From an uncultured Pseudomonadales bacterium (lineage in GTDB: Bacteria > Pseudomonadota > Gammaproteobacteria > Pseudomonadales > Azotimanducaceae), in contig CATOTI010000002.1 in assembly GCA_951813295.1 (NCBI GenBank), positions 1,116,001 to 1,180,000 of the forward strand: a stretch of DNA of 64,000 bases, written 5' to 3'. Below, in pieces: positions 1 to 64,000 of the stretch. The notes beneath the pieces were generated by a model. It searched no databases. It was not told the origin of the DNA and saw nothing but the letters and a program-made list of their open reading frames with translations. A program made the position numbers and the translations under genes. Every line of letters begins with the position of its first letter. The first letter of the stretch is position 1.

Positions 1-452
1 CGATACAGCGCATCGAAACTCATCGGTAACGCGTTCATGGCAGCAACGAATGCCGAGAGGTCGAAGGCGCGCCGATCGACCGCCGCGGCCGCGAGCGTCT
101 CGACCGCTTCGAGGAAATCGGCATCGACGGGCGCCAGCGCGTCGAAGCCTCTTTCGATCGAATCCACGAGGACCGGATCCGTCGCGGAACTCGACGCGCG
201 GATGAGTTCGGACATCCCGAAGTGCCAGATATCGACGATCTCGAGCTCGACCTGCTCACGATCGAGGTTCTGTTGCTTCCACCACTTCCAGCCGTGATGG
301 TCCAGAAGTTCGGCGCACTCGACCCAGATCGCCCGATAGTAGGCGTAGCCCTGCTCACGCCAAACCGGGTGCACCTCGACGTTGTGACGATCCTGCATCG
401 TCAACATCGTTTCGATCTGAATGCGTCTGCTGGCCACCGAAATCAGCCTCAT
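1..452 (-). CDS. dimeric-type dUTP diphosphatase (dUTPase_2-like), 3' end truncated by window start
   Basis: Minus-strand frame open to the window edge: MRLISVASRRIQIETMLTMQDRHNVEVHPVWREQGYAYYRAIWVECAELLDHHGWKWWKQQNLDREQVELEIVDIWHFGMSELI...; the QDxxNxxVxPxWxxQGxxYYRAxWxExAELxDHxGWKWWK pattern fits dimeric dUTPases. A GTG start at 473 is an alternative. Confidence 0.8.
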   Translation of the reverse strand, partial: MRLISVASRRIQIETMLTMQDRHNVEVHPVWREQGYAYYRAIWVECAELLDHHGWKWWKQQNLDREQVELEIVDIWHFGMSELIRASSSATDPVLVDSIERGFDALAPVDADFLEAVETLAAAAVDRRAFDLSAFVAAMNALPMSFDALY

Positions 453-552
453 CAGGAAGTAAGAGAAGTGCACGGAATCATATCGATCCGCGAGCGGAGC
501 CCGCGAGTTCGATAAACTTACGCGTCTTGCGTTGAGCCTCCAGGACGAGTGA

Positions 553-1755
553 ATGGATCTTTCCTACGGTCCCGAATACGACGATTTCCGTGCGGAAGTG
601 CAGTCGTTCATAGAAAACCATCGTGATCGGGCGCCGCGCCCGGGCGCCGACAAAGACGCCCCCAAGCGCTGGCAGAAACTCCTCATCGAGCATGGCTACA
701 CCGCGCGCACGATCCCGAAGGAGTATGGCGGGCACGGTGGGCAGCCGGACATCCTGAAGGGGCGGATCATCGCCGAGGAGTTCGCCAACTCACAGACGCC
801 GGGCGGGCTCGGCGGTCAGGGCATCTCCATGCTCGTACCGACGCTGTTGGAGCTCGGTACCGAAGAACAGAAACGCCGATTCATTCCCTCGACCCTCGCT
901 GGCGATCTCGTCTGGTGCCAAGGCTACAGCGAGCCGAACGCCGGGTCCGATCTCGCGAGCCTCAGAACCTCTGCCGTACTCGATGGTGATGAGTGGGTGA
1001 TCAACGGATCGAAGATCTGGACATCAACCGCGCATCTCGCCGATTGGATGTTCTGCCTCGTCCGGACCGAGCCCGACGCGCCGAAACATCAGGGCATCAG
1101 CTTCCTGCTGCTCGAAATGAACACGCCCGGCATCGAGATTCGGCCGCTCGTCGACATGACGATGACACCCAACTTCAACGAAGTGTTCTTCACCGACGTA
1201 CGCGTGCCCAAGCACCAGATCGTCGGCAACCGGGGCGAAGGCTGGTACGTCGCGAACGCGATCCTCGGTCACGAACGCGATTCGCTCGGCGATCCGAACG
1301 CGACGCTGACCCGCCTCAATCGGCTTACCGAACTCATGAAGACCGAAACGATCGACGGCCACCGCGCCATCGACAACCCGGCACACCTCGACCGGCTCAT
1401 GAAGCTGCAGGCGCGTGTCCAGGCCATGCGGTTCAACGATCTGCGCATCCTCTCGTCGCGTCTGAATCCGTCGAGCAACGCGGGCAACACCAAGCTCGCG
1501 CGGATGATCACGAAGCTCCAGGCGACGGAGCTCCGTCACGAACTCGAAGGCTTCGGCATCGACATCCTCGGCGAAGCCGGCCTTTTGTACGGCAAGAGCG
1601 ACTACCTCACCGACAACGGCTCGTGGCAAACGCACTACATGTACTTCCTCGGGCTCATCATCGGCGGGGGTACGTCGCAGATTCAGAAAAACATCATCAG
1701 CGAACGGGGTCTCGGTATGCCGAAGGAACCCAAGATCGAGAAGGCGGGAGCGTAG
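553..1755 (+). CDS. acyl-CoA dehydrogenase family protein (FadE26-like subunit)
   Basis: 400 aa; WCQGYSEPNAGSDLASLRTSA, WVINGSKIWTSTA and C-terminal IIGGGTSQIQKNIISERGLGMP motifs. Confidence 0.92.
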   Translation: MDLSYGPEYDDFRAEVQSFIENHRDRAPRPGADKDAPKRWQKLLIEHGYTARTIPKEYGGHGGQPDILKGRIIAEEFANSQTPGGLGGQGISMLVPTLLELGTEEQKRRFIPSTLAGDLVWCQGYSEPNAGSDLASLRTSAVLDGDEWVINGSKIWTSTAHLADWMFCLVRTEPDAPKHQGISFLLLEMNTPGIEIRPLVDMTMTPNFNEVFFTDVRVPKHQIVGNRGEGWYVANAILGHERDSLGDPNATLTRLNRLTELMKTETIDGHRAIDNPAHLDRLMKLQARVQAMRFNDLRILSSRLNPSSNAGNTKLARMITKLQATELRHELEGFGIDILGEAGLLYGKSDYLTDNGSWQTHYMYFLGLIIGGGTSQIQKNIISERGLGMPKEPKIEKAGA

Positions 1756-1756
1756 C

Positions 1757-2833
1757 GTGGAGTTCGGACTATCTGAGGAACAGACGCTCCTCGTCGACAG
1801 CGTCAATCGATTTCTCGAGGGCGAAGTCCCGCTCGATCGTGTGCGCAAGTTCGCCGACGACGACGAGGATCGCGCCGATGACATCTGGCGCGGTCTGACC
1901 GATCTGGGCGTGCCCGCGTTGCTGGTCCCGGAGGCTCACGGCGGCGTCGGCCTGTCCGTGCTCGATGCAGCACTCGTCGCCGAAGTTGTCGGCCGTCGCG
2001 CCGTTCCCGCGCCTTTTCTCTCGACCGCGGCGCTTGCGCCCGCGGCACTCCTTCGCGCCGGAAGCGAATCCCAACAAGCCGAATACCTGCCAAAGATCGC
2101 GAGCGGTGAACTCCGGTTCGGCGCGGCACTTTCGGAACTCGGCGGCGCTCGACGCGACGCCGGTGTCGAAGCACGGGACGGTAAGCTGTACGGGAAATCG
2201 CTTTGGGCGATAGACGTGGCGGCGGATAAACTCCTCGTCGCCGATCAGACCCGCTCTCTCCACATCGTCGATGCCGCCGCGGACGGACTGACGCTGAACG
2301 CGCTGCCGCACGTCGATCGCACGCGCCCGTTCGCGGAAATCATCTTCCACGGCGTGCCGGCGGATAGCCTCGACGTAGCACCAGACGCGACGGACTACGT
2401 CGTGGATCTCGGTCGGGTCCTGCTCGCCGCCGACACGTTGGGCGCCGCCCAGGAAATGCTCGACCAGGCCGTCGAATATGCGATGCAGCGCGAGCAGTTC
2501 AATCGCGTGATCGCGTCGTTCCAGGCCGTGAAGCACATGTGCGCCGAGATGGCGGCGGAAATAGAACCCGCGAGATCACTGCTCTGGTACGCCGCTCACG
2601 CACTCGGCGAAGGCACGGATGATGCGCGTCTGAGCGTCTGTCACGCCAAATCCCACCTCGCCGAAGTCGGCACGTTCGTTGCCAAGACCGCGACGATGGT
2701 GCACGGCGGCATGGGATTCACCGATCTCCTGGGCCTGCACTATTGGTTCAAGCGCATCGGCTACAACCGCCAGATCTTTGGCGGACCCGAGCGCGTGCGC
2801 GCCGAGGCGGCAGCGCTTCAGGGAATCGGCTGA
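1757..2833 (+). CDS. acyl-CoA dehydrogenase family protein, probable partner subunit
   Basis: 358 aa; MEFGLSEEQTLLVDSVNRFL..., QREQFNRVIASFQAVKHMCAEM, MVHGGMGFT. GTG start directly after the preceding stop. Confidence 0.9.
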   Translation: MEFGLSEEQTLLVDSVNRFLEGEVPLDRVRKFADDDEDRADDIWRGLTDLGVPALLVPEAHGGVGLSVLDAALVAEVVGRRAVPAPFLSTAALAPAALLRAGSESQQAEYLPKIASGELRFGAALSELGGARRDAGVEARDGKLYGKSLWAIDVAADKLLVADQTRSLHIVDAAADGLTLNALPHVDRTRPFAEIIFHGVPADSLDVAPDATDYVVDLGRVLLAADTLGAAQEMLDQAVEYAMQREQFNRVIASFQAVKHMCAEMAAEIEPARSLLWYAAHALGEGTDDARLSVCHAKSHLAEVGTFVAKTATMVHGGMGFTDLLGLHYWFKRIGYNRQIFGGPERVRAEAAALQGIG

Positions 2834-2911
2834 TAACCGATCAATCGCGCGGTCGCCATCTCGGCGACCTCGCATAGCCGATCTCCCACCGCTTTCGTCG
2901 TATACCCATCG

Positions 2912-2940
2912 GTTGAAATCCGGATGTTGCAGCCGCACAT
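2912..2940 (+). promoter_or_regulatory. possible sigma32-type (heat-shock) promoter upstream of lon
   Basis: GTTGAAA - 14 nt - CCGCACAT, similar to CTTGAAA-N11-16-CCCCATNT, about 45 bp before the lon ATG. Confidence 0.35.
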
Positions 2941-2985
2941 TCGTTCTCTAACCTATCGAATGAGTGAGAACTCCCCCACCGGATC

Positions 2986-5307
2986 ATGCGATCGCTACCG
3001 TTATTACCGCTCAAGAACGTCGTCGTTTTTCCCGAGATCATTCAAGCGCTCGCCGTTGGTCGCGCTCAGTCGCTCGCGGCCATCAAGCACGCGCTCGACA
3101 ATGATCGCGAGATTCTGGCCGTCCTCCAACGTGACCCGAACGTCGAACGTCCGGACCGCGACGATCTCCACGACATCGGCGCCATCGCAACGATTACCCG
3201 GGTCGAACCGCGTGACGGCGGCGCCCAGGTCATCGTCCAGGGCGTACGGCGCGTCGAACTGCACGAGATGGAAACGACAGGGGATTTCGTCACTGTCGAA
3301 GTGAGCGAACTCGAAACGCCCGCTGTCCCCGACGAGGGCGAAGTGCGCGCCCGCGCGTTAGCGCTGCACCGATCGATCCTGGATACGGCCCGATCGATCG
3401 CCCAGATCCTCGCGCCGCAGAACGCCGATCAGATTTTCGAGCAGGCTGTCGGCTCCATCGATGACCCGATCACGCAGATGTATCGCATCGTCTCGATCGC
3501 CCGGCAGATGGAACTCGAAGATCGTCAAGGCGTGCTCGAGATCGGCGAAACGGTGCCGTTTTTCGAGCGGATGCTCGAACTGCTGCAACGCGAACTCTCC
3601 GTTGCCGAGATGCAGCGCGATATCCAGAGCCAGGCACAGGAAGGCATCGAGCAGCAGCAGCGCGAGCACATGCTGCGCCAGCAGAAACGGGCCATCGAAC
3701 AAGCGCTCGGCGAAGGCGAGGGCGACGATGACATTGCCGAACTGAAAGCTGATCTCAAGAATGCAAAACTTCCAGATGAGGTTCGCAAAGAGGTCGATCG
3801 AGAACTCAAACGCCTGGGCAAGATGTCGCCGCAACAGGCCGACTATCAGGTCGCCAGGAGCTATCTCGAACTCATCGCCGAGTTGCCTTGGAACGTCGTC
3901 ACCGAGGACACGCTCGATCTCGATCACGCACAGACCGTACTCGACGAAGACCACTACGGCCTCGACGAGATCAAGGAGCGAATTCTCGAATCGCTCGCGG
4001 TTTTGCAGCTCAACCCAGAGGCGCGCTCATCGATCCTCTGTTTCGTCGGACCACCGGGCGTCGGCAAGACCTCGCTCGGGCAATCGATCGCACGCGCGAT
4101 GGGCCGAAAGTTCGAACGCATGAGCCTCGGCGGATTGCACGACGAGTCGGAGCTGCGCGGCCATCGGCGTACCTATATCGGCGCCATGCCGGGACGCATT
4201 CTGCAGGCCGTACGCCGAACCGGCGTCCGCAACCCCGTCCTGATGCTCGACGAGATCGACAAGCTCGGTCGCGATTTTCGTGGCGACCCGAGTGCTGCGC
4301 TGATGGAGATCCTCGATCCGGCACAGAACAAGGAATTCCGCGACAACTACCTGAATTTGCCTTTCGATCTTTCCAAGGTCTACTTCATCACGACGGCCAA
4401 TCAACTCGACGGTATCCCGGCACCGCTCCTCGATCGTATGGAGGTGCTCGACCTGTCGGGCTACAGCGAGATGGAGAAGCTCGAGATCGCGAAACGCTAT
4501 CTCGTACCGCGACAGCGCGATAACGCCGGGCTTCGCGAAGAGCAGCTCGAGTTCGGTAACGACGCGTTGCAACGCATCATTCGCCGCCATACCCGCGAAG
4601 CGGGTGTCCGCGAGCTGGAACGAACGATCGGCCGGGTCGCGCGCAAACGCGCCCGCCAGGTCGTGCAATCGCTCGACTCACCCAGCACGATCAACGCCGA
4701 CGATCTCGTCGTGCTCCTGGGGCCGGATAAGTTCAAGTCGGAGAAGGGCCGCGAAGACCTCGACAACGGTGTCGCTCCCGGACTGGCCTATACCGCCGCC
4801 GGCGGAGACGTTCTCTACATCGAAGCGCGCCTGACCCAGAAGGAAGATCGCGTGACGATCACCGGTCAGCTCGGTGATGTGATGAAGGAGTCGATCCAGG
4901 CGGCGCGTTCGTACATCTGGTCGGTGGCGGACGATCTCAACATCGACCGATCGACCATCGAGGAAAACGGCATTCACGTGCACGTGCCCGCGGGCGCGGT
5001 ACCGAAGGACGGCCCGTCCGCCGGAATCACGATGGCAACCGCACTCGCCTCGGTTTACAGCAAGAAGAAGGTGCGCGACGACATCGCGATGACGGGCGAG
5101 CTGACGCTTTCGGGCATTGTTCTGCCCGTCGGTGGTATTCGCGAAAAGGTCCTCGCGGCGCACCGATCAGGTATTCGTCACGTCATCCTGCCGCGCGACA
5201 ACGAGTCGGATTTCGAGAAACTGCCGGAAGTTGTGCGTGACGAAATGACCGTTACGCTCGTCGACCGTCTCGAGGATGCAGTTCGCGTCGCGATTCCGGA
5301 CCTCTAA
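2986..5307 (+). CDS. lon: ATP-dependent endopeptidase La (Lon)
   Basis: 773 aa; N-terminal [26 protein letters not shown], Walker [16 protein letters not shown], catalytic Ser motif [15 protein letters not shown]. Confidence 0.97.
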
Positions 5308-5323
5308 GGAGCGACACGATCGA

Positions 5324-5345
5324 GGCGACGCTAATCGGCGTCGCC
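5324..5345. terminator. hairpin between convergent genes, possible terminator
   Basis: GGCGACGC-TAATCG-GCGTCGCC, 8-bp perfect stem between the lon stop (5307) and the convergent gene end (5353). No clear T-tract. Confidence 0.4.
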
Positions 5346-5352
5346 ACCCTGA

Positions 5353-6093
5353 TCAGTCGAACGAATAGACCAAGGCGTTACCGCGCTTATCGACGATCGA
5401 CGCAAGCCCCGATTCGCGCAGACAGTAAGCGATCTGTTGCGCGCGCCGCCGCGGACAACTCACGTGTTCCGCGATCGATGCCGTCGTGAACGGTGACGCT
5501 AGATCACTGAGCGTGCAGTCGACGAGATCACGCATCGACGCGACTCGCACCACGTCGACAACTTCGTTCAAACGCCGGCCGGCCACTTGCCAACCCTTAC
5601 GTCGGCGCCGGCGTTTACCTTCAAAAACCCGGATCTCGTCCTCGTCCGTCAACACGATGTCGAGTTCGAGGTTCGGATGGTCGAGCAAGGTCGGTGCGTA
5701 GACGAGTTCGGCGAAGACATCGACGGGGCGGCCGCGCTTCGGCGAGCGTCGTCGTGTCGATTCCTGGGAAGGATCGACCGGCAGCTTGACGATGTAGCGC
5801 CGCGCCGCGATCGGATGGACAAGCGTCACCGGATATCGATCCAGAAGGTGTTCGAGCTTACGCCGAATCGAACCGAAGCCCGACGTCTGAATCTCGACGA
5901 TCCGACCCCCTTGACGATCCTCCACCCAGACGTCAGCGACGAAGTTCTCGACGCGATGTTCTACGGCGACCGTACCTTCGCTATCCGCTGCATAGCGGTG
6001 CTTCAAAGCGTCGTGGATCGACCCTTCGTTCAGCGTCCCGATGACGGGGTTTTCCAGCGGTTCGGTTGGCCGATCGCGCAAAGGCTCTGTCAT
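5353..6093 (-). CDS. PD-(D/E)xK-like nuclease-fold protein with C-terminal winged-helix-like region (putative)
   Basis: 246 aa; NEGSIHDALKHRYA...VENFVADVWVEDRQGGRIVEIQTSGFGSIRRKLEHLLDRYPVTLVHPI resembles E...D...ExQ; C-terminus FTTASIAEHVSCPRRRAQQIAYCLRESGLASIVDKRGNALVYSFD is wHTH-like. Confidence 0.6.
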   Translation of the reverse strand: MTEPLRDRPTEPLENPVIGTLNEGSIHDALKHRYAADSEGTVAVEHRVENFVADVWVEDRQGGRIVEIQTSGFGSIRRKLEHLLDRYPVTLVHPIAARRYIVKLPVDPSQESTRRRSPKRGRPVDVFAELVYAPTLLDHPNLELDIVLTDEDEIRVFEGKRRRRRKGWQVAGRRLNEVVDVVRVASMRDLVDCTLSDLASPFTTASIAEHVSCPRRRAQQIAYCLRESGLASIVDKRGNALVYSFD

Positions 6094-6124
6094 ACTCCGG
6101 CGCGCTTTCTACTAGGAGATCGGC

Positions 6125-6421
6125 ATGAGTGCTGACGGAACTTGGAACACAACGATGAACACCCCCATGGGGGAACAAAAAGGCTCGCTGACCATTGCCA
6201 CGGACGGTGACTCGCTGTCCGGAAAGCTCGAAGGTCCGCAAGGCGCGATCGACATCAAAGACGGCACGGTGAACGGCAACGAGATTGCTTTCAAGGCCGA
6301 CATCTCGCAGCCGATGCCGATGACGCTCGAATTCAGCGCCACGGTCGACGGCGACTCGATCAGCGGTAGCGTCAAGCTCGGTGCTTTCGGCAACGCGAGC
6401 TTCACGGGAACGCGCGCTTAA
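6125..6421 (+). CDS. small beta-rich hypothetical protein
   Basis: 98 aa, MSADGTWNTTMNTPMGEQKGSLTIATDGDSLSGKLEG...; AGGAGA-like RBS before the ATG; same strand as the downstream carboxyltransferase gene. Confidence 0.75.
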   Translation: MSADGTWNTTMNTPMGEQKGSLTIATDGDSLSGKLEGPQGAIDIKDGTVNGNEIAFKADISQPMPMTLEFSATVDGDSISGSVKLGAFGNASFTGTRA

Positions 6422-6432
6422 GCGATCACTCC

Positions 6433-7983
6433 ATGAGTTGGGAAGAGGAAATTGGCGAGCTGAACGCTCGAGCCGCGCTGGCCATGAAGATGGGCGGCGA
6501 GGACAAAGTCGCGCGGCAGCACGAATTCGGCAAATTGACGATCCGCGAGCGCATCGATGCGATCGCGGATGCCAACACGTTTCATGAAATCGGAACGCTC
6601 GCCGGCGTCGCCCAGTACGACGACGACGGCAATCTGGTCGAATTCACCCCGTCCAATTTCGTCTTCGGGACGGCCGACATCGACGACCGTCCGGTGATCC
6701 TTTCGGGCGACGACTTCACCGTACGGGGCGGATCGGCGGATGCGTCGATCGGCGCCAAACGTTCGCGCGCCGAAGGGCTCGCTCACGAACTCCGCTTGCC
6801 GCACATCCGTCTGGTCGACGGCATGGGCGGCGGTGGGTCGGTGAAAACCATCGAGATGGCCGGACGAACCTACATTCCAGAACTCCGTGGTTGGGAAACG
6901 GTCGTCCAGCATCTCGCGGTCGCCCCGTCGGTTTCCCTGGCCCTGGGCTCCGTGGCCGGTATCGGCGCGGCCCGGGTCGCGACGTCGCACTATTCGGTCA
7001 TCGTGCGCGACACCGCCCAGATGATGATCGCGGGCCCCGCGCTGGTCGATTGGGCCAAGCTCGGCGATGTCAGCAAGGAAGAACTCGGCCACGCGCGTAT
7101 CCACACCCGCAACGGTGCTATCGACGACGCGGTGGCCTCCGAAGCCGAGGCATTCGAGCGGGCCCGGCAGTTTCTCTCTTACCTGCCCTCGAGCGCGGAC
7201 GAACTACCACCTCGTATCGACCCAAACGACGACCCAAAGCGACGGGACGAGGAACTCCTATCCATCGTTCCGCGAGACCCCCGCAAGGTCTACAAGATGC
7301 ACCGTGTCATCGACTCGGTGGTCGATCGAGGGTCTTTTTTCGAAATCGGTCGCAAATGGGGCCGATCGATCATCTCGGGACTGGCGCGCCTGGACGGTAT
7401 TCCCGTTGCGCTCTTCGCCGAGAATCCCTCAGTGTACGGCGGCGCATGGACCGCGGATTCCTGCCGCAAGCTCATTCGGCTGATCGACCTCGCCGCCACC
7501 TTCCATCTCCCGCTCGTCCACCTCGAGGACTGCCCGGGCTTCCTGATCGGCAAGAAGAGTGAAGAAGAAGCGACGATTCGCCACGGCTCGGCCGCTCTCG
7601 CGGCCCTCGGCCAGGCGAACGTGCCGTTTTGTTGCGTGATCGTTCGAAAGGCATTCGGCGTCGCAGGTGGCGCAAACCACAAACCCGGTTCGCATCACAT
7701 CCGCGTCGCCTGGCCATCCGGCGACTGGGGATCATTACCGATCGAGGGCGGTATCGAAGTCGCCTACAAGGCTGAACTCGCGGAAGTCGACGACTACGAC
7801 AGCCATCTCGAAAAGATCAAAGAGCGTTTGAACCGCGTTCGTTCACCATTTCGAAGCGCCGAGTATTTCGAGGTGGAAGAAATCATCGATCCGCGCGATA
7901 CGCGCCGGGTGTTGTGCCAGTGGGCGGGACTCGCACGAAAAGCATCGCGAACGGAACCCGCGCAGTTCAGCTATCGGCCTTGA
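6433..7983 (+). CDS. acyl-CoA carboxylase carboxyltransferase (beta) subunit family
   Basis: 516 aa; GGGSVKTIEMAGRTYIPEL, SVSLALGSVAGIGAARVATSHYSVIV, EDCPGFLIGKKSEEEATIRHGSAALAAL, RKAFGVAGG. Confidence 0.9.
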   Translation: MSWEEEIGELNARAALAMKMGGEDKVARQHEFGKLTIRERIDAIADANTFHEIGTLAGVAQYDDDGNLVEFTPSNFVFGTADIDDRPVILSGDDFTVRGGSADASIGAKRSRAEGLAHELRLPHIRLVDGMGGGGSVKTIEMAGRTYIPELRGWETVVQHLAVAPSVSLALGSVAGIGAARVATSHYSVIVRDTAQMMIAGPALVDWAKLGDVSKEELGHARIHTRNGAIDDAVASEAEAFERARQFLSYLPSSADELPPRIDPNDDPKRRDEELLSIVPRDPRKVYKMHRVIDSVVDRGSFFEIGRKWGRSIISGLARLDGIPVALFAENPSVYGGAWTADSCRKLIRLIDLAATFHLPLVHLEDCPGFLIGKKSEEEATIRHGSAALAALGQANVPFCCVIVRKAFGVAGGANHKPGSHHIRVAWPSGDWGSLPIEGGIEVAYKAELAEVDDYDSHLEKIKERLNRVRSPFRSAEYFEVEEIIDPRDTRRVLCQWAGLARKASRTEPAQFSYRP

Positions 7984-8077
7984 ACGCCGTTTCGCTCAAA
8001 AACAACGCAAAGATCTTCGCGAATCGATTCGCTTTGGTAATACTTAGCCCCTTCGTTAGATCTCAATAAGCGTCGAG

Positions 8078-9061
8078 ATGACAGACCCCTATCGCATCAT
8101 CGGTTCGGAAGAATCGCCGTTCTCCGTCAAAATCCGCTCGTACTTCCGCTTCAAGGGTCTGCCGCACGAGTGGATCGAACGCCGCGACGCGCAGGACCTC
8201 TTCAGCCAACACGCGAAATTGCCGCTCATCCCGCTGTTGATTAAGCCCGACGGCACCTCGATGCAGGACTCCACGCCGATCATCGAGGCGATGGAACGCG
8301 AAGCACCGGAACCCTCGGTTTACCACGCCGATCCAGCGCTCAACTTCGTCGCCGCGCTTATCGAAGAATTCGGGGATGAGTGGGGCAACAAGTGGATGTT
8401 CCACCTGCGTTGGCATCGAACGATCGATCAGGTCGCCGTCTCGAAACGCTTCGCCGAGACGCAAGGCGCGGACGACGTCGAGGCCGCCGCGAGTCAGATC
8501 CGCGAACGGATGGTGCCGCGCGTCTGGTTCGTCGGCTCGAACGAGGTGACCGGGACGCAGATCGAGAAGTCCTTCAAGGACACCCTGACCCTACTCGACG
8601 CACACCTCACCGAGCATGACTTCGTGATGGGCGGACGTCCGACCTTTGCCGATTTCGGCCTATGGGGACAGATCTACAATGCCGGTCGCGACCCGACCGG
8701 CGGCGCCATCCTGGAGCAACATCCGACAGCGGCTCGATGGGTGACGACGATGCTCGATCCACCATCGGACACGGGCAAAGATCTCGCTTCCTGGCCAGAC
8801 CTCGAGCCGACACTACTCCCACTTCTCGCCGATCAGATTGCGGATATGTTCCTGCCGTGGAGCGTCGCCAACGCGCACGCAATCGAAGACGGTCAGGAGA
8901 CGTTCGACGTCATGCTGAAAGACCATCGCTGGACGCAGAAACCGCAGAAATACCACGCCCGAAGCCTGACGGCCTTACGCGAGAAATTCGCCGCGGTCGC
9001 AGACAACGCCGATCTGAACGAGATCCTCGTCGCCTGTGGGGCGGACGAAGCGCTTCACTAG
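8078..9061 (+). CDS. glutathione S-transferase family protein
   Basis: 327 aa; N-terminal thioredoxin-like SPFSVKIRSYFRFKGLPHEWIE...KLPLIPLLIKPDGTSMQDSTPII, C-terminal GGRPTFADFGLWGQIY. Confidence 0.82.
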   Translation: MTDPYRIIGSEESPFSVKIRSYFRFKGLPHEWIERRDAQDLFSQHAKLPLIPLLIKPDGTSMQDSTPIIEAMEREAPEPSVYHADPALNFVAALIEEFGDEWGNKWMFHLRWHRTIDQVAVSKRFAETQGADDVEAAASQIRERMVPRVWFVGSNEVTGTQIEKSFKDTLTLLDAHLTEHDFVMGGRPTFADFGLWGQIYNAGRDPTGGAILEQHPTAARWVTTMLDPPSDTGKDLASWPDLEPTLLPLLADQIADMFLPWSVANAHAIEDGQETFDVMLKDHRWTQKPQKYHARSLTALREKFAAVADNADLNEILVACGADEALH

Positions 9062-9827
9062 AAGCGGACGGTGATGCCGATCTCGGGGCTGATCCGCTCG
9101 AGGTCGAGGTGGTTCGGCAAGACCTGCTTGTAGCTATCGTCGTACTGGAACCTTTCGGCGCGCACGCCGAGCCGGAAGTCGAAGCGGCCCAACCTATAGA
9201 CGAGATGAGCGTCGGCACGCAATCGTTCGGCAAACCGTTCGTGCTGCGGCGCAATCGTGAATTCGACGCGCGACGACCAATGCTCGCTCAATGACCACTG
9301 AAAACCTCCGACGATGCCGACTTCGACGACGTGGTAGGCACGATCGACGGAGTCGGTCACCGAAGGCGCGTCGAGGCGGAGCGAAAAATCGGTGGCCGCG
9401 ACTCGAAGCCCGGCCCACCAATCGACTTTCGTCGTGCGCCATCGTCGCCCCGCGACGGCTTCGATCTCGTGGAAATCCATCGCCGCGTCAACGCGCGATC
9501 CGATCGGGAAAAAACGTCCTTGCACCACAAGCGGAGCGGCGACCGCGATGTTCCCGACGGATCGAACTGACCGTAGCGGCCACGAAGGAACCATCGTTCA
9601 CCCGACCACGTCACGCCGACGCGTGCTTCCGTTGATCGCTCGAGCCCAAGTTCATCAATCGAGGGACGTCCCCGCGTAGCGGTGCCCGGCGCGCCACCCG
9701 TCGGCGTCTGCAGAAAGCCCGACTGGTCGGGCCCGCCGAGGACAAACTCGAGCTCGACGTCAGCAGAAACGCTCGCGCAAACTGCTATCGACAGCAACGC
9801 GCCGAGACGCGCGCAAATTCGCCTCAA
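9058..9827 (-). pseudogene. outer-membrane beta-barrel-like protein interrupted by a frameshift
   Basis: Signal peptide MRRICARLGALLSIAVCASVSA and N-terminal half in one frame (to ...RYGQFDPSG); the continuation NIAVAAPLVVQGRFFPIGSRVDAAMDFHEIEAVAG...ISPEIGITVRF (terminal Phe) is in another frame. Switch near 9550-9560. Confidence 0.7.
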
Positions 9828-10465
9828 GAGGCGTTGGCTTCGAGCTTCATCGCCGCCCGCTTGATGAACTGAACCATGACATCCGGCGTTTGCGCTCCGG
9901 GTAGTAGATACAGACCACCGAGCCGGTAAGTCGGCACTGCCTCGACCCCGAAGGACGGATTCTCGACGAGCATCGCCTCAGTTTCTCTGAGATCGGCATC
10001 GCTCTCGAGATATTCGAGCGTGGTCTGGCGGTCGGCGCCGTTTTCGGCCGCGATGTCGGCCAACACGGCGTTGTCGCCGACATCCCGTCCATCACAGAAA
10101 TAGGCTTGAAAGAGCGCTTCCGAGAGATCGTGCTGCGCCGCACCGTCGTACGATCCCAGCAGGCGGTGCGCATTCAAGGTATTCGGCACACGTTCGACAG
10201 CACCGTAGTTGAACTTGATCCCGACCTCCTCGGCATCACGCGCGATGCGCGATGGGGTTTTGGTCCGATCCGCTCCTTCGCCGTAGCGGGCCCGCAGAAA
10301 AGCGCCTCGCTCGATGCCTTCCTTCGGCAGTTGCGGGTAGAGCTGGTATGGGCGCCACGTCAGCTCCACGTCGATGCCGATATCGAGGTCGAGCACATAG
10401 TCGAGACGGCGCTTGCCGATGAAGCACCAAGGGCAGATAACGTCCGAAAAGATCTCAATTTGCAT
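9824..10465 (-). CDS. DsbA family oxidoreductase (FrnE/2-hydroxychromene-2-carboxylate isomerase-like)
   Basis: MQIEIFSDVICPWCFIGKRRLDYVL... with CPWC; start placed at 10465 inside the 227-aa ORF. Confidence 0.9.
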   Translation of the reverse strand: MQIEIFSDVICPWCFIGKRRLDYVLDLDIGIDVELTWRPYQLYPQLPKEGIERGAFLRARYGEGADRTKTPSRIARDAEEVGIKFNYGAVERVPNTLNAHRLLGSYDGAAQHDLSEALFQAYFCDGRDVGDNAVLADIAAENGADRQTTLEYLESDADLRETEAMLVENPSFGVEAVPTYRLGGLYLLPGAQTPDVMVQFIKRAAMKLEANAS

Positions 10466-12032
10466 CGCGTACAACTCCTTGTTCGACGGCCGGATTTTCG
10501 TCCTCACCCGGTTGTGATTCGTGCGACAGGCGCTTCAGGAACGGCGTCAGGGCCATCACGCCGAGACCGATGCCGACACCGACCCAGCCGAGCGTGCTGA
10601 AGACTTCGGTATAGACCGGCAACGACACGGTGGCGTCGATCGGCTGACTCGAATCGATCGCGGCCTGTCCGGCCACCAACCCGGCGACATAGTGCGCGCC
10701 AGCGCTCGCGAGAAACCAAACACCCATCATGAGCCCCAGAATCCTCGCCGGCGTGAACTTCGTCACCATCGATAGGCCGGTCGGCGAGAGGCAGAGTTCA
10801 CCCGTCGTATGGAAGAAGTACGCGAGCACCAGCCATCCGAGGGCGACCTGACCGGCCTCGTCGGCGAAACCCGCGCCGATCACCAGCATCAGGAAACCGA
10901 CACCCGCCTGAACGACGCCCAACCCGAATTTCATCGGTGTCGACGGCTCGCGGCCACGCCCACCGAGAGCGTTCCACACGGCGGCGAATGGCAACGCCAG
11001 AAGGATGATGAAACCCGGGTTCAGAAATCCGAGTTGAGAAGCCTGCATCTCGAAACCGAGCATGTTCTTGTGCACGTTCCGGTCCGTGAAGAGCGTCATC
11101 GACGTCGCGGCTTGTTCGAACAGCGTCCAGAAGACCACCGATACCACCGTCAGAATCAGGACGACAAACACACGATCCCGTTCGCGCGGAGCACATTGGA
11201 TCCAGGCATAGCCGATGATGCCGGCGACCGCGACGAACGCGACGAGGCCGAGGAGCGCACCCACCAGCGCCTGGTATTGCATCAGCCACCAGATGACCGC
11301 GATCGACGCCACCCCGCCGATGTAGAGCCATCGCTCGATCGTAAGACCCGCGCGGCGTGAGTGCAGCTCGTCAACGTCGGGCGGCAAGCCGGCCTCGCCG
11401 AAATGACGTCCGCCGCGGATGAAGGTCGCAAGCCCCGTGAGCATGCCAATACCTGCGAGACCGAAGCCGTACTTCCAACCGTAGGTCTGGCCGAGATAGC
11501 CACACACGAGAATCGCGATGAGCGCGCCGAGGTTGATCCCCATATAGAAAATCGTGAAGCCCTGATCGCGTCGATCGTCGTTTTCTTCATAGAGTTGGCC
11601 GACGATCGTGGAGATGCTCGGCTTCAGAAAACCGACGCCCGCGACGATGAACGCCAGCGCCAGGTACATGATCTGCACGGCTGTCTCGTCGCGGATGACG
11701 TCCCCGCCCAATCGTTCGGCCGGCGTGCCTTCGAAGGCCATCAGGAGGTGTCCGACGCAGAGCAGGACCGCCCCGAACATCACGGCTTTGCGGAAACCGA
11801 GAAAACGATCGGCAACCCAGCCGCCGAGTACAGGCGCGAGATAGACCATCGACCCATAGGTCCCCACAACGCCCGCCGAGACATCGTCGCCAAACAGGAA
11901 ATGCTCGGTGAGATAGAAGATCAGGAGCGCCTTCATCCCATAAAAGCTGAAGCGCTCCCACATCTCGGTAAAGAAGAGCACGTACAGACCGCGCGGATGG
12001 CCGAACGTCGTGCTGGCCGGTATTTCACTCAT
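10455..12032 (-). CDS. POT/PTR-type peptide MFS transporter
   Basis: MSEIPASTTFGHPRGLYVLFFTEMWERFSFYGMKALLIFYL..., DQGFTIFYMGINLGALI, GELCLSPTGLSMVTKFTP. Confidence 0.93.
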   Translation of the reverse strand: MSEIPASTTFGHPRGLYVLFFTEMWERFSFYGMKALLIFYLTEHFLFGDDVSAGVVGTYGSMVYLAPVLGGWVADRFLGFRKAVMFGAVLLCVGHLLMAFEGTPAERLGGDVIRDETAVQIMYLALAFIVAGVGFLKPSISTIVGQLYEENDDRRDQGFTIFYMGINLGALIAILVCGYLGQTYGWKYGFGLAGIGMLTGLATFIRGGRHFGEAGLPPDVDELHSRRAGLTIERWLYIGGVASIAVIWWLMQYQALVGALLGLVAFVAVAGIIGYAWIQCAPRERDRVFVVLILTVVSVVFWTLFEQAATSMTLFTDRNVHKNMLGFEMQASQLGFLNPGFIILLALPFAAVWNALGGRGREPSTPMKFGLGVVQAGVGFLMLVIGAGFADEAGQVALGWLVLAYFFHTTGELCLSPTGLSMVTKFTPARILGLMMGVWFLASAGAHYVAGLVAGQAAIDSSQPIDATVSLPVYTEVFSTLGWVGVGIGLGVMALTPFLKRLSHESQPGEDENPAVEQGVVRDAN

Positions 12033-12107
12033 CGGTGAACCCGAAACGTGTGAGGGCTTTAGAGTAGCAGGCAAAACGCCGCATACCGCACGGCGGAATA
12101 GGCGACG

Positions 12108-13388
12108 CTATTCGCTGAAACGCTCGACCCGGGCGCCGAGTGAACGCAGCCGTTCGTCGAGCCGTTCATAGCCCCGATCGATCTGCCCGACGTTATGGAT
12201 CTCGCTCACGCCTTCGGCCGCCAAGGCGGCAATCACGAGCGCCATCCCGGCGCGAATATCGGGCGAGACGAGGCGCTCGCCTTGCAGTCGTGTCGGTCCC
12301 ATGACGATTGCACGGTGTGGATCGCACAGGACAATCCCGGCACCCATATCGATCAACCGGTCGGTGAACACCAGACGCCGGTCGAACATCTTCTGGTGGA
12401 TCAGCACAGTGCCTTTGCTCTGCGTCGCCACGACCAATGCGATGCTGATCAGATCCGGCGGAAAGCCCGGCCAGGGACTGTCGTCGATCTTCGGTACCGC
12501 CCCATCGAAATCCGGGGTGACCGTGAGATCGAGCCCGGCCGGAACGATGATGTCCTCGCCTTCCACATCCCAATCGACGCCGAGACGGCCCAGCATGATC
12601 TTGGTCATGCGTTGTTCCTGCGGACGGGCGTCCTGGATACGAATCGACGAATTCGTGGCGGCCGCCAGGCCGATCAACGAGCCGACCTCCATGAAATCCG
12701 GGCCTATCTCGAAGGTCGTGCCGTGGAGTTCGTCCACGCCGTCGATCTTAAGGTCGTGGGTGCCGACGCCTGTGATGGAAGCGCCCATCGCATTCAGGCA
12801 ACGACAGACATCCTGCACGTGCGGTTCGGTCGCCGCGTTCGAGATCGTAGTGCGACCCTCCGCACAGACCGCCGCGATCACGGCCTGCTCGGTGCCGGTC
12901 ACGCTCATTTCGTCGAGGAAGATGTCGGTGCCGACCAGCCGTTCGGCGCGCAGCTCAAACCGATCATCGGCGATCTCGATCGTCGCGCCCAAAGCCTGCA
13001 GCGCGAGCAGGTGCGTATCGAGCCTACGTCGACCGATGCGATCCCCGCCCGGACGCGAGATCACCGCGCGGCCAAATCGCGTCAGCATCGGACCCGCCAG
13101 AAGAACGGCGGTTCGAATTCGTGCCGCCAACAAGGGATCCGGCGGGTCCGCTCGAAGGTTTGCCGCATCGATCCGACAGGTCGATCGTTCGAGGGACGCC
13201 TCGACACCGAGGCCCTGCAACAGCTCGAGCTTCGTTCGCACGTCACCGATGTCGGGTACGTTTTCGATCGTGACCGGCTCACGCGAGAGCAACGCCGCTG
13301 AAAGTAGCGGCAACGCGGAGTTCTTGTTGCCCATCGGCCGGATGGTGCCGCTGAGTTCCGCCGATCCTTCGATCACGAAATAGTCCAT
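12108..13388 (-). CDS. murA: MurA-family UDP-N-acetylglucosamine 1-carboxyvinyltransferase with Cys-to-Asp active-site variant
   Basis: 426 aa; GNKNSALPLLSAALL (K22/N23 equivalent), SRPGGDRIGRRRLDTHL (Asp at the Cys115 position), PWPGFPPDLIS, DIRAGMALVIAALAAEG. Confidence 0.88.
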   Translation of the reverse strand: MDYFVIEGSAELSGTIRPMGNKNSALPLLSAALLSREPVTIENVPDIGDVRTKLELLQGLGVEASLERSTCRIDAANLRADPPDPLLAARIRTAVLLAGPMLTRFGRAVISRPGGDRIGRRRLDTHLLALQALGATIEIADDRFELRAERLVGTDIFLDEMSVTGTEQAVIAAVCAEGRTTISNAATEPHVQDVCRCLNAMGASITGVGTHDLKIDGVDELHGTTFEIGPDFMEVGSLIGLAAATNSSIRIQDARPQEQRMTKIMLGRLGVDWDVEGEDIIVPAGLDLTVTPDFDGAVPKIDDSPWPGFPPDLISIALVVATQSKGTVLIHQKMFDRRLVFTDRLIDMGAGIVLCDPHRAIVMGPTRLQGERLVSPDIRAGMALVIAALAAEGVSEIHNVGQIDRGYERLDERLRSLGARVERFSE

Positions 13389-13435
13389 GCGGCGACCTTA
13401 GAGGATCACGTGGGAGTGCCCGTTGAGGTGCTGTG

Positions 13436-13461
13436 CGAGTTTCGTGCAATCACGAAACTCG
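13436..13461. other. perfect 11-bp inverted repeat
   Basis: CGAGTTTCGTG-CAAT-CACGAAACTCG between the FAH-family gene end (13470) and the murA-family start (13388). Confidence 0.7.
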
Positions 13462-13469
13462 GTGGATAC

Positions 13470-14321
13470 TCATCCCACGACGACCGTGTTGCGCAACGTA
13501 CCGATCGGCGCGACCTCGATCTCGATGACGTCCCCGGCATCCATCCAGAGCGGTGGATTGCGCGCCGCCCCGACGCCACCCGGCGTACCTGTCACGATCA
13601 CGTCGCCCGGCACGAGGTCAATGAATGTCGAGCAATAGGCCATCAGGTCGGCGAAGCCAAACACCATGAGATCGGACGTCGCGTTCTGCATCACTTCACC
13701 GTTCAGGCGGGTCGTGATTTCGATGGCGTCGAGGTCTCCGACCTCGTCAGGTGTCATCATCCAGGGTCCGAAGCCACCCGTCTTCATGAAGTTCTTGCCA
13801 GGCGTGAACTGCGAGGCGTGACGCTGATAATCACGCACGCTGCCGTCGTTGTAGGGCGCGAAACCGACGATGTAGTCGAGCCAGTCGTCGCGGCTCACGC
13901 GCCGGGCGCGCTTGCCGATGATCATCGCGATCTCGCCCTCGAAATCGAGCGCGATCGACTCGGTCGGTCGAACCATGTCGTCGAGATGCCCCATCTGAGC
14001 TTCGGCGAAACGCACGAAGATGGTCGGATTGTCCTCACCGCCGCGCCCGGTTTCTTCCTGGTGCGCTTTGTAGTTGAGACCGACGCACAGGATCTTGTCG
14101 GGATTCGTGATCGTCGGCAGGAACGAAATGTCGGCGAGCGCGTAGTCCGGCTCGGTGCCGATCCGGCTCGCTAGTTCGCCGAGCGCATCGGCTTCGATCG
14201 CTGCTTTGAGGTCCGCGAATTCCGCCTTCGCGCCCGCATCGACGACACCAGCCGCGTCGCCCTCTCCTACCGCGAGGCCGAACGACGCTCGTCCGTCGAC
14301 CTCGAAGGACATCCAACGCAT
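13470..14321 (-). CDS. fumarylacetoacetate hydrolase family protein
   Basis: 283 aa; KILCVGLNYKAHQEETGR, PTIFVRFAEAQMGHLDDMVRP, DFEGEIAMIIGKRAR, DVIVTGTPGGVGAARNPPLWM. Confidence 0.93.
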   Translation of the reverse strand: MRWMSFEVDGRASFGLAVGEGDAAGVVDAGAKAEFADLKAAIEADALGELASRIGTEPDYALADISFLPTITNPDKILCVGLNYKAHQEETGRGGEDNPTIFVRFAEAQMGHLDDMVRPTESIALDFEGEIAMIIGKRARRVSRDDWLDYIVGFAPYNDGSVRDYQRHASQFTPGKNFMKTGGFGPWMMTPDEVGDLDAIEITTRLNGEVMQNATSDLMVFGFADLMAYCSTFIDLVPGDVIVTGTPGGVGAARNPPLWMDAGDVIEIEVAPIGTLRNTVVVG

Positions 14322-14332
14322 GGCGCGCTCCC

Positions 14333-15415
14333 CTATTCGAACATGATCACGTTGCGCGCCACCTCGCCGCTTTCGAGGGCGAGAAGCGCATCCGTGACGT
14401 CCTCGAGTTTGATCCGGCTCGAGATCATGTCGTCGAGATGTAGCTTGCCTTGCAAATAGAAGTCGACGAACCGCGGCATATCGACGCGGAAACGATTGGA
14501 ACCCATCATCGAGCCCTGAATCGTCTTCTCCATCAGGAAATCGGGGCCGTGGAGGGAAACCATCTGGCCTGGCGGGATCATCCCGATGACGGTCGCGGTG
14601 CCACCACGTCGGAGCATCTGGAACGCCTGCTCCGTCGTGACCTTGAGGCCAATCGCCTCGAACGAGTAATGCACCCCGCCGCCGGTCATCTCCATGACCT
14701 GGCCAACCGGGTCACCGGCACTGGCATCCACGACGTCGGTCGCACCGAACTTGCGTGCCAGCTCGAGCTTGGACGCGACCATGTCGACGGCAATGATGCG
14801 CGAAGCACCGGCGATCGCCGCGCCGTTCACGCAGGAGAGCCCAACCCCGCCCAAGCCGATCACGGCGACGGTCGCACCGGGTTCGACGGCGGCCGTGTGA
14901 ATGACGGCGCCGACACCTGTCGTCACGCCGCAGCCGATCAAGGCCGCACGGTCGAGGGGCATGTCTTCGCGAACCTTCACGATCGCGTGCTCGTGAACCA
15001 GCATCTGTTCGGCAAACGAGCCGAGATTCGCAAACTGATTCATCATCGCGCCGCCGTGCGAGAGCCGAGGCTCTTCATCGTGCCCACGCCTCACTTCCGG
15101 CTCCTGGCAGAGCGACATATGCCCAGTCAGGCAATCCTCGCAATGACCACAGAACACGGACAGACAGGTGATCACGTGATCACCCGGCTTGACGTAGTTC
15201 ACGTCCGAGCCGACCTGCTCGACGATTCCGGCCGATTCATGACCCAGCACCACGGGCAGGCGTCCAGGATACGTCCCGTTGAAAAAGTGCATGTCGGAAT
15301 GGCAAACGCCCGCCGCGGCCGTGCGGACGAGGACTTCTCGGGGCCCAGGCTTGGAGACTTCGATCTCCTCGACTTCCATGGGCTTGTTCACTTCACGGAA
15401 TACCGCCGCTTTCAT
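14333..15415 (-). CDS. Zn-dependent alcohol dehydrogenase (MDR family, class III-like)
   Basis: 360 aa; GVCHSDMHFFNGTYPGRLPVVLGHESAGIVEQVG, CGHCEDCLTGHMSLC, VIGLGGVGLSCVNGA. Confidence 0.93.
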   Translation of the reverse strand: MKAAVFREVNKPMEVEEIEVSKPGPREVLVRTAAAGVCHSDMHFFNGTYPGRLPVVLGHESAGIVEQVGSDVNYVKPGDHVITCLSVFCGHCEDCLTGHMSLCQEPEVRRGHDEEPRLSHGGAMMNQFANLGSFAEQMLVHEHAIVKVREDMPLDRAALIGCGVTTGVGAVIHTAAVEPGATVAVIGLGGVGLSCVNGAAIAGASRIIAVDMVASKLELARKFGATDVVDASAGDPVGQVMEMTGGGVHYSFEAIGLKVTTEQAFQMLRRGGTATVIGMIPPGQMVSLHGPDFLMEKTIQGSMMGSNRFRVDMPRFVDFYLQGKLHLDDMISSRIKLEDVTDALLALESGEVARNVIMFE

Positions 15416-15514
15416 CGCTTCCCCTCATGACGATCGACATTTGATGTGACGTCAGTGTCGCAAGCGGGTACAGCCGCGGGCAACCTCGGGCCGCACGGCG
15501 GGAAACGATTTCCG

Positions 15515-16465
15515 TTAGCGCTCGAGCGTTCCCTGCGCGAGGTCGACGGCGGTACGAATCGCCGCCACCGTACTCGTCTCATCGGCAACCCCACGTCCCG
15601 CGATATCGAACGCAGTACCGTGGTCGACCGACGTCCGGATGAACGGAATACCGAGCGTCGCGGTGACGCTCTCGTGGAAGTTGTGCACCTTGATCGCGAT
15701 GTGCCCCTGGTCGTGATACATCGCGAGCACGGCATCGAATTCGCCATCGATCGCCCGGTTGAAGACCGAGTCGGCCGGCAAAGGCCCGTGGGCATCGACG
15801 CCGCGACCTCGTGCCGCATCCACCGCGGGGCCGATCGCGTCGATCTCTTCACGTCCCAGGAGTCCACCCTCACCACCGTGCGGGTTGAGCGCCGCTACGG
15901 CGATCTTGGGATCGGTGACACCCCACTGAACGAGTGATGCGTGGCAGAGCTCGAGCTTCGAGAGAACATTGTCTTTCGTGACGTATCGCGCTGCTTCGAT
16001 TAGCGACTTGTGTGTGGAAAGGTGGGTGACGCGCAGGCCCGGCGTCATCAGCATGGTCGCGGTCGTGGTCGAGCCCGTCAGCCGCGCGAGAATTTCCTGG
16101 TGGCCGATGTCGTCGACGTAGCCCGCCGCATGAATCGCTTCTTTATGCAGCGGACAGGTCGCCATCGCATCGACCCGCCCGGCCATTGCGTCACGTGCGC
16201 AGGCTTCGACCGCGAGAACCGCGGCCCGCCCACATTCGGCATGGATCTCGCCCAGGGCAAAATCGGCCGGTTTCGCGACATCGATGTCGCGCACACGAAT
16301 CGCGTCGGCGAGCGGGACACCAGCAATGTCCGCGCCCTGCTCCAGCGCCCAACGCGGGCCGTAGACGACCAGCTCCGCAACGTCCGCAATGTGCGGCAAT
16401 GCCTTGGCGAGAACCTCCGGGCCGATCCCCGCCGGGTCGCCGAGCGTTACCCCGATCGTCGACAT
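15515..16465 (-). CDS. pdxA: 4-hydroxythreonine-4-phosphate dehydrogenase
   Basis: 316 aa; MSTIGVTLGDPAGIGPEVLAKAL, ALNPHGGEGGLLGREE, AMYHDQGHIAIKV, IRTSVDHGTAFDIAGRGVAD. Confidence 0.93.
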   Translation of the reverse strand: MSTIGVTLGDPAGIGPEVLAKALPHIADVAELVVYGPRWALEQGADIAGVPLADAIRVRDIDVAKPADFALGEIHAECGRAAVLAVEACARDAMAGRVDAMATCPLHKEAIHAAGYVDDIGHQEILARLTGSTTTATMLMTPGLRVTHLSTHKSLIEAARYVTKDNVLSKLELCHASLVQWGVTDPKIAVAALNPHGGEGGLLGREEIDAIGPAVDAARGRGVDAHGPLPADSVFNRAIDGEFDAVLAMYHDQGHIAIKVHNFHESVTATLGIPFIRTSVDHGTAFDIAGRGVADETSTVAAIRTAVDLAQGTLER

Positions 16466-16468
16466 CGC

Positions 16469-17578
16469 CTAGAAACTGGTAGCCGGCATGGAAAGAAGCT
16501 CGGTCGCCACCAGCGAAAGGCCGAATCCTTCGACGCCGACGTAGTCGACTTCACGCCCCGAAATGATCCGCAACTTCGACACGCCGAGATCCCTCAGGAT
16601 CTGCGCGCCGACACCGATCTCGAGCCAGGCACGAGACCGTTCATCCGCCCGGCTCGCCTCGAGGTTCTCGAGGGGTACACCCGCGAAACCGCTGCGCAGG
16701 TAGACGAGGACGCCGCTGCCGAGTTCACCGATCCGCGCCAGCGAGGCTTCGAGGAGCGAAGACGGGTGCTCGTTCTGCGTACCGAAGAGATCTTCGATCA
16801 GCTTCTCCCGATGCATTCGCACCGGGACACCCGCGTCATCGTCGAGATCACCGAAAACGAGCGCGAGGTGCTCGGCGTCTTCGAACTTGGTGCGGTACGC
16901 GTACGCCTTCGCCGTACCGATCGAAGTCGTGACTTCGAACTCGCGTGTTCGAACGACCAGCTGCTCACGGCGCTGCCGGTACGCGATCATGTCCGCGATC
17001 GAGATGATCTTGAGCTCGTGTTCCGCCGCAAAGTCGACCAGTTCTCCTAGGCGTTTGACCGTTCCGTCGTCGTTGACGATCTCTGCAAGCAGACCGACCG
17101 GCGGGCAGTCCGCCATGACCGACAGATCAATCGATGCTTCCGTGTGCCCGGAGCGCATCAGCACGCCACCCTGGCGGCCGACGAGCGGAAAGATATGACC
17201 CGGGCGGACAAAATCGCCCGCGCCCGTATTGTTGCTCGCGAGCGCCAGCACGGTGTTCGCACGCTCTTCGGCGGAAATACCGGTCGTGAGGTCGACCTTG
17301 TAATCGACGCTCACCGTGAACGCCGTCGACAACGGTGCATCGTTGCGCGCGACCATCGGATCGAGGTGCAATCGCTTGGCCTGATCCTCGGTAATGGGCG
17401 TACACAAGATGCCACTCGTGTGGCGAATCATGAAAGCGACCTTCTCGGGCGTCGCCTTCGAGGCCGCCATGATGAGGTCCCCTTCGTTCTCGCGATCGTC
17501 GTCGTCGACGACGACCACCAGTTCGCCCGCCGCAATCGCTTCGATCGCTTCTTCGACGGCGTGGAACTGCGTGGTCAT
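16469..17578 (-). CDS. ribBA: 3,4-dihydroxy-2-butanone-4-phosphate synthase with degenerate GTP cyclohydrolase II-like C-terminal domain
   Basis: 369 aa; VVVDDDDRENEGDLIMAA, ISAEERANTVLAL, DFVRPGHIFPLVGRQGGVLMRSGHTEASIDL (RibB). The C-terminal domain lacks the Zn-binding Cys. Confidence 0.93.
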   Translation of the reverse strand: MTTQFHAVEEAIEAIAAGELVVVVDDDDRENEGDLIMAASKATPEKVAFMIRHTSGILCTPITEDQAKRLHLDPMVARNDAPLSTAFTVSVDYKVDLTTGISAEERANTVLALASNNTGAGDFVRPGHIFPLVGRQGGVLMRSGHTEASIDLSVMADCPPVGLLAEIVNDDGTVKRLGELVDFAAEHELKIISIADMIAYRQRREQLVVRTREFEVTTSIGTAKAYAYRTKFEDAEHLALVFGDLDDDAGVPVRMHREKLIEDLFGTQNEHPSSLLEASLARIGELGSGVLVYLRSGFAGVPLENLEASRADERSRAWLEIGVGAQILRDLGVSKLRIISGREVDYVGVEGFGLSLVATELLSMPATSF

Positions 17579-17632
17579 GGTGAATACCGGCTGCTAAATT
17601 CGGCGCGAAGGTTAGCACCTCGTAGGAAGGCG

Positions 17633-19123
17633 ATGGAGCGGACGTTTCTCGAACTCCATTCGAAATATTCAATTGCCGAGGTCAGTCCCTGGATCTTCGG
17701 CGGGTTTCTCGAACACCTCGGCCGCTCGATCTACGAAGGGGTTTTCGACCCCCAATCAGTCCACGCTGACAACGACGGCATGCGCACCGACGTCATCGCA
17801 GCACTGGCCGAACTCGAGATGACGATCGTCCGCTACCCCGGCGGCAACTTCACCTCGGGTTACCACTGGCTCGACGGCATCGGCCCGCGCGACCAACGAC
17901 CGACGGTGCGCGAACTGGCCTGGCAGTCCCTCGAACCGAACACCTTCGGCACGGATGAGTTCATCTCGCTCTGCCGGAAGCTCAATTGGCAGCCGATGCT
18001 CGCCGTCAATCTCGGTACCGGCACGCCCGAAGAAGCGCGTAACTGGCTCGAGTACTGCAACTCACCAGTCGGCTCACGATTCGCCGACCTCCGCCGCGAC
18101 AACGGGTCGACCGATCCACATCACGTGCCCGTCTGGTGTCTCGGCAACGAGATGGACGGCCCGTGGCAACTGGGCCACGTCCCCGCCGAGCAGTACGCCA
18201 TTCGCGCGCAGCAAGCCGCCAAAATGATGCGCGACACCGACCGCTCGATCGCGACCGTCGCTTGCGGTTCGTCGAGCCCCGCCATGCCCACTTACCTCGA
18301 GTGGGATCGAACCGTACTCGAACACATCGGCTCGCTCGCCGACTACGTATCGCTCCATCGCTACGTTGGCAACGAGTCCGACGACACGGCGGATTTTCTC
18401 GCGCTCTCGGCGAGCATCGACGCGCAGATCGAATCGGTCGACGCATGCGCCCGTTACGTGCAGGCGAAGCAAAGATCGAGAAAACGCGCGTATCTCTGTT
18501 TCGATGAGTGGAACGTCTGGTATCGAGCGCGCGGCGGGCCCCACGCCGACGGCCAGGGCAAATTCGCGCCGGCGCTTCTGGAAGAGATCTACAACCTCGA
18601 AGACGCCCTCGTCGTGGGGCTTTTCCTCAACTCGTTCATCCGCCACGCTGACGTCGTCAAGATCGCCAACCTCGCCCAGCTCGTGAACGTCATCGGGCCG
18701 ATCCTGACGCGCGGCGACGAACTCCTGAAGCAATCGATCTTCTATGCCTTCCGCATGATCTCCACGCGCAAACACGGCGTGGCGCTCCGGCCACACGTCG
18801 ACGGCCCGAGTTACACCTCGACGTCCCACGGCGACGTCACGTTCCTCGATGCTTCGGCCATTCTCGATGGCAACCAACTGCACGTCTTCGCGATCAACCG
18901 CAACCTCGAAACGCACATGCCGCTCAAGGTCCGACTCGCGGACGGCGCCCTGACGCGGGCGTTAAGTTCCGAAATCCTGACCGGCACACCGAAGGCAGCC
19001 AACTCGTTCGACGACCCCAACGCTGTGCGCGCCGTGCCCTTCGACGGCTGGTCGGTCGACGGCACGGCGTCGGCAGACCTGCCGCCCGTGAGCCTGACGG
19101 CCACCACGTTCGAGCTCGGCTGA
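17633..19123 (+). CDS. alpha-N-arabinofuranosidase (GH51-like)
   Basis: MERTFLELHSKYSIAEVSPWIFGGFLEHLGRSIYEGVFDP...; CLGNEMDGPWQLGH (acid/base) and CFDEWNVWY (nucleophile). The 5' extension of the ORF overlaps ribBA and is rejected. Confidence 0.92.
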   Translation: MERTFLELHSKYSIAEVSPWIFGGFLEHLGRSIYEGVFDPQSVHADNDGMRTDVIAALAELEMTIVRYPGGNFTSGYHWLDGIGPRDQRPTVRELAWQSLEPNTFGTDEFISLCRKLNWQPMLAVNLGTGTPEEARNWLEYCNSPVGSRFADLRRDNGSTDPHHVPVWCLGNEMDGPWQLGHVPAEQYAIRAQQAAKMMRDTDRSIATVACGSSSPAMPTYLEWDRTVLEHIGSLADYVSLHRYVGNESDDTADFLALSASIDAQIESVDACARYVQAKQRSRKRAYLCFDEWNVWYRARGGPHADGQGKFAPALLEEIYNLEDALVVGLFLNSFIRHADVVKIANLAQLVNVIGPILTRGDELLKQSIFYAFRMISTRKHGVALRPHVDGPSYTSTSHGDVTFLDASAILDGNQLHVFAINRNLETHMPLKVRLADGALTRALSSEILTGTPKAANSFDDPNAVRAVPFDGWSVDGTASADLPPVSLTATTFELG

Positions 19124-19126
19124 AGC

Positions 19127-19522
19127 ATGCCCAGCGAACTGCGCGGATCCTGCTACTGCGGCGCCACGCGATACCGCGTCGGCGATGCGTTCGAATACGC
19201 GATGAATTGCCATTGCTCGAAATGTCGGCGACGCACCGGCAGCGCGTTCAAACCGATCGGCGGAATCGCCGTCGACGCGGTAAGACTAGAGGCTGGTCAC
19301 GAGGGCGAGCGCTACGGCGACGACGACAACTACGACGTCATGTGCAAACGCTGCGGATCGTTGCTCTACGCGGTCGTCCGGGACGGCCAATACGCCCACG
19401 TCGCCCTCGGCACCTTGAGCGATTCACCCTCGATGCGGCCGACACATCACATCTTCGTCGGATCGAAAGCGCCCTGGTTCGAGATCATCGATGATCTCCC
19501 CCAATTCGAAAAGTTCGGCTAA
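19127..19522 (+). CDS. GFA family (glutathione-dependent formaldehyde-activating/Mss4-like) protein
   Basis: 131 aa; GSCYCGATRYRV, NCHCSKCRRRTGSAF, CKRCGSLLY Zn-binding motifs. Confidence 0.9.
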   Translation: MPSELRGSCYCGATRYRVGDAFEYAMNCHCSKCRRRTGSAFKPIGGIAVDAVRLEAGHEGERYGDDDNYDVMCKRCGSLLYAVVRDGQYAHVALGTLSDSPSMRPTHHIFVGSKAPWFEIIDDLPQFEKFG

Positions 19523-19528
19523 CGCCGC

Positions 19529-20719
19529 CTACAACGCACCCGATTCCGACAACGCGGCGACGCCGTCCTCGTCGATCCCGAGGAGATCCTGAAGCACGGC
19601 GGCATTGTCCTGGCCTAAACCACGCGGCATCGCTACCGGCGGCGGCTCGACGTCCTGAAAACGAAGCGGCGTCGACGGCAGCATGACCTCGCCATACGTG
19701 GGGTGCGCGACCTTCTGCAACGCACCGCGCTCGATCAGATGCGGATCGTGGATCACGTCATCGAGCGACTGCACCGGCGCGCAGATCACGTCGTGTTCCT
19801 GACAGATCCGAAACACCTCGTCCTTCGGCAACGTCGACGTCCAAGACTCCACCGCCTCGTCCGTCGCCTCCATGTTCGTCGACCGATTCTTCATGTCGAT
19901 AAAGCGCGGATCCTCCGCGAGCTCCGGACGCCCCATCGCTTTCGTTAAATACGCCCAGTGATGTTCACGAATGCAAATGATCGCGACATGCCCATCACTC
20001 GTCGCATAGACGTTGTACGGCGCCACCGCCCGCGCCTGATGATGATTCCCCGTACGCGGCGGATTACCGCCGACGAGATAGTAGGCCCCCAACGCCGACG
20101 TCAGCGTCGGAAAAACGGCATCCTGCATCGCGACATCCAGCACCGCCCCTTCGCCCGTTCGCTCTCGTCGAAGCAGCGCGCTCGTGATCGCGCCATAGAG
20201 ATGCACGCCACCCAGAATGTCGCAAAGCGCCGGACCCGACTTCAGCGGCGGCTCACCATCATTCCCGGTAATCGCCACAACCGCCGTCATCGCCTGCACC
20301 GTCACATCCATCGCGAGATAGTCTCGATGCGGCCCACCCTGACCGAACCCGGTTCCCGCCGCGTAAATCAGCCGCGGATTGATCTCGGATAAGACGTCAC
20401 TCCCCACCCCCAACCGATCCATCGTCCCCGGCGCGAAGTTCTCGAGCAATACATCCACCTCACCCGCGAGGCGCTTCAACAGCGCCACCCCCTCCGGGTT
20501 CTTGAGGTTGATCGTCATCGTCTCTTTGTTGCCGTTCAGCATCATGAACGGATAGCTCGCGATCGGCTTGCCCGGCCGTCCGCGCATCCCCTCACCCGCG
20601 GGTGACTCCACCTTGATCACCCGCGCCCCCGACATCGCCAGCAGATAGCCGCAATACGGCCCGTTGTAGATCTGCCCGAGATCGAGCACCGTGATCCCGG
20701 CAAGGGGCAACTCCGCCAC
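19529..20719 (-). CDS. CaiB/BaiF family CoA-transferase
   Basis: LPLAGITVLDLGQIYNGPYCGYLLAMSGARVIKVESPAGEGMRG, LLKRLAGEVDVLLENFAPGTMDRLGVG. GTG start at 20719; the upstream ORF extension is tRNA antisense. Confidence 0.92.
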   Translation of the reverse strand: MAELPLAGITVLDLGQIYNGPYCGYLLAMSGARVIKVESPAGEGMRGRPGKPIASYPFMMLNGNKETMTINLKNPEGVALLKRLAGEVDVLLENFAPGTMDRLGVGSDVLSEINPRLIYAAGTGFGQGGPHRDYLAMDVTVQAMTAVVAITGNDGEPPLKSGPALCDILGGVHLYGAITSALLRRERTGEGAVLDVAMQDAVFPTLTSALGAYYLVGGNPPRTGNHHQARAVAPYNVYATSDGHVAIICIREHHWAYLTKAMGRPELAEDPRFIDMKNRSTNMEATDEAVESWTSTLPKDEVFRICQEHDVICAPVQSLDDVIHDPHLIERGALQKVAHPTYGEVMLPSTPLRFQDVEPPPVAMPRGLGQDNAAVLQDLLGIDEDGVAALSESGAL

Positions 20720-20767
20720 ATCGCGCTCCAACCTTTGAGAGAGTCGCGAGTATACTGGCCGCCACAC

Positions 20768-20844
20768 GCGCCCGTAGTTCAACTGGATAGAGCACCAGGC
20801 TTCGAACCTGGGGGTTGTAGGTTCGAGTCCTACCGGGCGCGCCA
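20768..20844 (+). tRNA. tRNA-Arg (anticodon TCG), CCA encoded
   Basis: Acceptor GCGCCCG/CGGGCGC, anticodon stem CCAGG-CTTCGAA-CCTGG, T-arm GTAGG-TTCGAGT-CCTAC, 3' GCCA. Confidence 0.95.
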
Positions 20845-21049
20845 TTTTCCCGTTAAAGAATCGGTTGCGCCGAACGAAGTCCTACCGTGGCGAATAACCT
20901 ATATCGCGATCGCGCTGTCGGAAGGCGCGCCGTTGCTCGTAGTGGCGAAGTAATCCGGGACGATGTCGAAGTGTTACGCATCGTACAGCGGCGGCGATGA
21001 TAAGACGCGTTGGGGATCGACCGTGTACTCGGCTATATCAGTTAGATGG

Positions 21050-21150
21050 CCCATAGGTAACGCTCTGTTTACTGTAGCCAGTATCCCGTCCTCATCCTAA
21101 ACACATGGTTTAGCATGGCTTCACTGACCCTCCCATAGTTAACGCTCAGT
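21050..21150. repeat. pair of imperfect direct repeats in noncoding DNA
   Basis: CCCATAGGTAACGCTCTG (21050-21067) and CCCATAGTTAACGCTCAG (from 21132), 16/18 identical, 82 bp apart. Confidence 0.7.
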
Positions 21151-21249
21151 GACTTATGGCGTTCACACAAACTTCGACCCGATCCCATCCTCGCCCTATA
21201 CGAATCAACGACTTAGAAGGCGGGAGCGGGCCGGATTAGCCATATCTCG

Positions 21250-21300
21250 AGGCTTCGAACCTGGGGGTTCCGGGTTCAAGCCCCTGCGGACGCACCATTT
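21250..21300 (+). repeat. 3' tRNA-Arg-like fragment (no 5' half)
   Basis: AGGCTTCGAACCTGGGGGTT is identical over 20 bp to the tRNA-Arg anticodon region at 20797-20816, followed by a T-loop (TTCAAGC) and CGGACGC-ACCA-TTT. By eye 41/51 identity to the tRNA 3' half. Confidence 0.8.
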
Positions 21301-21433
21301 CGATCAGAGGTGACGCGAGCTCGAAAACGTCGATGACCGTCAGTATCGAAATCGCCCTTCACCTCCCGCCTACCACCCGACATGCCCGGTGAGTAACCTC
21401 GATCAGATCGAAAACTACCGTGTTGGGAGCCCA

Positions 21434-22717
21434 ATGTTCGAGCGAGTGATCCTGGCCGTCGTCATTTTGACGACGACACAAGGCGCGTGGTCCAACACGT
21501 CATCGGCCCGGGACGCCGTCGGTGTGGGCAACGCGATGTGGGTCTGGAACACCAAGGCTCTCTTTGAGTCCTGCAGGACCAAGAATCCGCCAGTCGCCTG
21601 CGTCGACGCGGTCAACGAGCTTCTCTCAGTCAGTCGCGAACACGGCGTGCACGAACTCTGGATGTACGTGGAAGTCCGCGGGAACAGGCTCGTCCGGCGA
21701 CAGAACTGGGAGTACTTGATCCCGGTGCTTTACGACGCGGGGATCGACGTTCATGCGCTGGCGGGTGATCCAACCTGGGCGCTCAAGTCCAACCATCGAG
21801 CACCGCAACGAGTCCTCAGCGCGGTCATTGCCTTCAACGATTCAAAAGAACAGCGGCGGCGATTCGCGGGTATCAAGTTCGATATCGAACCGCACACCAT
21901 GGATGCCGACTACGCGGTCAGGGATCTCAGACGGCGCGGGTACGAGTACACCGATGATGACGCCGCACAATGGGATCGACACGTCGGCTACCGCATCGAC
22001 GTCTTCGACGAGATGATCGAGCTCTACACCGACCTGGCGGCCCGCGCCCAGCGCGAGGGGCTTCTGATCGGGGCCGATGTGCCGTTCTGGTGGGACATGG
22101 TCGACTGGCGACGCGCATTCGACGAAAACCGGCAACCCGATGATCCGGAGAACGTCGTCACCCCGGGATTCAACGCCGAAGTTCGTCCCAAGGGGCGGAA
22201 GATTCCGATACCGGCAACCTACCTGCTCATCGAAAGTCTCGACAGCATCGGTGTGATGGCTTATCGCGATACCGTCTACGAGCAAGCGGAGCTCGTCGCG
22301 TGGTCGAGGTGGGGGCGCACGAACAGCGACAATCCCCAGGGCGCGGTGGTGGGTGGAATCGTCCCGCACGGCACACGACCCCTTCACTACGCCGAGATCC
22401 ACAACCGTAAAGTCTCGCGTGGGGATCTAGACAACACACGCCGCGCCGCGCGTATCTTCATCGGCGTCGAGACCAGGCCCGTCGGACCGGGTGTCCCGAG
22501 CCAGGCGACCTTCGGCGACGACTCCTACAACGATCTACTGTTGGCCATCTGTCGCGCCCGGGCAGAGTTTCAGTACTACGACAGCTTCGAAGGGATGGCT
22601 TTTCACTCGTACGACCACCTGAAGAAGCTCCGAGAAAAGCCAGGCCTATTGAGCGAGAGCGACGCCGCTCGACGCTGCACCGTCTGGGCACGGCATGCGG
22701 GGTCCGTCGATCGATAG
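21434..22717 (+). CDS. secreted hypothetical protein, possibly TIM-barrel glycoside-hydrolase-like
   Basis: Signal peptide MFERVILAVVILTTTQGAWS, then AMWVWNTKALF..., GIKFDIEPHTMDADY, GVMAYRDTVYEQAELV. The ORF begins at 21389; 21434 is chosen for the signal peptide. Confidence 0.7.
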   Translation: MFERVILAVVILTTTQGAWSNTSSARDAVGVGNAMWVWNTKALFESCRTKNPPVACVDAVNELLSVSREHGVHELWMYVEVRGNRLVRRQNWEYLIPVLYDAGIDVHALAGDPTWALKSNHRAPQRVLSAVIAFNDSKEQRRRFAGIKFDIEPHTMDADYAVRDLRRRGYEYTDDDAAQWDRHVGYRIDVFDEMIELYTDLAARAQREGLLIGADVPFWWDMVDWRRAFDENRQPDDPENVVTPGFNAEVRPKGRKIPIPATYLLIESLDSIGVMAYRDTVYEQAELVAWSRWGRTNSDNPQGAVVGGIVPHGTRPLHYAEIHNRKVSRGDLDNTRRAARIFIGVETRPVGPGVPSQATFGDDSYNDLLLAICRARAEFQYYDSFEGMAFHSYDHLKKLREKPGLLSESDAARRCTVWARHAGSVDR

Positions 22718-22810
22718 GTACTCGAGCTGCCCCGCGATCAACCAGCCCGTTCGGCGTACCGGGCGCATCGCCATAGCTTCGCCCCGCCCAACCACCAAAA
22801 CCAACCAGCA

Positions 22811-23422
22811 ATGACCCGCCCCGCCAACACAACCGAAGTCGCGAACACCGTATTCGATGAGGTCGCTCGGCACGGGATCCTGCTGCAAACGGGCGGCGAG
22901 TTTCCGAGCGCGACGACCACGATCACCGGTGAGCCGCTTTCGGGATCGTGGTGGTCACATCCGCAAGCCAGTCTGATTCACTGGGTTCTCGAGGCACTCG
23001 ATGAGCACCGCGAACTGACCACGGTGAAGCTCATCAACGGCAAGGTCACGCTCGTTCATACCTCGCTCTGGCCCGCGCTCGTTGCGATCGGCAGCGCGCG
23101 CCAATCCTGGCAAATGGCGCGGCTTTCACCGCTCGCGACGACGATGCTCGAAACAGCCGATCACGGTTCGTTTCGTCTCGATCAATTCGAGCCGACCGCG
23201 ACCGGACGTCCCACGAACGCGATGCGGGCCCTCGAACGAAAACTGCTCGTTCACACCCGAGAGGTGCATACCGAGAAAGGCCGGCATTCCAAAGAGGTGC
23301 AGAGCTGGACCGATTGGGCGAGAACAGTCGGCGTTTTGTCGGGGCGAATCCCCAATGTTGACGAGTCCAAGGCTGCGTTCGAGCGGATCGTCCAGGCGAA
23401 CGACATCAAGCTCCCCTGGTGA
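22811..23422 (+). CDS. hypothetical protein
   Basis: 203 aa; GSWWSHPQASLIHWVLEAL...KLINGKVTLVHTSLWPALVAIGSARQSWQ; family not confidently recognised. Confidence 0.7.
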   Translation: MTRPANTTEVANTVFDEVARHGILLQTGGEFPSATTTITGEPLSGSWWSHPQASLIHWVLEALDEHRELTTVKLINGKVTLVHTSLWPALVAIGSARQSWQMARLSPLATTMLETADHGSFRLDQFEPTATGRPTNAMRALERKLLVHTREVHTEKGRHSKEVQSWTDWARTVGVLSGRIPNVDESKAAFERIVQANDIKLPW

Positions 23423-23498
23423 TCGAACACGACGGGGTTCGGTTTATTTCCAGCGGGGATCCTGGCGGCACGGTACCGGAACGCGTGCCGACTAGCCT

Positions 23499-23585
23499 CT
23501 AACCCCCCAACGCCAGAGCCGCGCCCAAGAGGGCCATGGCGATGCTGAGAGCAGCGATGATCCTGTACAACGTTTTCTTGCTCAT
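23499..23585 (-). CDS. 28-aa single-TM small protein (putative)
   Basis: ATG...TAG encodes MSKKTLYRIIAALSIAMALLGAALALGG; preceded by AAGAAGGA-CCG-ATG (strong Shine-Dalgarno). Not in the supplied ORF track. Confidence 0.6.
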   Translation of the reverse strand: MSKKTLYRIIAALSIAMALLGAALALGG

Positions 23586-23708
23586 CGGTCCTTCTTATGC
23601 AGAACCTCCGGTCAGCGCTTACGGCCCACGACATGTTCGACAACGCTGTCGCCGATGAACGATGGACGTAATAGTGTCGGCTCCATCCACCGTAAAGGAA
23701 AAAGCGGT

Positions 23709-24200
23709 ATGAGCCGCGCACTCGCCCTCGTGATCCTCGTTGCCGCCGCGGGATGTGTAACGAAGAACCCCACACCAACCGAACTTGCCTGTTACTCGAA
23801 TCTCGAGATGCCCGTTCTTCGACAGGATTCGGCGGAAGTGGTGGGCACGCGTTCAGTGGTGACCGATGCGTGCGCGCCGATCGCACGGCGGACGTTTGTG
23901 GTCCGTTCGCGACTTACGGTCGACGGAGAAGAATTGGCCAACCCGACCTTGGTCGTCTACGAGGGTGAACAGGCAACAGTCGTGATCGACGGGGCGCTCT
24001 CAGTGTCACTGATCGTCGATCATCGATCCAACCGGTCCGCGTTTGTCACGACTGACATCCGCCGCGCGGGTGCACGTCTAGAACCTTCGCTCCTCGTTAA
24101 TCTTGGCGAACCGGCAAGCGTGACGATCGACGACACGAACATCTCACTCATCGTCGACGAAGTCGGCTCGGTTGATGAGGGCGATTCGTCGGACGCCTGA
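23709..24200 (+). CDS. putative lipoprotein
   Basis: MSRALALVILVAAAGCVTKN, signal peptidase II lipobox AAGC; remainder unrecognised. Confidence 0.7.
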   Translation: MSRALALVILVAAAGCVTKNPTPTELACYSNLEMPVLRQDSAEVVGTRSVVTDACAPIARRTFVVRSRLTVDGEELANPTLVVYEGEQATVVIDGALSVSLIVDHRSNRSAFVTTDIRRAGARLEPSLLVNLGEPASVTIDDTNISLIVDEVGSVDEGDSSDA

Positions 24201-24343
24201 GGCGCCGGGGACGCTAATCCCCGCGACGACCAATTACGATTGCCACCGCTCGCCAGCGCACGAACCCAACGGTCGCGACCTAAGTCCGAAGGCTATTCTC
24301 CGAATACGCGCGTCCCGACGTCGTTCCCGTAAGAAGCCGTCGC

Positions 24344-25516
24344 TCATTCGTAGCTCACGAAATCCATCACGTTGCGCTGATAGAAGGTCATGGTGCTTTC
24401 GAACTTTCGCGCCATCGCGCCGACCCGGTAAGCGGGTGAGTTCATGGCCCGTTGCATCTGCCGGCACGCCCACATGTCTTCGAACATGAGGTTGTCGGTC
24501 TGCATCGGGTGCTTGGGCGCGTCATCGAGGGTGACGAGATCGATCTCGCCGCTGTTGAAGCGGCTCTTGTAGCGCGGCGACGCCTCCATCTGATCGACGG
24601 CGTCGGGCATCACTCGCACACGGCTTTCGACGATGGTGCGGTCGACGCTTTGTGGGATGACGTGGAACGTGCTCCAGCTATGCGCCATGCCGACCCACCC
24701 GATCGTCGGGAAGAACATATGGAAGGTGCCGCCGTAGGTTTCGGGGTTCGTGCCCGGTACAACGCCGATGTTCTTGTCGCCGTAGACCTTGGTCGCCCAA
24801 TCCTTGTACTTCTCGACGACCGGTTCGTAGAAAAGGTAATGGCGCCCGGCGGTATCCCAATCGAAACGTTCGTGATCGAACGTCGCCGCCGACTTTTCGT
24901 GTAGATAGAAGAGGTGGTAGGCGTCCATGTAATTCTCCGCGACGAGCTTCCAGTTCGCCTCGAAGAGGTGTCGGCTGCGGCCGACTTCGACCATCTTGTC
25001 CGGGCGATGCGGACCGGCCTTGAGCTCGAGATCGGCGGAGAACGCCTTCCAATCTTCCAGCGGATTTTCGTCGGGGTGCACGAAGATCATCCCGCGGAAG
25101 ACGCCGATCGAAGCTGGCATGAGGCCGAGCTGGGTCTTGTCGACGGTCGGGAACAACGGGTCCTGGCGGGGCACGGCTTTGAGTTCACCGGCGAGGGTGT
25201 AGAACCACTTGTGATACGGGCACTGCAATCCGCGCGGCGAGCTGCCTGTTTCCTCGAGGAACTGGGTGCCGCGATGGCGACAGATGTTGTGGAAAGCCCG
25301 GAGTTCCTGATCATCGCCGCGTACGACGACGAGCGGGAACCGTCCTGCCTGAACGCACATGAAGTCGCCGGCGTCGGGCACGTCGTCCGTCATGCCGGCA
25401 AAGTTCCAGAAACGGCTGAAGAGCTGGTCGAGTTCCCGTTCGTAGTACTCGGCGTGCGTATAGCCGCGGGCCGGAATGAGCTGATGGGCTTCTTCGGTAC
25501 GCTGGTGGTACTGCAT
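24344..25516 (-). CDS. aromatic ring-hydroxylating (Rieske) oxygenase alpha subunit
   Basis: 390 aa; CRHRGTQFLEETGSSPRGLQCPYHKW and NWKLVAENYMDAYHLFYLH (2-His-1-Asp). Confidence 0.95.
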   Translation of the reverse strand: MQYHQRTEEAHQLIPARGYTHAEYYERELDQLFSRFWNFAGMTDDVPDAGDFMCVQAGRFPLVVVRGDDQELRAFHNICRHRGTQFLEETGSSPRGLQCPYHKWFYTLAGELKAVPRQDPLFPTVDKTQLGLMPASIGVFRGMIFVHPDENPLEDWKAFSADLELKAGPHRPDKMVEVGRSRHLFEANWKLVAENYMDAYHLFYLHEKSAATFDHERFDWDTAGRHYLFYEPVVEKYKDWATKVYGDKNIGVVPGTNPETYGGTFHMFFPTIGWVGMAHSWSTFHVIPQSVDRTIVESRVRVMPDAVDQMEASPRYKSRFNSGEIDLVTLDDAPKHPMQTDNLMFEDMWACRQMQRAMNSPAYRVGAMARKFESTMTFYQRNVMDFVSYE

Positions 25517-25536
25517 CGTCGTTTCCCGGCCAGTAG

Positions 25537-25554
25537 TGATACACTAGTGTCTCA
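25537..25554. promoter_or_regulatory. putative TetR-family operator in divergent promoter
   Basis: TGATACACTAGTGTCTCA, near-palindrome (16/18 symmetric, ACACTAGTGT core) between the Rieske gene start (25516, -) and the TetR start (25573, +). Confidence 0.6.
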
Positions 25555-25572
25555 TTTGGGATCGAGTTGTCA

Positions 25573-26139
25573 ATGAACACCCCGCGAGTGAGGCCAACCT
25601 CCCGCGACGCGATCATCGCCGCCGCCGTTGCCGTGTTGAACGCCAACGTCGGGGCTTCGATGAGCGAAATCGCAATCCGCGCGGGCGTCGGCCGCGCGAC
25701 GTTGCACAGGCATTTCAGCTCGAAGGACGAGCTCGTCGCCGCGATCGCCGTCGACTGCATGGACGAACTCGAGAACGCGATCGCCGAGCGACTGGAAAGA
25801 CGCATGCCGGCACTCGACCGGCTGCGCGTGATGCTCGAGGCGAGCATTCCCTTGGGCGATCGATTCGCCTTTCTGACCAGTCAGATGGGCGGGACGACGT
25901 CTTCGCATGCGCGCTACCAGGCCGAGCTCGATTGGGTCGAAAGACTCGTCGACCGGCTGAAAACCGAACGTGTCGTCGCGCCCGACGTACCGACGGCATG
26001 GCTCGTGGCGCAGATCGATCAGGTGATCTGGACAGCCTGGCGCGAGATCTCGGCCGGCCGCCTGGCACCGCGCGACGCACCCGAGCTCGCCCTTCGAACG
26101 CTCCTCAACGGACTCGGCAACGAAGGAGAGCGGTCGTGA
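25573..26139 (+). CDS. TetR/AcrR family transcriptional regulator
   Basis: MNTPRVRPTSRDAIIAAAVAVLNANVGASMSEIAIRAGVGRATLHRHFSSKDELVAAIA. Confidence 0.93.
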   Translation: MNTPRVRPTSRDAIIAAAVAVLNANVGASMSEIAIRAGVGRATLHRHFSSKDELVAAIAVDCMDELENAIAERLERRMPALDRLRVMLEASIPLGDRFAFLTSQMGGTTSSHARYQAELDWVERLVDRLKTERVVAPDVPTAWLVAQIDQVIWTAWREISAGRLAPRDAPELALRTLLNGLGNEGERS

Positions 26140-27281
26140 CAGAACTGCGTCAGCTACTGCCGCCGAAGATGTATACCGATCCCGCCTGGTTCGAACGCGA
26201 GCGTCGGGAACTCTTTGATCAATCCTGGACGTTCGCGTGTACGGAGGCAGAGCTCAACAACGCCGGCGACTTCCATTCCTTTCGTTTCCTGGATCACTCG
26301 CTCTTCGTCGTACGAACGTCGAGCGGCGAACTCAGAGCGTTTCACAACATCTGTCGCCATCGCGGGTGCGAGGTACTCGAAGGCACGGGCAACACGGGCG
26401 AGGTGATCGTCTGTCCGTACCACCGCTGGGCGTATCGTCTCGACGGGCGACTGCGCGCCCTGCCCTTCGAGGAGGAAGCCTTCGGCCACGTCGATCGGGC
26501 GAGCCACGGGTTGGTCGAGGCGAGCGTCGGCGTCTATCGGGGCCTCGTCTTCGTCAACCCGGAGTTAGCACCACGCGATCGTTTCGATGACTGGATCGCG
26601 AACATGGACGATCACGCGTGGCCGCATCGATTCAACGACGATTCGCTCGCCTTCGCGGGCGAGATCACCTACGAGATGCGCTGCAACTGGAAGATCTTCT
26701 ACGAGAACGCGATCGATGGTTATCACCTGGGCTACCTGCACGACAAGACGCTCGGCACCGTGTACCCCGATCGAAACGTCTGGGATCTCGTCGGGCGCAA
26801 TCATGTCAGGTACTCGACGGAGCGCAACGGCGAGCGTCGTTCGAACACGCTCCTATCCGTCGATTCCGCCGATGGAATCGGAGCGCCGCGCCTGCATGGC
26901 GACAACGAGGCGACCTATCCCGGCGTCGTGATGCTCTTCCCGCTGACGATCCTCTCGCCAAGTCCGTGGGGTTTCTACGTTTCGCTGCTGCAACCGATCG
27001 ACGCTGAACGCACGAACATGCGCACCATGAGTTGGGCGCCCGGCGGCACCGGCGGTCGATTCAAATTCGGCGAGCGTAGCAAGCCTGTGCGTCTAGACGA
27101 CCTCGACGGCCATCCACTCGACTCGGGCAACTTCCAGATCGAAGACATGTGGATCGTCGAAAAGATCCAACGCAACCTGCGTTCCCCCAAGTTTGCGGTC
27201 GGTCCCCTCGCCGTTGGCGACGGCGCCGAGACGCCGATCGGCCAGTTTCAGGAGCAACTGCTGGAGTTCGTCCCGCTGTGA
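26136..27281 (+). CDS. aromatic ring-hydroxylating (Rieske) oxygenase alpha subunit
   Basis: VTELRQLLPPKMYTDPAWFERERRELFDQSW..., CRHRGCEVLEGTGNTGEVIVCPYHRW, NWKIFYENAIDGYHLGYLH; GTG start overlaps the TetR stop, RBS AAGGAG. Confidence 0.94.
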   Translation: MTELRQLLPPKMYTDPAWFERERRELFDQSWTFACTEAELNNAGDFHSFRFLDHSLFVVRTSSGELRAFHNICRHRGCEVLEGTGNTGEVIVCPYHRWAYRLDGRLRALPFEEEAFGHVDRASHGLVEASVGVYRGLVFVNPELAPRDRFDDWIANMDDHAWPHRFNDDSLAFAGEITYEMRCNWKIFYENAIDGYHLGYLHDKTLGTVYPDRNVWDLVGRNHVRYSTERNGERRSNTLLSVDSADGIGAPRLHGDNEATYPGVVMLFPLTILSPSPWGFYVSLLQPIDAERTNMRTMSWAPGGTGGRFKFGERSKPVRLDDLDGHPLDSGNFQIEDMWIVEKIQRNLRSPKFAVGPLAVGDGAETPIGQFQEQLLEFVPL

Positions 27282-27323
27282 CGGACCAACGGCTCATCAT
27301 CGTGTTCCGTCGCCAATCGTCAA

Positions 27324-27737
27324 TCAGGCGTCGTCCGATGGCCCGATCCACATGAACGGGTTGTGCGCGACTTCCCAGAGAAACCCGTCCGGGTCCGCGA
27401 AGTAACCCGAGTAACCACCCCACTCGACACGCTGCGCCGGCTTGACGAGCCGAGCCCCCGCCGCGACCGCATCGTCGAGGAGCTGATCGACCTCGGCTTC
27501 CGTCGCGACGTTGTGCGCCAGCGCAAACCCGCGGAATCCGTCGCCATCACTCGCAACGGTCGCATCCGCCGCTAGCGAATCGCGTGCATAGAGGCTCAGC
27601 CACGATCCGTTCAGCCCGAAAAACGCGACGCCGTCGGGGCCGTCGTTCAGCGGTAACCCCAGCCCGTCACGGTAGAAGGTGATGGCACGATCAAGATCGG
27701 CGACACCCAAGGTGATCATGCTGATTCGTGGCTGCAT
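27324..27737 (-). CDS. VOC/glyoxalase family protein
   Basis: 137 aa; MQPRISMITLGVADLDRAITFYRDGLGLPL...WGGYSGYFADPDGFLWEVAHNP. Confidence 0.93.
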   Translation of the reverse strand: MQPRISMITLGVADLDRAITFYRDGLGLPLNDGPDGVAFFGLNGSWLSLYARDSLAADATVASDGDGFRGFALAHNVATEAEVDQLLDDAVAAGARLVKPAQRVEWGGYSGYFADPDGFLWEVAHNPFMWIGPSDDA

Positions 27738-27751
27738 CGCTCGAGTCTCCG

Positions 27752-27781
27752 AAAAAAGAAACCCGGCAAGACGCCGGGTTT
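27752..27781 (-). terminator. rho-independent terminator downstream of TonB receptor gene
   Basis: AAACCCGGC-AAGAC-GCCGGGTTT (9-bp stem) followed on the minus strand by a CTTTTTTC tract. Confidence 0.85.
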
Positions 27782-27799
27782 CGTTGCGGCGAATGACCG

Positions 27800-30169
27800 T
27801 TAGAGTTCGTACGTGAACTCAAGCCCGTAGGTCCGCGGTCGATTGACCGAACCAGCCGCGAACAGGGTCGCGATCGGGGCAAACACTTCGAAGCGCTCGT
27901 CCGTGAGGTTGCGACCGTAAGCGACCAGCGACCACTTCTCGGCGTAATAGCCAATCGACGCTGCGACGTCGTCACGCTCGGCAACCCTGGCCTGACGCAG
28001 ATTCAGTAGCGACGCCTCGAGTTCGTCGATCTTGCTGAACTTGGCGAAGACTTCGAGCGAACCGGCCGCCACCGGCACCGACAACGTGCCACCGAGACCC
28101 CACGTGAACTCCGGCGCGTTGCGCGGTTTCAGGAACGATGCGTCTTCGACCAAGTCGGTATTGTCGTTCGGGTTAATGTCGGTTTCGAATTGGTCGTACT
28201 CGGCGTCCAACGTTCCGTAGTTGAAGAACATCCGGAAGTAGGAGTTGAAGACGTACTGCATCTCCAGTTCGACGCCGCTGTAGATCGCACTCGCGGCATT
28301 GTCGAATCGACTGAGAACGGTATTCGTCGTCGGATCGAGCGCCACGATCGACTCCTGCTTGTCCTCAAAATCGTTGTGGAAATAGGTGACGTTCAAACGC
28401 AGGCGATTCTCGAAGTGCTGGCTCTTGTAGCCAACCTCCCAGGAGTTCGCGAATTCCGGGTCGTACTGGTCACGTACGAAGTCGGCGATGTTCTGGTTCA
28501 CACCGAAGAATCCACCCGACTTGAAGCCTTCCGAGTAGGTGACATAGGCGATCGAATCGTCGTTGATCTCATACGTCATGCCGATCTTCGGTGATAACTC
28601 CGTCCACTCGTTCGAGAGATCCGCGTAGCCATCCGGGAAGACCCGGTTCAACTGACGCGCTTCGTTCGAGAGATAAGCCTGTCCGGCCCGGAAGTCTTTC
28701 TCCTCGCGGGTCCAGCGCAAACCGGCCGTCACCACGAGTTGCTCAGTCAGCCGATAGTCCATCTGCGCGAAACCCGCCAGAGACGTCGTCTCCTGCTCCT
28801 CGTAGAGAATCTGCGTCACGTTGCCGTCGACATGCGTGATGCCCGGATCACACGACAGCGCGCCCAGACCACCGCTCGTACAGAGCCCCCACCAGAACGG
28901 ATCCGCTGCCGACGAGACACCGGGCACGAAGGTGCTGAAGACGAACGCCCAGAAAAAGTCCCCGGTGATCCAGTCCTGCTCGAACTCGTTGTTGAAGTAA
29001 TAGAGCCCGGCGGAGAGGGTCACGTTGTCCCACTGCGCATCGAGCCTGAGTTCCTGGCTCGTCTGTTCGTACTCGTTGAATCGTTCGATCGTGATGAACG
29101 GCGCGGCCGACGCATCGAAATCGAAAATCCGGTATTCGCTGACGTCGCGAACGCCGGTGACCGAAACGAGCGTCATGTTCTCGTTCAGCTCGTAGCTCAT
29201 TTTCAGCGTCAAGGCATCCGTATCGAGCGCAAAGTGGTTGTCTTTGTCGTTCTCGGAGGATCCTGGCGTCGCCAAGGACGTCCGGCAGGTCTGAAAGATG
29301 AGGCAGGTCGCGAATCCAGCGCTGTAGTCGTTCTCGGGCGAACCGGGCGGCGGTGCGACCAACAGCCCCGGTGGGGTGTTGTAGTTCGTCTGGAAGGCAC
29401 TCAGCGTGCCGTCATCGCGGAACACCTCCGCGGTCAGAAGAAAATCGAATTCCTCGTTCGGTTCCCAGAGCAGCGTGGCACCTAAGTTGTGGTAGTCGCG
29501 ATCCGCGACGTCGTTACCGGTCGTCACGTTCGTCATGTAGCCGTCGTAGGAAATCACCGTGCCAAAGAGCTTCAACGCGACGTTGTCGCTCAAGCCCGTG
29601 TTGAAGACACCGCGAAACTCGCGTTGACCGTCGCCACCCGCGGTGACCTTCAATCGAGCCCCCATCTCGCCCGTCGGTCGGCTACGGACGACGTTGATGA
29701 CGCCGCCAACCGTGTTCTTGCCGAAGAGGGTTCCTTGCGGACCGCGCAGCACCTCGATGCGTTCGAGGTCGAAGTTCTCGATCAGCTGGCCGGCCAGCGT
29801 GCCGAGATAGACACCGTCGATCACCACCGCGATCGGCGCGTCGAAGGAGTTGTCGTCGGATCGTGTCGGACTGATCCCACGAATGTTGATGTTCGCGCCG
29901 CCGCCACCACGGCTGCCGTCTTCACCAATGATCACGTTCGGCGAATAGCCGTTGACGTCGGTGAGGTTTCGAATCGAAGAATTTTCCAGTTCCGTCGTCA
30001 ACGCGGTGATCGCGATCGGAACGGCTTGAGCCGACTCCTCCTGTTTTCGTGCCGTGACGACGACCTCCTCGATGAAGGCTTCGGCGCCAAAGGTCGGCGT
30101 AGTAACGGAAAAAAGGAGCGGCGTAAGCACAACCCCGGTTAACAGGCGCTTCGAGAACTTCGCAATCAT
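27800..30169 (-). CDS. TonB-dependent receptor
   Basis: 789 aa; EEVVVTARKQEESAQAVPIAITALT, IEVLRGPQGTLFGKNTVGGVINVVRSRPTGE, C-terminal beta-barrel. Confidence 0.95.
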   Translation of the reverse strand: MIAKFSKRLLTGVVLTPLLFSVTTPTFGAEAFIEEVVVTARKQEESAQAVPIAITALTTELENSSIRNLTDVNGYSPNVIIGEDGSRGGGGANINIRGISPTRSDDNSFDAPIAVVIDGVYLGTLAGQLIENFDLERIEVLRGPQGTLFGKNTVGGVINVVRSRPTGEMGARLKVTAGGDGQREFRGVFNTGLSDNVALKLFGTVISYDGYMTNVTTGNDVADRDYHNLGATLLWEPNEEFDFLLTAEVFRDDGTLSAFQTNYNTPPGLLVAPPPGSPENDYSAGFATCLIFQTCRTSLATPGSSENDKDNHFALDTDALTLKMSYELNENMTLVSVTGVRDVSEYRIFDFDASAAPFITIERFNEYEQTSQELRLDAQWDNVTLSAGLYYFNNEFEQDWITGDFFWAFVFSTFVPGVSSAADPFWWGLCTSGGLGALSCDPGITHVDGNVTQILYEEQETTSLAGFAQMDYRLTEQLVVTAGLRWTREEKDFRAGQAYLSNEARQLNRVFPDGYADLSNEWTELSPKIGMTYEINDDSIAYVTYSEGFKSGGFFGVNQNIADFVRDQYDPEFANSWEVGYKSQHFENRLRLNVTYFHNDFEDKQESIVALDPTTNTVLSRFDNAASAIYSGVELEMQYVFNSYFRMFFNYGTLDAEYDQFETDINPNDNTDLVEDASFLKPRNAPEFTWGLGGTLSVPVAAGSLEVFAKFSKIDELEASLLNLRQARVAERDDVAASIGYYAEKWSLVAYGRNLTDERFEVFAPIATLFAAGSVNRPRTYGLEFTYEL

Positions 30170-30292
30170 ATTGATTGCTCCCTGGTTATCGCCTCGGATT
30201 CTAGGCGTAAATCGACCCGCGGCAAGGTCCGTGTTAAACGTGGTTTTTGCGGGATGCTGGCGCCCTCTCGGCGCGGCGACCGGCTGTCCTGA

Positions 30293-30970
30293 CTAGTCGC
30301 CGAAGTACTTCTCGAACGCGTCCGTCGTGAAGTTCTGTGGTGGGTCTTCCCGGTCGGGTCGCCCGTGCGGCGTCAGGTCCATCAAGTTCCAGTAAGGCCA
30401 GACCATGTCGATGTCGTTCGAGCGGATCTCGGAGCCCCAGAAATGGAAGATCGAATCGGCGTCCTTCTTGAAGACGTTCATCTTGCCGAACTGCCGCTCA
30501 TCACTTTCCTGACAGCCGTAATCTGCTTGGTAAGTGGCATCGATTCCTGAGACCAGATCGATCTGTGACCAACCGCGGCCCTTTGCCCAGGCGTTGAGTT
30601 TCTCGGCCGATGCTTTGGCGACGACGACGAGCGCCGCGTCATGGCTGACCTGCAGCGCCACACTGTTGAGGCCATCGACGATCGAAGTGCAGGAGGGACA
30701 CGGGTTGTCCCAACTCGGACCGAACATCAGGTTGTAGAGCAGAAGCGTGTCGTGCTCTCGAAAAAGCGTGGAGAAGGCGACCGGCTCGCCGAGCTTGTCA
30801 TCGGTAGCCCGGGAAAACGTGTAGTCCTCTTTGAGCATACCCCCAGGCGGAAGCTGTCGACGTTTTGCCGCGACTGCTTTGACGCGCTCGATGAGGTCCG
30901 CCTCTTCTTCGGCCAGGGCGTCGCGCTCTCGTCGATACTCGGCCGATTCGTTTGGGTAGTTGTGCTTCAT
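30293..30970 (-). CDS. DUF899 family thioredoxin-like protein
   Basis: 225 aa; LPPGGMLKEDYTFS...LLLYNLMFGPSWDNPCPSCTSIVDGLN...GRGWSQIDLVSG. Confidence 0.88.
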   Translation of the reverse strand: MKHNYPNESAEYRRERDALAEEEADLIERVKAVAAKRRQLPPGGMLKEDYTFSRATDDKLGEPVAFSTLFREHDTLLLYNLMFGPSWDNPCPSCTSIVDGLNSVALQVSHDAALVVVAKASAEKLNAWAKGRGWSQIDLVSGIDATYQADYGCQESDERQFGKMNVFKKDADSIFHFWGSEIRSNDIDMVWPYWNLMDLTPHGRPDREDPPQNFTTDAFEKYFGD

Positions 30971-31043
30971 CCGCTGTACTCAGGAAGCGGTCCGGGGCCC
31001 TTTCCCGGCGGCGCACCATCACGTCCGCCGGAACTCACGAGCG

Positions 31044-32741
31044 CTAGTACGAATGCGCGACGACCGCCTTTCCGGCTTCGAGGTGAAAGACTGTGTTGGT
31101 CACAGGATCGACTGTGAAGAGTGGGCTCTTCTCGGTCATCGCGACCGTGCCGACTTCCTCGCCGGAGGTCAGGTCGATGCCGATCAACTGCATCTCCTTT
31201 TTATCCTTCGTCAAGAAGAACGCGACGTTCTGCGTGCGCTCGGACGAGGAGAAACGTCGTGCCGCCATGTCCTGAAGCGAACCCGAAAGGTCCGTGACGC
31301 TTTCAGACCAGCGCCGCTGCTGCGAAGGACTTGCCCACGCGCCTTGCGCGCCGCCGACGCTGGCCGCGGTCGTTACGGCGCCCGCGGCGAGCAGGGCGAG
31401 GCTATTCACACCGGGCGGCGCAAACTGAATTGACCAGGGCGATGCCTTCGAATCCACATTGAACGCCATCACGTGGTACTCCCCTCGAACGATGACGTCG
31501 CTGCCTTCGACCGTCACGTCGATCGGCGGATCGCTGCGATCGCCACCGGCCATCGCGCCACGAAGTCCCCCGGCGAGGCCACCGCTCATCAGACCACCCA
31601 CCGCGCCGAGGCCCTTGGCGGCGAGCTCCGCGTTCCCCATCTTGCGCTTGAATTCGAGCTTCTCGGTGATCGCCGGATTACCCCTGCGACCATTGATGTC
31701 GAAGGCATAGAGCCGCGATTTATCAGCCACGACCGCCATACCGGAATCCGCGACCAGGCCCAGGTTCGTGATGGAGTCCTTGGCCTTCTTCCACTCCCAG
31801 CGGAGCGCTCCCGCGCTGGCATCGACGACCGCGAGGCCGAAGGGCTTCTGGGCGACCATCTGTTTACCGTTCGAGAACACGCCTCCATAGCGCACGACGA
31901 TCGAATCGCCCATGCGGCGCATTTCCGGCATCGGCGCGTTGGATACCTTCGCCGTCCACTGCTCGGCCCCGGTCGCTAGATCCAACGCCACGACCTCACG
32001 CGCGCCGGTCGCGTAGATCGTGCCGTCGTGAACGATCGGTCGAGCGAACGCGTTCTTGAGCGCCGGATTGTGGGCCTTGAGCTTGAACTCCCACTTCAAC
32101 TCGCCGGTTGTCAGGTCGACGGCGTAGAGGTTGCCGGCCTGTAGCAGGAACGTATCCCCTTGGATGACCGGCTGCGGGTGACCGCTCAAGTCCGTCGCCG
32201 GAATGAACCCGCCCGCATCGCTCACGTGGACCTGCAAACTGCCGACCTTGCCGATGCGCGTTTCCCACTTCACCTCGCCGCTCGCGAGATCGAGTGCCAG
32301 GAGATAGGCGCCCGCCTGCTGGCCGGCCTGTGAGGCATCGCGCGCAAAGACCACCATTCCCCGATCGAGAATCGGGTACGCGCCGAGGTTGCTTCCGATG
32401 ACCTCGTCGGTCGCCCAGAGCGTCTCTCCCGATGATTGCGCTACCACCGTGAGCTGTGATCTCGGTGGGATCTTCGAGACGAGCCGGTTGACGAGGAGCG
32501 CATCGCTGCCCGGCACCGTCTGCACGTTGAAAGGCGCGAGCCGACCGAGGTCGTCCCGCGACCAGAGCACGGCACCATCCGAATTGATATGGGTGAGCGT
32601 GTCCTTGCCACCGACCATGAGTGAGCCCGTCCACGTGACGCGCGACCACTCGGCCTCCTGCGGAAGCTCGGTACGCCAAGCTTCGTCAGCCGTCGCCCAC
32701 GCGCAGCTGAAACTCACCAAAAAAGCGATTAACCGACTCAT
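31044..32741 (-). CDS. secreted PQQ-like beta-propeller repeat protein
   Basis: Signal peptide MSRLIAFLVSFSCAWATA; repeated GEVKWETRIG, TGELKWEFKL, GAEQWTAKV blade motifs; RBS GGGAGGAAT. Confidence 0.8.
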   Translation of the reverse strand: MSRLIAFLVSFSCAWATADEAWRTELPQEAEWSRVTWTGSLMVGGKDTLTHINSDGAVLWSRDDLGRLAPFNVQTVPGSDALLVNRLVSKIPPRSQLTVVAQSSGETLWATDEVIGSNLGAYPILDRGMVVFARDASQAGQQAGAYLLALDLASGEVKWETRIGKVGSLQVHVSDAGGFIPATDLSGHPQPVIQGDTFLLQAGNLYAVDLTTGELKWEFKLKAHNPALKNAFARPIVHDGTIYATGAREVVALDLATGAEQWTAKVSNAPMPEMRRMGDSIVVRYGGVFSNGKQMVAQKPFGLAVVDASAGALRWEWKKAKDSITNLGLVADSGMAVVADKSRLYAFDINGRRGNPAITEKLEFKRKMGNAELAAKGLGAVGGLMSGGLAGGLRGAMAGGDRSDPPIDVTVEGSDVIVRGEYHVMAFNVDSKASPWSIQFAPPGVNSLALLAAGAVTTAASVGGAQGAWASPSQQRRWSESVTDLSGSLQDMAARRFSSSERTQNVAFFLTKDKKEMQLIGIDLTSGEEVGTVAMTEKSPLFTVDPVTNTVFHLEAGKAVVAHSY

Positions 32742-32805
32742 GATTCCTCCCAACCGAAAACGCGGGGAAATGTACCGCAAACACCTCGCCGACCGAACGG
32801 AATAA

Positions 32806-33630
32806 TCAGCAGATTGAGTGTTCCTCCGGATCGAAAACGCAGACCAGGCGTGTTTCGACGCTACGACGCGGCCGTGAAGTCGCCGTCGACCGAGGATCGT
32901 CGAACGACGTGTGGGGCGAACACACGGCCCGCCCGGGGCGATCGTCGAGTTGCTTCAGAAATAGGACCTCGTCGGTCTGCATGTCGGGGACGTAGCAAAA
33001 CTGATGCACCGGGTTGTAGACGGGCGCCGCCACGAGGTTCTCGATCTCTTCCCCGACGAAGTAGTAGTACCCGATGATGTCGGGGGCTGGCAGCGTGCGT
33101 GCGTCGATGAAGCTCAAGGGATTCGCCTCGACCGGGTGATCAAACGGTTGCCACGTGTTGTAGCAGGCGTATTCCCATCGTTCGTTCGGCTCCACGCCGA
33201 AATCCTCGAGCGTCTCGAGGGCGATCTTCTCGCAATGTGAAAGGTGATGATCGCAGTGGACGAAGCGCGCATAGCCTTCGTTGAAGGACGGTGGCGCCTC
33301 GGTCCGGTACTGGTGGTTGAAGACGTACGCGCCGATCGCACCCGTCAACGTGCACGCAAGTTCGACAATCCTCGGCTAGTAGAGCACCCGGACGTTCTCC
33401 GGGTCGGTGAAGTCGACATCGTCTGCAGCGAGGTTCGCGAGCGTGAATCCGGCGTCGTCGAGGCCCATCTCGCCGCTCGTGAGCTCACGTCGAACATCAG
33501 ATACGTCCACCGAATGAAACGACGTGTTGGCGCGTCGCGTATCACGTGAGCCGATCCGCGGGAGATCCTCACGATCACGCCACGCCGTGTTGATATAGCG
33601 CACGTTGGCGCTGACGGAACCACCGGCCAT
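32806..33630 (-). pseudogene. CmcJ/NvfI family oxidoreductase-like gene with in-frame TAG
   Basis: MAGGSVSANVRYINTAWRDRED...DPENVRVLY[TAG]PRIVELACTLTGAIGAYVFNHQYR...ACYNTWQPFDHPVEANPLSFIDART...HQFCYVPDMQTDEVLFLKQLDDR...CSPHTSFDDP; same frame on both sides of TAG at 33376-33378. Confidence 0.8.
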
Positions 33631-33665
33631 CTCATTTCCTCGTTTCGTACCGCGATCGCCGTCGT

Positions 33666-34640
33666 TCAGTTCAGGATCGGCTTGATCAGGAAGTCGCGAC
33701 GATCAGCCGATATCACGTCGATCGTGATCTCTTCACCGGATCGAATCATCGAAATCGGCACCGTGCATCCGGACGAACCCTGTTCGCGCACCGCGCGGAG
33801 AAAACCGGCCAACGTCGCGACCGGAATGTCGTCGATCGAACGAACGATATCACCCGCCCGCACGCCCGCCTCGGCCGCGGGACCCGTCGCCGACAGACCA
33901 CTGACGACGAGATCGTCGCTGTTCGATTCCATGACGAACATGCCGAGCCACGGACACGGCGGCCCGGGGAACCGGCCGAGCGTCATGAGGTCATCGAGAT
34001 AACGGTTCAAGAGATCGACGGGGACGAACATGTTGCCCTGCGAGCTCCGCCCGCCGACGGACGTCTGCACGAGCAGCGAGCCGATGCCGACCAGCCGCCC
34101 GGCATCGTCGACGAGCGCCGCACCACCCCACTCCGGATGCGCAGGCGATGTGAAGAGCGCTTCGTCCAGGAGATACTCCCAATAGCCCGCAAACTCCTTC
34201 TTTTCGATCAGCTTGGCCTCGAGCGCATGAGCGGTTCCGCCCTGGCCGACGACGAACACTCGATCACCGCGTTCCATACCGCTCGACTCACCACGCGGAA
34301 TCGACGTCGCGCGGAGTGGCTCGATCGCGCGCAGAAGGCCAAATCCCGTGACGTGATCGTAGGCAATCGTATAGGCCGGGACGGACATCCCGAGGTTGTC
34401 CGTCAACGTGATGATGGACGCTTCCGCGACGAGATAACCGATCGTGACGACCAGCCCTTCATCATCCAGAACGACACCGTAGCCCGCCCGTTCGGTCCCG
34501 AGACCGGTCGCCGTGAAGGCGTTCTGTGGGACCTCGGCGTGCAATCGAACGACGGCGTTCAGCACGCCGTCGAGATCAAAATCGACCGTTTCCTGCCGCG
34601 GGCGAAGCTGCTCCGGAAACGCCCAGTTCTCTTCGGCCAC
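33666..34640 (-). CDS. HtrA-like trypsin-fold plus PDZ protein, predicted catalytically inactive
   Basis: 324 aa; GYGVVLDDEGLVVTIGYLVAEA, YDHVTGFGLLRA, PEWGGAALVDDAGRLVGIGS align to the HtrA H, D and S motifs but lack all three residues; C-terminal PDZ LSATGPAAEAGVRAGDIVRSIDDIPV. Confidence 0.8.
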   Translation of the reverse strand: MAEENWAFPEQLRPRQETVDFDLDGVLNAVVRLHAEVPQNAFTATGLGTERAGYGVVLDDEGLVVTIGYLVAEASIITLTDNLGMSVPAYTIAYDHVTGFGLLRAIEPLRATSIPRGESSGMERGDRVFVVGQGGTAHALEAKLIEKKEFAGYWEYLLDEALFTSPAHPEWGGAALVDDAGRLVGIGSLLVQTSVGGRSSQGNMFVPVDLLNRYLDDLMTLGRFPGPPCPWLGMFVMESNSDDLVVSGLSATGPAAEAGVRAGDIVRSIDDIPVATLAGFLRAVREQGSSGCTVPISMIRSGEEITIDVISADRRDFLIKPILN

Positions 34641-34689
34641 GAGGTGACTCCAGCGATTCAGTCGTCAGAAGAGATTAACGAATGAAGGC

Positions 34690-36615
34690 CTATCCACCAA
34701 TCGACGCCACCCAACGATCAACTTTCTTCTCCAGAAGATCGAGCGGCATAGCGCCTTGCCCGAGGACCGTGTCGTGGAACGCGCGGATATCGAAAGCGTC
34801 GCCAAGCGTGCTCTCGGCTTTCTCGCGAAGTTCCAGGATCTTCAGCATGCCGACCATGTAGGCGGTGGCCTGACCCGGGAAAACGATGTAACGCCGGACT
34901 TCGGACTCAGCCTGGATGGGCGCGACGGGTGCATTCGCGAGGCAATACTCGATGGCTTCACGCTCGGTCCAACCTTTGGCATGCAGGCCCGTATCGACCA
35001 CGAGGCGGACCGCGCGCCAGAGTTCGCCGCGCAGTCGACCGAAGTCGCCGAAAGGATCCTGATAGGTACCGGGAATCTCCTTGGCCAATCGTTCGGCGTA
35101 GAGGCCCCAACCTTCGGTGTAGGCAGTCGAGCGGGCGCGCTTGCGGAACTCCGGAATGCCGTCGAGCTCGATGGCAATGGCGGTCTGCAGGTGATGGCCG
35201 GGAAGCGCTTCGTGATAGGCCAGGTTCTCGAGTCGATACTTCGGCATCGCCATCATGTCGAGCAAATGCGCATAGAAAACGCCCGGCCGCGTGCCATCGG
35301 GCGAACTCGCCATATAGTGTGCCGCGGCACCTGGTTGCTCTCGGAACGCCTCGACTCGCTTCACGACGACGTCCGCCTTCGGCAGCAAGCCGAAGTAATC
35401 CGGTAGCTGAGCCTCGATGTTCTCGATCGCCGCGGTCGATGCTTCGAGATAGGCCGAGCGGCCCGCGTCGGTGTTCGGATAGTAGAAGCGCGGGTCGTCT
35501 CTGGCTTCCTGGAGCAGCGCAAAGAAATCGCTGAGGGTGCCGTCGATCTCGACGGATGCCTGAAACGCCTCCATCTCCGCATGAATGCGCGCGACATTGG
35601 CGAGGCCCATCGCGTGAACGTCGTCCGCGCTCAGCCCGGTCGTCGTGAAGTACCGCAATCTTGCGACGTAGTAGTCGTCGCCTGCCGGGAGCACACCCAC
35701 ACCCGTGGCCGAGTCGGCATCGGGCAAGGCGTTGACCCGATCCTCCTCTTGCCAGGCGATGAGCTCCCGATAAGCAGGCGCAAAATCATCGAGCAAAGCA
35801 CTTCGCGCGGCAGCGAGGAGTTCCTCCGCCACCTCCGGCGTGATCGTGCCAGCGGCTTGGAGCGCCCGAACCTTGTTCGTCGCATCGGCCCAGATGGGGC
35901 TGTCGATCCCCGATTCGTCGAACGGCGGTCCGCTCGAAAGAGCGGTGGCCTCCCGGATCACCAACTCGAATGCGAAATACGGCGGACGCACACCCAACGC
36001 CGCATAGCGCCGCGATCGGTCGATGAGTTCGCGGACGGCTCGTCCCGTCTCGCGGATGCGGGATACGTACGCCTGCATATCCGACACGGTTACGACATCG
36101 TGACGACTGATCAGGAACTGCGGCAAGAACGAATGTGAAGAGCCCATCTGGTGAAAGACGAAACCTCGATCACGGAATCGTTCCACTTCGACCGCTTGAT
36201 TCGTGAGGTATGCCCAAAGGTCGTACGAATCCTGACCCGTGGCGTCGAGTGCGTCGTAGTCGAAGGACGATCGCATCTCGTCATACGTCGACTGACGCCA
36301 CGCGAGGATCGCGTCCGCGCCCGCTTCCGAGTAGTCGTTGAGCTTGCCATAGTCCTCATCCTTGATGCCGAGATAGGTCTTCGACATCGGCATGAGATCG
36401 AGCTGCTCTTCGTACTTTTCGTCGAACCAGGCGTTCAGCCGGTCCGTTTCCGAGACATCCGGTGCCGCATCCGGCGCGGCCGGCGACGTCGACGGGGCAG
36501 TCTCACCACATCCAACGAGCAGGAGGAGCGTACCGAGCGCGCCGACCGTCCATCGACTCGCGTTCGAGCGTTTCACGATTCGCCTCGCTCGACCAGGCGC
36601 CACGTCACGCCGCAT
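34690..36615 (-). CDS. DUF885 family lipoprotein (predicted metallopeptidase-like)
   Basis: TVGALGTLLLLVGCGETAPS lipobox; LENLAYHEALPGHHLQTAIA HExxxxHH-like motif, YTEGWGLYAERLAKEIP. The ORF's longer N-terminus overlaps the neighbouring gene antisense. Confidence 0.9.
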   Translation of the reverse strand: MRRDVAPGRARRIVKRSNASRWTVGALGTLLLLVGCGETAPSTSPAAPDAAPDVSETDRLNAWFDEKYEEQLDLMPMSKTYLGIKDEDYGKLNDYSEAGADAILAWRQSTYDEMRSSFDYDALDATGQDSYDLWAYLTNQAVEVERFRDRGFVFHQMGSSHSFLPQFLISRHDVVTVSDMQAYVSRIRETGRAVRELIDRSRRYAALGVRPPYFAFELVIREATALSSGPPFDESGIDSPIWADATNKVRALQAAGTITPEVAEELLAAARSALLDDFAPAYRELIAWQEEDRVNALPDADSATGVGVLPAGDDYYVARLRYFTTTGLSADDVHAMGLANVARIHAEMEAFQASVEIDGTLSDFFALLQEARDDPRFYYPNTDAGRSAYLEASTAAIENIEAQLPDYFGLLPKADVVVKRVEAFREQPGAAAHYMASSPDGTRPGVFYAHLLDMMAMPKYRLENLAYHEALPGHHLQTAIAIELDGIPEFRKRARSTAYTEGWGLYAERLAKEIPGTYQDPFGDFGRLRGELWRAVRLVVDTGLHAKGWTEREAIEYCLANAPVAPIQAESEVRRYIVFPGQATAYMVGMLKILELREKAESTLGDAFDIRAFHDTVLGQGAMPLDLLEKKVDRWVASIGG

Positions 36616-36652
36616 ATGTCGATCGCAGTCCTCCTGAACGCTGACGGTCCAT

Positions 36653-37618
36653 TTACACCATGGCGCGCCGCAACGCATCGGCACACTCTTTGATGAGCGC
36701 TTTGCCGTCATCGAGCACCGGCGATAGCTGAAAAAGTACGTGCGGCTGACCGGCCCATTGCTTGAACTGCACCGGCACACCGGATTCGACCAGACGCGCC
36801 GCATACGCGTTGCCTTCGTCACGCAACGGGTCGTATTCGCAGGTCGCGATGAATGCCGGCGCCAGGCCGCGGTGATTCTCCGCAAGGAGCGGCGACAGGC
36901 GCGGCTCGTTGGCAATCGCCTGATGGTCGGAAGCACCGCTGTGATGGCGCGAAAAGTAACGAATGCTGTCGAGGGTGAGGAACGGTCCCTCGCGGTTCTC
37001 GGCGAGCGAAGCAAACGCCTCACCTTCGTAATCCGGATCGTGGCCCCGAAGGTCGGTCGCCGGATAGATCAGCATCTGAAGGCGTAGCTCGATGCCCGCG
37101 TCGCGCGCGGATATGGCGATCGAGGCAGACAGGTTGCCGCCAGCGGAGTCGCCGCCTACCGCGATCCGCGATCCATCGCCGCCAAGCTCCGTGGCATGTT
37201 CCGCAACCCACTGGGTGGCCGCCCAGCAATCCTCATGGCAGGCCGGATACGGGTGTTCCGGCGCGAGGCGATAGTCAATCGCGACGACGAGAACGCCCGC
37301 GTCGTTGCAGAGCATCCGACATTCGCGGTCGTGCGTTTCGAGATCCCCGATCACCCAACCGCCGCCGTGAAAGAAAACGAGTACGGGGAACGGGCCATCA
37401 CCCGCCGGTGAGTAGCATCGGATCGGAATCTCACCAGCGGGTCCCGGGATCGTGCGATCGGTCACATCGGCGACGGCCGGACCCGGCCCAAACGCCGAGG
37501 CGAGAGCCTGGTAACCGGCGCGTGCTTCCGCCACATCCTGTTCGTGCATCTCGGGGCGGCCCGCGTTCGCTTCGGCCATACCCTCGACGATTGCCGCGGT
37601 CTGGGGGTGCAGGGGCAT
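36653..37618 (-). CDS. alpha/beta hydrolase (HSL/Aes-like esterase)
   Basis: MPLHPQTAAIVEGMAEANAG...; FFHGGGWVIGDLETHD, IAVGGDSAGGNLSASIA. Confidence 0.93.
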   Translation of the reverse strand: MPLHPQTAAIVEGMAEANAGRPEMHEQDVAEARAGYQALASAFGPGPAVADVTDRTIPGPAGEIPIRCYSPAGDGPFPVLVFFHGGGWVIGDLETHDRECRMLCNDAGVLVVAIDYRLAPEHPYPACHEDCWAATQWVAEHATELGGDGSRIAVGGDSAGGNLSASIAISARDAGIELRLQMLIYPATDLRGHDPDYEGEAFASLAENREGPFLTLDSIRYFSRHHSGASDHQAIANEPRLSPLLAENHRGLAPAFIATCEYDPLRDEGNAYAARLVESGVPVQFKQWAGQPHVLFQLSPVLDDGKALIKECADALRRAMV

Positions 37619-37637
37619 CCGTAACTCCTTTTGTTGT

Positions 37638-39341
37638 CTAGAAGCGCGACTGCTCGAGCGGCACACCGGCGTGCTGCCAAGCATCGGCGAAGGCCGCTTC
37701 GACCTCGGCCGCCTCGGCATCACGCGCCTGGACACGCAAGCTCTTCGCAAGGCCGTAGAGCGACCAACCGTTGTTCTGGTTCCACGCAAGATCGTTCCGG
37801 TAGACGGCTTCCGCGTCCACTGCCCGGCCGGCGGCGAGAAGCGCCGCGCCTAGGTAATGGCGCATCGGCTGCGACCAGTCCGGCGGCTCGGTGTAGTTGT
37901 TGAGATCTTCGATCGCGACAGCCTTCTCGAAAGACTCGATGGCACCTTCGAGATCACCGCTAGCCTGGAGATACTCGCCACGCAAACCCGCGGCCGCTAG
38001 CTTCAGGATCGCCGAAGCCGGTGTCGCGCCGACGCGGTACGAATCCGCGTCATCGGCCATCGCGATCCCTTCGAGTTTCTCGACCTCGGCTAGTGCGGCG
38101 TCGAGCTGATTCGTGCCGATGTAGGCGCTGCCGACGGCAAAGCTCCACATACCGTCGAGATACGGTGTGCTCACAGCCGGTGGTTCTTCCTCGAAAAGCG
38201 CATCCCACTGGCCGAAGACCTTATGCACGATCCACGGTGCGGCGATTCGCTTCTGGCCACGCTGCGTGTTGTCGCCGACGAGGAGCGCCGATCGTTCCGC
38301 GGCTTCGATCGCAACGTCGTAGTTACCTTGCACGGTGGCCGCGTAACGAATGAAGTCGATCGCGTGCGGGGCATGCATTTTGTGCGATAGCGGGTAGGTG
38401 CCGATATTCGGTAACGGTCGATCACCCCAGATGGCGGCAAACTTCTCGTCCGCCGCTTGCGAGCGCACGTTCCAGTCGATTGCTTTCTGGAACTGCCCGA
38501 CGCGGACGTAGATATGCGCCGGCATATGCACCACGTGGCCCGCGATCGGCATCGTGGCTTCCAGTCGATCGGCGGCCCCGAGCGCCCGTTGTGGCTCCAT
38601 CGAAGCTTCCATCAAATGGATGTAGAGGTGATTGGCGCCCGGATGACCAGGCGTTTTCTCGAGCACACGCTCGAGTGCGGCTGCGACGGCGAGCGTCTCG
38701 CCCTTCGCTTCGCCACTTCGATGCCAGTAGTCCCATTTCCTGATCGACATAAAGGCCGCCGCGTAGAGCGCACCGATATCGGCATCCTCCGGGTTGGCAT
38801 CGTTCAGCGAACGCATCGCCCCGAGATACGCCCGGTCGCGTTCGGCGTCGTCCGGAATCGCTTCTTTGTCGTACAGCACCGCCAACGCTTCGATGAGCGC
38901 CCGTTCGGTCGAGTTGGCGTGTTCAATTCGTTCGAAGGCGCGATCGATCGCTTTCTTGCCTTCGCCTTTCGGATCGTCCGGCATATTGGCGTAGCGACTG
39001 TTCGGATTCGGTCCCATCGCGTGCGCCGCGCCCCAGTGGGGCATCGGATGGTTCGGATCGAGCCGTGCGGCTTCCTGATAGGACGCAATCGACTCCGGAA
39101 AATAGAACCCCCAGGCGAGACGTAGCCCCTGATCAAAAAACGCCTGCGCTTCGGCCACGTCTGTCGTGATCGGTCGGCTGTAGCTCCCGGAACCCGGGAC
39201 GAGAATCGCCCGGTCTTCGTCCGTCGAAGCCGCCTCAACGGGCGCCGCAGCCGGTGCGACGTCCTCGGCTTGCTCGACCGACGTATCGCCCTGGCACCCC
39301 ATGACGAGTGCCAAAGTCGTGATCGCGAAGAATCTCTGCAT
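37638..39341 (-). CDS. tetratricopeptide repeat lipoprotein
   Basis: 567 aa; MQRFFAITTLALVMGCQGD lipobox; SIASYQEAARLDPNHPMPHWGAAHAMGPN, QASGDLEGAIESFEKAVAIEDL. Confidence 0.88.
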   Translation of the reverse strand: MQRFFAITTLALVMGCQGDTSVEQAEDVAPAAAPVEAASTDEDRAILVPGSGSYSRPITTDVAEAQAFFDQGLRLAWGFYFPESIASYQEAARLDPNHPMPHWGAAHAMGPNPNSRYANMPDDPKGEGKKAIDRAFERIEHANSTERALIEALAVLYDKEAIPDDAERDRAYLGAMRSLNDANPEDADIGALYAAAFMSIRKWDYWHRSGEAKGETLAVAAALERVLEKTPGHPGANHLYIHLMEASMEPQRALGAADRLEATMPIAGHVVHMPAHIYVRVGQFQKAIDWNVRSQAADEKFAAIWGDRPLPNIGTYPLSHKMHAPHAIDFIRYAATVQGNYDVAIEAAERSALLVGDNTQRGQKRIAAPWIVHKVFGQWDALFEEEPPAVSTPYLDGMWSFAVGSAYIGTNQLDAALAEVEKLEGIAMADDADSYRVGATPASAILKLAAAGLRGEYLQASGDLEGAIESFEKAVAIEDLNNYTEPPDWSQPMRHYLGAALLAAGRAVDAEAVYRNDLAWNQNNGWSLYGLAKSLRVQARDAEAAEVEAAFADAWQHAGVPLEQSRF

Positions 39342-39398
39342 CGATACCCCTTTTCCTCTCGATCTCCCCCGTGCCGAACGATAGCAGTCATCGCTGCG

Positions 39399-39668
39399 CT
39401 AGGAAGAACCGGCGTTGCTTTCGAGTTCCTTGCACCCCATTGAAGTGCGACGCTTAACACTCCCGAACAACTCGAGACCCTCCGGTTCGAGCGCGGCGAC
39501 CGAGACCTGCACATCGATGATGGGTTTGGCGCCGAGCCCGACGATCGACGTCGAACCGATATGGTCGATGCGCAGCGCCAGGTCACCTAACGCGCGACGT
39601 AGTGTCGCACCGATGGAAGCAAACTCGCTGGCCCACGCAGGATCGTAGTCCGCTATCCGGACCTCCAT
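39399..39668 (-). pseudogene. truncated GrpB family protein
   Basis: VRIADYDPAWASEFASIGATLRRALGDLALRIDHIGSTSIVGLGAKPIIDVQVSVAALEP matches the GrpB N-terminus; the rest of the domain is missing after about 65 aa. Confidence 0.7.
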
Positions 39669-39670
39669 CG

Positions 39671-39823
39671 TCAGCGATGTTGATCGACGAGAATCGGGTT
39701 GCCGTCGGGATCAATGACGACGAAAGAGCCAGGCCCCAGTTTTTCGTAGAACGCTTTCGAGGCCTCGAGATCTGCGACGGTCAAGCTGATCGAGAATGCG
39801 CCGAGGTCCATGTCGCTCGCCAT
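39671..39823 (-). pseudogene. VOC/glyoxalase protein with internal deletion (50 aa)
   Basis: MASDMDLGAFSISLTVADLEASKAFYEKLG directly joined to PGSFVVIDPDGNPILVDQHR*: N- and C-terminal edges of a VOC domain without the middle. Confidence 0.75.
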
Positions 39824-39833
39824 GCGCCTTGCC

Positions 39834-41012
39834 TCAAGCAAACACTGCTAACGGTTCGAACGATCCGCCGAGAACCGTCCGGCTCACCCCCGGGCGGAGC
39901 CAACCGTCGATCGCCGTCGCATAAACCCGACGGAAGTCGATCAGCGGTTTGAGGTTGTCGCCTTCGAGCAAATCGTCGAGATTCGCCCGCTCGCCGTAGT
40001 GGCCGCCACGTACGGGTTTTCCAGCGAAGAACATGAGCCCCGCCGCACCGTGATCCGTGCCGCGGTTCGAGTTCTCGGGTACGCGGCGACCGAATTCGGA
40101 GAACGCCATCACGACGACTCGATCCGCATGACCCAGCCGCTCGAGATCCCGAATGAAGCCATGGATGCCATCGGCCGCGTATGACAGGAGACGTTGATGC
40201 AACGCCGGTTGTTCGACGTGGGTGTCGAATCCGTTATTGCGAAACGACACGTGGTAGAGGTTCGCCGGGAACCCCGCGTCGATACAGGCGGCTACCTTCG
40301 GCAGGTCCATCGGCGCGATGCCATAGTCGACCTGGCTCCGGTAACGCGACCAGGCGGCGCGTACGAGCCTGGAGCCATCGCGCGCACTCTGCGCGACGTG
40401 GTTGAGATAGTTCCGCGCTTCGTTCGTCGACTCACCGCCGCCCATCGACTCGAGAGCCGCGCGCGTCGATGCAAACGCCTTGCGCTCGAACCGCCCCGGA
40501 TCGTCGAACACGATTGGCGCGTGTTTGCTGCTCTTGACCGCGAGCGACTGCGACGGACCGATGTTGACGAGGAAATTAGGCTGACCTGTCGGGTCGAGGG
40601 CATCCGCGACCCGTCCGAGCCAGCCATGCTCCGACCCGCCATTCGGCACACCCGTGTGCCAATACGCCATCGACGTGAAGTGCGAATACGACGGCTGGTC
40701 GTAGCCGACGCTGTGAACAACCGCGAGATCTTCGGTCTCCCACAAGCGCTTGAGACCGAGCAATCCCGGGTTGAACCCATAGTAGTCGTCGAGCGGCAGG
40801 AGCGAATCGCGCCGGATGCCGATCGTCGGTCGCAATCGATAGTAGTTGTCGTCACCGTGCGGAACGATCGTGTTGAGGCCGTCATTGCCACCGGAGAGCT
40901 CGACGACGACCAGAATGGGTGGCTTCGCATCATCGACCCGCCCGAGCGCCGGCGCCGCCATTAGCCCGCCGAGGCCCACGAGGGCTTGCCGGCGCGTGAG
41001 TGAGATCTTCAT
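39834..41012 (-). CDS. DUF1501 domain-containing protein
   Basis: 392 aa; TRRQALVGLGGLMAAPALG, VVELSGGNDGLNTIVPHGDDNYYRLRPTIGI, MAFSEFGRRVPENSNRGTDHGAAG. Confidence 0.93.
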   Translation of the reverse strand: MKISLTRRQALVGLGGLMAAPALGRVDDAKPPILVVVELSGGNDGLNTIVPHGDDNYYRLRPTIGIRRDSLLPLDDYYGFNPGLLGLKRLWETEDLAVVHSVGYDQPSYSHFTSMAYWHTGVPNGGSEHGWLGRVADALDPTGQPNFLVNIGPSQSLAVKSSKHAPIVFDDPGRFERKAFASTRAALESMGGGESTNEARNYLNHVAQSARDGSRLVRAAWSRYRSQVDYGIAPMDLPKVAACIDAGFPANLYHVSFRNNGFDTHVEQPALHQRLLSYAADGIHGFIRDLERLGHADRVVVMAFSEFGRRVPENSNRGTDHGAAGLMFFAGKPVRGGHYGERANLDDLLEGDNLKPLIDFRRVYATAIDGWLRPGVSRTVLGGSFEPLAVFA

Positions 41013-42817
41013 CCGAGTTGGTACTCCGGTAGGCTCAACATGAGGTGGAGGAGTTCGCGCAATGGATCCTCCAGATAGCTCGTCGCCTCGTTCACATCGT
41101 CCGTGCCGAGCTGCTCGACGAGAAATGCGCTCAGTGAGCGCGCCGTATCGGCGGGAAGTTCGACCGAAAAGAAACGCTCGGCGAAATGCGCAACCACATC
41201 GTCCGCCGTGAGTAGCTCCTCACGCAGGACGATGCCAGCGAGATCCAGCCGCGCGGGTGCCCGAGGAATCGGAATGACCCGCTCCGTCGCGCGCTGCCAA
41301 CCGCGGTAACTGCCAAATCGTGTATTGAAGGCCTCATCTCGATCCGCGAGCAGGTTGGACGCCGCCATCATGTCGGCATCGATCGCATCACTGGCTGGCT
41401 TCGTCGCCTCGCTAATGGTCGCGCCTTCGCGCAATCGCCGATGCACCGCCCGAATCTCGTACCCGCCCATCCGGTCGGGCGCTACGAACGAGATGTCGTG
41501 GAAGACGACGTCCAGCACGAAATTGGCGCGATCGAAGAGCAGCCCCGGCGTCACCCAGCTTCGGCCCTGCGACCAGCCCGCGACGGTCGGCGGGTGGAAG
41601 AGGCGCTGGCCCAGCGCCCCCGTCACACTGTTGAAATCCGGGATGCCCGGAATCTCTTCGAGGCCCAACTTCTTGTACGTCGACACGGCGAGTTCGACCG
41701 GACCTTTGATACGCGAACCGATCGACTCGGGCGCGTAGAAATCGCGCGATAGGAAGAGCGTTTCGAGGTAAGCACCGACATCGAGATCGAGATCCCGGAA
41801 AAGCGCGCCGAGCCGCCGGGCGTGGTTTTCCGTAACGGATTCACGGACAAAGAAGCGATAGAGCTTCACGGCGATGAATTCGGCGGTCGCATCCCGGCTC
41901 ACGATGCGATCGATCACGTCGTCGCCATCAAAATTCCCGCATTCGCCGAGGAAGCATTTTTCGTCCCGATCGTGCTCGGTTTCGTTGAAGGCGAAATCGA
42001 GTCCGACGAAGTTCCAGCCCGTAAACGCACGTGCCGCTTCACGTATGTCGGCTTCGGCGTAGTGGCCGACGCCCATCGTGAAGAGTTCCATGATCTCGCG
42101 CGCAAAGTTCTCGTTCGGCGAACCCTTCACGTTGATCCCCGCGTCGAGGAACGCGAGCATGGCTGGATCCTTCGACACTTCGCGCAACAACACGTCGAAC
42201 TGACCCGCACCGGCGCGCCGGAAGAGCTCGAGTTGCTGGTGCATCTTGCGGTAGTCGCGAACCTTGTCTTCGTTCGTCGCGAAATGCCCGTGCCAGAAGA
42301 GCGCCAGTTTTTCTCGCAGCGGCGTGGGCGAGGTCAGCATTCGATTCGCCCACCAGTAGGCGACCCGATCGGTTTCCAGACGGCTCGCCCGCAGCCAGTA
42401 GAAGAACTCGTTGACGACCGGCTGGACCGGTCGATTGCCACCGGGTTTCACCTCGACGCCGAGCGCTGCACCCTCTCGCTTCGCCAATGCCGTCGTTGCC
42501 GGTCGGCTGGGCGGGAACGGATCGAGCCCTTCACGGAAGACACCCGAATGGACAAAGGGCGGGTCTTCATCAAGTGGCTGGAAAGCAAGAACACTCGCGA
42601 CGGCTGCCTCGGGAGGCATCGCCGCAAGTCGATCGACGTCACCGGGCGTCGCCCCGAAACCCGAACGCTCGAGCAGATGTTCAGCGTTTTCGCGGGTCCA
42701 ATCGGTGGAAGTGAGCGGCTCCAGGTCTTCGGCGCTCGGCGTCGCGTGCAGGGCGAGCCCGATCCCCAACGCCAAGATCTCGAGAACCCTCAGGCGAGTC
42801 GTCCGGTGCTTCGCCAT
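41009..42817 (-). CDS. DUF1800 domain-containing protein
   Basis: 602 aa; AEHLLERSGFGATPGDVDRLA, YWWANRMLTSPTPLREKLALFWHGHFATNEDKV, NENFAREIMELFTMGVGHYAEADIREAARAFTGW. Confidence 0.93.
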   Translation of the reverse strand: MAKHRTTRLRVLEILALGIGLALHATPSAEDLEPLTSTDWTRENAEHLLERSGFGATPGDVDRLAAMPPEAAVASVLAFQPLDEDPPFVHSGVFREGLDPFPPSRPATTALAKREGAALGVEVKPGGNRPVQPVVNEFFYWLRASRLETDRVAYWWANRMLTSPTPLREKLALFWHGHFATNEDKVRDYRKMHQQLELFRRAGAGQFDVLLREVSKDPAMLAFLDAGINVKGSPNENFAREIMELFTMGVGHYAEADIREAARAFTGWNFVGLDFAFNETEHDRDEKCFLGECGNFDGDDVIDRIVSRDATAEFIAVKLYRFFVRESVTENHARRLGALFRDLDLDVGAYLETLFLSRDFYAPESIGSRIKGPVELAVSTYKKLGLEEIPGIPDFNSVTGALGQRLFHPPTVAGWSQGRSWVTPGLLFDRANFVLDVVFHDISFVAPDRMGGYEIRAVHRRLREGATISEATKPASDAIDADMMAASNLLADRDEAFNTRFGSYRGWQRATERVIPIPRAPARLDLAGIVLREELLTADDVVAHFAERFFSVELPADTARSLSAFLVEQLGTDDVNEATSYLEDPLRELLHLMLSLPEYQLG

Positions 42818-42893
42818 GCGATTCCTCCGAATGTCAGTGCGGGCGAGTATCAGACGCGTTTCCGTCTCCTCGCAAGTTGCTAAACTTGCATCG

Positions 42894-43565
42894 GTGACTC
42901 CGCTAAAAGACGCGCACCTTCTACTTCGCGCAACCCTCGTCCTTCTCTTGATCGCATTCGCCGCCTACGTCGCGGTCGATCGAGGTTTGTTCGCGCTCGT
43001 CTTCGCGGCGGATCGAAGTTATCTGTCGAGCATCATTCTCGTCATCTACGTCGTCGCGACGACCCACTGGTTCTTTCTAGCCCGCGCGCTCAACCGCGAG
43101 CGGGCAGATTTCATTGCTTTCGAAGCCGAGCCGACGGTCATTTTCGAGCGCGGCGGGCTCATCGCCCACTTCGTGCGTGAACTCACCGCCGCGAATACGT
43201 CCCGTGACGTACTCGTCAACGCGCTGAACGATGATCTGTCGAACCGCCACGCACTCGGCCACCTGCTGGCGGACGTGCTGCTCAAGCTCGGGCTCCTCGG
43301 GACGATCATCGGCTTCATCCTGATGCTGATTCCCGTGGGCGAGATGCAGGACGTCGACGCGTCGTCGATGAAATCGCTGCTCGCGGCGATGAGCGGCGGC
43401 ATGGCCATCGCACTTTTCACGACCCTCACCGGCCTGGTGACGAGCCTCCTACTGCGCCTTCAATACCACATCCTCGACTCGTCGCTCGTCGAACTCGGCA
43501 CGCGTTTGAGCGTCGCCCTCGAACGCTCGTACGGCGACGGCGCGGCAGACAACAGCCACGCGTGA
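42894..43565 (+). CDS. MotA/TolQ/ExbB-type proton channel family protein
   Basis: VTPLKDAHLLLRATLVLLLIAFAAY...; LLLKLGLLGTIIGFILMLIP and SGGMAIALFTTLTGLVTSLLLRL match ExbB/TolQ channel motifs. GTG start. Confidence 0.85.
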   Translation: MTPLKDAHLLLRATLVLLLIAFAAYVAVDRGLFALVFAADRSYLSSIILVIYVVATTHWFFLARALNRERADFIAFEAEPTVIFERGGLIAHFVRELTAANTSRDVLVNALNDDLSNRHALGHLLADVLLKLGLLGTIIGFILMLIPVGEMQDVDASSMKSLLAAMSGGMAIALFTTLTGLVTSLLLRLQYHILDSSLVELGTRLSVALERSYGDGAADNSHA

Positions 43566-44173
43566 AGCATCCCGCCCTGCGAGCGAACGAGGATGCGTTC
43601 ACCGACCTCCTGTTCAACGCCTTGCTCGGATTCACGTTCATGTTCGTCGTCGCGTTCGCGCTCATCGACGACCCGACCGAAACCGGACGCGTCGACAACA
43701 AGGCGGAGATCCTGATCACCGTCAGTTGGCCGGACGGCCACCCCGACGACGTCGATACCATCGTCGAAGATCCACACGGCAATCTGCTCTGGTATCACAA
43801 TCGCGATACGGGGCTCATGCACCTCGACCGGGACGATCGCGGCCTCTTCCAGGATCGGGTCGTCGTCGACGGCGTCTCCGTCTCGAGCTCGATCAACCAG
43901 GAAACCGTTTCCGTTCGCGCGCTCAAGTCGGGCGAATACGTCGTCAACGTATTGCACTATCAGTCGAACTACCCCGAGCCCCTGCCGGTCACGGTCAAAG
44001 TCGAGAAGCTCAACCCCGAGGTCTCGATCGTGCACTACGCGAACATGGAGCTTAACGGCGTCGGCCACGAGGAAACCGCGGTTCGCTTTCGCCTCGACAG
44101 TGACGGCAACGTCGTCGATACGAACACGCGCGCAAAACCGCTACTCATCCGCGCCGTCGGACAGAAATCATGA
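43562..44173 (+). CDS. stator-like single-TM protein with DUF2135/YfaP-like C-terminal domain (putative)
   Basis: 203 aa; RANEDAFTDLLFNALLGFTFMFVVAFALIDD (TM with acidic residue), then ILITVSWPDGHPDDVDTIVEDPHGNLLWYHNRDTGLMHLDRDDRG...SGEYVVNVLHYQ. Overlaps the upstream stop by 4 nt. Confidence 0.7.
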   Translation: MKHPALRANEDAFTDLLFNALLGFTFMFVVAFALIDDPTETGRVDNKAEILITVSWPDGHPDDVDTIVEDPHGNLLWYHNRDTGLMHLDRDDRGLFQDRVVVDGVSVSSSINQETVSVRALKSGEYVVNVLHYQSNYPEPLPVTVKVEKLNPEVSIVHYANMELNGVGHEETAVRFRLDSDGNVVDTNTRAKPLLIRAVGQKS

Positions 44174-44742
44174 TGGTCGGCGTCATCGGCCTCGCCGTCG
44201 CCTATGCGGTGGTGGCCGCGCTCACGCTGAACTTGAACCTCGCGACAGCCTGGTCGCGGGAGGTCAAAGCCGGGGCGCTCATCGTCGTGGGCGTGCTCTT
44301 CTTCGTTTCATTCTGGAGCTTGAAGGGCATGCTGGGCTGGCCGGCGTCGGCCGACCTGCCCGCGGAGTTCCGGCTGCATTGGATCATGGTCGTCGATCCC
44401 GACAAGGTGACGGGCGACGATGGATCAATCTATTTCTGGGTCCGGGAACTGGACGCTGCTGGGATTCCGATCGGCGAACCACGCGCCCACTCGGTGATTT
44501 GGTCCGAGCGCGGTGCCGAGGAAGCTTCAGAAGCGCTCGCCCGACTGCAGGGCGGTGAGCCGCTCAACGGCTTCGTCACCCGCGAGATGATGGATCCCGC
44601 CGAGGGTGACACGATGGAGATCGAAGGCGAGGACTACCTGAACGATGATCTCGTCCTGTCGGGTGAAGGCGGCGCACGCCTCAACTTCGAGTTTCGACGT
44701 GCGCCGCTACCTACCCTGCCGCCAAAGGAAGCCCCGCTCTAG
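44170..44742 (+). CDS. two-TM protein of unknown function, third gene of channel operon
   Basis: 190 aa; MMVGVIGLAVAYAVVAALTLNLNLATAWSREVKAGALIVVGVLFFVSFWSLKGM, then soluble LHWIMVVDPDKVTGDDGSIYFWVRELD; overlaps the upstream stop by 4 nt. Confidence 0.75.
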   Translation: MMVGVIGLAVAYAVVAALTLNLNLATAWSREVKAGALIVVGVLFFVSFWSLKGMLGWPASADLPAEFRLHWIMVVDPDKVTGDDGSIYFWVRELDAAGIPIGEPRAHSVIWSERGAEEASEALARLQGGEPLNGFVTREMMDPAEGDTMEIEGEDYLNDDLVLSGEGGARLNFEFRRAPLPTLPPKEAPL

Positions 44743-46907
44743 GCTTCCCCGGCCGCGGCACGATCTTCCGTCGCGCGCTTGATGAGGTATTGCTGGATAC
44801 GACCGACATCTGTTGCATCCAACGTGTCGGAGAACCCGGCCATGCCGTTGTTGCGCAAGATGCCGTCGAGGACAACCGCATTGAACGCCGCGTGACGCTC
44901 TTTGGTCATCATCCTGAGATCCGGCAACGTTCCACTCGATACCGCAGCAAGGCCGTGACACGTGCCGCAGATATCGTGGTAGAGCTCCTCACCGCGCGCG
45001 ATATCCGCCGCTGATGCGGTGAGTTCCGGCTGCTCGGGAATCGAAAGATCCCGCGCGGTCGGCGTCGGTAGCTCGCCCGTTCCGCCGAGCGCGTAGACCA
45101 CGACCTTGCCCCAGTTGCCGTACTGATACGTCGCGGTTTCCGGAATGGCGTCGAGACGAATTCCCGCCCCCGTCATGATCGCGACAAACTGCTTGCCGTC
45201 GACCGCATAGGTCATCGGCGGCGCCACGATCGACGTGAAGGTATTCGACTGCCAGAGGATCGAACCATCATCCGAGTCGAACGCGGAAAGATTGCCGAGC
45301 GAGTCGCCCTGGAACACGAGACCGGCTGCTGTCGCGACCGTTCCGCCGTTCCACCAGTCGGCATGCTGGACCGACCAGGCCGTCTCGCCGGTCAGCGGGT
45401 CGAAGGCTTTGAGGTAACCGACCGGTGCGGCCCCCCCAGGCGTTTCGGTGAGAAGCTGGGCGATCCGACCGAATTCGATTCCCAAGTTCGAACGGCCAGG
45501 CGAGCGCTTGTACAGACCGGTTTCCTTGTAGTCGTCATCCATCGCGTAGACGAACGCGGCATCCTGGGCCGGGAAATAGACGAGCCCACGTTCGGGGTCG
45601 TACGCCATCGCCTGCCAGTTATGTGCACCGAGCGGGCCCGGCAGGATCCACTGTTCTTCTTCGGAATAGTCGACTTCCGCGTTCTCGACCGGTCGACCCG
45701 TATCCATGTCGACATGCGTCGCCCAGGTAACCGCACCGTACGGATGCGCGCGTAGCAGCGTGCCGTCGGCCCGGTCGATCACATAGAAGAAACCGTTCTT
45801 CGGCGCTTGCATCAGCACCTTGCGATCGACGCCGTCGACGTTCATGTCGGCGAGCATGATGTCCTGCACCGCCGTGTAGTCCCAGTTGTCGCCTGGCGTC
45901 GTCTGGTAGTACCACTTCATCGCGCCGGTGTCGGCGTCGAGGGCGACGATCGACGAGAGGAAGAGGTTGTCACCACCGCCGGGCGAGCGAATTGCGCGGG
46001 TCCAGGGCGCGCCGTTGCCGACGCCAATGTAGACCGAGTCGAAATCCGGGTCGTAAACGATGGAGTTCCAGACGGTGCCACCGCCACCGATCTCCCACCA
46101 CTCGCCGCCTTTCCAGGTCTCCGCGGCCATCTCCATTTCCGGGTGTTCGAACGGCAATGCGGGGTTGCCCGGCACGGTGAAGAACCGCCATTCCTGCTCA
46201 CCGGTCGCCGCGTCGTATGCCGTCACGTAACCACGCACGCCGAATTCGGCACCGCCGTTACCGATATAGACCTTGCCGCCCGCGGCACGCGGTGCGCCCG
46301 TGATCGTGTAGAAGCGCTCACGGTCGATGACCGTGTCGACTTCCCAGAGGAGGGCGCCGTCGGCCGCGTCGAGGGCGAGAAGCCGACCGTCGAGGGTCGC
46401 CACGTGCACACGACCTTCGTAGACGGCGAGGCCCCGGCTGATGACGCCGCAGCATGCCTTACGCGCAAACTCACCCGGTACTTCCGGGTCGTAACGCCAG
46501 ATTTCCGCGCCAGTCGCGGCGTTCAGCGCATAGGTGATGTTCCAGGCGCTCGTCAGATACATGACGCCGTCCACCACGAGCGGTGTCGCTTCGAGCGGGT
46601 GAATCGTGTCCAGGTCGAGATACCACTCGAGACCGAGTTCGCCGACGTTCTCGCTGTTGATCTGCGTCAACGTCGAATAGCGCTGCTCGCGGTAATCCTT
46701 ACCGTACGAAAGCCACGATTCGGGCTCCGCCGTTTCCGATGCGTTGATTCGCGCATCGTCCACCATCCCGGCCGTACCCGCCGGCGCGGGAACGGCTGGC
46801 GCTTCTGGCGCAGGCGCTGGCGCCGGTGTCGGCGCTTCCTGAGAACAGGCCGCAATCGCGGCACAGATCACGAGCACGGGCCATCGCGATTTGAATGTAA
46901 GACTCAT
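44739..46907 (-). CDS. PQQ-dependent alcohol dehydrogenase (quinohemoprotein, methanol/ethanol family)
   Basis: 722 aa; ARKACCGVISRGL (vicinal Cys), PGDNWDYTAVQ, C-terminal CGTCHG heme c site; lipoprotein-like N-terminus. Confidence 0.94.
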   Translation of the reverse strand: MSLTFKSRWPVLVICAAIAACSQEAPTPAPAPAPEAPAVPAPAGTAGMVDDARINASETAEPESWLSYGKDYREQRYSTLTQINSENVGELGLEWYLDLDTIHPLEATPLVVDGVMYLTSAWNITYALNAATGAEIWRYDPEVPGEFARKACCGVISRGLAVYEGRVHVATLDGRLLALDAADGALLWEVDTVIDRERFYTITGAPRAAGGKVYIGNGGAEFGVRGYVTAYDAATGEQEWRFFTVPGNPALPFEHPEMEMAAETWKGGEWWEIGGGGTVWNSIVYDPDFDSVYIGVGNGAPWTRAIRSPGGGDNLFLSSIVALDADTGAMKWYYQTTPGDNWDYTAVQDIMLADMNVDGVDRKVLMQAPKNGFFYVIDRADGTLLRAHPYGAVTWATHVDMDTGRPVENAEVDYSEEEQWILPGPLGAHNWQAMAYDPERGLVYFPAQDAAFVYAMDDDYKETGLYKRSPGRSNLGIEFGRIAQLLTETPGGAAPVGYLKAFDPLTGETAWSVQHADWWNGGTVATAAGLVFQGDSLGNLSAFDSDDGSILWQSNTFTSIVAPPMTYAVDGKQFVAIMTGAGIRLDAIPETATYQYGNWGKVVVYALGGTGELPTPTARDLSIPEQPELTASAADIARGEELYHDICGTCHGLAAVSSGTLPDLRMMTKERHAAFNAVVLDGILRNNGMAGFSDTLDATDVGRIQQYLIKRATEDRAAAGEA

Positions 46908-46949
46908 CGAGAGTTTCCCTCCGAGATTTTTCTTGGATCGTACACAGCG

Positions 46950-48509
46950 TCAGCGTGATTGCACGCGATCGATCACGTCCAGTCGTTCGCGCGAAGGGTG
47001 GTCGCGCGCGCCGATCGGATTCGCGAACAACATCACCTGTTCATCGGTGTCGAAAGACGGCCAATGCGCTTGCCCGGGCGTGTTCGGATCGCCGGTCTTC
47101 GCAAAGCTCGTCCAATAGCGCGACATCGCGCGACCGATTGCGCGATCGCTGTGATTCCAACCCGCGCCCAACAGCGCGAGGTTCGAGAAAACGTACGCGA
47201 GTTCACCCGAGTGATAAGCGCCGTGCGAACGCGGCGCGGTCTTGCCGTCGAAGAGCGGCCGGTCGTGCAGATAGAGCCGGAACACAGGCACGTCTTGATC
47301 GAAATGGTAAAGATAGGTCGCGACGCCATGACCACGGGTTAGCCGCGCCATCTTTCGGGCCGGCGCCACGAAGGCCCGATCACCACCGATGGCATGCGTC
47401 GCGTCGGCGGTCGAGACGGCAAGCGCATCGCCATAAGCCATTTTGGCATCCGCCGAGGCCGAGCCAAAGATCCGTGCGAGTTGCAGATCGAAATCTTCCA
47501 TCGACGTTTCGGGCGTCTCGGGGCTCAATCCCTTCATCTCATCGGCCAGGGCGCCCAGCATCAACGGCACCTGGTTGAAGTCGCCCGAGGCGAAGAGATC
47601 CGTCGGCCGATCCTCGAGCACCCACCCGTCGACGATGATCGGGCTCGAGTACGGCGCGAAGAGTTCACCGATTTCATCGGACGAGCGCGCGCGTAGGTCA
47701 TCGATCCCCGCATCCGTGATCGCGGTCGCCTTCTTGCTCGCCTCGTCGAGTGTCTCCCCCACGCCAAGGCACGTGCCGGATTGAGCAATGACGCCATGCA
47801 TCAAACCGCTCGCCAGCTTTGACGCCATCAGCGCGCAGACGTCGAGCGCTCCGGCCGACTGGCCAAAGATGGTCACCCGATCGGGATCGCCACCGAACGC
47901 CGAGATATTGCGTTTCACCCACTGGAGAACCTCGATCTGATCGAGCAGGCCATAATTCCCCGCGCTCGCGTGCTCGGACTCGTCGACCAGGTCCGGATGC
48001 GCAAAAAAGCCGAACGGCCCCATTCGATAATTCGCGGTCACGACGACCACGCCGAGACGCGCGAGGTTGGCACCGTCGAAAATGCGCGACGAACCGTGCC
48101 CCATGGTGTTTGCGCCGCCGTGGAACCAGACCATGACGGCCCGGGCTTCGGACGTGTCGATCGGCGACCAGACGTTCAGATAGAGACAGTCTTCCGAGAC
48201 TTCGAGATCGAGGCCACGGCTGTAGACCCAGTCCTCTGGCGTGCGCTCCTGCCAGCAGGCCGTACCCGGCGTCAACGCATCGCGCGTACCCGTCCACCCA
48301 GGGTGCGGGAGGGGTGGACGCCACCGCCTATCACCGATGGGTGGCGTCGCAAATGGCACACCACGAAAAACAGCGAGTTCATGGTCCTCCGCCGCGCCGC
48401 GCAGCACCCCTTCCGTGGTTTCGACTTCGACCGCATGCATCGCGGTACTTAGCCATAGCAGGATGACAAAGGCGAAGCGCTCAACCATCGGCGACCGAGG
48501 CCTGTTCAT
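46950..48509 (-). CDS. type B carboxylesterase
   Basis: AVFRGVPFATPPIGDRRWRPP, SEDCLYLNVWSP, VTIFGQSAGALDVCALMAS. Start 48509 or 48488. Confidence 0.93.
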   Translation of the reverse strand: MNRPRSPMVERFAFVILLWLSTAMHAVEVETTEGVLRGAAEDHELAVFRGVPFATPPIGDRRWRPPLPHPGWTGTRDALTPGTACWQERTPEDWVYSRGLDLEVSEDCLYLNVWSPIDTSEARAVMVWFHGGANTMGHGSSRIFDGANLARLGVVVVTANYRMGPFGFFAHPDLVDESEHASAGNYGLLDQIEVLQWVKRNISAFGGDPDRVTIFGQSAGALDVCALMASKLASGLMHGVIAQSGTCLGVGETLDEASKKATAITDAGIDDLRARSSDEIGELFAPYSSPIIVDGWVLEDRPTDLFASGDFNQVPLMLGALADEMKGLSPETPETSMEDFDLQLARIFGSASADAKMAYGDALAVSTADATHAIGGDRAFVAPARKMARLTRGHGVATYLYHFDQDVPVFRLYLHDRPLFDGKTAPRSHGAYHSGELAYVFSNLALLGAGWNHSDRAIGRAMSRYWTSFAKTGDPNTPGQAHWPSFDTDEQVMLFANPIGARDHPSRERLDVIDRVQSR

Positions 48510-49968
48510 CAGTCTTCGCTCTCTTTGATGCTCGCATTGCCGCGAGCTTGCGTTGAATGTCCGCGTGATACTTCTTGTCGATGCGATAGCCGGCATAGAA
48601 GACGGCCGCTAGCAAACCCCAGATCATTGCGAACGGACCGTCGACCACGCCGAGGCGAAAGAGTGTGTCAGCAGGCACTTCGCCAGGAACCGCGCCGGGC
48701 GGGAGCTTGATATAGACATCGATCGCGATCCCCGCGACGACGTGGCCAATCCCGTTCGTCAACTTCGCGAAGAACGTGCGCGCCGAGTAAAAGATCCCCT
48801 CCTGGCGACGACCCGTATTGGCTTCATGCTCATCCGAAATATCGGCAAGCGCCGACATCACGCTGATATTGAGAATCGATCCACAGGCTGACGAGAAGAT
48901 CCCGATACCGACGATGAAGGCGACGAGGTCCCAGCTCGTATTCTCGGGTGCAAGATCAAAGAGCCTGAGCGTGACGGCGAGCGACCAGAAGAAGCTCAGC
49001 CCCGCCGCGGTCGCGACGATGGTCCAGCGTTTGTCGAATCGGTCGTGGGCGATCGCCGTCAACGCGAAGCCGATGTGATAGCCGATCACGTTGTTCAAGA
49101 TCAGCCAGCCGATCTGGTAGGGCGTCAGCTCCCAGAAGAACGTGTTCATGTAGATGCCGAGCGTTTCGTGCGTGCCGATCGTCATCGACAGGAAAAAGAG
49201 CCCGAGCAACAGGTATCGATAGTGCGGATTCTTGACGGCCTCCCACATGTCGAGCGCGAGGCGCATCAACGTGAATCCGTGACCGTCGTCCGGCGGTGGC
49301 TTCAAATTGGGAATCTGATCGCGCGTGAACCACGCACATCCCAGGATCGCGACAACGATAACCGCGCAACAGAACCAGACGATCGGTGTATAGGCCGGTC
49401 CGTAGAGCTGACCGCCTTCCTCGGCATACAGCGCGTCGAACACGAAGAACCACACGAAGCAGTGCATCGCGAAGCCGCCGTAAAAGGTGAAGAGGTTGTT
49501 GAAGCTCATCACCTTCGAGCGCTGGATGTAGTCGTCGGATAGCTCGGCCCCCATCGCGAGGTGCGGCACGGCGAAGAGCGTCGTGAACGTCCGCATCAGG
49601 ATCGTGAAAGCCGTGAACCAGACGAAGAGCACCGTCTGCGAATCGACCACCGTTTCCGGCGGGTTGAAGATCAATAGGATGCTTGCCGCGAGCGGTAACG
49701 GTGCGACGAACATGAAGGGATGCCGACGGCCGTACTTGGATCGGAACCGATCCGAGATCGAGCCGATGAGTGGATCAGTAACCGCGTCGGAGGCGATCGC
49801 GAGGAACACCGCGAGCCCGGTGAGGGTCCCTGAGAGGCCGAGAATCTGCTGGTAGTAGAGAAAAGTCAGCGCATTGAAAATCCAGTTCGTCGCTGACTCG
49901 CCGGTCGCACCAATGCCGAACCAAAGCTTGGTTCGCACAGATACGACATCCGTCCGCTGTTCGGCCAC
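48481..49968 (-). CDS. GPH/MelB-type MFS transporter
   Basis: 495 aa; KLWFGIGATGESATNWIFNALTFLYYQQILGLSGT, SDAVTDPLIGSISDRFRSKYGRRHPFM. Confidence 0.92.
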   Translation of the reverse strand: MAEQRTDVVSVRTKLWFGIGATGESATNWIFNALTFLYYQQILGLSGTLTGLAVFLAIASDAVTDPLIGSISDRFRSKYGRRHPFMFVAPLPLAASILLIFNPPETVVDSQTVLFVWFTAFTILMRTFTTLFAVPHLAMGAELSDDYIQRSKVMSFNNLFTFYGGFAMHCFVWFFVFDALYAEEGGQLYGPAYTPIVWFCCAVIVVAILGCAWFTRDQIPNLKPPPDDGHGFTLMRLALDMWEAVKNPHYRYLLLGLFFLSMTIGTHETLGIYMNTFFWELTPYQIGWLILNNVIGYHIGFALTAIAHDRFDKRWTIVATAAGLSFFWSLAVTLRLFDLAPENTSWDLVAFIVGIGIFSSACGSILNISVMSALADISDEHEANTGRRQEGIFYSARTFFAKLTNGIGHVVAGIAIDVYIKLPPGAVPGEVPADTLFRLGVVDGPFAMIWGLLAAVFYAGYRIDKKYHADIQRKLAAMRASKRAKTDEQASVADG

Positions 49969-50055
49969 CCATCCCCCAGTGCCAAAGACAAGGGCGTGAT
50001 GCTATGCAATCCGCCCGATAAACTCGCCCTCTTTCAAGAAGCCGAGAAACGCGCC

Positions 50056-50463
50056 ATGGCGATCGCCAGTATCGACCACGCAGCCATTCCCCTGGGCAAC
50101 GTCGAGGCCATGCTCGAGTTCTACGTCGCTCTCGGGTTCTCCGTGGATGAGAGCCACGCACCGCTCGCCTATGCGATCGCGATCGATGACCAGAAGCTCA
50201 ACCTTCACGCGCCCGCGCTGTGGCAGTCCGGCAAGTTCGATCTACGCGGACCGAACGCCGAGCCCGGTTGTGGTGATTTCTGTTTCGTCTGGCAGGGTGG
50301 AGTCGACGCCGCGAAGGCATTTCTCGACGACCAGGGCATCGAGACGATCGAAGGCCCGGTCGAGCGTGTCGGCGGACGCGCGCGCGGCAGCGCCGTCGGG
50401 ACGAGTGTCTACTTCCGCGATCCCGATCAGAACCTGCTCGAACTCATCTGCTACGAGGACTAA
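50056..50463 (+). CDS. VOC family protein
   Basis: MAIASIDHAAIPLGNVEAMLEFYVALGFSVDE...SVYFRDPDQNLLELICYED. Confidence 0.92.
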   Translation: MAIASIDHAAIPLGNVEAMLEFYVALGFSVDESHAPLAYAIAIDDQKLNLHAPALWQSGKFDLRGPNAEPGCGDFCFVWQGGVDAAKAFLDDQGIETIEGPVERVGGRARGSAVGTSVYFRDPDQNLLELICYED

Positions 50464-51899
50464 CCGCCGAGTATCGCCCCGGCCGCGCCCGAAACCTTAG
50501 TGCCCTCGAAGAAGCGGGGATTCGTGCGCCCGAAGAAATTCACAGGGTTCTCGAAGACGAACCGTCGAAAACCGTCCGCGGTGATCTTTTCGTCCTCCAC
50601 GAGTTCATACGCCTCGGGCAGAACGTCCGCCATGTCCTGGACGTCGAAGTGGCCGATGTCCGAGCCGAACAGCGTCTTGATCTCAGCGTCGAACGGGTTG
50701 TTGTCCGTGTTGAACGCCCAGGCGTTGTTCGAATCGTCGGCTTCGCAGCCGAAATAGAAGGGTTCGACGAAAAGGTCGCGAATATCGGACGCCTCGCTGA
50801 TCTCGCAAGCCGAATAGTCGTCGAGGTTTTCGATCGAGCCGGTACTCGCTGAATCGTTTCGGGTGCTCAAGCCCGCGCCCGCGCGGATCGCCTCGATCAT
50901 CGGCTCCGATGCGTATTCCTCGGCGAGTTCCAGCAAAGACTCGAGATCGAGGTTCGCCGGATCAACGTCGGCCAACGCCTTCTCGTTGCGGATGTTCCAG
51001 TGGCCGATCAGGTCTGCATACAGAAGACACGCGAAGCCGACCCCACCTTCGAGGAAACCGAAGTTGAGCTCCGGGAAACGCCGCGTGACGCCGCCGAGAA
51101 AGACGGCCTTACAGACGGCTTCGGATGCCGCCGCGAAATGACCGATGTGGTTGTAGCAGAAGTTCGACGGCGACATACGGAACGCACGCCCCCGCGAGCC
51201 GCGATGAAACGTCGGCGACACGCCGAGATCGCGGCACGTCGACCAGACCGGGTCGTAGTCGTAGGCACTGTCGAGGCCGATCACGTCGAACCAGACGGCC
51301 AGGTCCGACGCGTCCGGTCGGTCTTCGGCCACTTTTTCGACCGGCCGATCGATCATGCTGTTCAACATGACGGCTTTGAGACCCAGGTCGTTCACCGCGT
51401 GTTCGAGTTCCGCGATCGCCTCTTCCGGGTGATGCATTGGAATGACGGCCGCCGGCGTCACCCGATCCTTGAACGGCTCGAACAGCTCCGCTTGATAGAT
51501 ATTGAAAGCCCGGCAAGCAGCGATACGCGCTTCGCGGTCGTTCACGCGCGGCAATCCGAGACCCATCGTCGGGAACAGGATGCTGAAGTCGATGCCGAAT
51601 TCATCGAACCTTTCGTAGAGAAGCTTCGGCATCATCGCCGTCGCTCGGTCGCGCGTGTTCTTGGTCGGCGCACCCCAGAAGGCTTCCTGCGGCACATGCT
51701 CACGGCGCCGCTCGTCGGGTGTCATCGCCAACGATCGACGAACACGATCACCGTTGATGCGCATCGCCCGAACGGCATCATCGCCGCCGATTTTCTGCAT
51801 GGCCTTGCTGACCACCGGTCCGTATTCCAGCCAGTGCCCATCGGCGTCGATCACCGGATGGTCTCGCGATGCCCTCAAATCCGCGGCATTTCCCATCAC
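50460..51899 (-). CDS. amidohydrolase family protein (ACMSD-like TIM barrel)
   Basis: 479 aa; HPVIDADGHWLEYG, DFSILFPTMGLGLPRVND, VIPMHHPEEAIAELEHAV, FGSDIGHFDVQDM. Confidence 0.88.
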   Translation of the reverse strand: MMGNAADLRASRDHPVIDADGHWLEYGPVVSKAMQKIGGDDAVRAMRINGDRVRRSLAMTPDERRREHVPQEAFWGAPTKNTRDRATAMMPKLLYERFDEFGIDFSILFPTMGLGLPRVNDREARIAACRAFNIYQAELFEPFKDRVTPAAVIPMHHPEEAIAELEHAVNDLGLKAVMLNSMIDRPVEKVAEDRPDASDLAVWFDVIGLDSAYDYDPVWSTCRDLGVSPTFHRGSRGRAFRMSPSNFCYNHIGHFAAASEAVCKAVFLGGVTRRFPELNFGFLEGGVGFACLLYADLIGHWNIRNEKALADVDPANLDLESLLELAEEYASEPMIEAIRAGAGLSTRNDSASTGSIENLDDYSACEISEASDIRDLFVEPFYFGCEADDSNNAWAFNTDNNPFDAEIKTLFGSDIGHFDVQDMADVLPEAYELVEDEKITADGFRRFVFENPVNFFGRTNPRFFEGTKVSGAAGAILGG

Positions 51900-51924
51900 G
51901 AACCTCCTCGATGTTTTTGCGGCG

Positions 51925-53622
51925 CTAGTTGAGGCCCCTGAACAGCCGACCGGAATTTACGCCACTCGACTCGTTGTTGGTCAGGAAGATCTCACCGTTG
52001 ACGATCGTGTTCTTGATACCGCGCGCGACCTGCTTCAAGCGTTTGCCGCCGGCCGGGAGATCGTGAACGACCTCTGGCATCTCCGGCGCCACCGTATCCG
52101 GGTCGAGCACGACGAGATCGGCGTTCAAACCGACTCGAATCAGACCGCGGTCGTGCATGCCCCATTGCGATGCCGTGTTGAAGGTGAGTTGGCGAACCGC
52201 GTCTTCGAGCGTCAGCGCTTCTTTTTCCCGCACCCAGGTACCGAGCAGGTGCGTTTGCAGGGAGCTATCCATGATCTGCGAAACGTGAGCGCCTGAATCG
52301 GAGAACGTCACGACCGAGCGCGGGTTCTGGATCATTTCGAGTACGTGCGATTGGTCTTCGTTCGCCGCCGGCTGGCGGAAGAACTGATTGAAGTCCGTCT
52401 GCAGCGACAACTCGATCATGAGATCGACCGGATTCATGCCCCGCTCTGCCGCGACGTCTTTCAGGAGCCGATCGTCACCGGTCATGCCGTCGAGCACGTA
52501 GAGGTGGTCGTAGTCCGGCGGGCGCGCTTCGACACCAACGATCTTGCCGGCCGGCGGTTGGCCGCCCGCGACTTCGACGAGTTTCGCGCGGAGGTCCGGA
52601 TCACGAAGTTTCGCTTTCTGTTCTTCGAGCGGGAGCGATCGAATGTCGCGCCAGACATCCCACTTATCGAACGGCATCTGGGTCTTGAACGACAGGAGGG
52701 TATTGAGCGGTCGCGAATGGACCTGCGCGAACATGCGTCCGCCGGCCTGCGCCGTCTCTTCCAGCAGATCCATGTAGGGGCGCCAGTAGTCCGGCGCACG
52801 ACGGTTGCTGAACATGCCCCACGTTTGCGGGACGCCGGATTCGATCGCGAGATCGCGCAAGCGCACGTGGTATTCCCGAATCCGGTCTGGATCGCGTCCG
52901 ACCTGCTCCTGCGCGATCTCGAAGATGCCACGCCCCGTCGATCCCATCGCGTTGACGATCGCGCGGACTTCATCCCAGCTCGCCGCGCGACTCGCGACAG
53001 GCAGGTCGTCGGCGGTCAGATGGTTCGGCGTGCGCGAGGTCGAGAAACCGATCGCCCCGGCGCGAACCGCCTCTTTGACGAGGGCGGACATCGTGTTGAT
53101 CTCGTCTTCGCTCGCGGGTTCAGTGAAACCGCGTTCACCCATCACGTAATTTCTGAGCGCCGAGTGGCCGATATAGCCCGCGTAGTTGATGCCCTTCGGT
53201 AACGAATCGATCGTATCGAGGAATTCCGGAAAGGTTTCCCAGGACCATTTCACCCCGGCAAGCATCGCGTCCCGGGAGATGTCTTCTGCGCGTTCGAGGT
53301 TCTTGAACACCATGTCGGCGTCGGCTTCGCGACACGGCGCGATGGTGAACCCGCAGTTACCCATGACGACGCTCGTGACACCGTGATAGCAGGAGCACGA
53401 GCCGAGTTGATCCCAGAAGATCTGCGCATCCATGTGCGTATGCCCGTCGACGAAGCCTGGGGTCACGACATGACCCTCGGCGTCGATCGTCTCGGCGGCG
53501 CGGTCGACGACCCGGCCGATGTGAGCGATTTTGCCGTCCTTGACGGCGACATCGGCGCGAAACCGCGCGCTGCCCGAACCATCGACGACGGTCCCGTTCT
53601 TGATCACCAGATCGTAGGCCAT
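51925..53622 (-). CDS. N-acyl-D-amino-acid deacylase / amidohydrolase family protein
   Basis: 565 aa; DLVIKNGTVVDGSGSARFRADVAVKDGKIAHIG, HVVTPGFVDGHTHMDAQIFWD, VTFSDSGAHVSQIMDSSLQTHLLG. Confidence 0.92.
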   Translation of the reverse strand: MAYDLVIKNGTVVDGSGSARFRADVAVKDGKIAHIGRVVDRAAETIDAEGHVVTPGFVDGHTHMDAQIFWDQLGSCSCYHGVTSVVMGNCGFTIAPCREADADMVFKNLERAEDISRDAMLAGVKWSWETFPEFLDTIDSLPKGINYAGYIGHSALRNYVMGERGFTEPASEDEINTMSALVKEAVRAGAIGFSTSRTPNHLTADDLPVASRAASWDEVRAIVNAMGSTGRGIFEIAQEQVGRDPDRIREYHVRLRDLAIESGVPQTWGMFSNRRAPDYWRPYMDLLEETAQAGGRMFAQVHSRPLNTLLSFKTQMPFDKWDVWRDIRSLPLEEQKAKLRDPDLRAKLVEVAGGQPPAGKIVGVEARPPDYDHLYVLDGMTGDDRLLKDVAAERGMNPVDLMIELSLQTDFNQFFRQPAANEDQSHVLEMIQNPRSVVTFSDSGAHVSQIMDSSLQTHLLGTWVREKEALTLEDAVRQLTFNTASQWGMHDRGLIRVGLNADLVVLDPDTVAPEMPEVVHDLPAGGKRLKQVARGIKNTIVNGEIFLTNNESSGVNSGRLFRGLN

Positions 53623-53863
53623 GACTCCCCCTTCGAGTTTTTCGATCGCGAGCTAACCGACTCATTCTATGGCGAGGAACATCGAATTGGTCGAAAACCA
53701 AATCGATACCTCTACGGCGCTTCTCGAAGACGTACACGCGCCATCCCCGGCCAGAAGAACGTAGACCGCCAATCCCGTGGTCTACGACGGACGAAATGAG
53801 CGTTTTGCGCCTCGACCCGGCGCGAAATATCCGCATCATGGGCGCCTCGACGAGGGAGGCACC

Positions 53864-54934
53864 ATGATCAAGACCATTGCCGTCATCGAAGGTGACGACG
53901 CGGCCCCGGAGGCTATGCAGCCGGTCGTCCAGTTACTCGACTCGATGAACATCGGCCTCGAGTGGGTCTATCCGGAGGTCGGTGAAGCCGCGGAGGCGAA
54001 GACCGGTTCGCCGTTTCCCGACGAAGCCCGCGCCACGATCGACAACGCGGATACGACCTTCTTCGGCTCGAGCAGCGGCTCATCGGGCGCATCGCTCATG
54101 TACCTGCGCTGGGGCAAGCAGACTTACGCCAACGTGCGGCCCTGTCTGCATCTCCCCGGATGCGCTTCGCCGTTGGCGAACCCCGAAGGCATCGACTTCG
54201 TGATCGTGCGCGAGAACCTCGAAGACCTTTATGTCGGCTGCGAGGGCCCGCTCGAAGACCTCGAGCCGTTGAACCTTCGCGGTCGCACGATTCGCCAGCC
54301 CGTCCACACGCTCGGCACGGGGAAGTACGCGATCAAGGCGATCACGCGCGAAGGCACCGAGCGTGTCGTGCGCTTCTCGTTCGAGCTTGCGCGTCGGCGC
54401 CACCGGCAGGATCCGAGCCGCGCCCCGAAACTCACCTGTGCGACGAAACACAACATGCTTCGCGGCAGCGACGGCTTCTTCCTGGAGGTGGCGGCCGAAA
54501 TCGCGAGCGAATACGACGACGTCGAGTTCGAATCGTTCATCGTCGACGATTTCGCCTGCCGAATGATTCGCGATCCGCAGGCGCTCGATGTAGTGGTGAT
54601 GCCGAACCTTTACGGCGACATCCTTTCCGACGCCGCCGGCGGCTTGGTCGGCTCGCTCGGGCTTGCCGCGTCGGGATGCTTTGGCGACGACTACGCCTAC
54701 TTCGAACCCGCGCATGGCACGGCCCCGGATATCGCCGGCCAGCACATCATCAATCCGACCGCGGCCCTGCTTTCGGCGACGATGATGCTCGAGCACCTCG
54801 GGTTCACCGACGAGGCTCGAAAAATAGAAAACGCCGTCTTCCGGGTGTATGCCAACGGGCAGGCGTTGACACCCGATCAGGGCGGAACGACCTCGACAGA
54901 AGATTTCTGCACCGCCGTGGCACGAGCGCTTTAG
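53864..54934 (+). CDS. isocitrate/isopropylmalate dehydrogenase family protein
   Basis: MIKTIAVIEGDDAAPEAMQPV..., VRENLEDLYVG, VVMPNLYGDILSDAAGGLVGSLGLAAS, FEPAHGTAPDIAGQHIINP; RBS GGGAGG. Confidence 0.92.
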   Translation: MIKTIAVIEGDDAAPEAMQPVVQLLDSMNIGLEWVYPEVGEAAEAKTGSPFPDEARATIDNADTTFFGSSSGSSGASLMYLRWGKQTYANVRPCLHLPGCASPLANPEGIDFVIVRENLEDLYVGCEGPLEDLEPLNLRGRTIRQPVHTLGTGKYAIKAITREGTERVVRFSFELARRRHRQDPSRAPKLTCATKHNMLRGSDGFFLEVAAEIASEYDDVEFESFIVDDFACRMIRDPQALDVVVMPNLYGDILSDAAGGLVGSLGLAASGCFGDDYAYFEPAHGTAPDIAGQHIINPTAALLSATMMLEHLGFTDEARKIENAVFRVYANGQALTPDQGGTTSTEDFCTAVARAL

Positions 54935-55714
54935 ATGATTCGCGAAGACCCCTATTGGGAGATTTACTCGGGCAACGGGCCTTACCTGCTGCTCGTCCAC
55001 GGCTTTCTGTCATCGGGCGCCCAATGGCAGCCGAATCTCGACGCCCTATCGAAGTTCTGCCGGCCGATCGTGATGGAACTCTACGGCCACGGACGCTCAC
55101 CCTCACCGACGGACGACGCGCGCTACCGGCCGGCGGGCTACGCCCAGGCAATCGACGAGATACGCGAGCGTCTAGGGGTCGAACGATGGTTCGTCTGTGG
55201 TTATTCGCTCGGCGCCGCCATTACCGCCAACTACACGCTCAGCCATCCGGAACACGTACGCGGCCACATCATGACCAATTCGACCTCGGCTTTTGCCGAG
55301 CCCGCGATGGTGGACCAATGGCGCGCCACCGCGGAACAGACCGCGACGAGCATTCGGCAAGGCGGTAAAGCGGCAGTCGACAAGATCGCCGTTCACCCGA
55401 AGAACGCCAAACGACTGCCCGAATCGGTCAAGCAGGCGCTCGTCGAAGACGCCCGGATCCTGAACCCGGAAGGGATCGCGCGGACGATGCAGTTCACGCT
55501 ACCGGAAGCCTCCGTGCGCAGCCGGCTGACCTCGAGCAGCGTACCCGGTCGGCTCATCTGCGGACGGTTCGAAGAACGCTTTCGTGATCACCGGAATTTC
55601 GCCGAAACATTAGCGAACTTCGATGTGGTGGACGTCGACGCCGGTCACGGGGTCAACATGGAAGACGACGACGGATTCAACCGCGCCGTCGAGGAGTTCA
55701 TCGCCGGACACTGA
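54935..55714 (+). CDS. alpha/beta hydrolase
   Basis: 259 aa; YLLLVHGFLSSGAQWQPNL, FVCGYSLGAAITANYTL, DVDAGHGVNMED. Confidence 0.92.
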   Translation: MIREDPYWEIYSGNGPYLLLVHGFLSSGAQWQPNLDALSKFCRPIVMELYGHGRSPSPTDDARYRPAGYAQAIDEIRERLGVERWFVCGYSLGAAITANYTLSHPEHVRGHIMTNSTSAFAEPAMVDQWRATAEQTATSIRQGGKAAVDKIAVHPKNAKRLPESVKQALVEDARILNPEGIARTMQFTLPEASVRSRLTSSSVPGRLICGRFEERFRDHRNFAETLANFDVVDVDAGHGVNMEDDDGFNRAVEEFIAGH

Positions 55715-55741
55715 CCATCTCGCCGTGACGACGTCGCGAGA

Positions 55742-56926
55742 TCAGTTCGTGATGACGATTCCTCGATCGATCAACGCGGCAACACGTTCGCGCGAGTAAT
55801 CGAGCGCGCCCAGGATCTCGACCGTGTGCTCGCCGAGTTGCGGCGCTGGCGCGTCCACCACCGTCGGAAGGTTTTCGAACCGTGCCCCCGGCGTCGCCTG
55901 ACGCACCTCGCCGAAACCCTCGATTTCGTGAAACTGAACCGAACCGTTCGCCGTCAACTGCTCGTGGCCGAGGAGATCGGCACGCGAAAGGATCGGCGCA
56001 CTCGGCACCTGGTTCGCATCGAGCCGCGCTAGGGCTTCTTCGCTCGTGAACTGTTTGATGCCGTCCGCCATCTCCTGCAACCGTTCTTCGGGATGCCGAG
56101 CGCGTTCCTGCGGCGTCTTGAACCGTGGATCATCGAGTAGGTATTCGCGGTCGAGCGCGCGGCAAAGCCCTTGCCACTCACTCTGAGAAATCGTCCCAGC
56201 CGTGATGTAGCCGTCCCGCGTTGCGAAAATCAGGTCGCGCGACCAGACGTTCGCCTTGGGATCGGATTCCTTTTCCGCATAGGTGAAGCTCGCCATCGCG
56301 CCGGGCCAGAAAAACGCGAGCATCGCATCCAACATCGAGACGTCGACGCTCTGTCCCTCGCCGGTTCGCTCGCGCTGCAGCAACGCACTACTCACGGCTT
56401 GCGCTGCCGTCAGACTCGTGACCTTGTCCGCCACGACCGTTCGCATCATGGCGGGTTCGTCCGAAATACGATCGGCCTGGATATCCGTCGCCCCGGACAG
56501 TGCCTGAATGACAGGATCGTAGACTCGCTGATGCGCGTAGGGCCCCGCGGGTCCGAATCCGCTGATCGAGACGTAGACGATCTTCCGGTTACGCGCCTTC
56601 GCCGCGTCGAACCCAATCCCCATGCGATCGACGACGCCCGGACGGAAGTTCTGCAGCACGACGTCCGTTACTTCGAAGAGATCGAGGATGACCTCGACAC
56701 CTTCTGGACTCTTCAAGTCGATGCAAAGCGAGCGCTTGCCTCGGTTGCAGGAGTAGAAGCCCGCCGGAATGCCGTTCTGTCCACCACCCGCGCGACGCAT
56801 CTGCTCGCCCGTGGGCGGTTCGACCTTGATCACATCCGCGCCCTGCTCCGCGAGGATCGCGCCGGCAAATGGACCGGAAACCATAGAGGTGAAATCGAGT
56901 ACGCGAAATCCGGCAAGCGGTCGCAC
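55742..56926 (-). CDS. CaiB/BaiF family CoA-transferase
   Basis: 394 aa; MRPLAGFRVLDFTSMVSGPFAGAILAEQGADVIKVEPPTGEQMR, VVLQNFRPGVVDRMGIG. Confidence 0.93.
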   Translation of the reverse strand: MRPLAGFRVLDFTSMVSGPFAGAILAEQGADVIKVEPPTGEQMRRAGGGQNGIPAGFYSCNRGKRSLCIDLKSPEGVEVILDLFEVTDVVLQNFRPGVVDRMGIGFDAAKARNRKIVYVSISGFGPAGPYAHQRVYDPVIQALSGATDIQADRISDEPAMMRTVVADKVTSLTAAQAVSSALLQRERTGEGQSVDVSMLDAMLAFFWPGAMASFTYAEKESDPKANVWSRDLIFATRDGYITAGTISQSEWQGLCRALDREYLLDDPRFKTPQERARHPEERLQEMADGIKQFTSEEALARLDANQVPSAPILSRADLLGHEQLTANGSVQFHEIEGFGEVRQATPGARFENLPTVVDAPAPQLGEHTVEILGALDYSRERVAALIDRGIVITN

Positions 56927-56929
56927 GGC

Positions 56930-57589
56930 TCAATTCCCCTTTGGCTGGTTGATCCGGGTCGCGCTGATGAAGGCATCACGGCTCGTCATCCGTTCGACAT
57001 ACGCGGCAGTTTGCGCCTGAAGAGTCGCGCCGTAGTTGTCAGCCCACGTAAGGCACGTGGTCAGCATGATGTCGGCCAGGCTGAACCCCCAGTCCATGAC
57101 GAACTCACGACCACCCAGATAGCGCTCGACGACTTTCAAATGGCGCTCGACGTATTCGAAGCAGGAATCCACGACCACCGGACTCTCGCCATAGATGTGC
57201 GCGAGATCGCGGTGCCGGCGGACGATGTAGAGGCTCGTGGCATCCAGCTCCGCCAACGCATAGCAGCACCATTCGTCTTCCTTCGCCTGATCGATGGGTG
57301 AACTCGGCGTCGAAAGCCGCGCATCGCCGTAGCGGCTGACGAGGTAGCGCGCGATCGGGAGGCTTTCGGTGAGCACGAACGCATCGTCGCCACTCCGATC
57401 GACCATGCACGGGATCTTCTGCTTGGGATTTAGCGCCGTGTACTCATCGGTCAGAGTTTCCCCGGTACGGGGGCCAATGGCATGCAGCTGATAGTCGAGA
57501 CCCAGTTCCTCGGCCGCCCAGATGGGACGGACCGTGCGTGACGTGAAAGCACCCCAGAACTCGATAGGCGCAGATTCGGAAATTGGCAA
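56930..57589 (-). CDS. glutathione S-transferase family protein
   Basis: 219 aa; RTVRPIWAAEELGLDYQLHAIG, NPKQKIPCMVD, VLTESLPIARYLVSRY. Confidence 0.9.
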   Translation of the reverse strand: MPISESAPIEFWGAFTSRTVRPIWAAEELGLDYQLHAIGPRTGETLTDEYTALNPKQKIPCMVDRSGDDAFVLTESLPIARYLVSRYGDARLSTPSSPIDQAKEDEWCCYALAELDATSLYIVRRHRDLAHIYGESPVVVDSCFEYVERHLKVVERYLGGREFVMDWGFSLADIMLTTCLTWADNYGATLQAQTAAYVERMTSRDAFISATRINQPKGN

Positions 57590-57692
57590 GACGTTCCCCT
57601 TCGTCGTTTTGAGTCATCAGATATTCCACCCACATCGATCGCAAGGAGAAACCCAACCGTCTCCGTGCAGTCCGGCTGGCCTCGCCGGTCGT

Positions 57693-58073
57693 CTAGGTGA
57701 TCGAGCCCACGCTCTCTTCCCAGTTCTGGCCATCGAACGGCGTAATCGACAAGAACTCGAAACCGGCGTCGAGGCATCGCGCGTTGATGTCGTAGCCGTC
57801 CGGGTGCGAGCGCGGGCGAGTGAAAGGATGGATGCCGCACGTGGTGCAGAAGCGATGTTCCGCCTTGCCCGTGTTGAAACGGTAGGTCGAAAGGTGGTCC
57901 TCACCGGCAAGCAGACGAAAGTCTTCCGCCGCCGCGATGAGATTGATAAAACCCTTCTTCGCGCAAATCGAGCAATTGCACGCGAGCGCGCTCTCGGAGT
58001 AGAGCCGGACCTGAAAACGAACTTTGCCGCAGTGGCAGCCGCCGTCGAACCACTGACCTTCTGAGGAATCCAT
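57693..58073 (-). CDS. GFA family protein
   Basis: MDSSEGQWFDGGCHCGKVRFQV, CNCSICAKKGF, FCTTCGIHPF. Confidence 0.9.
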   Translation of the reverse strand: MDSSEGQWFDGGCHCGKVRFQVRLYSESALACNCSICAKKGFINLIAAAEDFRLLAGEDHLSTYRFNTGKAEHRFCTTCGIHPFTRPRSHPDGYDINARCLDAGFEFLSITPFDGQNWEESVGSIT

Positions 58074-58150
58074 ACTCTTTCCGCGTTCTTCCGTTTTTGT
58101 GCTTCGTCGATCGAGCGTTAGCGTCATCGGACGCCACCAGGGAGCAATCA

Positions 58151-59134
58151 TTGCGACGTTTGGTATTTATCCTAGTCTCGATCGTGCTGTCGCCGCTCAT
58201 GCTTGTCGGGGTGATGATCTACATGTTCCGCGTGCGCAGAGCGCTGAAGCGGCGCGGTGTCGACGGAACCACCTACGAGCCTTTCACCGCTCGCTTGGTC
58301 ATGCACGACGTCGGGACGAGAAGCGATCCGGTCGCCCGGCGTCTGGCATCGCGCCTGACGGTCACCGGTCCACCCGTCTGGGCCCTCTTCGGATTGCCCA
58401 TGCGATCGGCCGCTCATTTGTCAGGTCATGTCCCCACGGTTTTCGATTTCCCACCGGGCAAGCCCCACAAGCTGATGTCCGTGATGGCGCTACGGGCCGA
58501 GTTCTTCGATCGCACGTTGGAATCCGCGAGCGGCGACGTAGCACAGGTCGTGATCCTCGGGGCCGGCTGGGACACACGTGCCTATAACGCGATCTACTCG
58601 AAGCTTCGCTTCTTCGAAGTCGATGAACCGGCCACGCAACAGGAGAAACGGGAAGCGCTCGCCAGCGCCGCGATCGACGCCAGCCACGTCACGTTCGTAC
58701 CCCTCGACTTCAATGAGAAGTCATGGCGCGACGAGCTCGTTCGCGCCGGCTTTGATCCAGATCTACCGACCTACGTGATCTGGGAAGGCGTCTCGATGTA
58801 CCTCGATCAGAAAGTGATCGAGGAAACCCTCCAAACCGTCGCGGGACTCGCGCCCGGCAGCATGATCGCTTTCGACTACCTGCCACGGGAACTCTTCACG
58901 AGCGGCGGGTTCTACGGCTTGATCGGACGCTACATGAAGTTCGGCTTCGGCCTCTTGTATGGAACCGAGTTCAAACTGTTCTTCCCCGGCGGCGGAGATG
59001 CCCGCGATGAAGTCGCGAGCATCCTGAAAGGTCAGAACCTCGAACTCCGCGACTTCGAAGTGCTGGCCTACCGGACCCAGTACCCCGCCTACGGATTCGT
59101 GCTGGCCAACAACGTATCCGCGACGCGCGAGTAG
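58151..59134 (+). CDS. membrane-anchored class I SAM-dependent methyltransferase (LCM/TIGR00027-like)
   Basis: N-terminal TM LRRLVFILVSIVLSPLMLVGVMIYMF; QVVILGAGWDTRAYN, RFFEVDEPATQQEKREAL, VIWEGVSMYLDQ. Start uncertain (58097, 58151 or 58199). Confidence 0.85.
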   Translation: MRRLVFILVSIVLSPLMLVGVMIYMFRVRRALKRRGVDGTTYEPFTARLVMHDVGTRSDPVARRLASRLTVTGPPVWALFGLPMRSAAHLSGHVPTVFDFPPGKPHKLMSVMALRAEFFDRTLESASGDVAQVVILGAGWDTRAYNAIYSKLRFFEVDEPATQQEKREALASAAIDASHVTFVPLDFNEKSWRDELVRAGFDPDLPTYVIWEGVSMYLDQKVIEETLQTVAGLAPGSMIAFDYLPRELFTSGGFYGLIGRYMKFGFGLLYGTEFKLFFPGGGDARDEVASILKGQNLELRDFEVLAYRTQYPAYGFVLANNVSATRE

Positions 59135-59216
59135 CGATGTTTTGCGAGTACCGCCGCATGAGCGAGATCGTCAAGATGTGACAAGGATCCGGCTTCCCTG
59201 GTAGACAGGTCCCCCC

Positions 59217-60995
59217 ATGGACATCTATTCGACCGCGATCGCGATCAGCGTGATCCTATATCTGCTCGTGGGGAACTACGCCGGCCGGCGCGTCAAAGGG
59301 CTCGACGACTACTTTGTGGCCGGACGTCAGGCGCCGACGGTACTCATCGTCGGCACACTGACCGCGAGCTTCCTCAGCACCAACACGTTCCTCGCCGAAA
59401 CGGGAATGGCGTATACGTTCTGGGCGGGGCCGTGGATTCTTTTCCCGCCGCTGATGGTGATGGGCTATATCTACGGCGCGCTCTTCTTCGGGCGCTACCT
59501 GCGGCGTAGCCGGGCGATCACGGTCGCCGATTTTCTCGGCCAGCGCTTCGACCGCCGGGTTCAGATCGTCGCGGGACTGACGATCGTGCTCGGGCTCGGC
59601 GGCTATCTCCTGGCGGTGACCCAGGGCGCCGCGGTGATCCTGTCCGACCTCACGCCGCTCTCCTATACGTGGGCCCTCATCATTTCGTGGGCGAGCTACA
59701 CCGCCTTCACGATCTATTCCGGCTCACGCGGCGTCGTGCTGACCGACACGATGATGTTCTTCCTCTTCGCCACCGTGACGCTCTTTGGGCTGATCTACAT
59801 CGTCGATCACCACGGCGGCTGGGCGAGCGCGTTCGAAGGACTGGTCACGCTCGAGGAAAAACCCGACCTCATGGCCTGGCACGGCATGACCGGCCCGGAC
59901 ATGCAGTGGGAGACACCGTTCGACATGGCGATCTGGCAGATCGTCATCGCGCTGGCGTGGGGATTGGTCGTCGCGATCAGCCCCTGGCAATCGAGCCGCT
60001 ACCTGATCGCAAAGAACGAGCAAGTCGTCATCCGATCGGCCTGCATCGCGGCCGTCACGATCGTCTCGATCCAGGTGGGACTCTACGCGACCGCGGCGAC
60101 GGTCAACCTGACGAAACCCGACATCGAGCCGATGGAAAGCACGATGATCTGGGCGGCGACGAATATCCTGCCCTCGTGGCTGGGCGCTTTGATGCTGGCG
60201 GGACTCATGGCGGCCGCGTTGTCGTCAGCGACGACCTTTCTTTCACTCGTCGGATTCAGCTTGAGTCACGACATCCTGCCGCGGCGGCACGGCCTCTCCA
60301 CTGACGAACGGATGCTCCGCTTCAGTCGCTTGATGATGCTGCTCGTCGGCGTGGTCGTTCTCGTGATCGCGCTCGTGACCCCGCTCTCCATCTGGCTCAT
60401 CACCAACGTCGTCGGGCCGAGCTTTGCTTCGTCCTGGGGACCGGTCGCGTTCATGAGTGTGTGGAGCGATCGGATCACGTCGAAGGCGGCATTCTGGGGA
60501 ATGATCGTCGGCTTTGTGCTGAACGTCGTGCCGCGTCTCATGGAGATCGCGGGATGGATCTCCTTGCCGGTCTACCTGCATCCGATCGTCATCGGCAGCG
60601 TCTCCGGTCTCGCGGTGATTCTCTTCCTGTCGCGACGCGGCACCGTCACCGACGGCGAACGGAAGTTCCGCCTGGGCTTACACGTCGTACCGGAAGGGGA
60701 AAAGAGCACCAAGTCGACACACCGCACGACGTGGGCCGCGTGGCTGCTCGCCGCCTTCGGCATCTCCGTCGCCATCTTTTTCTCGACGAGTTACGTCGAG
60801 CCTTACCAGACGCTGACAGACTCACTCGACGATGGCGGGATCGACTGGTTCACCGGCGAAGGCATCGAGGCGATCGCTTGGGCGGTGGTGTGCACCTCGT
60901 TCGCGTTTTTGGCCCACTTCACCGTCAAACGCTCGTACGCGAAGCGGTCGGACGCGGAAGCCGGGGAGATCGATTCTCGATCGCCGGGTGGTTGA
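59217..60995 (+). CDS. sodium:solute symporter family protein
   Basis: 592 aa, many TMs; GLDDYFVAGRQAPTVLIVGTLTASFLSTNTFLAETGMAY, MLAGLMAAALSSATTFLSLVGFSLSHDI. Confidence 0.93.
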   Translation: MDIYSTAIAISVILYLLVGNYAGRRVKGLDDYFVAGRQAPTVLIVGTLTASFLSTNTFLAETGMAYTFWAGPWILFPPLMVMGYIYGALFFGRYLRRSRAITVADFLGQRFDRRVQIVAGLTIVLGLGGYLLAVTQGAAVILSDLTPLSYTWALIISWASYTAFTIYSGSRGVVLTDTMMFFLFATVTLFGLIYIVDHHGGWASAFEGLVTLEEKPDLMAWHGMTGPDMQWETPFDMAIWQIVIALAWGLVVAISPWQSSRYLIAKNEQVVIRSACIAAVTIVSIQVGLYATAATVNLTKPDIEPMESTMIWAATNILPSWLGALMLAGLMAAALSSATTFLSLVGFSLSHDILPRRHGLSTDERMLRFSRLMMLLVGVVVLVIALVTPLSIWLITNVVGPSFASSWGPVAFMSVWSDRITSKAAFWGMIVGFVLNVVPRLMEIAGWISLPVYLHPIVIGSVSGLAVILFLSRRGTVTDGERKFRLGLHVVPEGEKSTKSTHRTTWAAWLLAAFGISVAIFFSTSYVEPYQTLTDSLDDGGIDWFTGEGIEAIAWAVVCTSFAFLAHFTVKRSYAKRSDAEAGEIDSRSPGG

Positions 60996-61150
60996 TCGGA
61001 CTCATCGACGCCAATCCACGTTCTAGCTAGCGACGCGACAGCCTTTGAGACCACAACCCGAAGCGGACATGCTCGTCGCAGACGCTGGAAGCTTTGAAAC
61101 GCCACATCGCACCCAACGCGGCCGTTCAGCGGCGTAGGATCTCGGCGGTC

Positions 61151-61954
61151 ATGACTGCGCTGCCCCAAGGACGCAAGAGCCGCGTGGAGATCCTTCCCGA
61201 CGGGAAGTCGGTGAGGAAGACCTACAACCGCGAAGGAGTTCCGTCCGGCAAGTATGCCCGCGAGGTAGGTTTCTACCTTCACTTAGGCGCTTCAGAACGG
61301 CTCCCTGACCTGATTGATCACGAACCCGACCAACACATCGTGGTATCGCTCGTCGCCGGCGAGCGCGTTGCAGACATCGCACACGACGAAGGTCGCCAAC
61401 GAGACCTCTCACACGACTACGCATCGGCAATTGCTGATTTGTTCGCTGATCGACAGGTTGATCCCGAGATCAAGGCACAGAACTACCTCGGACGCGGAGC
61501 GAGCGAGAACCGGGACCGCTTGGTCGCGTCCCTGACGTCGTTGGCAACGGCCCTGGGGCACCCAATCATCGAATCACTGATCGAGAGGGTCTCCGACATC
61601 GAGATTACGGAAGAGCTTCTGATCAAGCTGGACTGGAATGCCGGCAATACATTCGTGCGGCACGGCCGTATCCACAAGTTCATCGACTTCGAACAGGCTT
61701 TCATCGGCACGCGCGAGATTCTGGTTGGGATCCTGCTACACAACCCCGTGTGGCACGCACCAACACTCTTCGCCGAAATGCGCCGATCCGGCTTTTTTCA
61801 CGATAGAGCAGACGGAATTCTGGCCTATCTCAGTTACGCCCTTGGTGCGGTCATAGCTGATTCCGTTGAGCGTTCTGGTGCTCCCTGGGCCCCCGATCGC
61901 TTGGAGCGCGCCTATCAAAAACATGTCATGGATCGGTTCGAGGCATTGATGTGA
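61151..61954 (+). CDS. protein-kinase-like/aminoglycoside phosphotransferase-like protein (putative)
   Basis: GKSVRKTYNREGVPSGKYAREVGFYLHLG...; LIKLDWNAGNTFVRHGRIHKFIDFEQAFIGTRE resembles the DxxxxN catalytic loop plus metal-binding D of APH/Bud32-type kinases. Confidence 0.65.
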   Translation: MTALPQGRKSRVEILPDGKSVRKTYNREGVPSGKYAREVGFYLHLGASERLPDLIDHEPDQHIVVSLVAGERVADIAHDEGRQRDLSHDYASAIADLFADRQVDPEIKAQNYLGRGASENRDRLVASLTSLATALGHPIIESLIERVSDIEITEELLIKLDWNAGNTFVRHGRIHKFIDFEQAFIGTREILVGILLHNPVWHAPTLFAEMRRSGFFHDRADGILAYLSYALGAVIADSVERSGAPWAPDRLERAYQKHVMDRFEALM

Positions 61955-62016
61955 ACGTCCGCATTTGGCGGACGGCCGATGTGCGCTCTCGACCCGAAGG
62001 CGACATTCGCCGCTCC

Positions 62017-62802
62017 CTAACTCCGCCACCTCTCCGTTTCGCGCAGCGTGGCGACCACTCTCACAAACCCGAGGGTCCTGCCGGCGTCTGTCTCCACCAT
62101 CTCTGCATCGCCCTTCACACCCGCCGCCTCCTCGCAGACGCGATCCCAGTGGGCCCAGAACTTCCAACCGTCTTGGAGCCAGTCTGCGGTCTGCACGTCG
62201 AACTTGCCGATTCGATCCCAGTGCCGAGACCACCAGTCCGGGGAGTGAAACGAGGCGAAATCCCAAGCCCAACCTGGTTGTAGATGTTCCGGAGGATCAC
62301 GCTCGAACTCCCTGAGGAGACCAGGAGAAACGATCCCGATTTGTCCGCCTTTCTTGAGAAACGGCGCGAGATTGCCGAGATAGAGATCGTCGGTGCCAAA
62401 ATAGTGGAAGGCATCAAGGCTAACGATTACGTCAAAGAACGCTTCTTCGTAGGGTAAGGAATGCGCTTCGGCGTGAACCGCGTGAATCTGATGGGTCAAG
62501 CCGGCTTCGCGAATCCGAGTCTCGTTGACTGACGCGGGTATCCACAGGTCGTTTGCCCACACTTCGACGCTAAATTCCCGGGCGAGAAAGATTGAGCTCA
62601 TGGCTTTGCCGCAGCCCAGATCAAGAACCTTCATCCCCGGCTTCAGCTCAAGTGCTTCGGATAGGAACTCGGTAATCCAGACCGCATTAGGTCCCATGGA
62701 ATTCGCGATCATCCAATCGCGGTCGTACTTCGTTGATCGAGGAAAGCGCTCACGCGCAAAAGAGTCGTCTAGCTGCACAGTAATGGTCTCCACGCGGCCC
62801 AC
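62017..62802 (-). CDS. class I SAM-dependent methyltransferase
   Basis: 261 aa; GMKVLDLGCGKAMSSIFLAREFSVEVWANDLW, EEAFFDVIVSLDAFHYFG, FLKKGGQIGIVSPG. Confidence 0.92.
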   Translation of the reverse strand: MGRVETITVQLDDSFARERFPRSTKYDRDWMIANSMGPNAVWITEFLSEALELKPGMKVLDLGCGKAMSSIFLAREFSVEVWANDLWIPASVNETRIREAGLTHQIHAVHAEAHSLPYEEAFFDVIVSLDAFHYFGTDDLYLGNLAPFLKKGGQIGIVSPGLLREFERDPPEHLQPGWAWDFASFHSPDWWSRHWDRIGKFDVQTADWLQDGWKFWAHWDRVCEEAAGVKGDAEMVETDAGRTLGFVRVVATLRETERWRS

Positions 62803-63038
62803 CGCAATTTGGCGAACGGGACGTAAATGTTGGTGATGGTTACCCGTCGAGAAGCGTGGTGAACGATAGCCGGCATGCTAGGAAGCTATATCGCCTGCGT
62901 CTCCTGAATTACGGCGACGACACTCATAAACTAACCCCTATTTCCATTGAGAAGGCGCACAGGATATCGGTTTCGAGTGACCGCACCTGCCCGATGGCAG
63001 ACGTCCGCTACCGACCCCAAAGTGAACGACGGGAAGCC

Positions 63039-63270
63039 ATGGATCAGACGAACGACGAGCAACTACGCATCATTGACGAGATTAGCGAGTCTCTTTCGCT
63101 AAGCAGCGTGCCGCACTGGTCGTTCGGTGGCTGCGCCGAGACTTCGCTGCCCACGAGATCTGAAGCACGTCGACTTAGTTGTCTGATCCGATGTGACAGC
63201 TGCAAAAAAGACCTTCTCGACGCTTGGCTACGAAAGTGGGCAGCGACACTTCCACGACGATAATCCATGG
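63039..63270 (+). pseudogene. degraded nucleotidyltransferase-like gene remnant
   Basis: MDQTNDEQLRIIDEISESLSLSSVPHWSFGG in one frame; continues as RDLKHVDLVV[TGA]SDVTAAKKTFSTLGYESGQRHFHDD in another frame with an in-frame TGA at 63184-63186. Confidence 0.6.
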
Positions 63271-63412
63271 TCGCGATGACCCTATTTTTCCACCATCCCA
63301 CGCCGAGGCTCAGGCCACCGCTATCCCCAACGCCAAGCTCGAAATGTTCGACGATATGGGCCACGGATTGCCGTTGCCCTGTTGGCCCACCGTCGTCGAT
63401 AGCGTTGCGTAG
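63257..63412 (+). pseudogene. 3' fragment of an alpha/beta hydrolase gene
   Basis: TIIHGRDDPIFPPSHAEAQATAIPNAKLEMFDDMGHGLPLPCWPTVVDSVA* matches the C-terminal Asp and His region of alpha/beta hydrolases; no N-terminal half precedes it. Confidence 0.7.
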
Positions 63413-63517
63413 TTGCCAGCTCATACCGACTGGCCCTGGCGATCAATCTTCCGCGATTTGCCGTAGCGGATTTCCGCTCACGACCCCTTGCGGACTCTCG
63501 CTGGTCCAACGTCCACG

Positions 63518-64000
63518 ATGAAAGACCAAACGGCGTCTCGATTGCGGCTTCGCAGCCGACGTTTTGTCTTCATCGCCGCGACCGCCGTTGCACTGCTCAT
63601 TACGGGTTACGCCGCCCTCGCGGGATATCAGGTGTGGGCGGTCTACGACTTCGAGAAAACCTACGCGCCACCCGGTCAGTTGGTGGATGTAAACGGCACC
63701 GAGATGCATTTGCTCTGTTCCGGGTCGGGCGCACCAACAATCATTCTGGAGGCAGGCGCAGGTAGCTGGTCGCTCGATTGGCATCTTGTTCAATCTCGTC
63801 TTTCCCAGGACGTCAGAGTTTGTTCATACGACCGCGCGGGAACGGGCTGTAGTGGTGAACGTGCCGCCCCAAGGAGCATCGATAATCTGGTGCTCGAGCT
63901 CGATGCGTTGCTGACCAGTGCCCAGCTAGAGCCGCGTTATGGTCGGCGCATCGTTCGGCGGCATGATTGTTCAGCTGTATGAGCAAACACGTCCCGACCT
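63518..64000 (+). pseudogene. membrane-anchored alpha/beta hydrolase, frameshifted before the nucleophile elbow, truncated by window end
   Basis: MKDQTASRLRLRSRRFVFIAATAVALLITGYAALAG...TIILEAGAGSWSLDWHLVQ...VCSYDRAGTGCS...LLTSAQLEP; then VMVGASFGGMIVQLYEQTRPD is in the +1 frame from 63936, while the original frame stops at 63982. Confidence 0.65.

Follow-up and report, generated by a model that had tools for sequence, protein, structure and literature searches.

A three-gene MotA/TolQ/ExbB-family module with a DUF2135-like subunit is found on bacterial chromosomes and in tailed phages

Ion-driven membrane complexes of the Mot, Tol and Exb type are known to serve swimming, nutrient uptake, outer-membrane stability, gliding and phage defence. 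In the ExbB-ExbD and TolQ-TolR pairs, adjacent, overlapping genes encode a MotA_ExbB-family subunit and then a partner with a single transmembrane (TM) helix, which carries an Asp near its start. MotA, a four-TM protein, likewise works with a partner that has an Asp in its TM helix, and the Zorya defence system pairs ZorA with an Asp-bearing partner. A further group, the "generic ion transporters" (GIT), consists of non-flagellar A/B pairs with varied added domains, and GIT A subunits carry DUF3450 and DUF2341 (PMC12505986). The sections consulted make no mention of a DUF2135-type B subunit, a third subunit or phage carriage.

We describe here a locus built on a similar plan, with an unusual added domain as in the GIT pairs, from an uncultured Pseudomonadales bacterium. 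The stretch of DNA analysed, hereafter the window, is 64,000 nucleotides long. The relevant features are as follows.

39834-41012, minus strand: DUF1501 gene, with a 4-nt overlap with the DUF1800 gene
41009-42817, minus strand: DUF1800 gene, divergent from ORF1
42894-43565, plus strand: ORF1, MotA/TolQ/ExbB-family channel subunit, 223 aa, from GTG 42894 to TGA 43565 (Pfam match, invariant motifs, hydropathy)
43562-44173, plus strand: ORF2, putative axle-like subunit, 203 aa, from GTG 43562 to TGA 44173 (AlphaFold model, conservation, hhalign to DUF2135)
44170-44742, plus strand: ORF3, third subunit, 190 aa, from ATG 44170 to TAG 44742 (AlphaFold model, conservation)
44739-46907, minus strand: PQQ-dependent alcohol dehydrogenase with a C-terminal cytochrome c (Pfam PQQ and Cytochrome_CBB3)

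The three plus-strand genes overlap by 4 nt at each junction, GTGA at 43562-43565 (ORF1/ORF2) and ATGA at 44170-44173 (ORF2/ORF3). A preliminary description, made from the letters alone, had given these ORFs, their coordinates and their overlaps correctly to the base, and the motifs that it quoted for ORF1 and ORF2 are present in the sequence. Upstream of GTG 42894, the ORF1 frame stays open to a TTG at 42411, opposite the DUF1800 gene; because the ORF1 of relatives begins near 42894, the GTG rather than the TTG is the likely start. ORF2 was found in 18 of 99 relative genomes and in 38 GTDB loci whose labels, taken as deposited with the metagenome-assembled genomes, are SAR86, K189A, OM182, Pseudomonadales, Myxococcota and Deltaproteobacteria. 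A wider sample of phyla added ten close members in two groups, designated f74 (genomes of six to nine Mb) and f43, and two remote ones. All 55 complete loci from close relatives (L004-L059, without L057, which is cut by a contig end; a few loci represent the same genome twice) have ORF1, ORF2 and ORF3 in this order on one strand, and because all three proteins and their order are kept throughout, the arrangement is more than chance. The preliminary description had proposed this synteny comparison and would have been refuted had ORF3 never co-occurred with ORF1 and ORF2; in fact, ORF3 accompanies them in every complete close locus. The order is also found in all eight distant bacterial loci examined from the f74 and f43 groups, and in the remote members L079 and L080 inspection revealed a MotA-like gene before ORF2 and a two-TM gene after it.

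ORF1 proved to be of the ExbB/MotA type, as had been proposed, matching Pfam MotA_ExbB (PF01618) with an E-value of 8.4e-9 and 35.7 bits (gathering cut-off 22.9). Hydropathy predicts four TM helices, as in MotA and rather than the three of ExbB and TolQ, and a cytoplasmic loop of only about 60 aa, which is short in comparison with MotA. The motif G-L-x-G-T137-x-x-G-F and the pair T176-T177, located in TM3 and TM4, are invariant across 33 close relatives, all of which have the polar Thr residues that mark the last two TM helices of this superfamily. An HMM search of PDB sequences matched ORF1 only to MotA (0.0018). ZorA is among the weak next-best matches (NCBIfam ZorA_2, 3e-4; PADLOC ZorA, 4e-5); however, ORF1 scores 20 bits against a cut-off of 100 and lacks the long ZorA tail, and ORF2 has no OmpA domain. 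No ZorA or ZorB model exceeded its cut-off at the module, no ZorC/D or ZorE gene adjoins it, and the locus does not meet the criteria for Zorya.

The AlphaFold model of ORF2 (35-sequence alignment, mean pLDDT 81.7) has a helix at residues 8-34 followed by a beta-sandwich, and hydropathy indicates a single TM segment. Asp15 (F-T-D15-L-L-F) lies inside this N-terminal helix. It is shared by 70 of the 71 viral and 21 of the 26 bacterial sequences in the alignment, the five members of an alpha-type clade having Val. ORF2 thereby has, in nearly all relatives, what is expected of an axle subunit, namely a single N-terminal TM helix with an Asp near its start. The preliminary description had noted an acidic residue at the start of the TM helix; the relevant acid is Asp15, and not the Glu/Asp residues at positions 10-11, which vary. 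When the ORF2 TM segment was compared to ExbD by hhalign, Asp fell on Asp, without significance (2.6%, shallow set).

Beyond the helix, ORF2 resembles neither partner protein. None of 26 ORF2 members matched PF02472 (ExbD/TolR) at E 1, no Pfam match to a MotB plug or OmpA-like peptidoglycan-binding domain was found, in keeping with the modelled beta-sandwich, and no Pfam or NCBIfam family matched ORF2. A match to an ordinary ExbD or MotB family would have overturned the preliminary description, which instead likened the exported part to DUF2135/YfaP. Searched with a single sequence, PF09906 (DUF2135) likewise had no match to ORF2 at E 1. In profile-profile comparison by hhalign, the bacterial ORF2 set matched DUF2135 with 92.4% probability (E 5e-7) and the viral set with 88.6%; reversed profiles reached at most 1.4%, and ORF1 and ORF3 0.1%. 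The E-values refer to one comparison each, and the DUF2135 set, with ten sequences, is shallow. The two families have in common the core W-x5-7-D-x-D-L-x-V-x-x-P-x-G ... G-x-Y-x-V-x-V. At the level of sequence profiles, the output domain of ORF2 is thus homologous to DUF2135/YfaP. The DUF2135/YfaP domains that we found have separate genes of their own, whereas the module fuses the domain to a stator-type TM helix. The residues D63, D65, D91 and D92 are invariant in 97 of 97 aligned members, within the invariant periplasmic motifs D63-x-D65 and R90-D91-D92-x-G94.

Other searches with ORF2 returned little. In Foldseek, no PDB structure matched the model below E 0.001, comparison with viral models gave a few generic beta-sandwich matches (best 5e-5, TM-score below 0.5), and the HMM search of PDB sequences found only a phage virion protein (0.038) over the stretch of the D-x-D motif. 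In PHROGs, 23 of 26 ORF2 members weakly matched phrog_1735, of unknown function (best 2.5e-5). A local DUF2135 gene was considered as an explanation of ORF2 and dropped, PF09906 being absent from the window's genome and from 58 relatives.

Unlike the Ton and Tol sets, the module always includes a third, two-TM subunit. Hydropathy predicts two TM segments in ORF3, no family in Pfam or NCBIfam matched it, and neither did the TonB and TolA models, in agreement with the two TMs and unrecognised soluble domain described previously. In its AlphaFold model (mean pLDDT 83.1), two helices are followed by a beta-beta-beta-alpha-beta-beta domain. No PDB match in Foldseek went below E 0.001, and the best were OB folds (ArtB, PltB, SSB and PriB) with E 0.04 or worse; the order of the modelled elements and these weak neighbours suggest an OB fold, albeit without a significant structural match. 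The C-terminal L-P-x-K is near-invariant. The loop joining the two TMs is basic in bacterial and phage versions alike, from which, by the positive-inside rule, we infer that the C-terminal domain is periplasmic.

The module also differs from the known machines in its setting. No TonB, TolA, TolB or Pal gene adjoins it, there is no flagellar context, and ORF2 has nothing like the OmpA-like peptidoglycan-binding domain of MotB. Elsewhere in the genome lie four genes for ExbD and six further ones of the MotA_ExbB family; since the cell has separate ExbB/TolQ/MotA and ExbD genes, the module is not its Tol, Ton or Mot set. The separate sets, the conserved three-gene order and the sub-threshold Zorya scores uphold the earlier view that the genes are distinct from Tol, Ton, Mot and Zorya and lack TonB, TolA or ZorC/D neighbours. 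Another divergent MotA/ExbB-family gene in this genome (G000:C3:47975-48301) has no clear partner.

The same three genes are carried by phages. A tblastn search of 50,697 phage records with ORF2 gave 27 matches, all in phages of Rhizobium or Sinorhizobium, the strongest having 38.6% identity across 87% of the query at 2e-26; carriers include the lytic Pootjesviridae myophages N34, P10VF, RL38J1 and AF3, others of 60-171 kb, and the temperate phage 16-3. A profile scan of IMG/VR found 67 ORF2 loci, on contigs of up to 343 kb. The single-protein viral scan with the window's ORF2 returned nothing, and this wider viral set was reached only with a profile (A5). Among 71 viral loci, an ORF1-like gene lies directly upstream of ORF2 in 69 and an ORF3-like gene downstream in 63. 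These loci represent 45 lineages, and the most widespread other neighbour occurs in only ten of them. Phage ORF1s are only about 113-148 aa long, with almost no cytoplasmic domain (a loop of about 10 aa); six of the seven tested nevertheless match MotA_ExbB on their own (23.0-37.6 bits), p038 of 16-3 falling below the cut-off. Two phages outside the profile seeds, TM3_3_14B and I1_18, gave E-values of 2e-20 and 3e-15 for ORF1 and of 8e-7 and 1e-11 for ORF3. In the annotated phages examined, all three products are hypothetical proteins or unnamed p-numbers, and we did not find a phage-encoded ExbB/ExbD/MotA module or relevant work on DUF2135 in the open-access literature (subscription journals were not covered). 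Genes for ClpP-like and ErpA-like proteins recur near the viral module, in ten lineages each, and an SbmA/BacA-like peptide transporter gene lies a few kb from it at L165:8382-9476 and in eight other viral lineages. In RHph_I1_18 (L182:8814-10247), a gene with a von Willebrand factor A domain follows about 2 kb downstream, after five tRNA genes.

We regard it as probable, though well short of certain, that the module encodes a minimal ion-driven complex of the Mot/Tol/Exb type that acts on the cell envelope and is in use on chromosomes and in phages alike. How it assembles, conducts ions and moves, and what it acts on, is inferred, and to call it ion-motive-force-driven is likewise an inference. 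In such a complex, ORF1 subunits, each with four TM helices, would encircle the single TM helices of ORF2 as a ring, and ions would cross at the interface between the two by way of Asp15 of ORF2 and the Thr residues in TM3 and TM4 of ORF1. Their passage would move the ORF2 axle, which would carry its DUF2135-like acidic beta-sandwich in the periplasm. ORF3, with its two TMs and small periplasmic domain, would be an obligate partner, either transmitting the motion or receiving it. The target would lie in the cell envelope, because the module has neither a torque-generating cytoplasmic domain nor an OmpA-like anchor. Since the module is common to chromosomes and tailed phages, its job would have to benefit growing cells as well as phage-infected or lysogenic ones.

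It is possible, though in our judgement unlikely, that the module is instead a device for superinfection exclusion or envelope protection that arose in phages and was later domesticated by chromosomes; the complex would use the membrane potential to alter the periplasm or outer membrane and so block further phages or toxic agents. Most of the family's diversity is in phages. In a maximum-likelihood tree of ORF2 (72 sequences, 203 columns, LG+G4, 1000 ultrafast bootstraps), the chromosomal members form one clade with 100% bootstrap, which under midpoint rooting lies within the viral branches, with the Rhizobium-phage group as its neighbour. L079 and L080, which group with phages of the 16-3 type, probably belong to prophages. 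The temperate phages 16-3 (L112:5244-8132) and TM3_3_14B (L183:3105-6247) encode a secreted trypsin-like protease just upstream of ORF1, and the 16-3-type bacterial locus L080 has the same protease; in TM3_3_14B, module and protease lie beside an annotated att site, where lysogenic-conversion genes are typically found. The weak similarity of ORF1 to ZorA also points towards defence. However, the chromosomal locus is located among metabolic rather than defence genes, a nuclease-type partner is absent, and there are no functional data. Moreover, the tree has no outgroup to fix its root, and the direction of transfer between phages and chromosomes is not established by it. In TM3_3_14B, a Seg-like homing endonuclease gene lies between ORF1 and ORF2.

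The chromosomal neighbourhood raises another alternative. The PQQ alcohol dehydrogenase gene lies downstream of and convergent to ORF3 in 33 of the 36 gammaproteobacterial loci with enough flank, while the upstream genes differ between loci. Close orthologues (60% identity or more) were found in 15 of 18 genomes with the module and in 0 of 81 without it (Fisher 4e-15 over the 99 genomes, uncorrected for ancestry), and in genus g7 one genome has both module and dehydrogenase and one has neither. Thus, in these relatives the dehydrogenase is linked to the module, but from outside the operon. The module could accordingly be a dedicated partner of this PQQ/cytochrome-c enzyme, serving energised delivery of a substrate, metal or cofactor, or periplasmic assembly. 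We think this rather unlikely: phage modules occur without such a dehydrogenase, alpha-type and f43 loci adjoin other genes (including one for a metallo-beta-lactamase-fold protein), three genomes with the module (G007, G008 and G091) lack a close orthologue, and the linkage may reflect either functional coupling or no more than joint transfer in one block. In alpha-type loci, the module adjoins genes for a divergent histidine kinase and a NarL-type response regulator. The DUF1800/DUF1501 pair was also considered as a partner and dropped, no homologue lying beside the module in other loci.

Two clades depart from the usual channel residues. In the alpha-type clade (L073, L074, L075, L081, L082 and L056), Asp15 is replaced by Val, with a Lys four residues on (position 19), and in all six loci ORF1 gains an acid, Asp or Glu, at position 168 in TM4. 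The charge pattern looks as if it had been exchanged between the two proteins. Because the loss of Asp15 goes with the gain of an acid in ORF1, the TM helices of ORF1 and ORF2 may be suspected to touch. The f43 clade (L076-L078) retains Asp15 and has Lys at T137 of ORF1, a position that is otherwise nearly invariant (Ala or Asn in a few others). With only two clades involved, these exchanges amount to no more than two events. They suggest that some members are something other than standard proton channels, and in these two clades at least protons may not be conducted in the usual way. Neither the Asp15-less clade nor phage carriage nor the dehydrogenase link featured in the preliminary description.

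These exceptions count against reading the module as a motor, as do the lack of any experiment or modelled complex and of anything that shows movement. The complex might then be an ion channel, static or regulated, that serves to adjust the membrane potential and has the beta-sandwich for a gate or sensor; both the near absence of a cytoplasmic domain from the very short phage ORF1s and the loss of Asp15 in one clade fit this. We find it improbable, in that a conserved acidic surface motif and an obligate third subunit suggest more than a leak. That the genes are merely divergent versions of ordinary Tol, Ton or flagellar stator genes can be dismissed as highly implausible, since, ORF1's Pfam family notwithstanding, the genome has its further ExbD and MotA_ExbB-family genes elsewhere, ORF2 fits none of the ExbD, MotB and OmpA models, and ORF3 matches neither TonB nor TolA.

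Under the reading that we favour, an ion-driven complex acting on the envelope, the most attractive roles are envelope protection or superinfection exclusion in phages and support of the PQQ dehydrogenase on chromosomes. More tentatively, and as something we hold to be possible rather than likely, tailed phages, jumbo and T4-like ones too, may use a miniature ion-driven stator of their own, with a DUF2135-type periplasmic output, on the host envelope, for superinfection exclusion, envelope protection or the timing of lysis during infection or lysogeny, with chromosomes having taken over one lineage for another use. If phages do drive a machine on the host envelope with the membrane potential, this would be a new kind of phage-host interaction, and the idea lends itself to direct tests, since the module is carried by small phages in culture, 16-3 among them. 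The phage ORF1s would rank among the smallest channel subunits of their kind, which bears on how little a motor requires. A three-part version with a new output domain, present on chromosomes and in many phages, would add a new class to the Mot/Tol/Exb-type machines.
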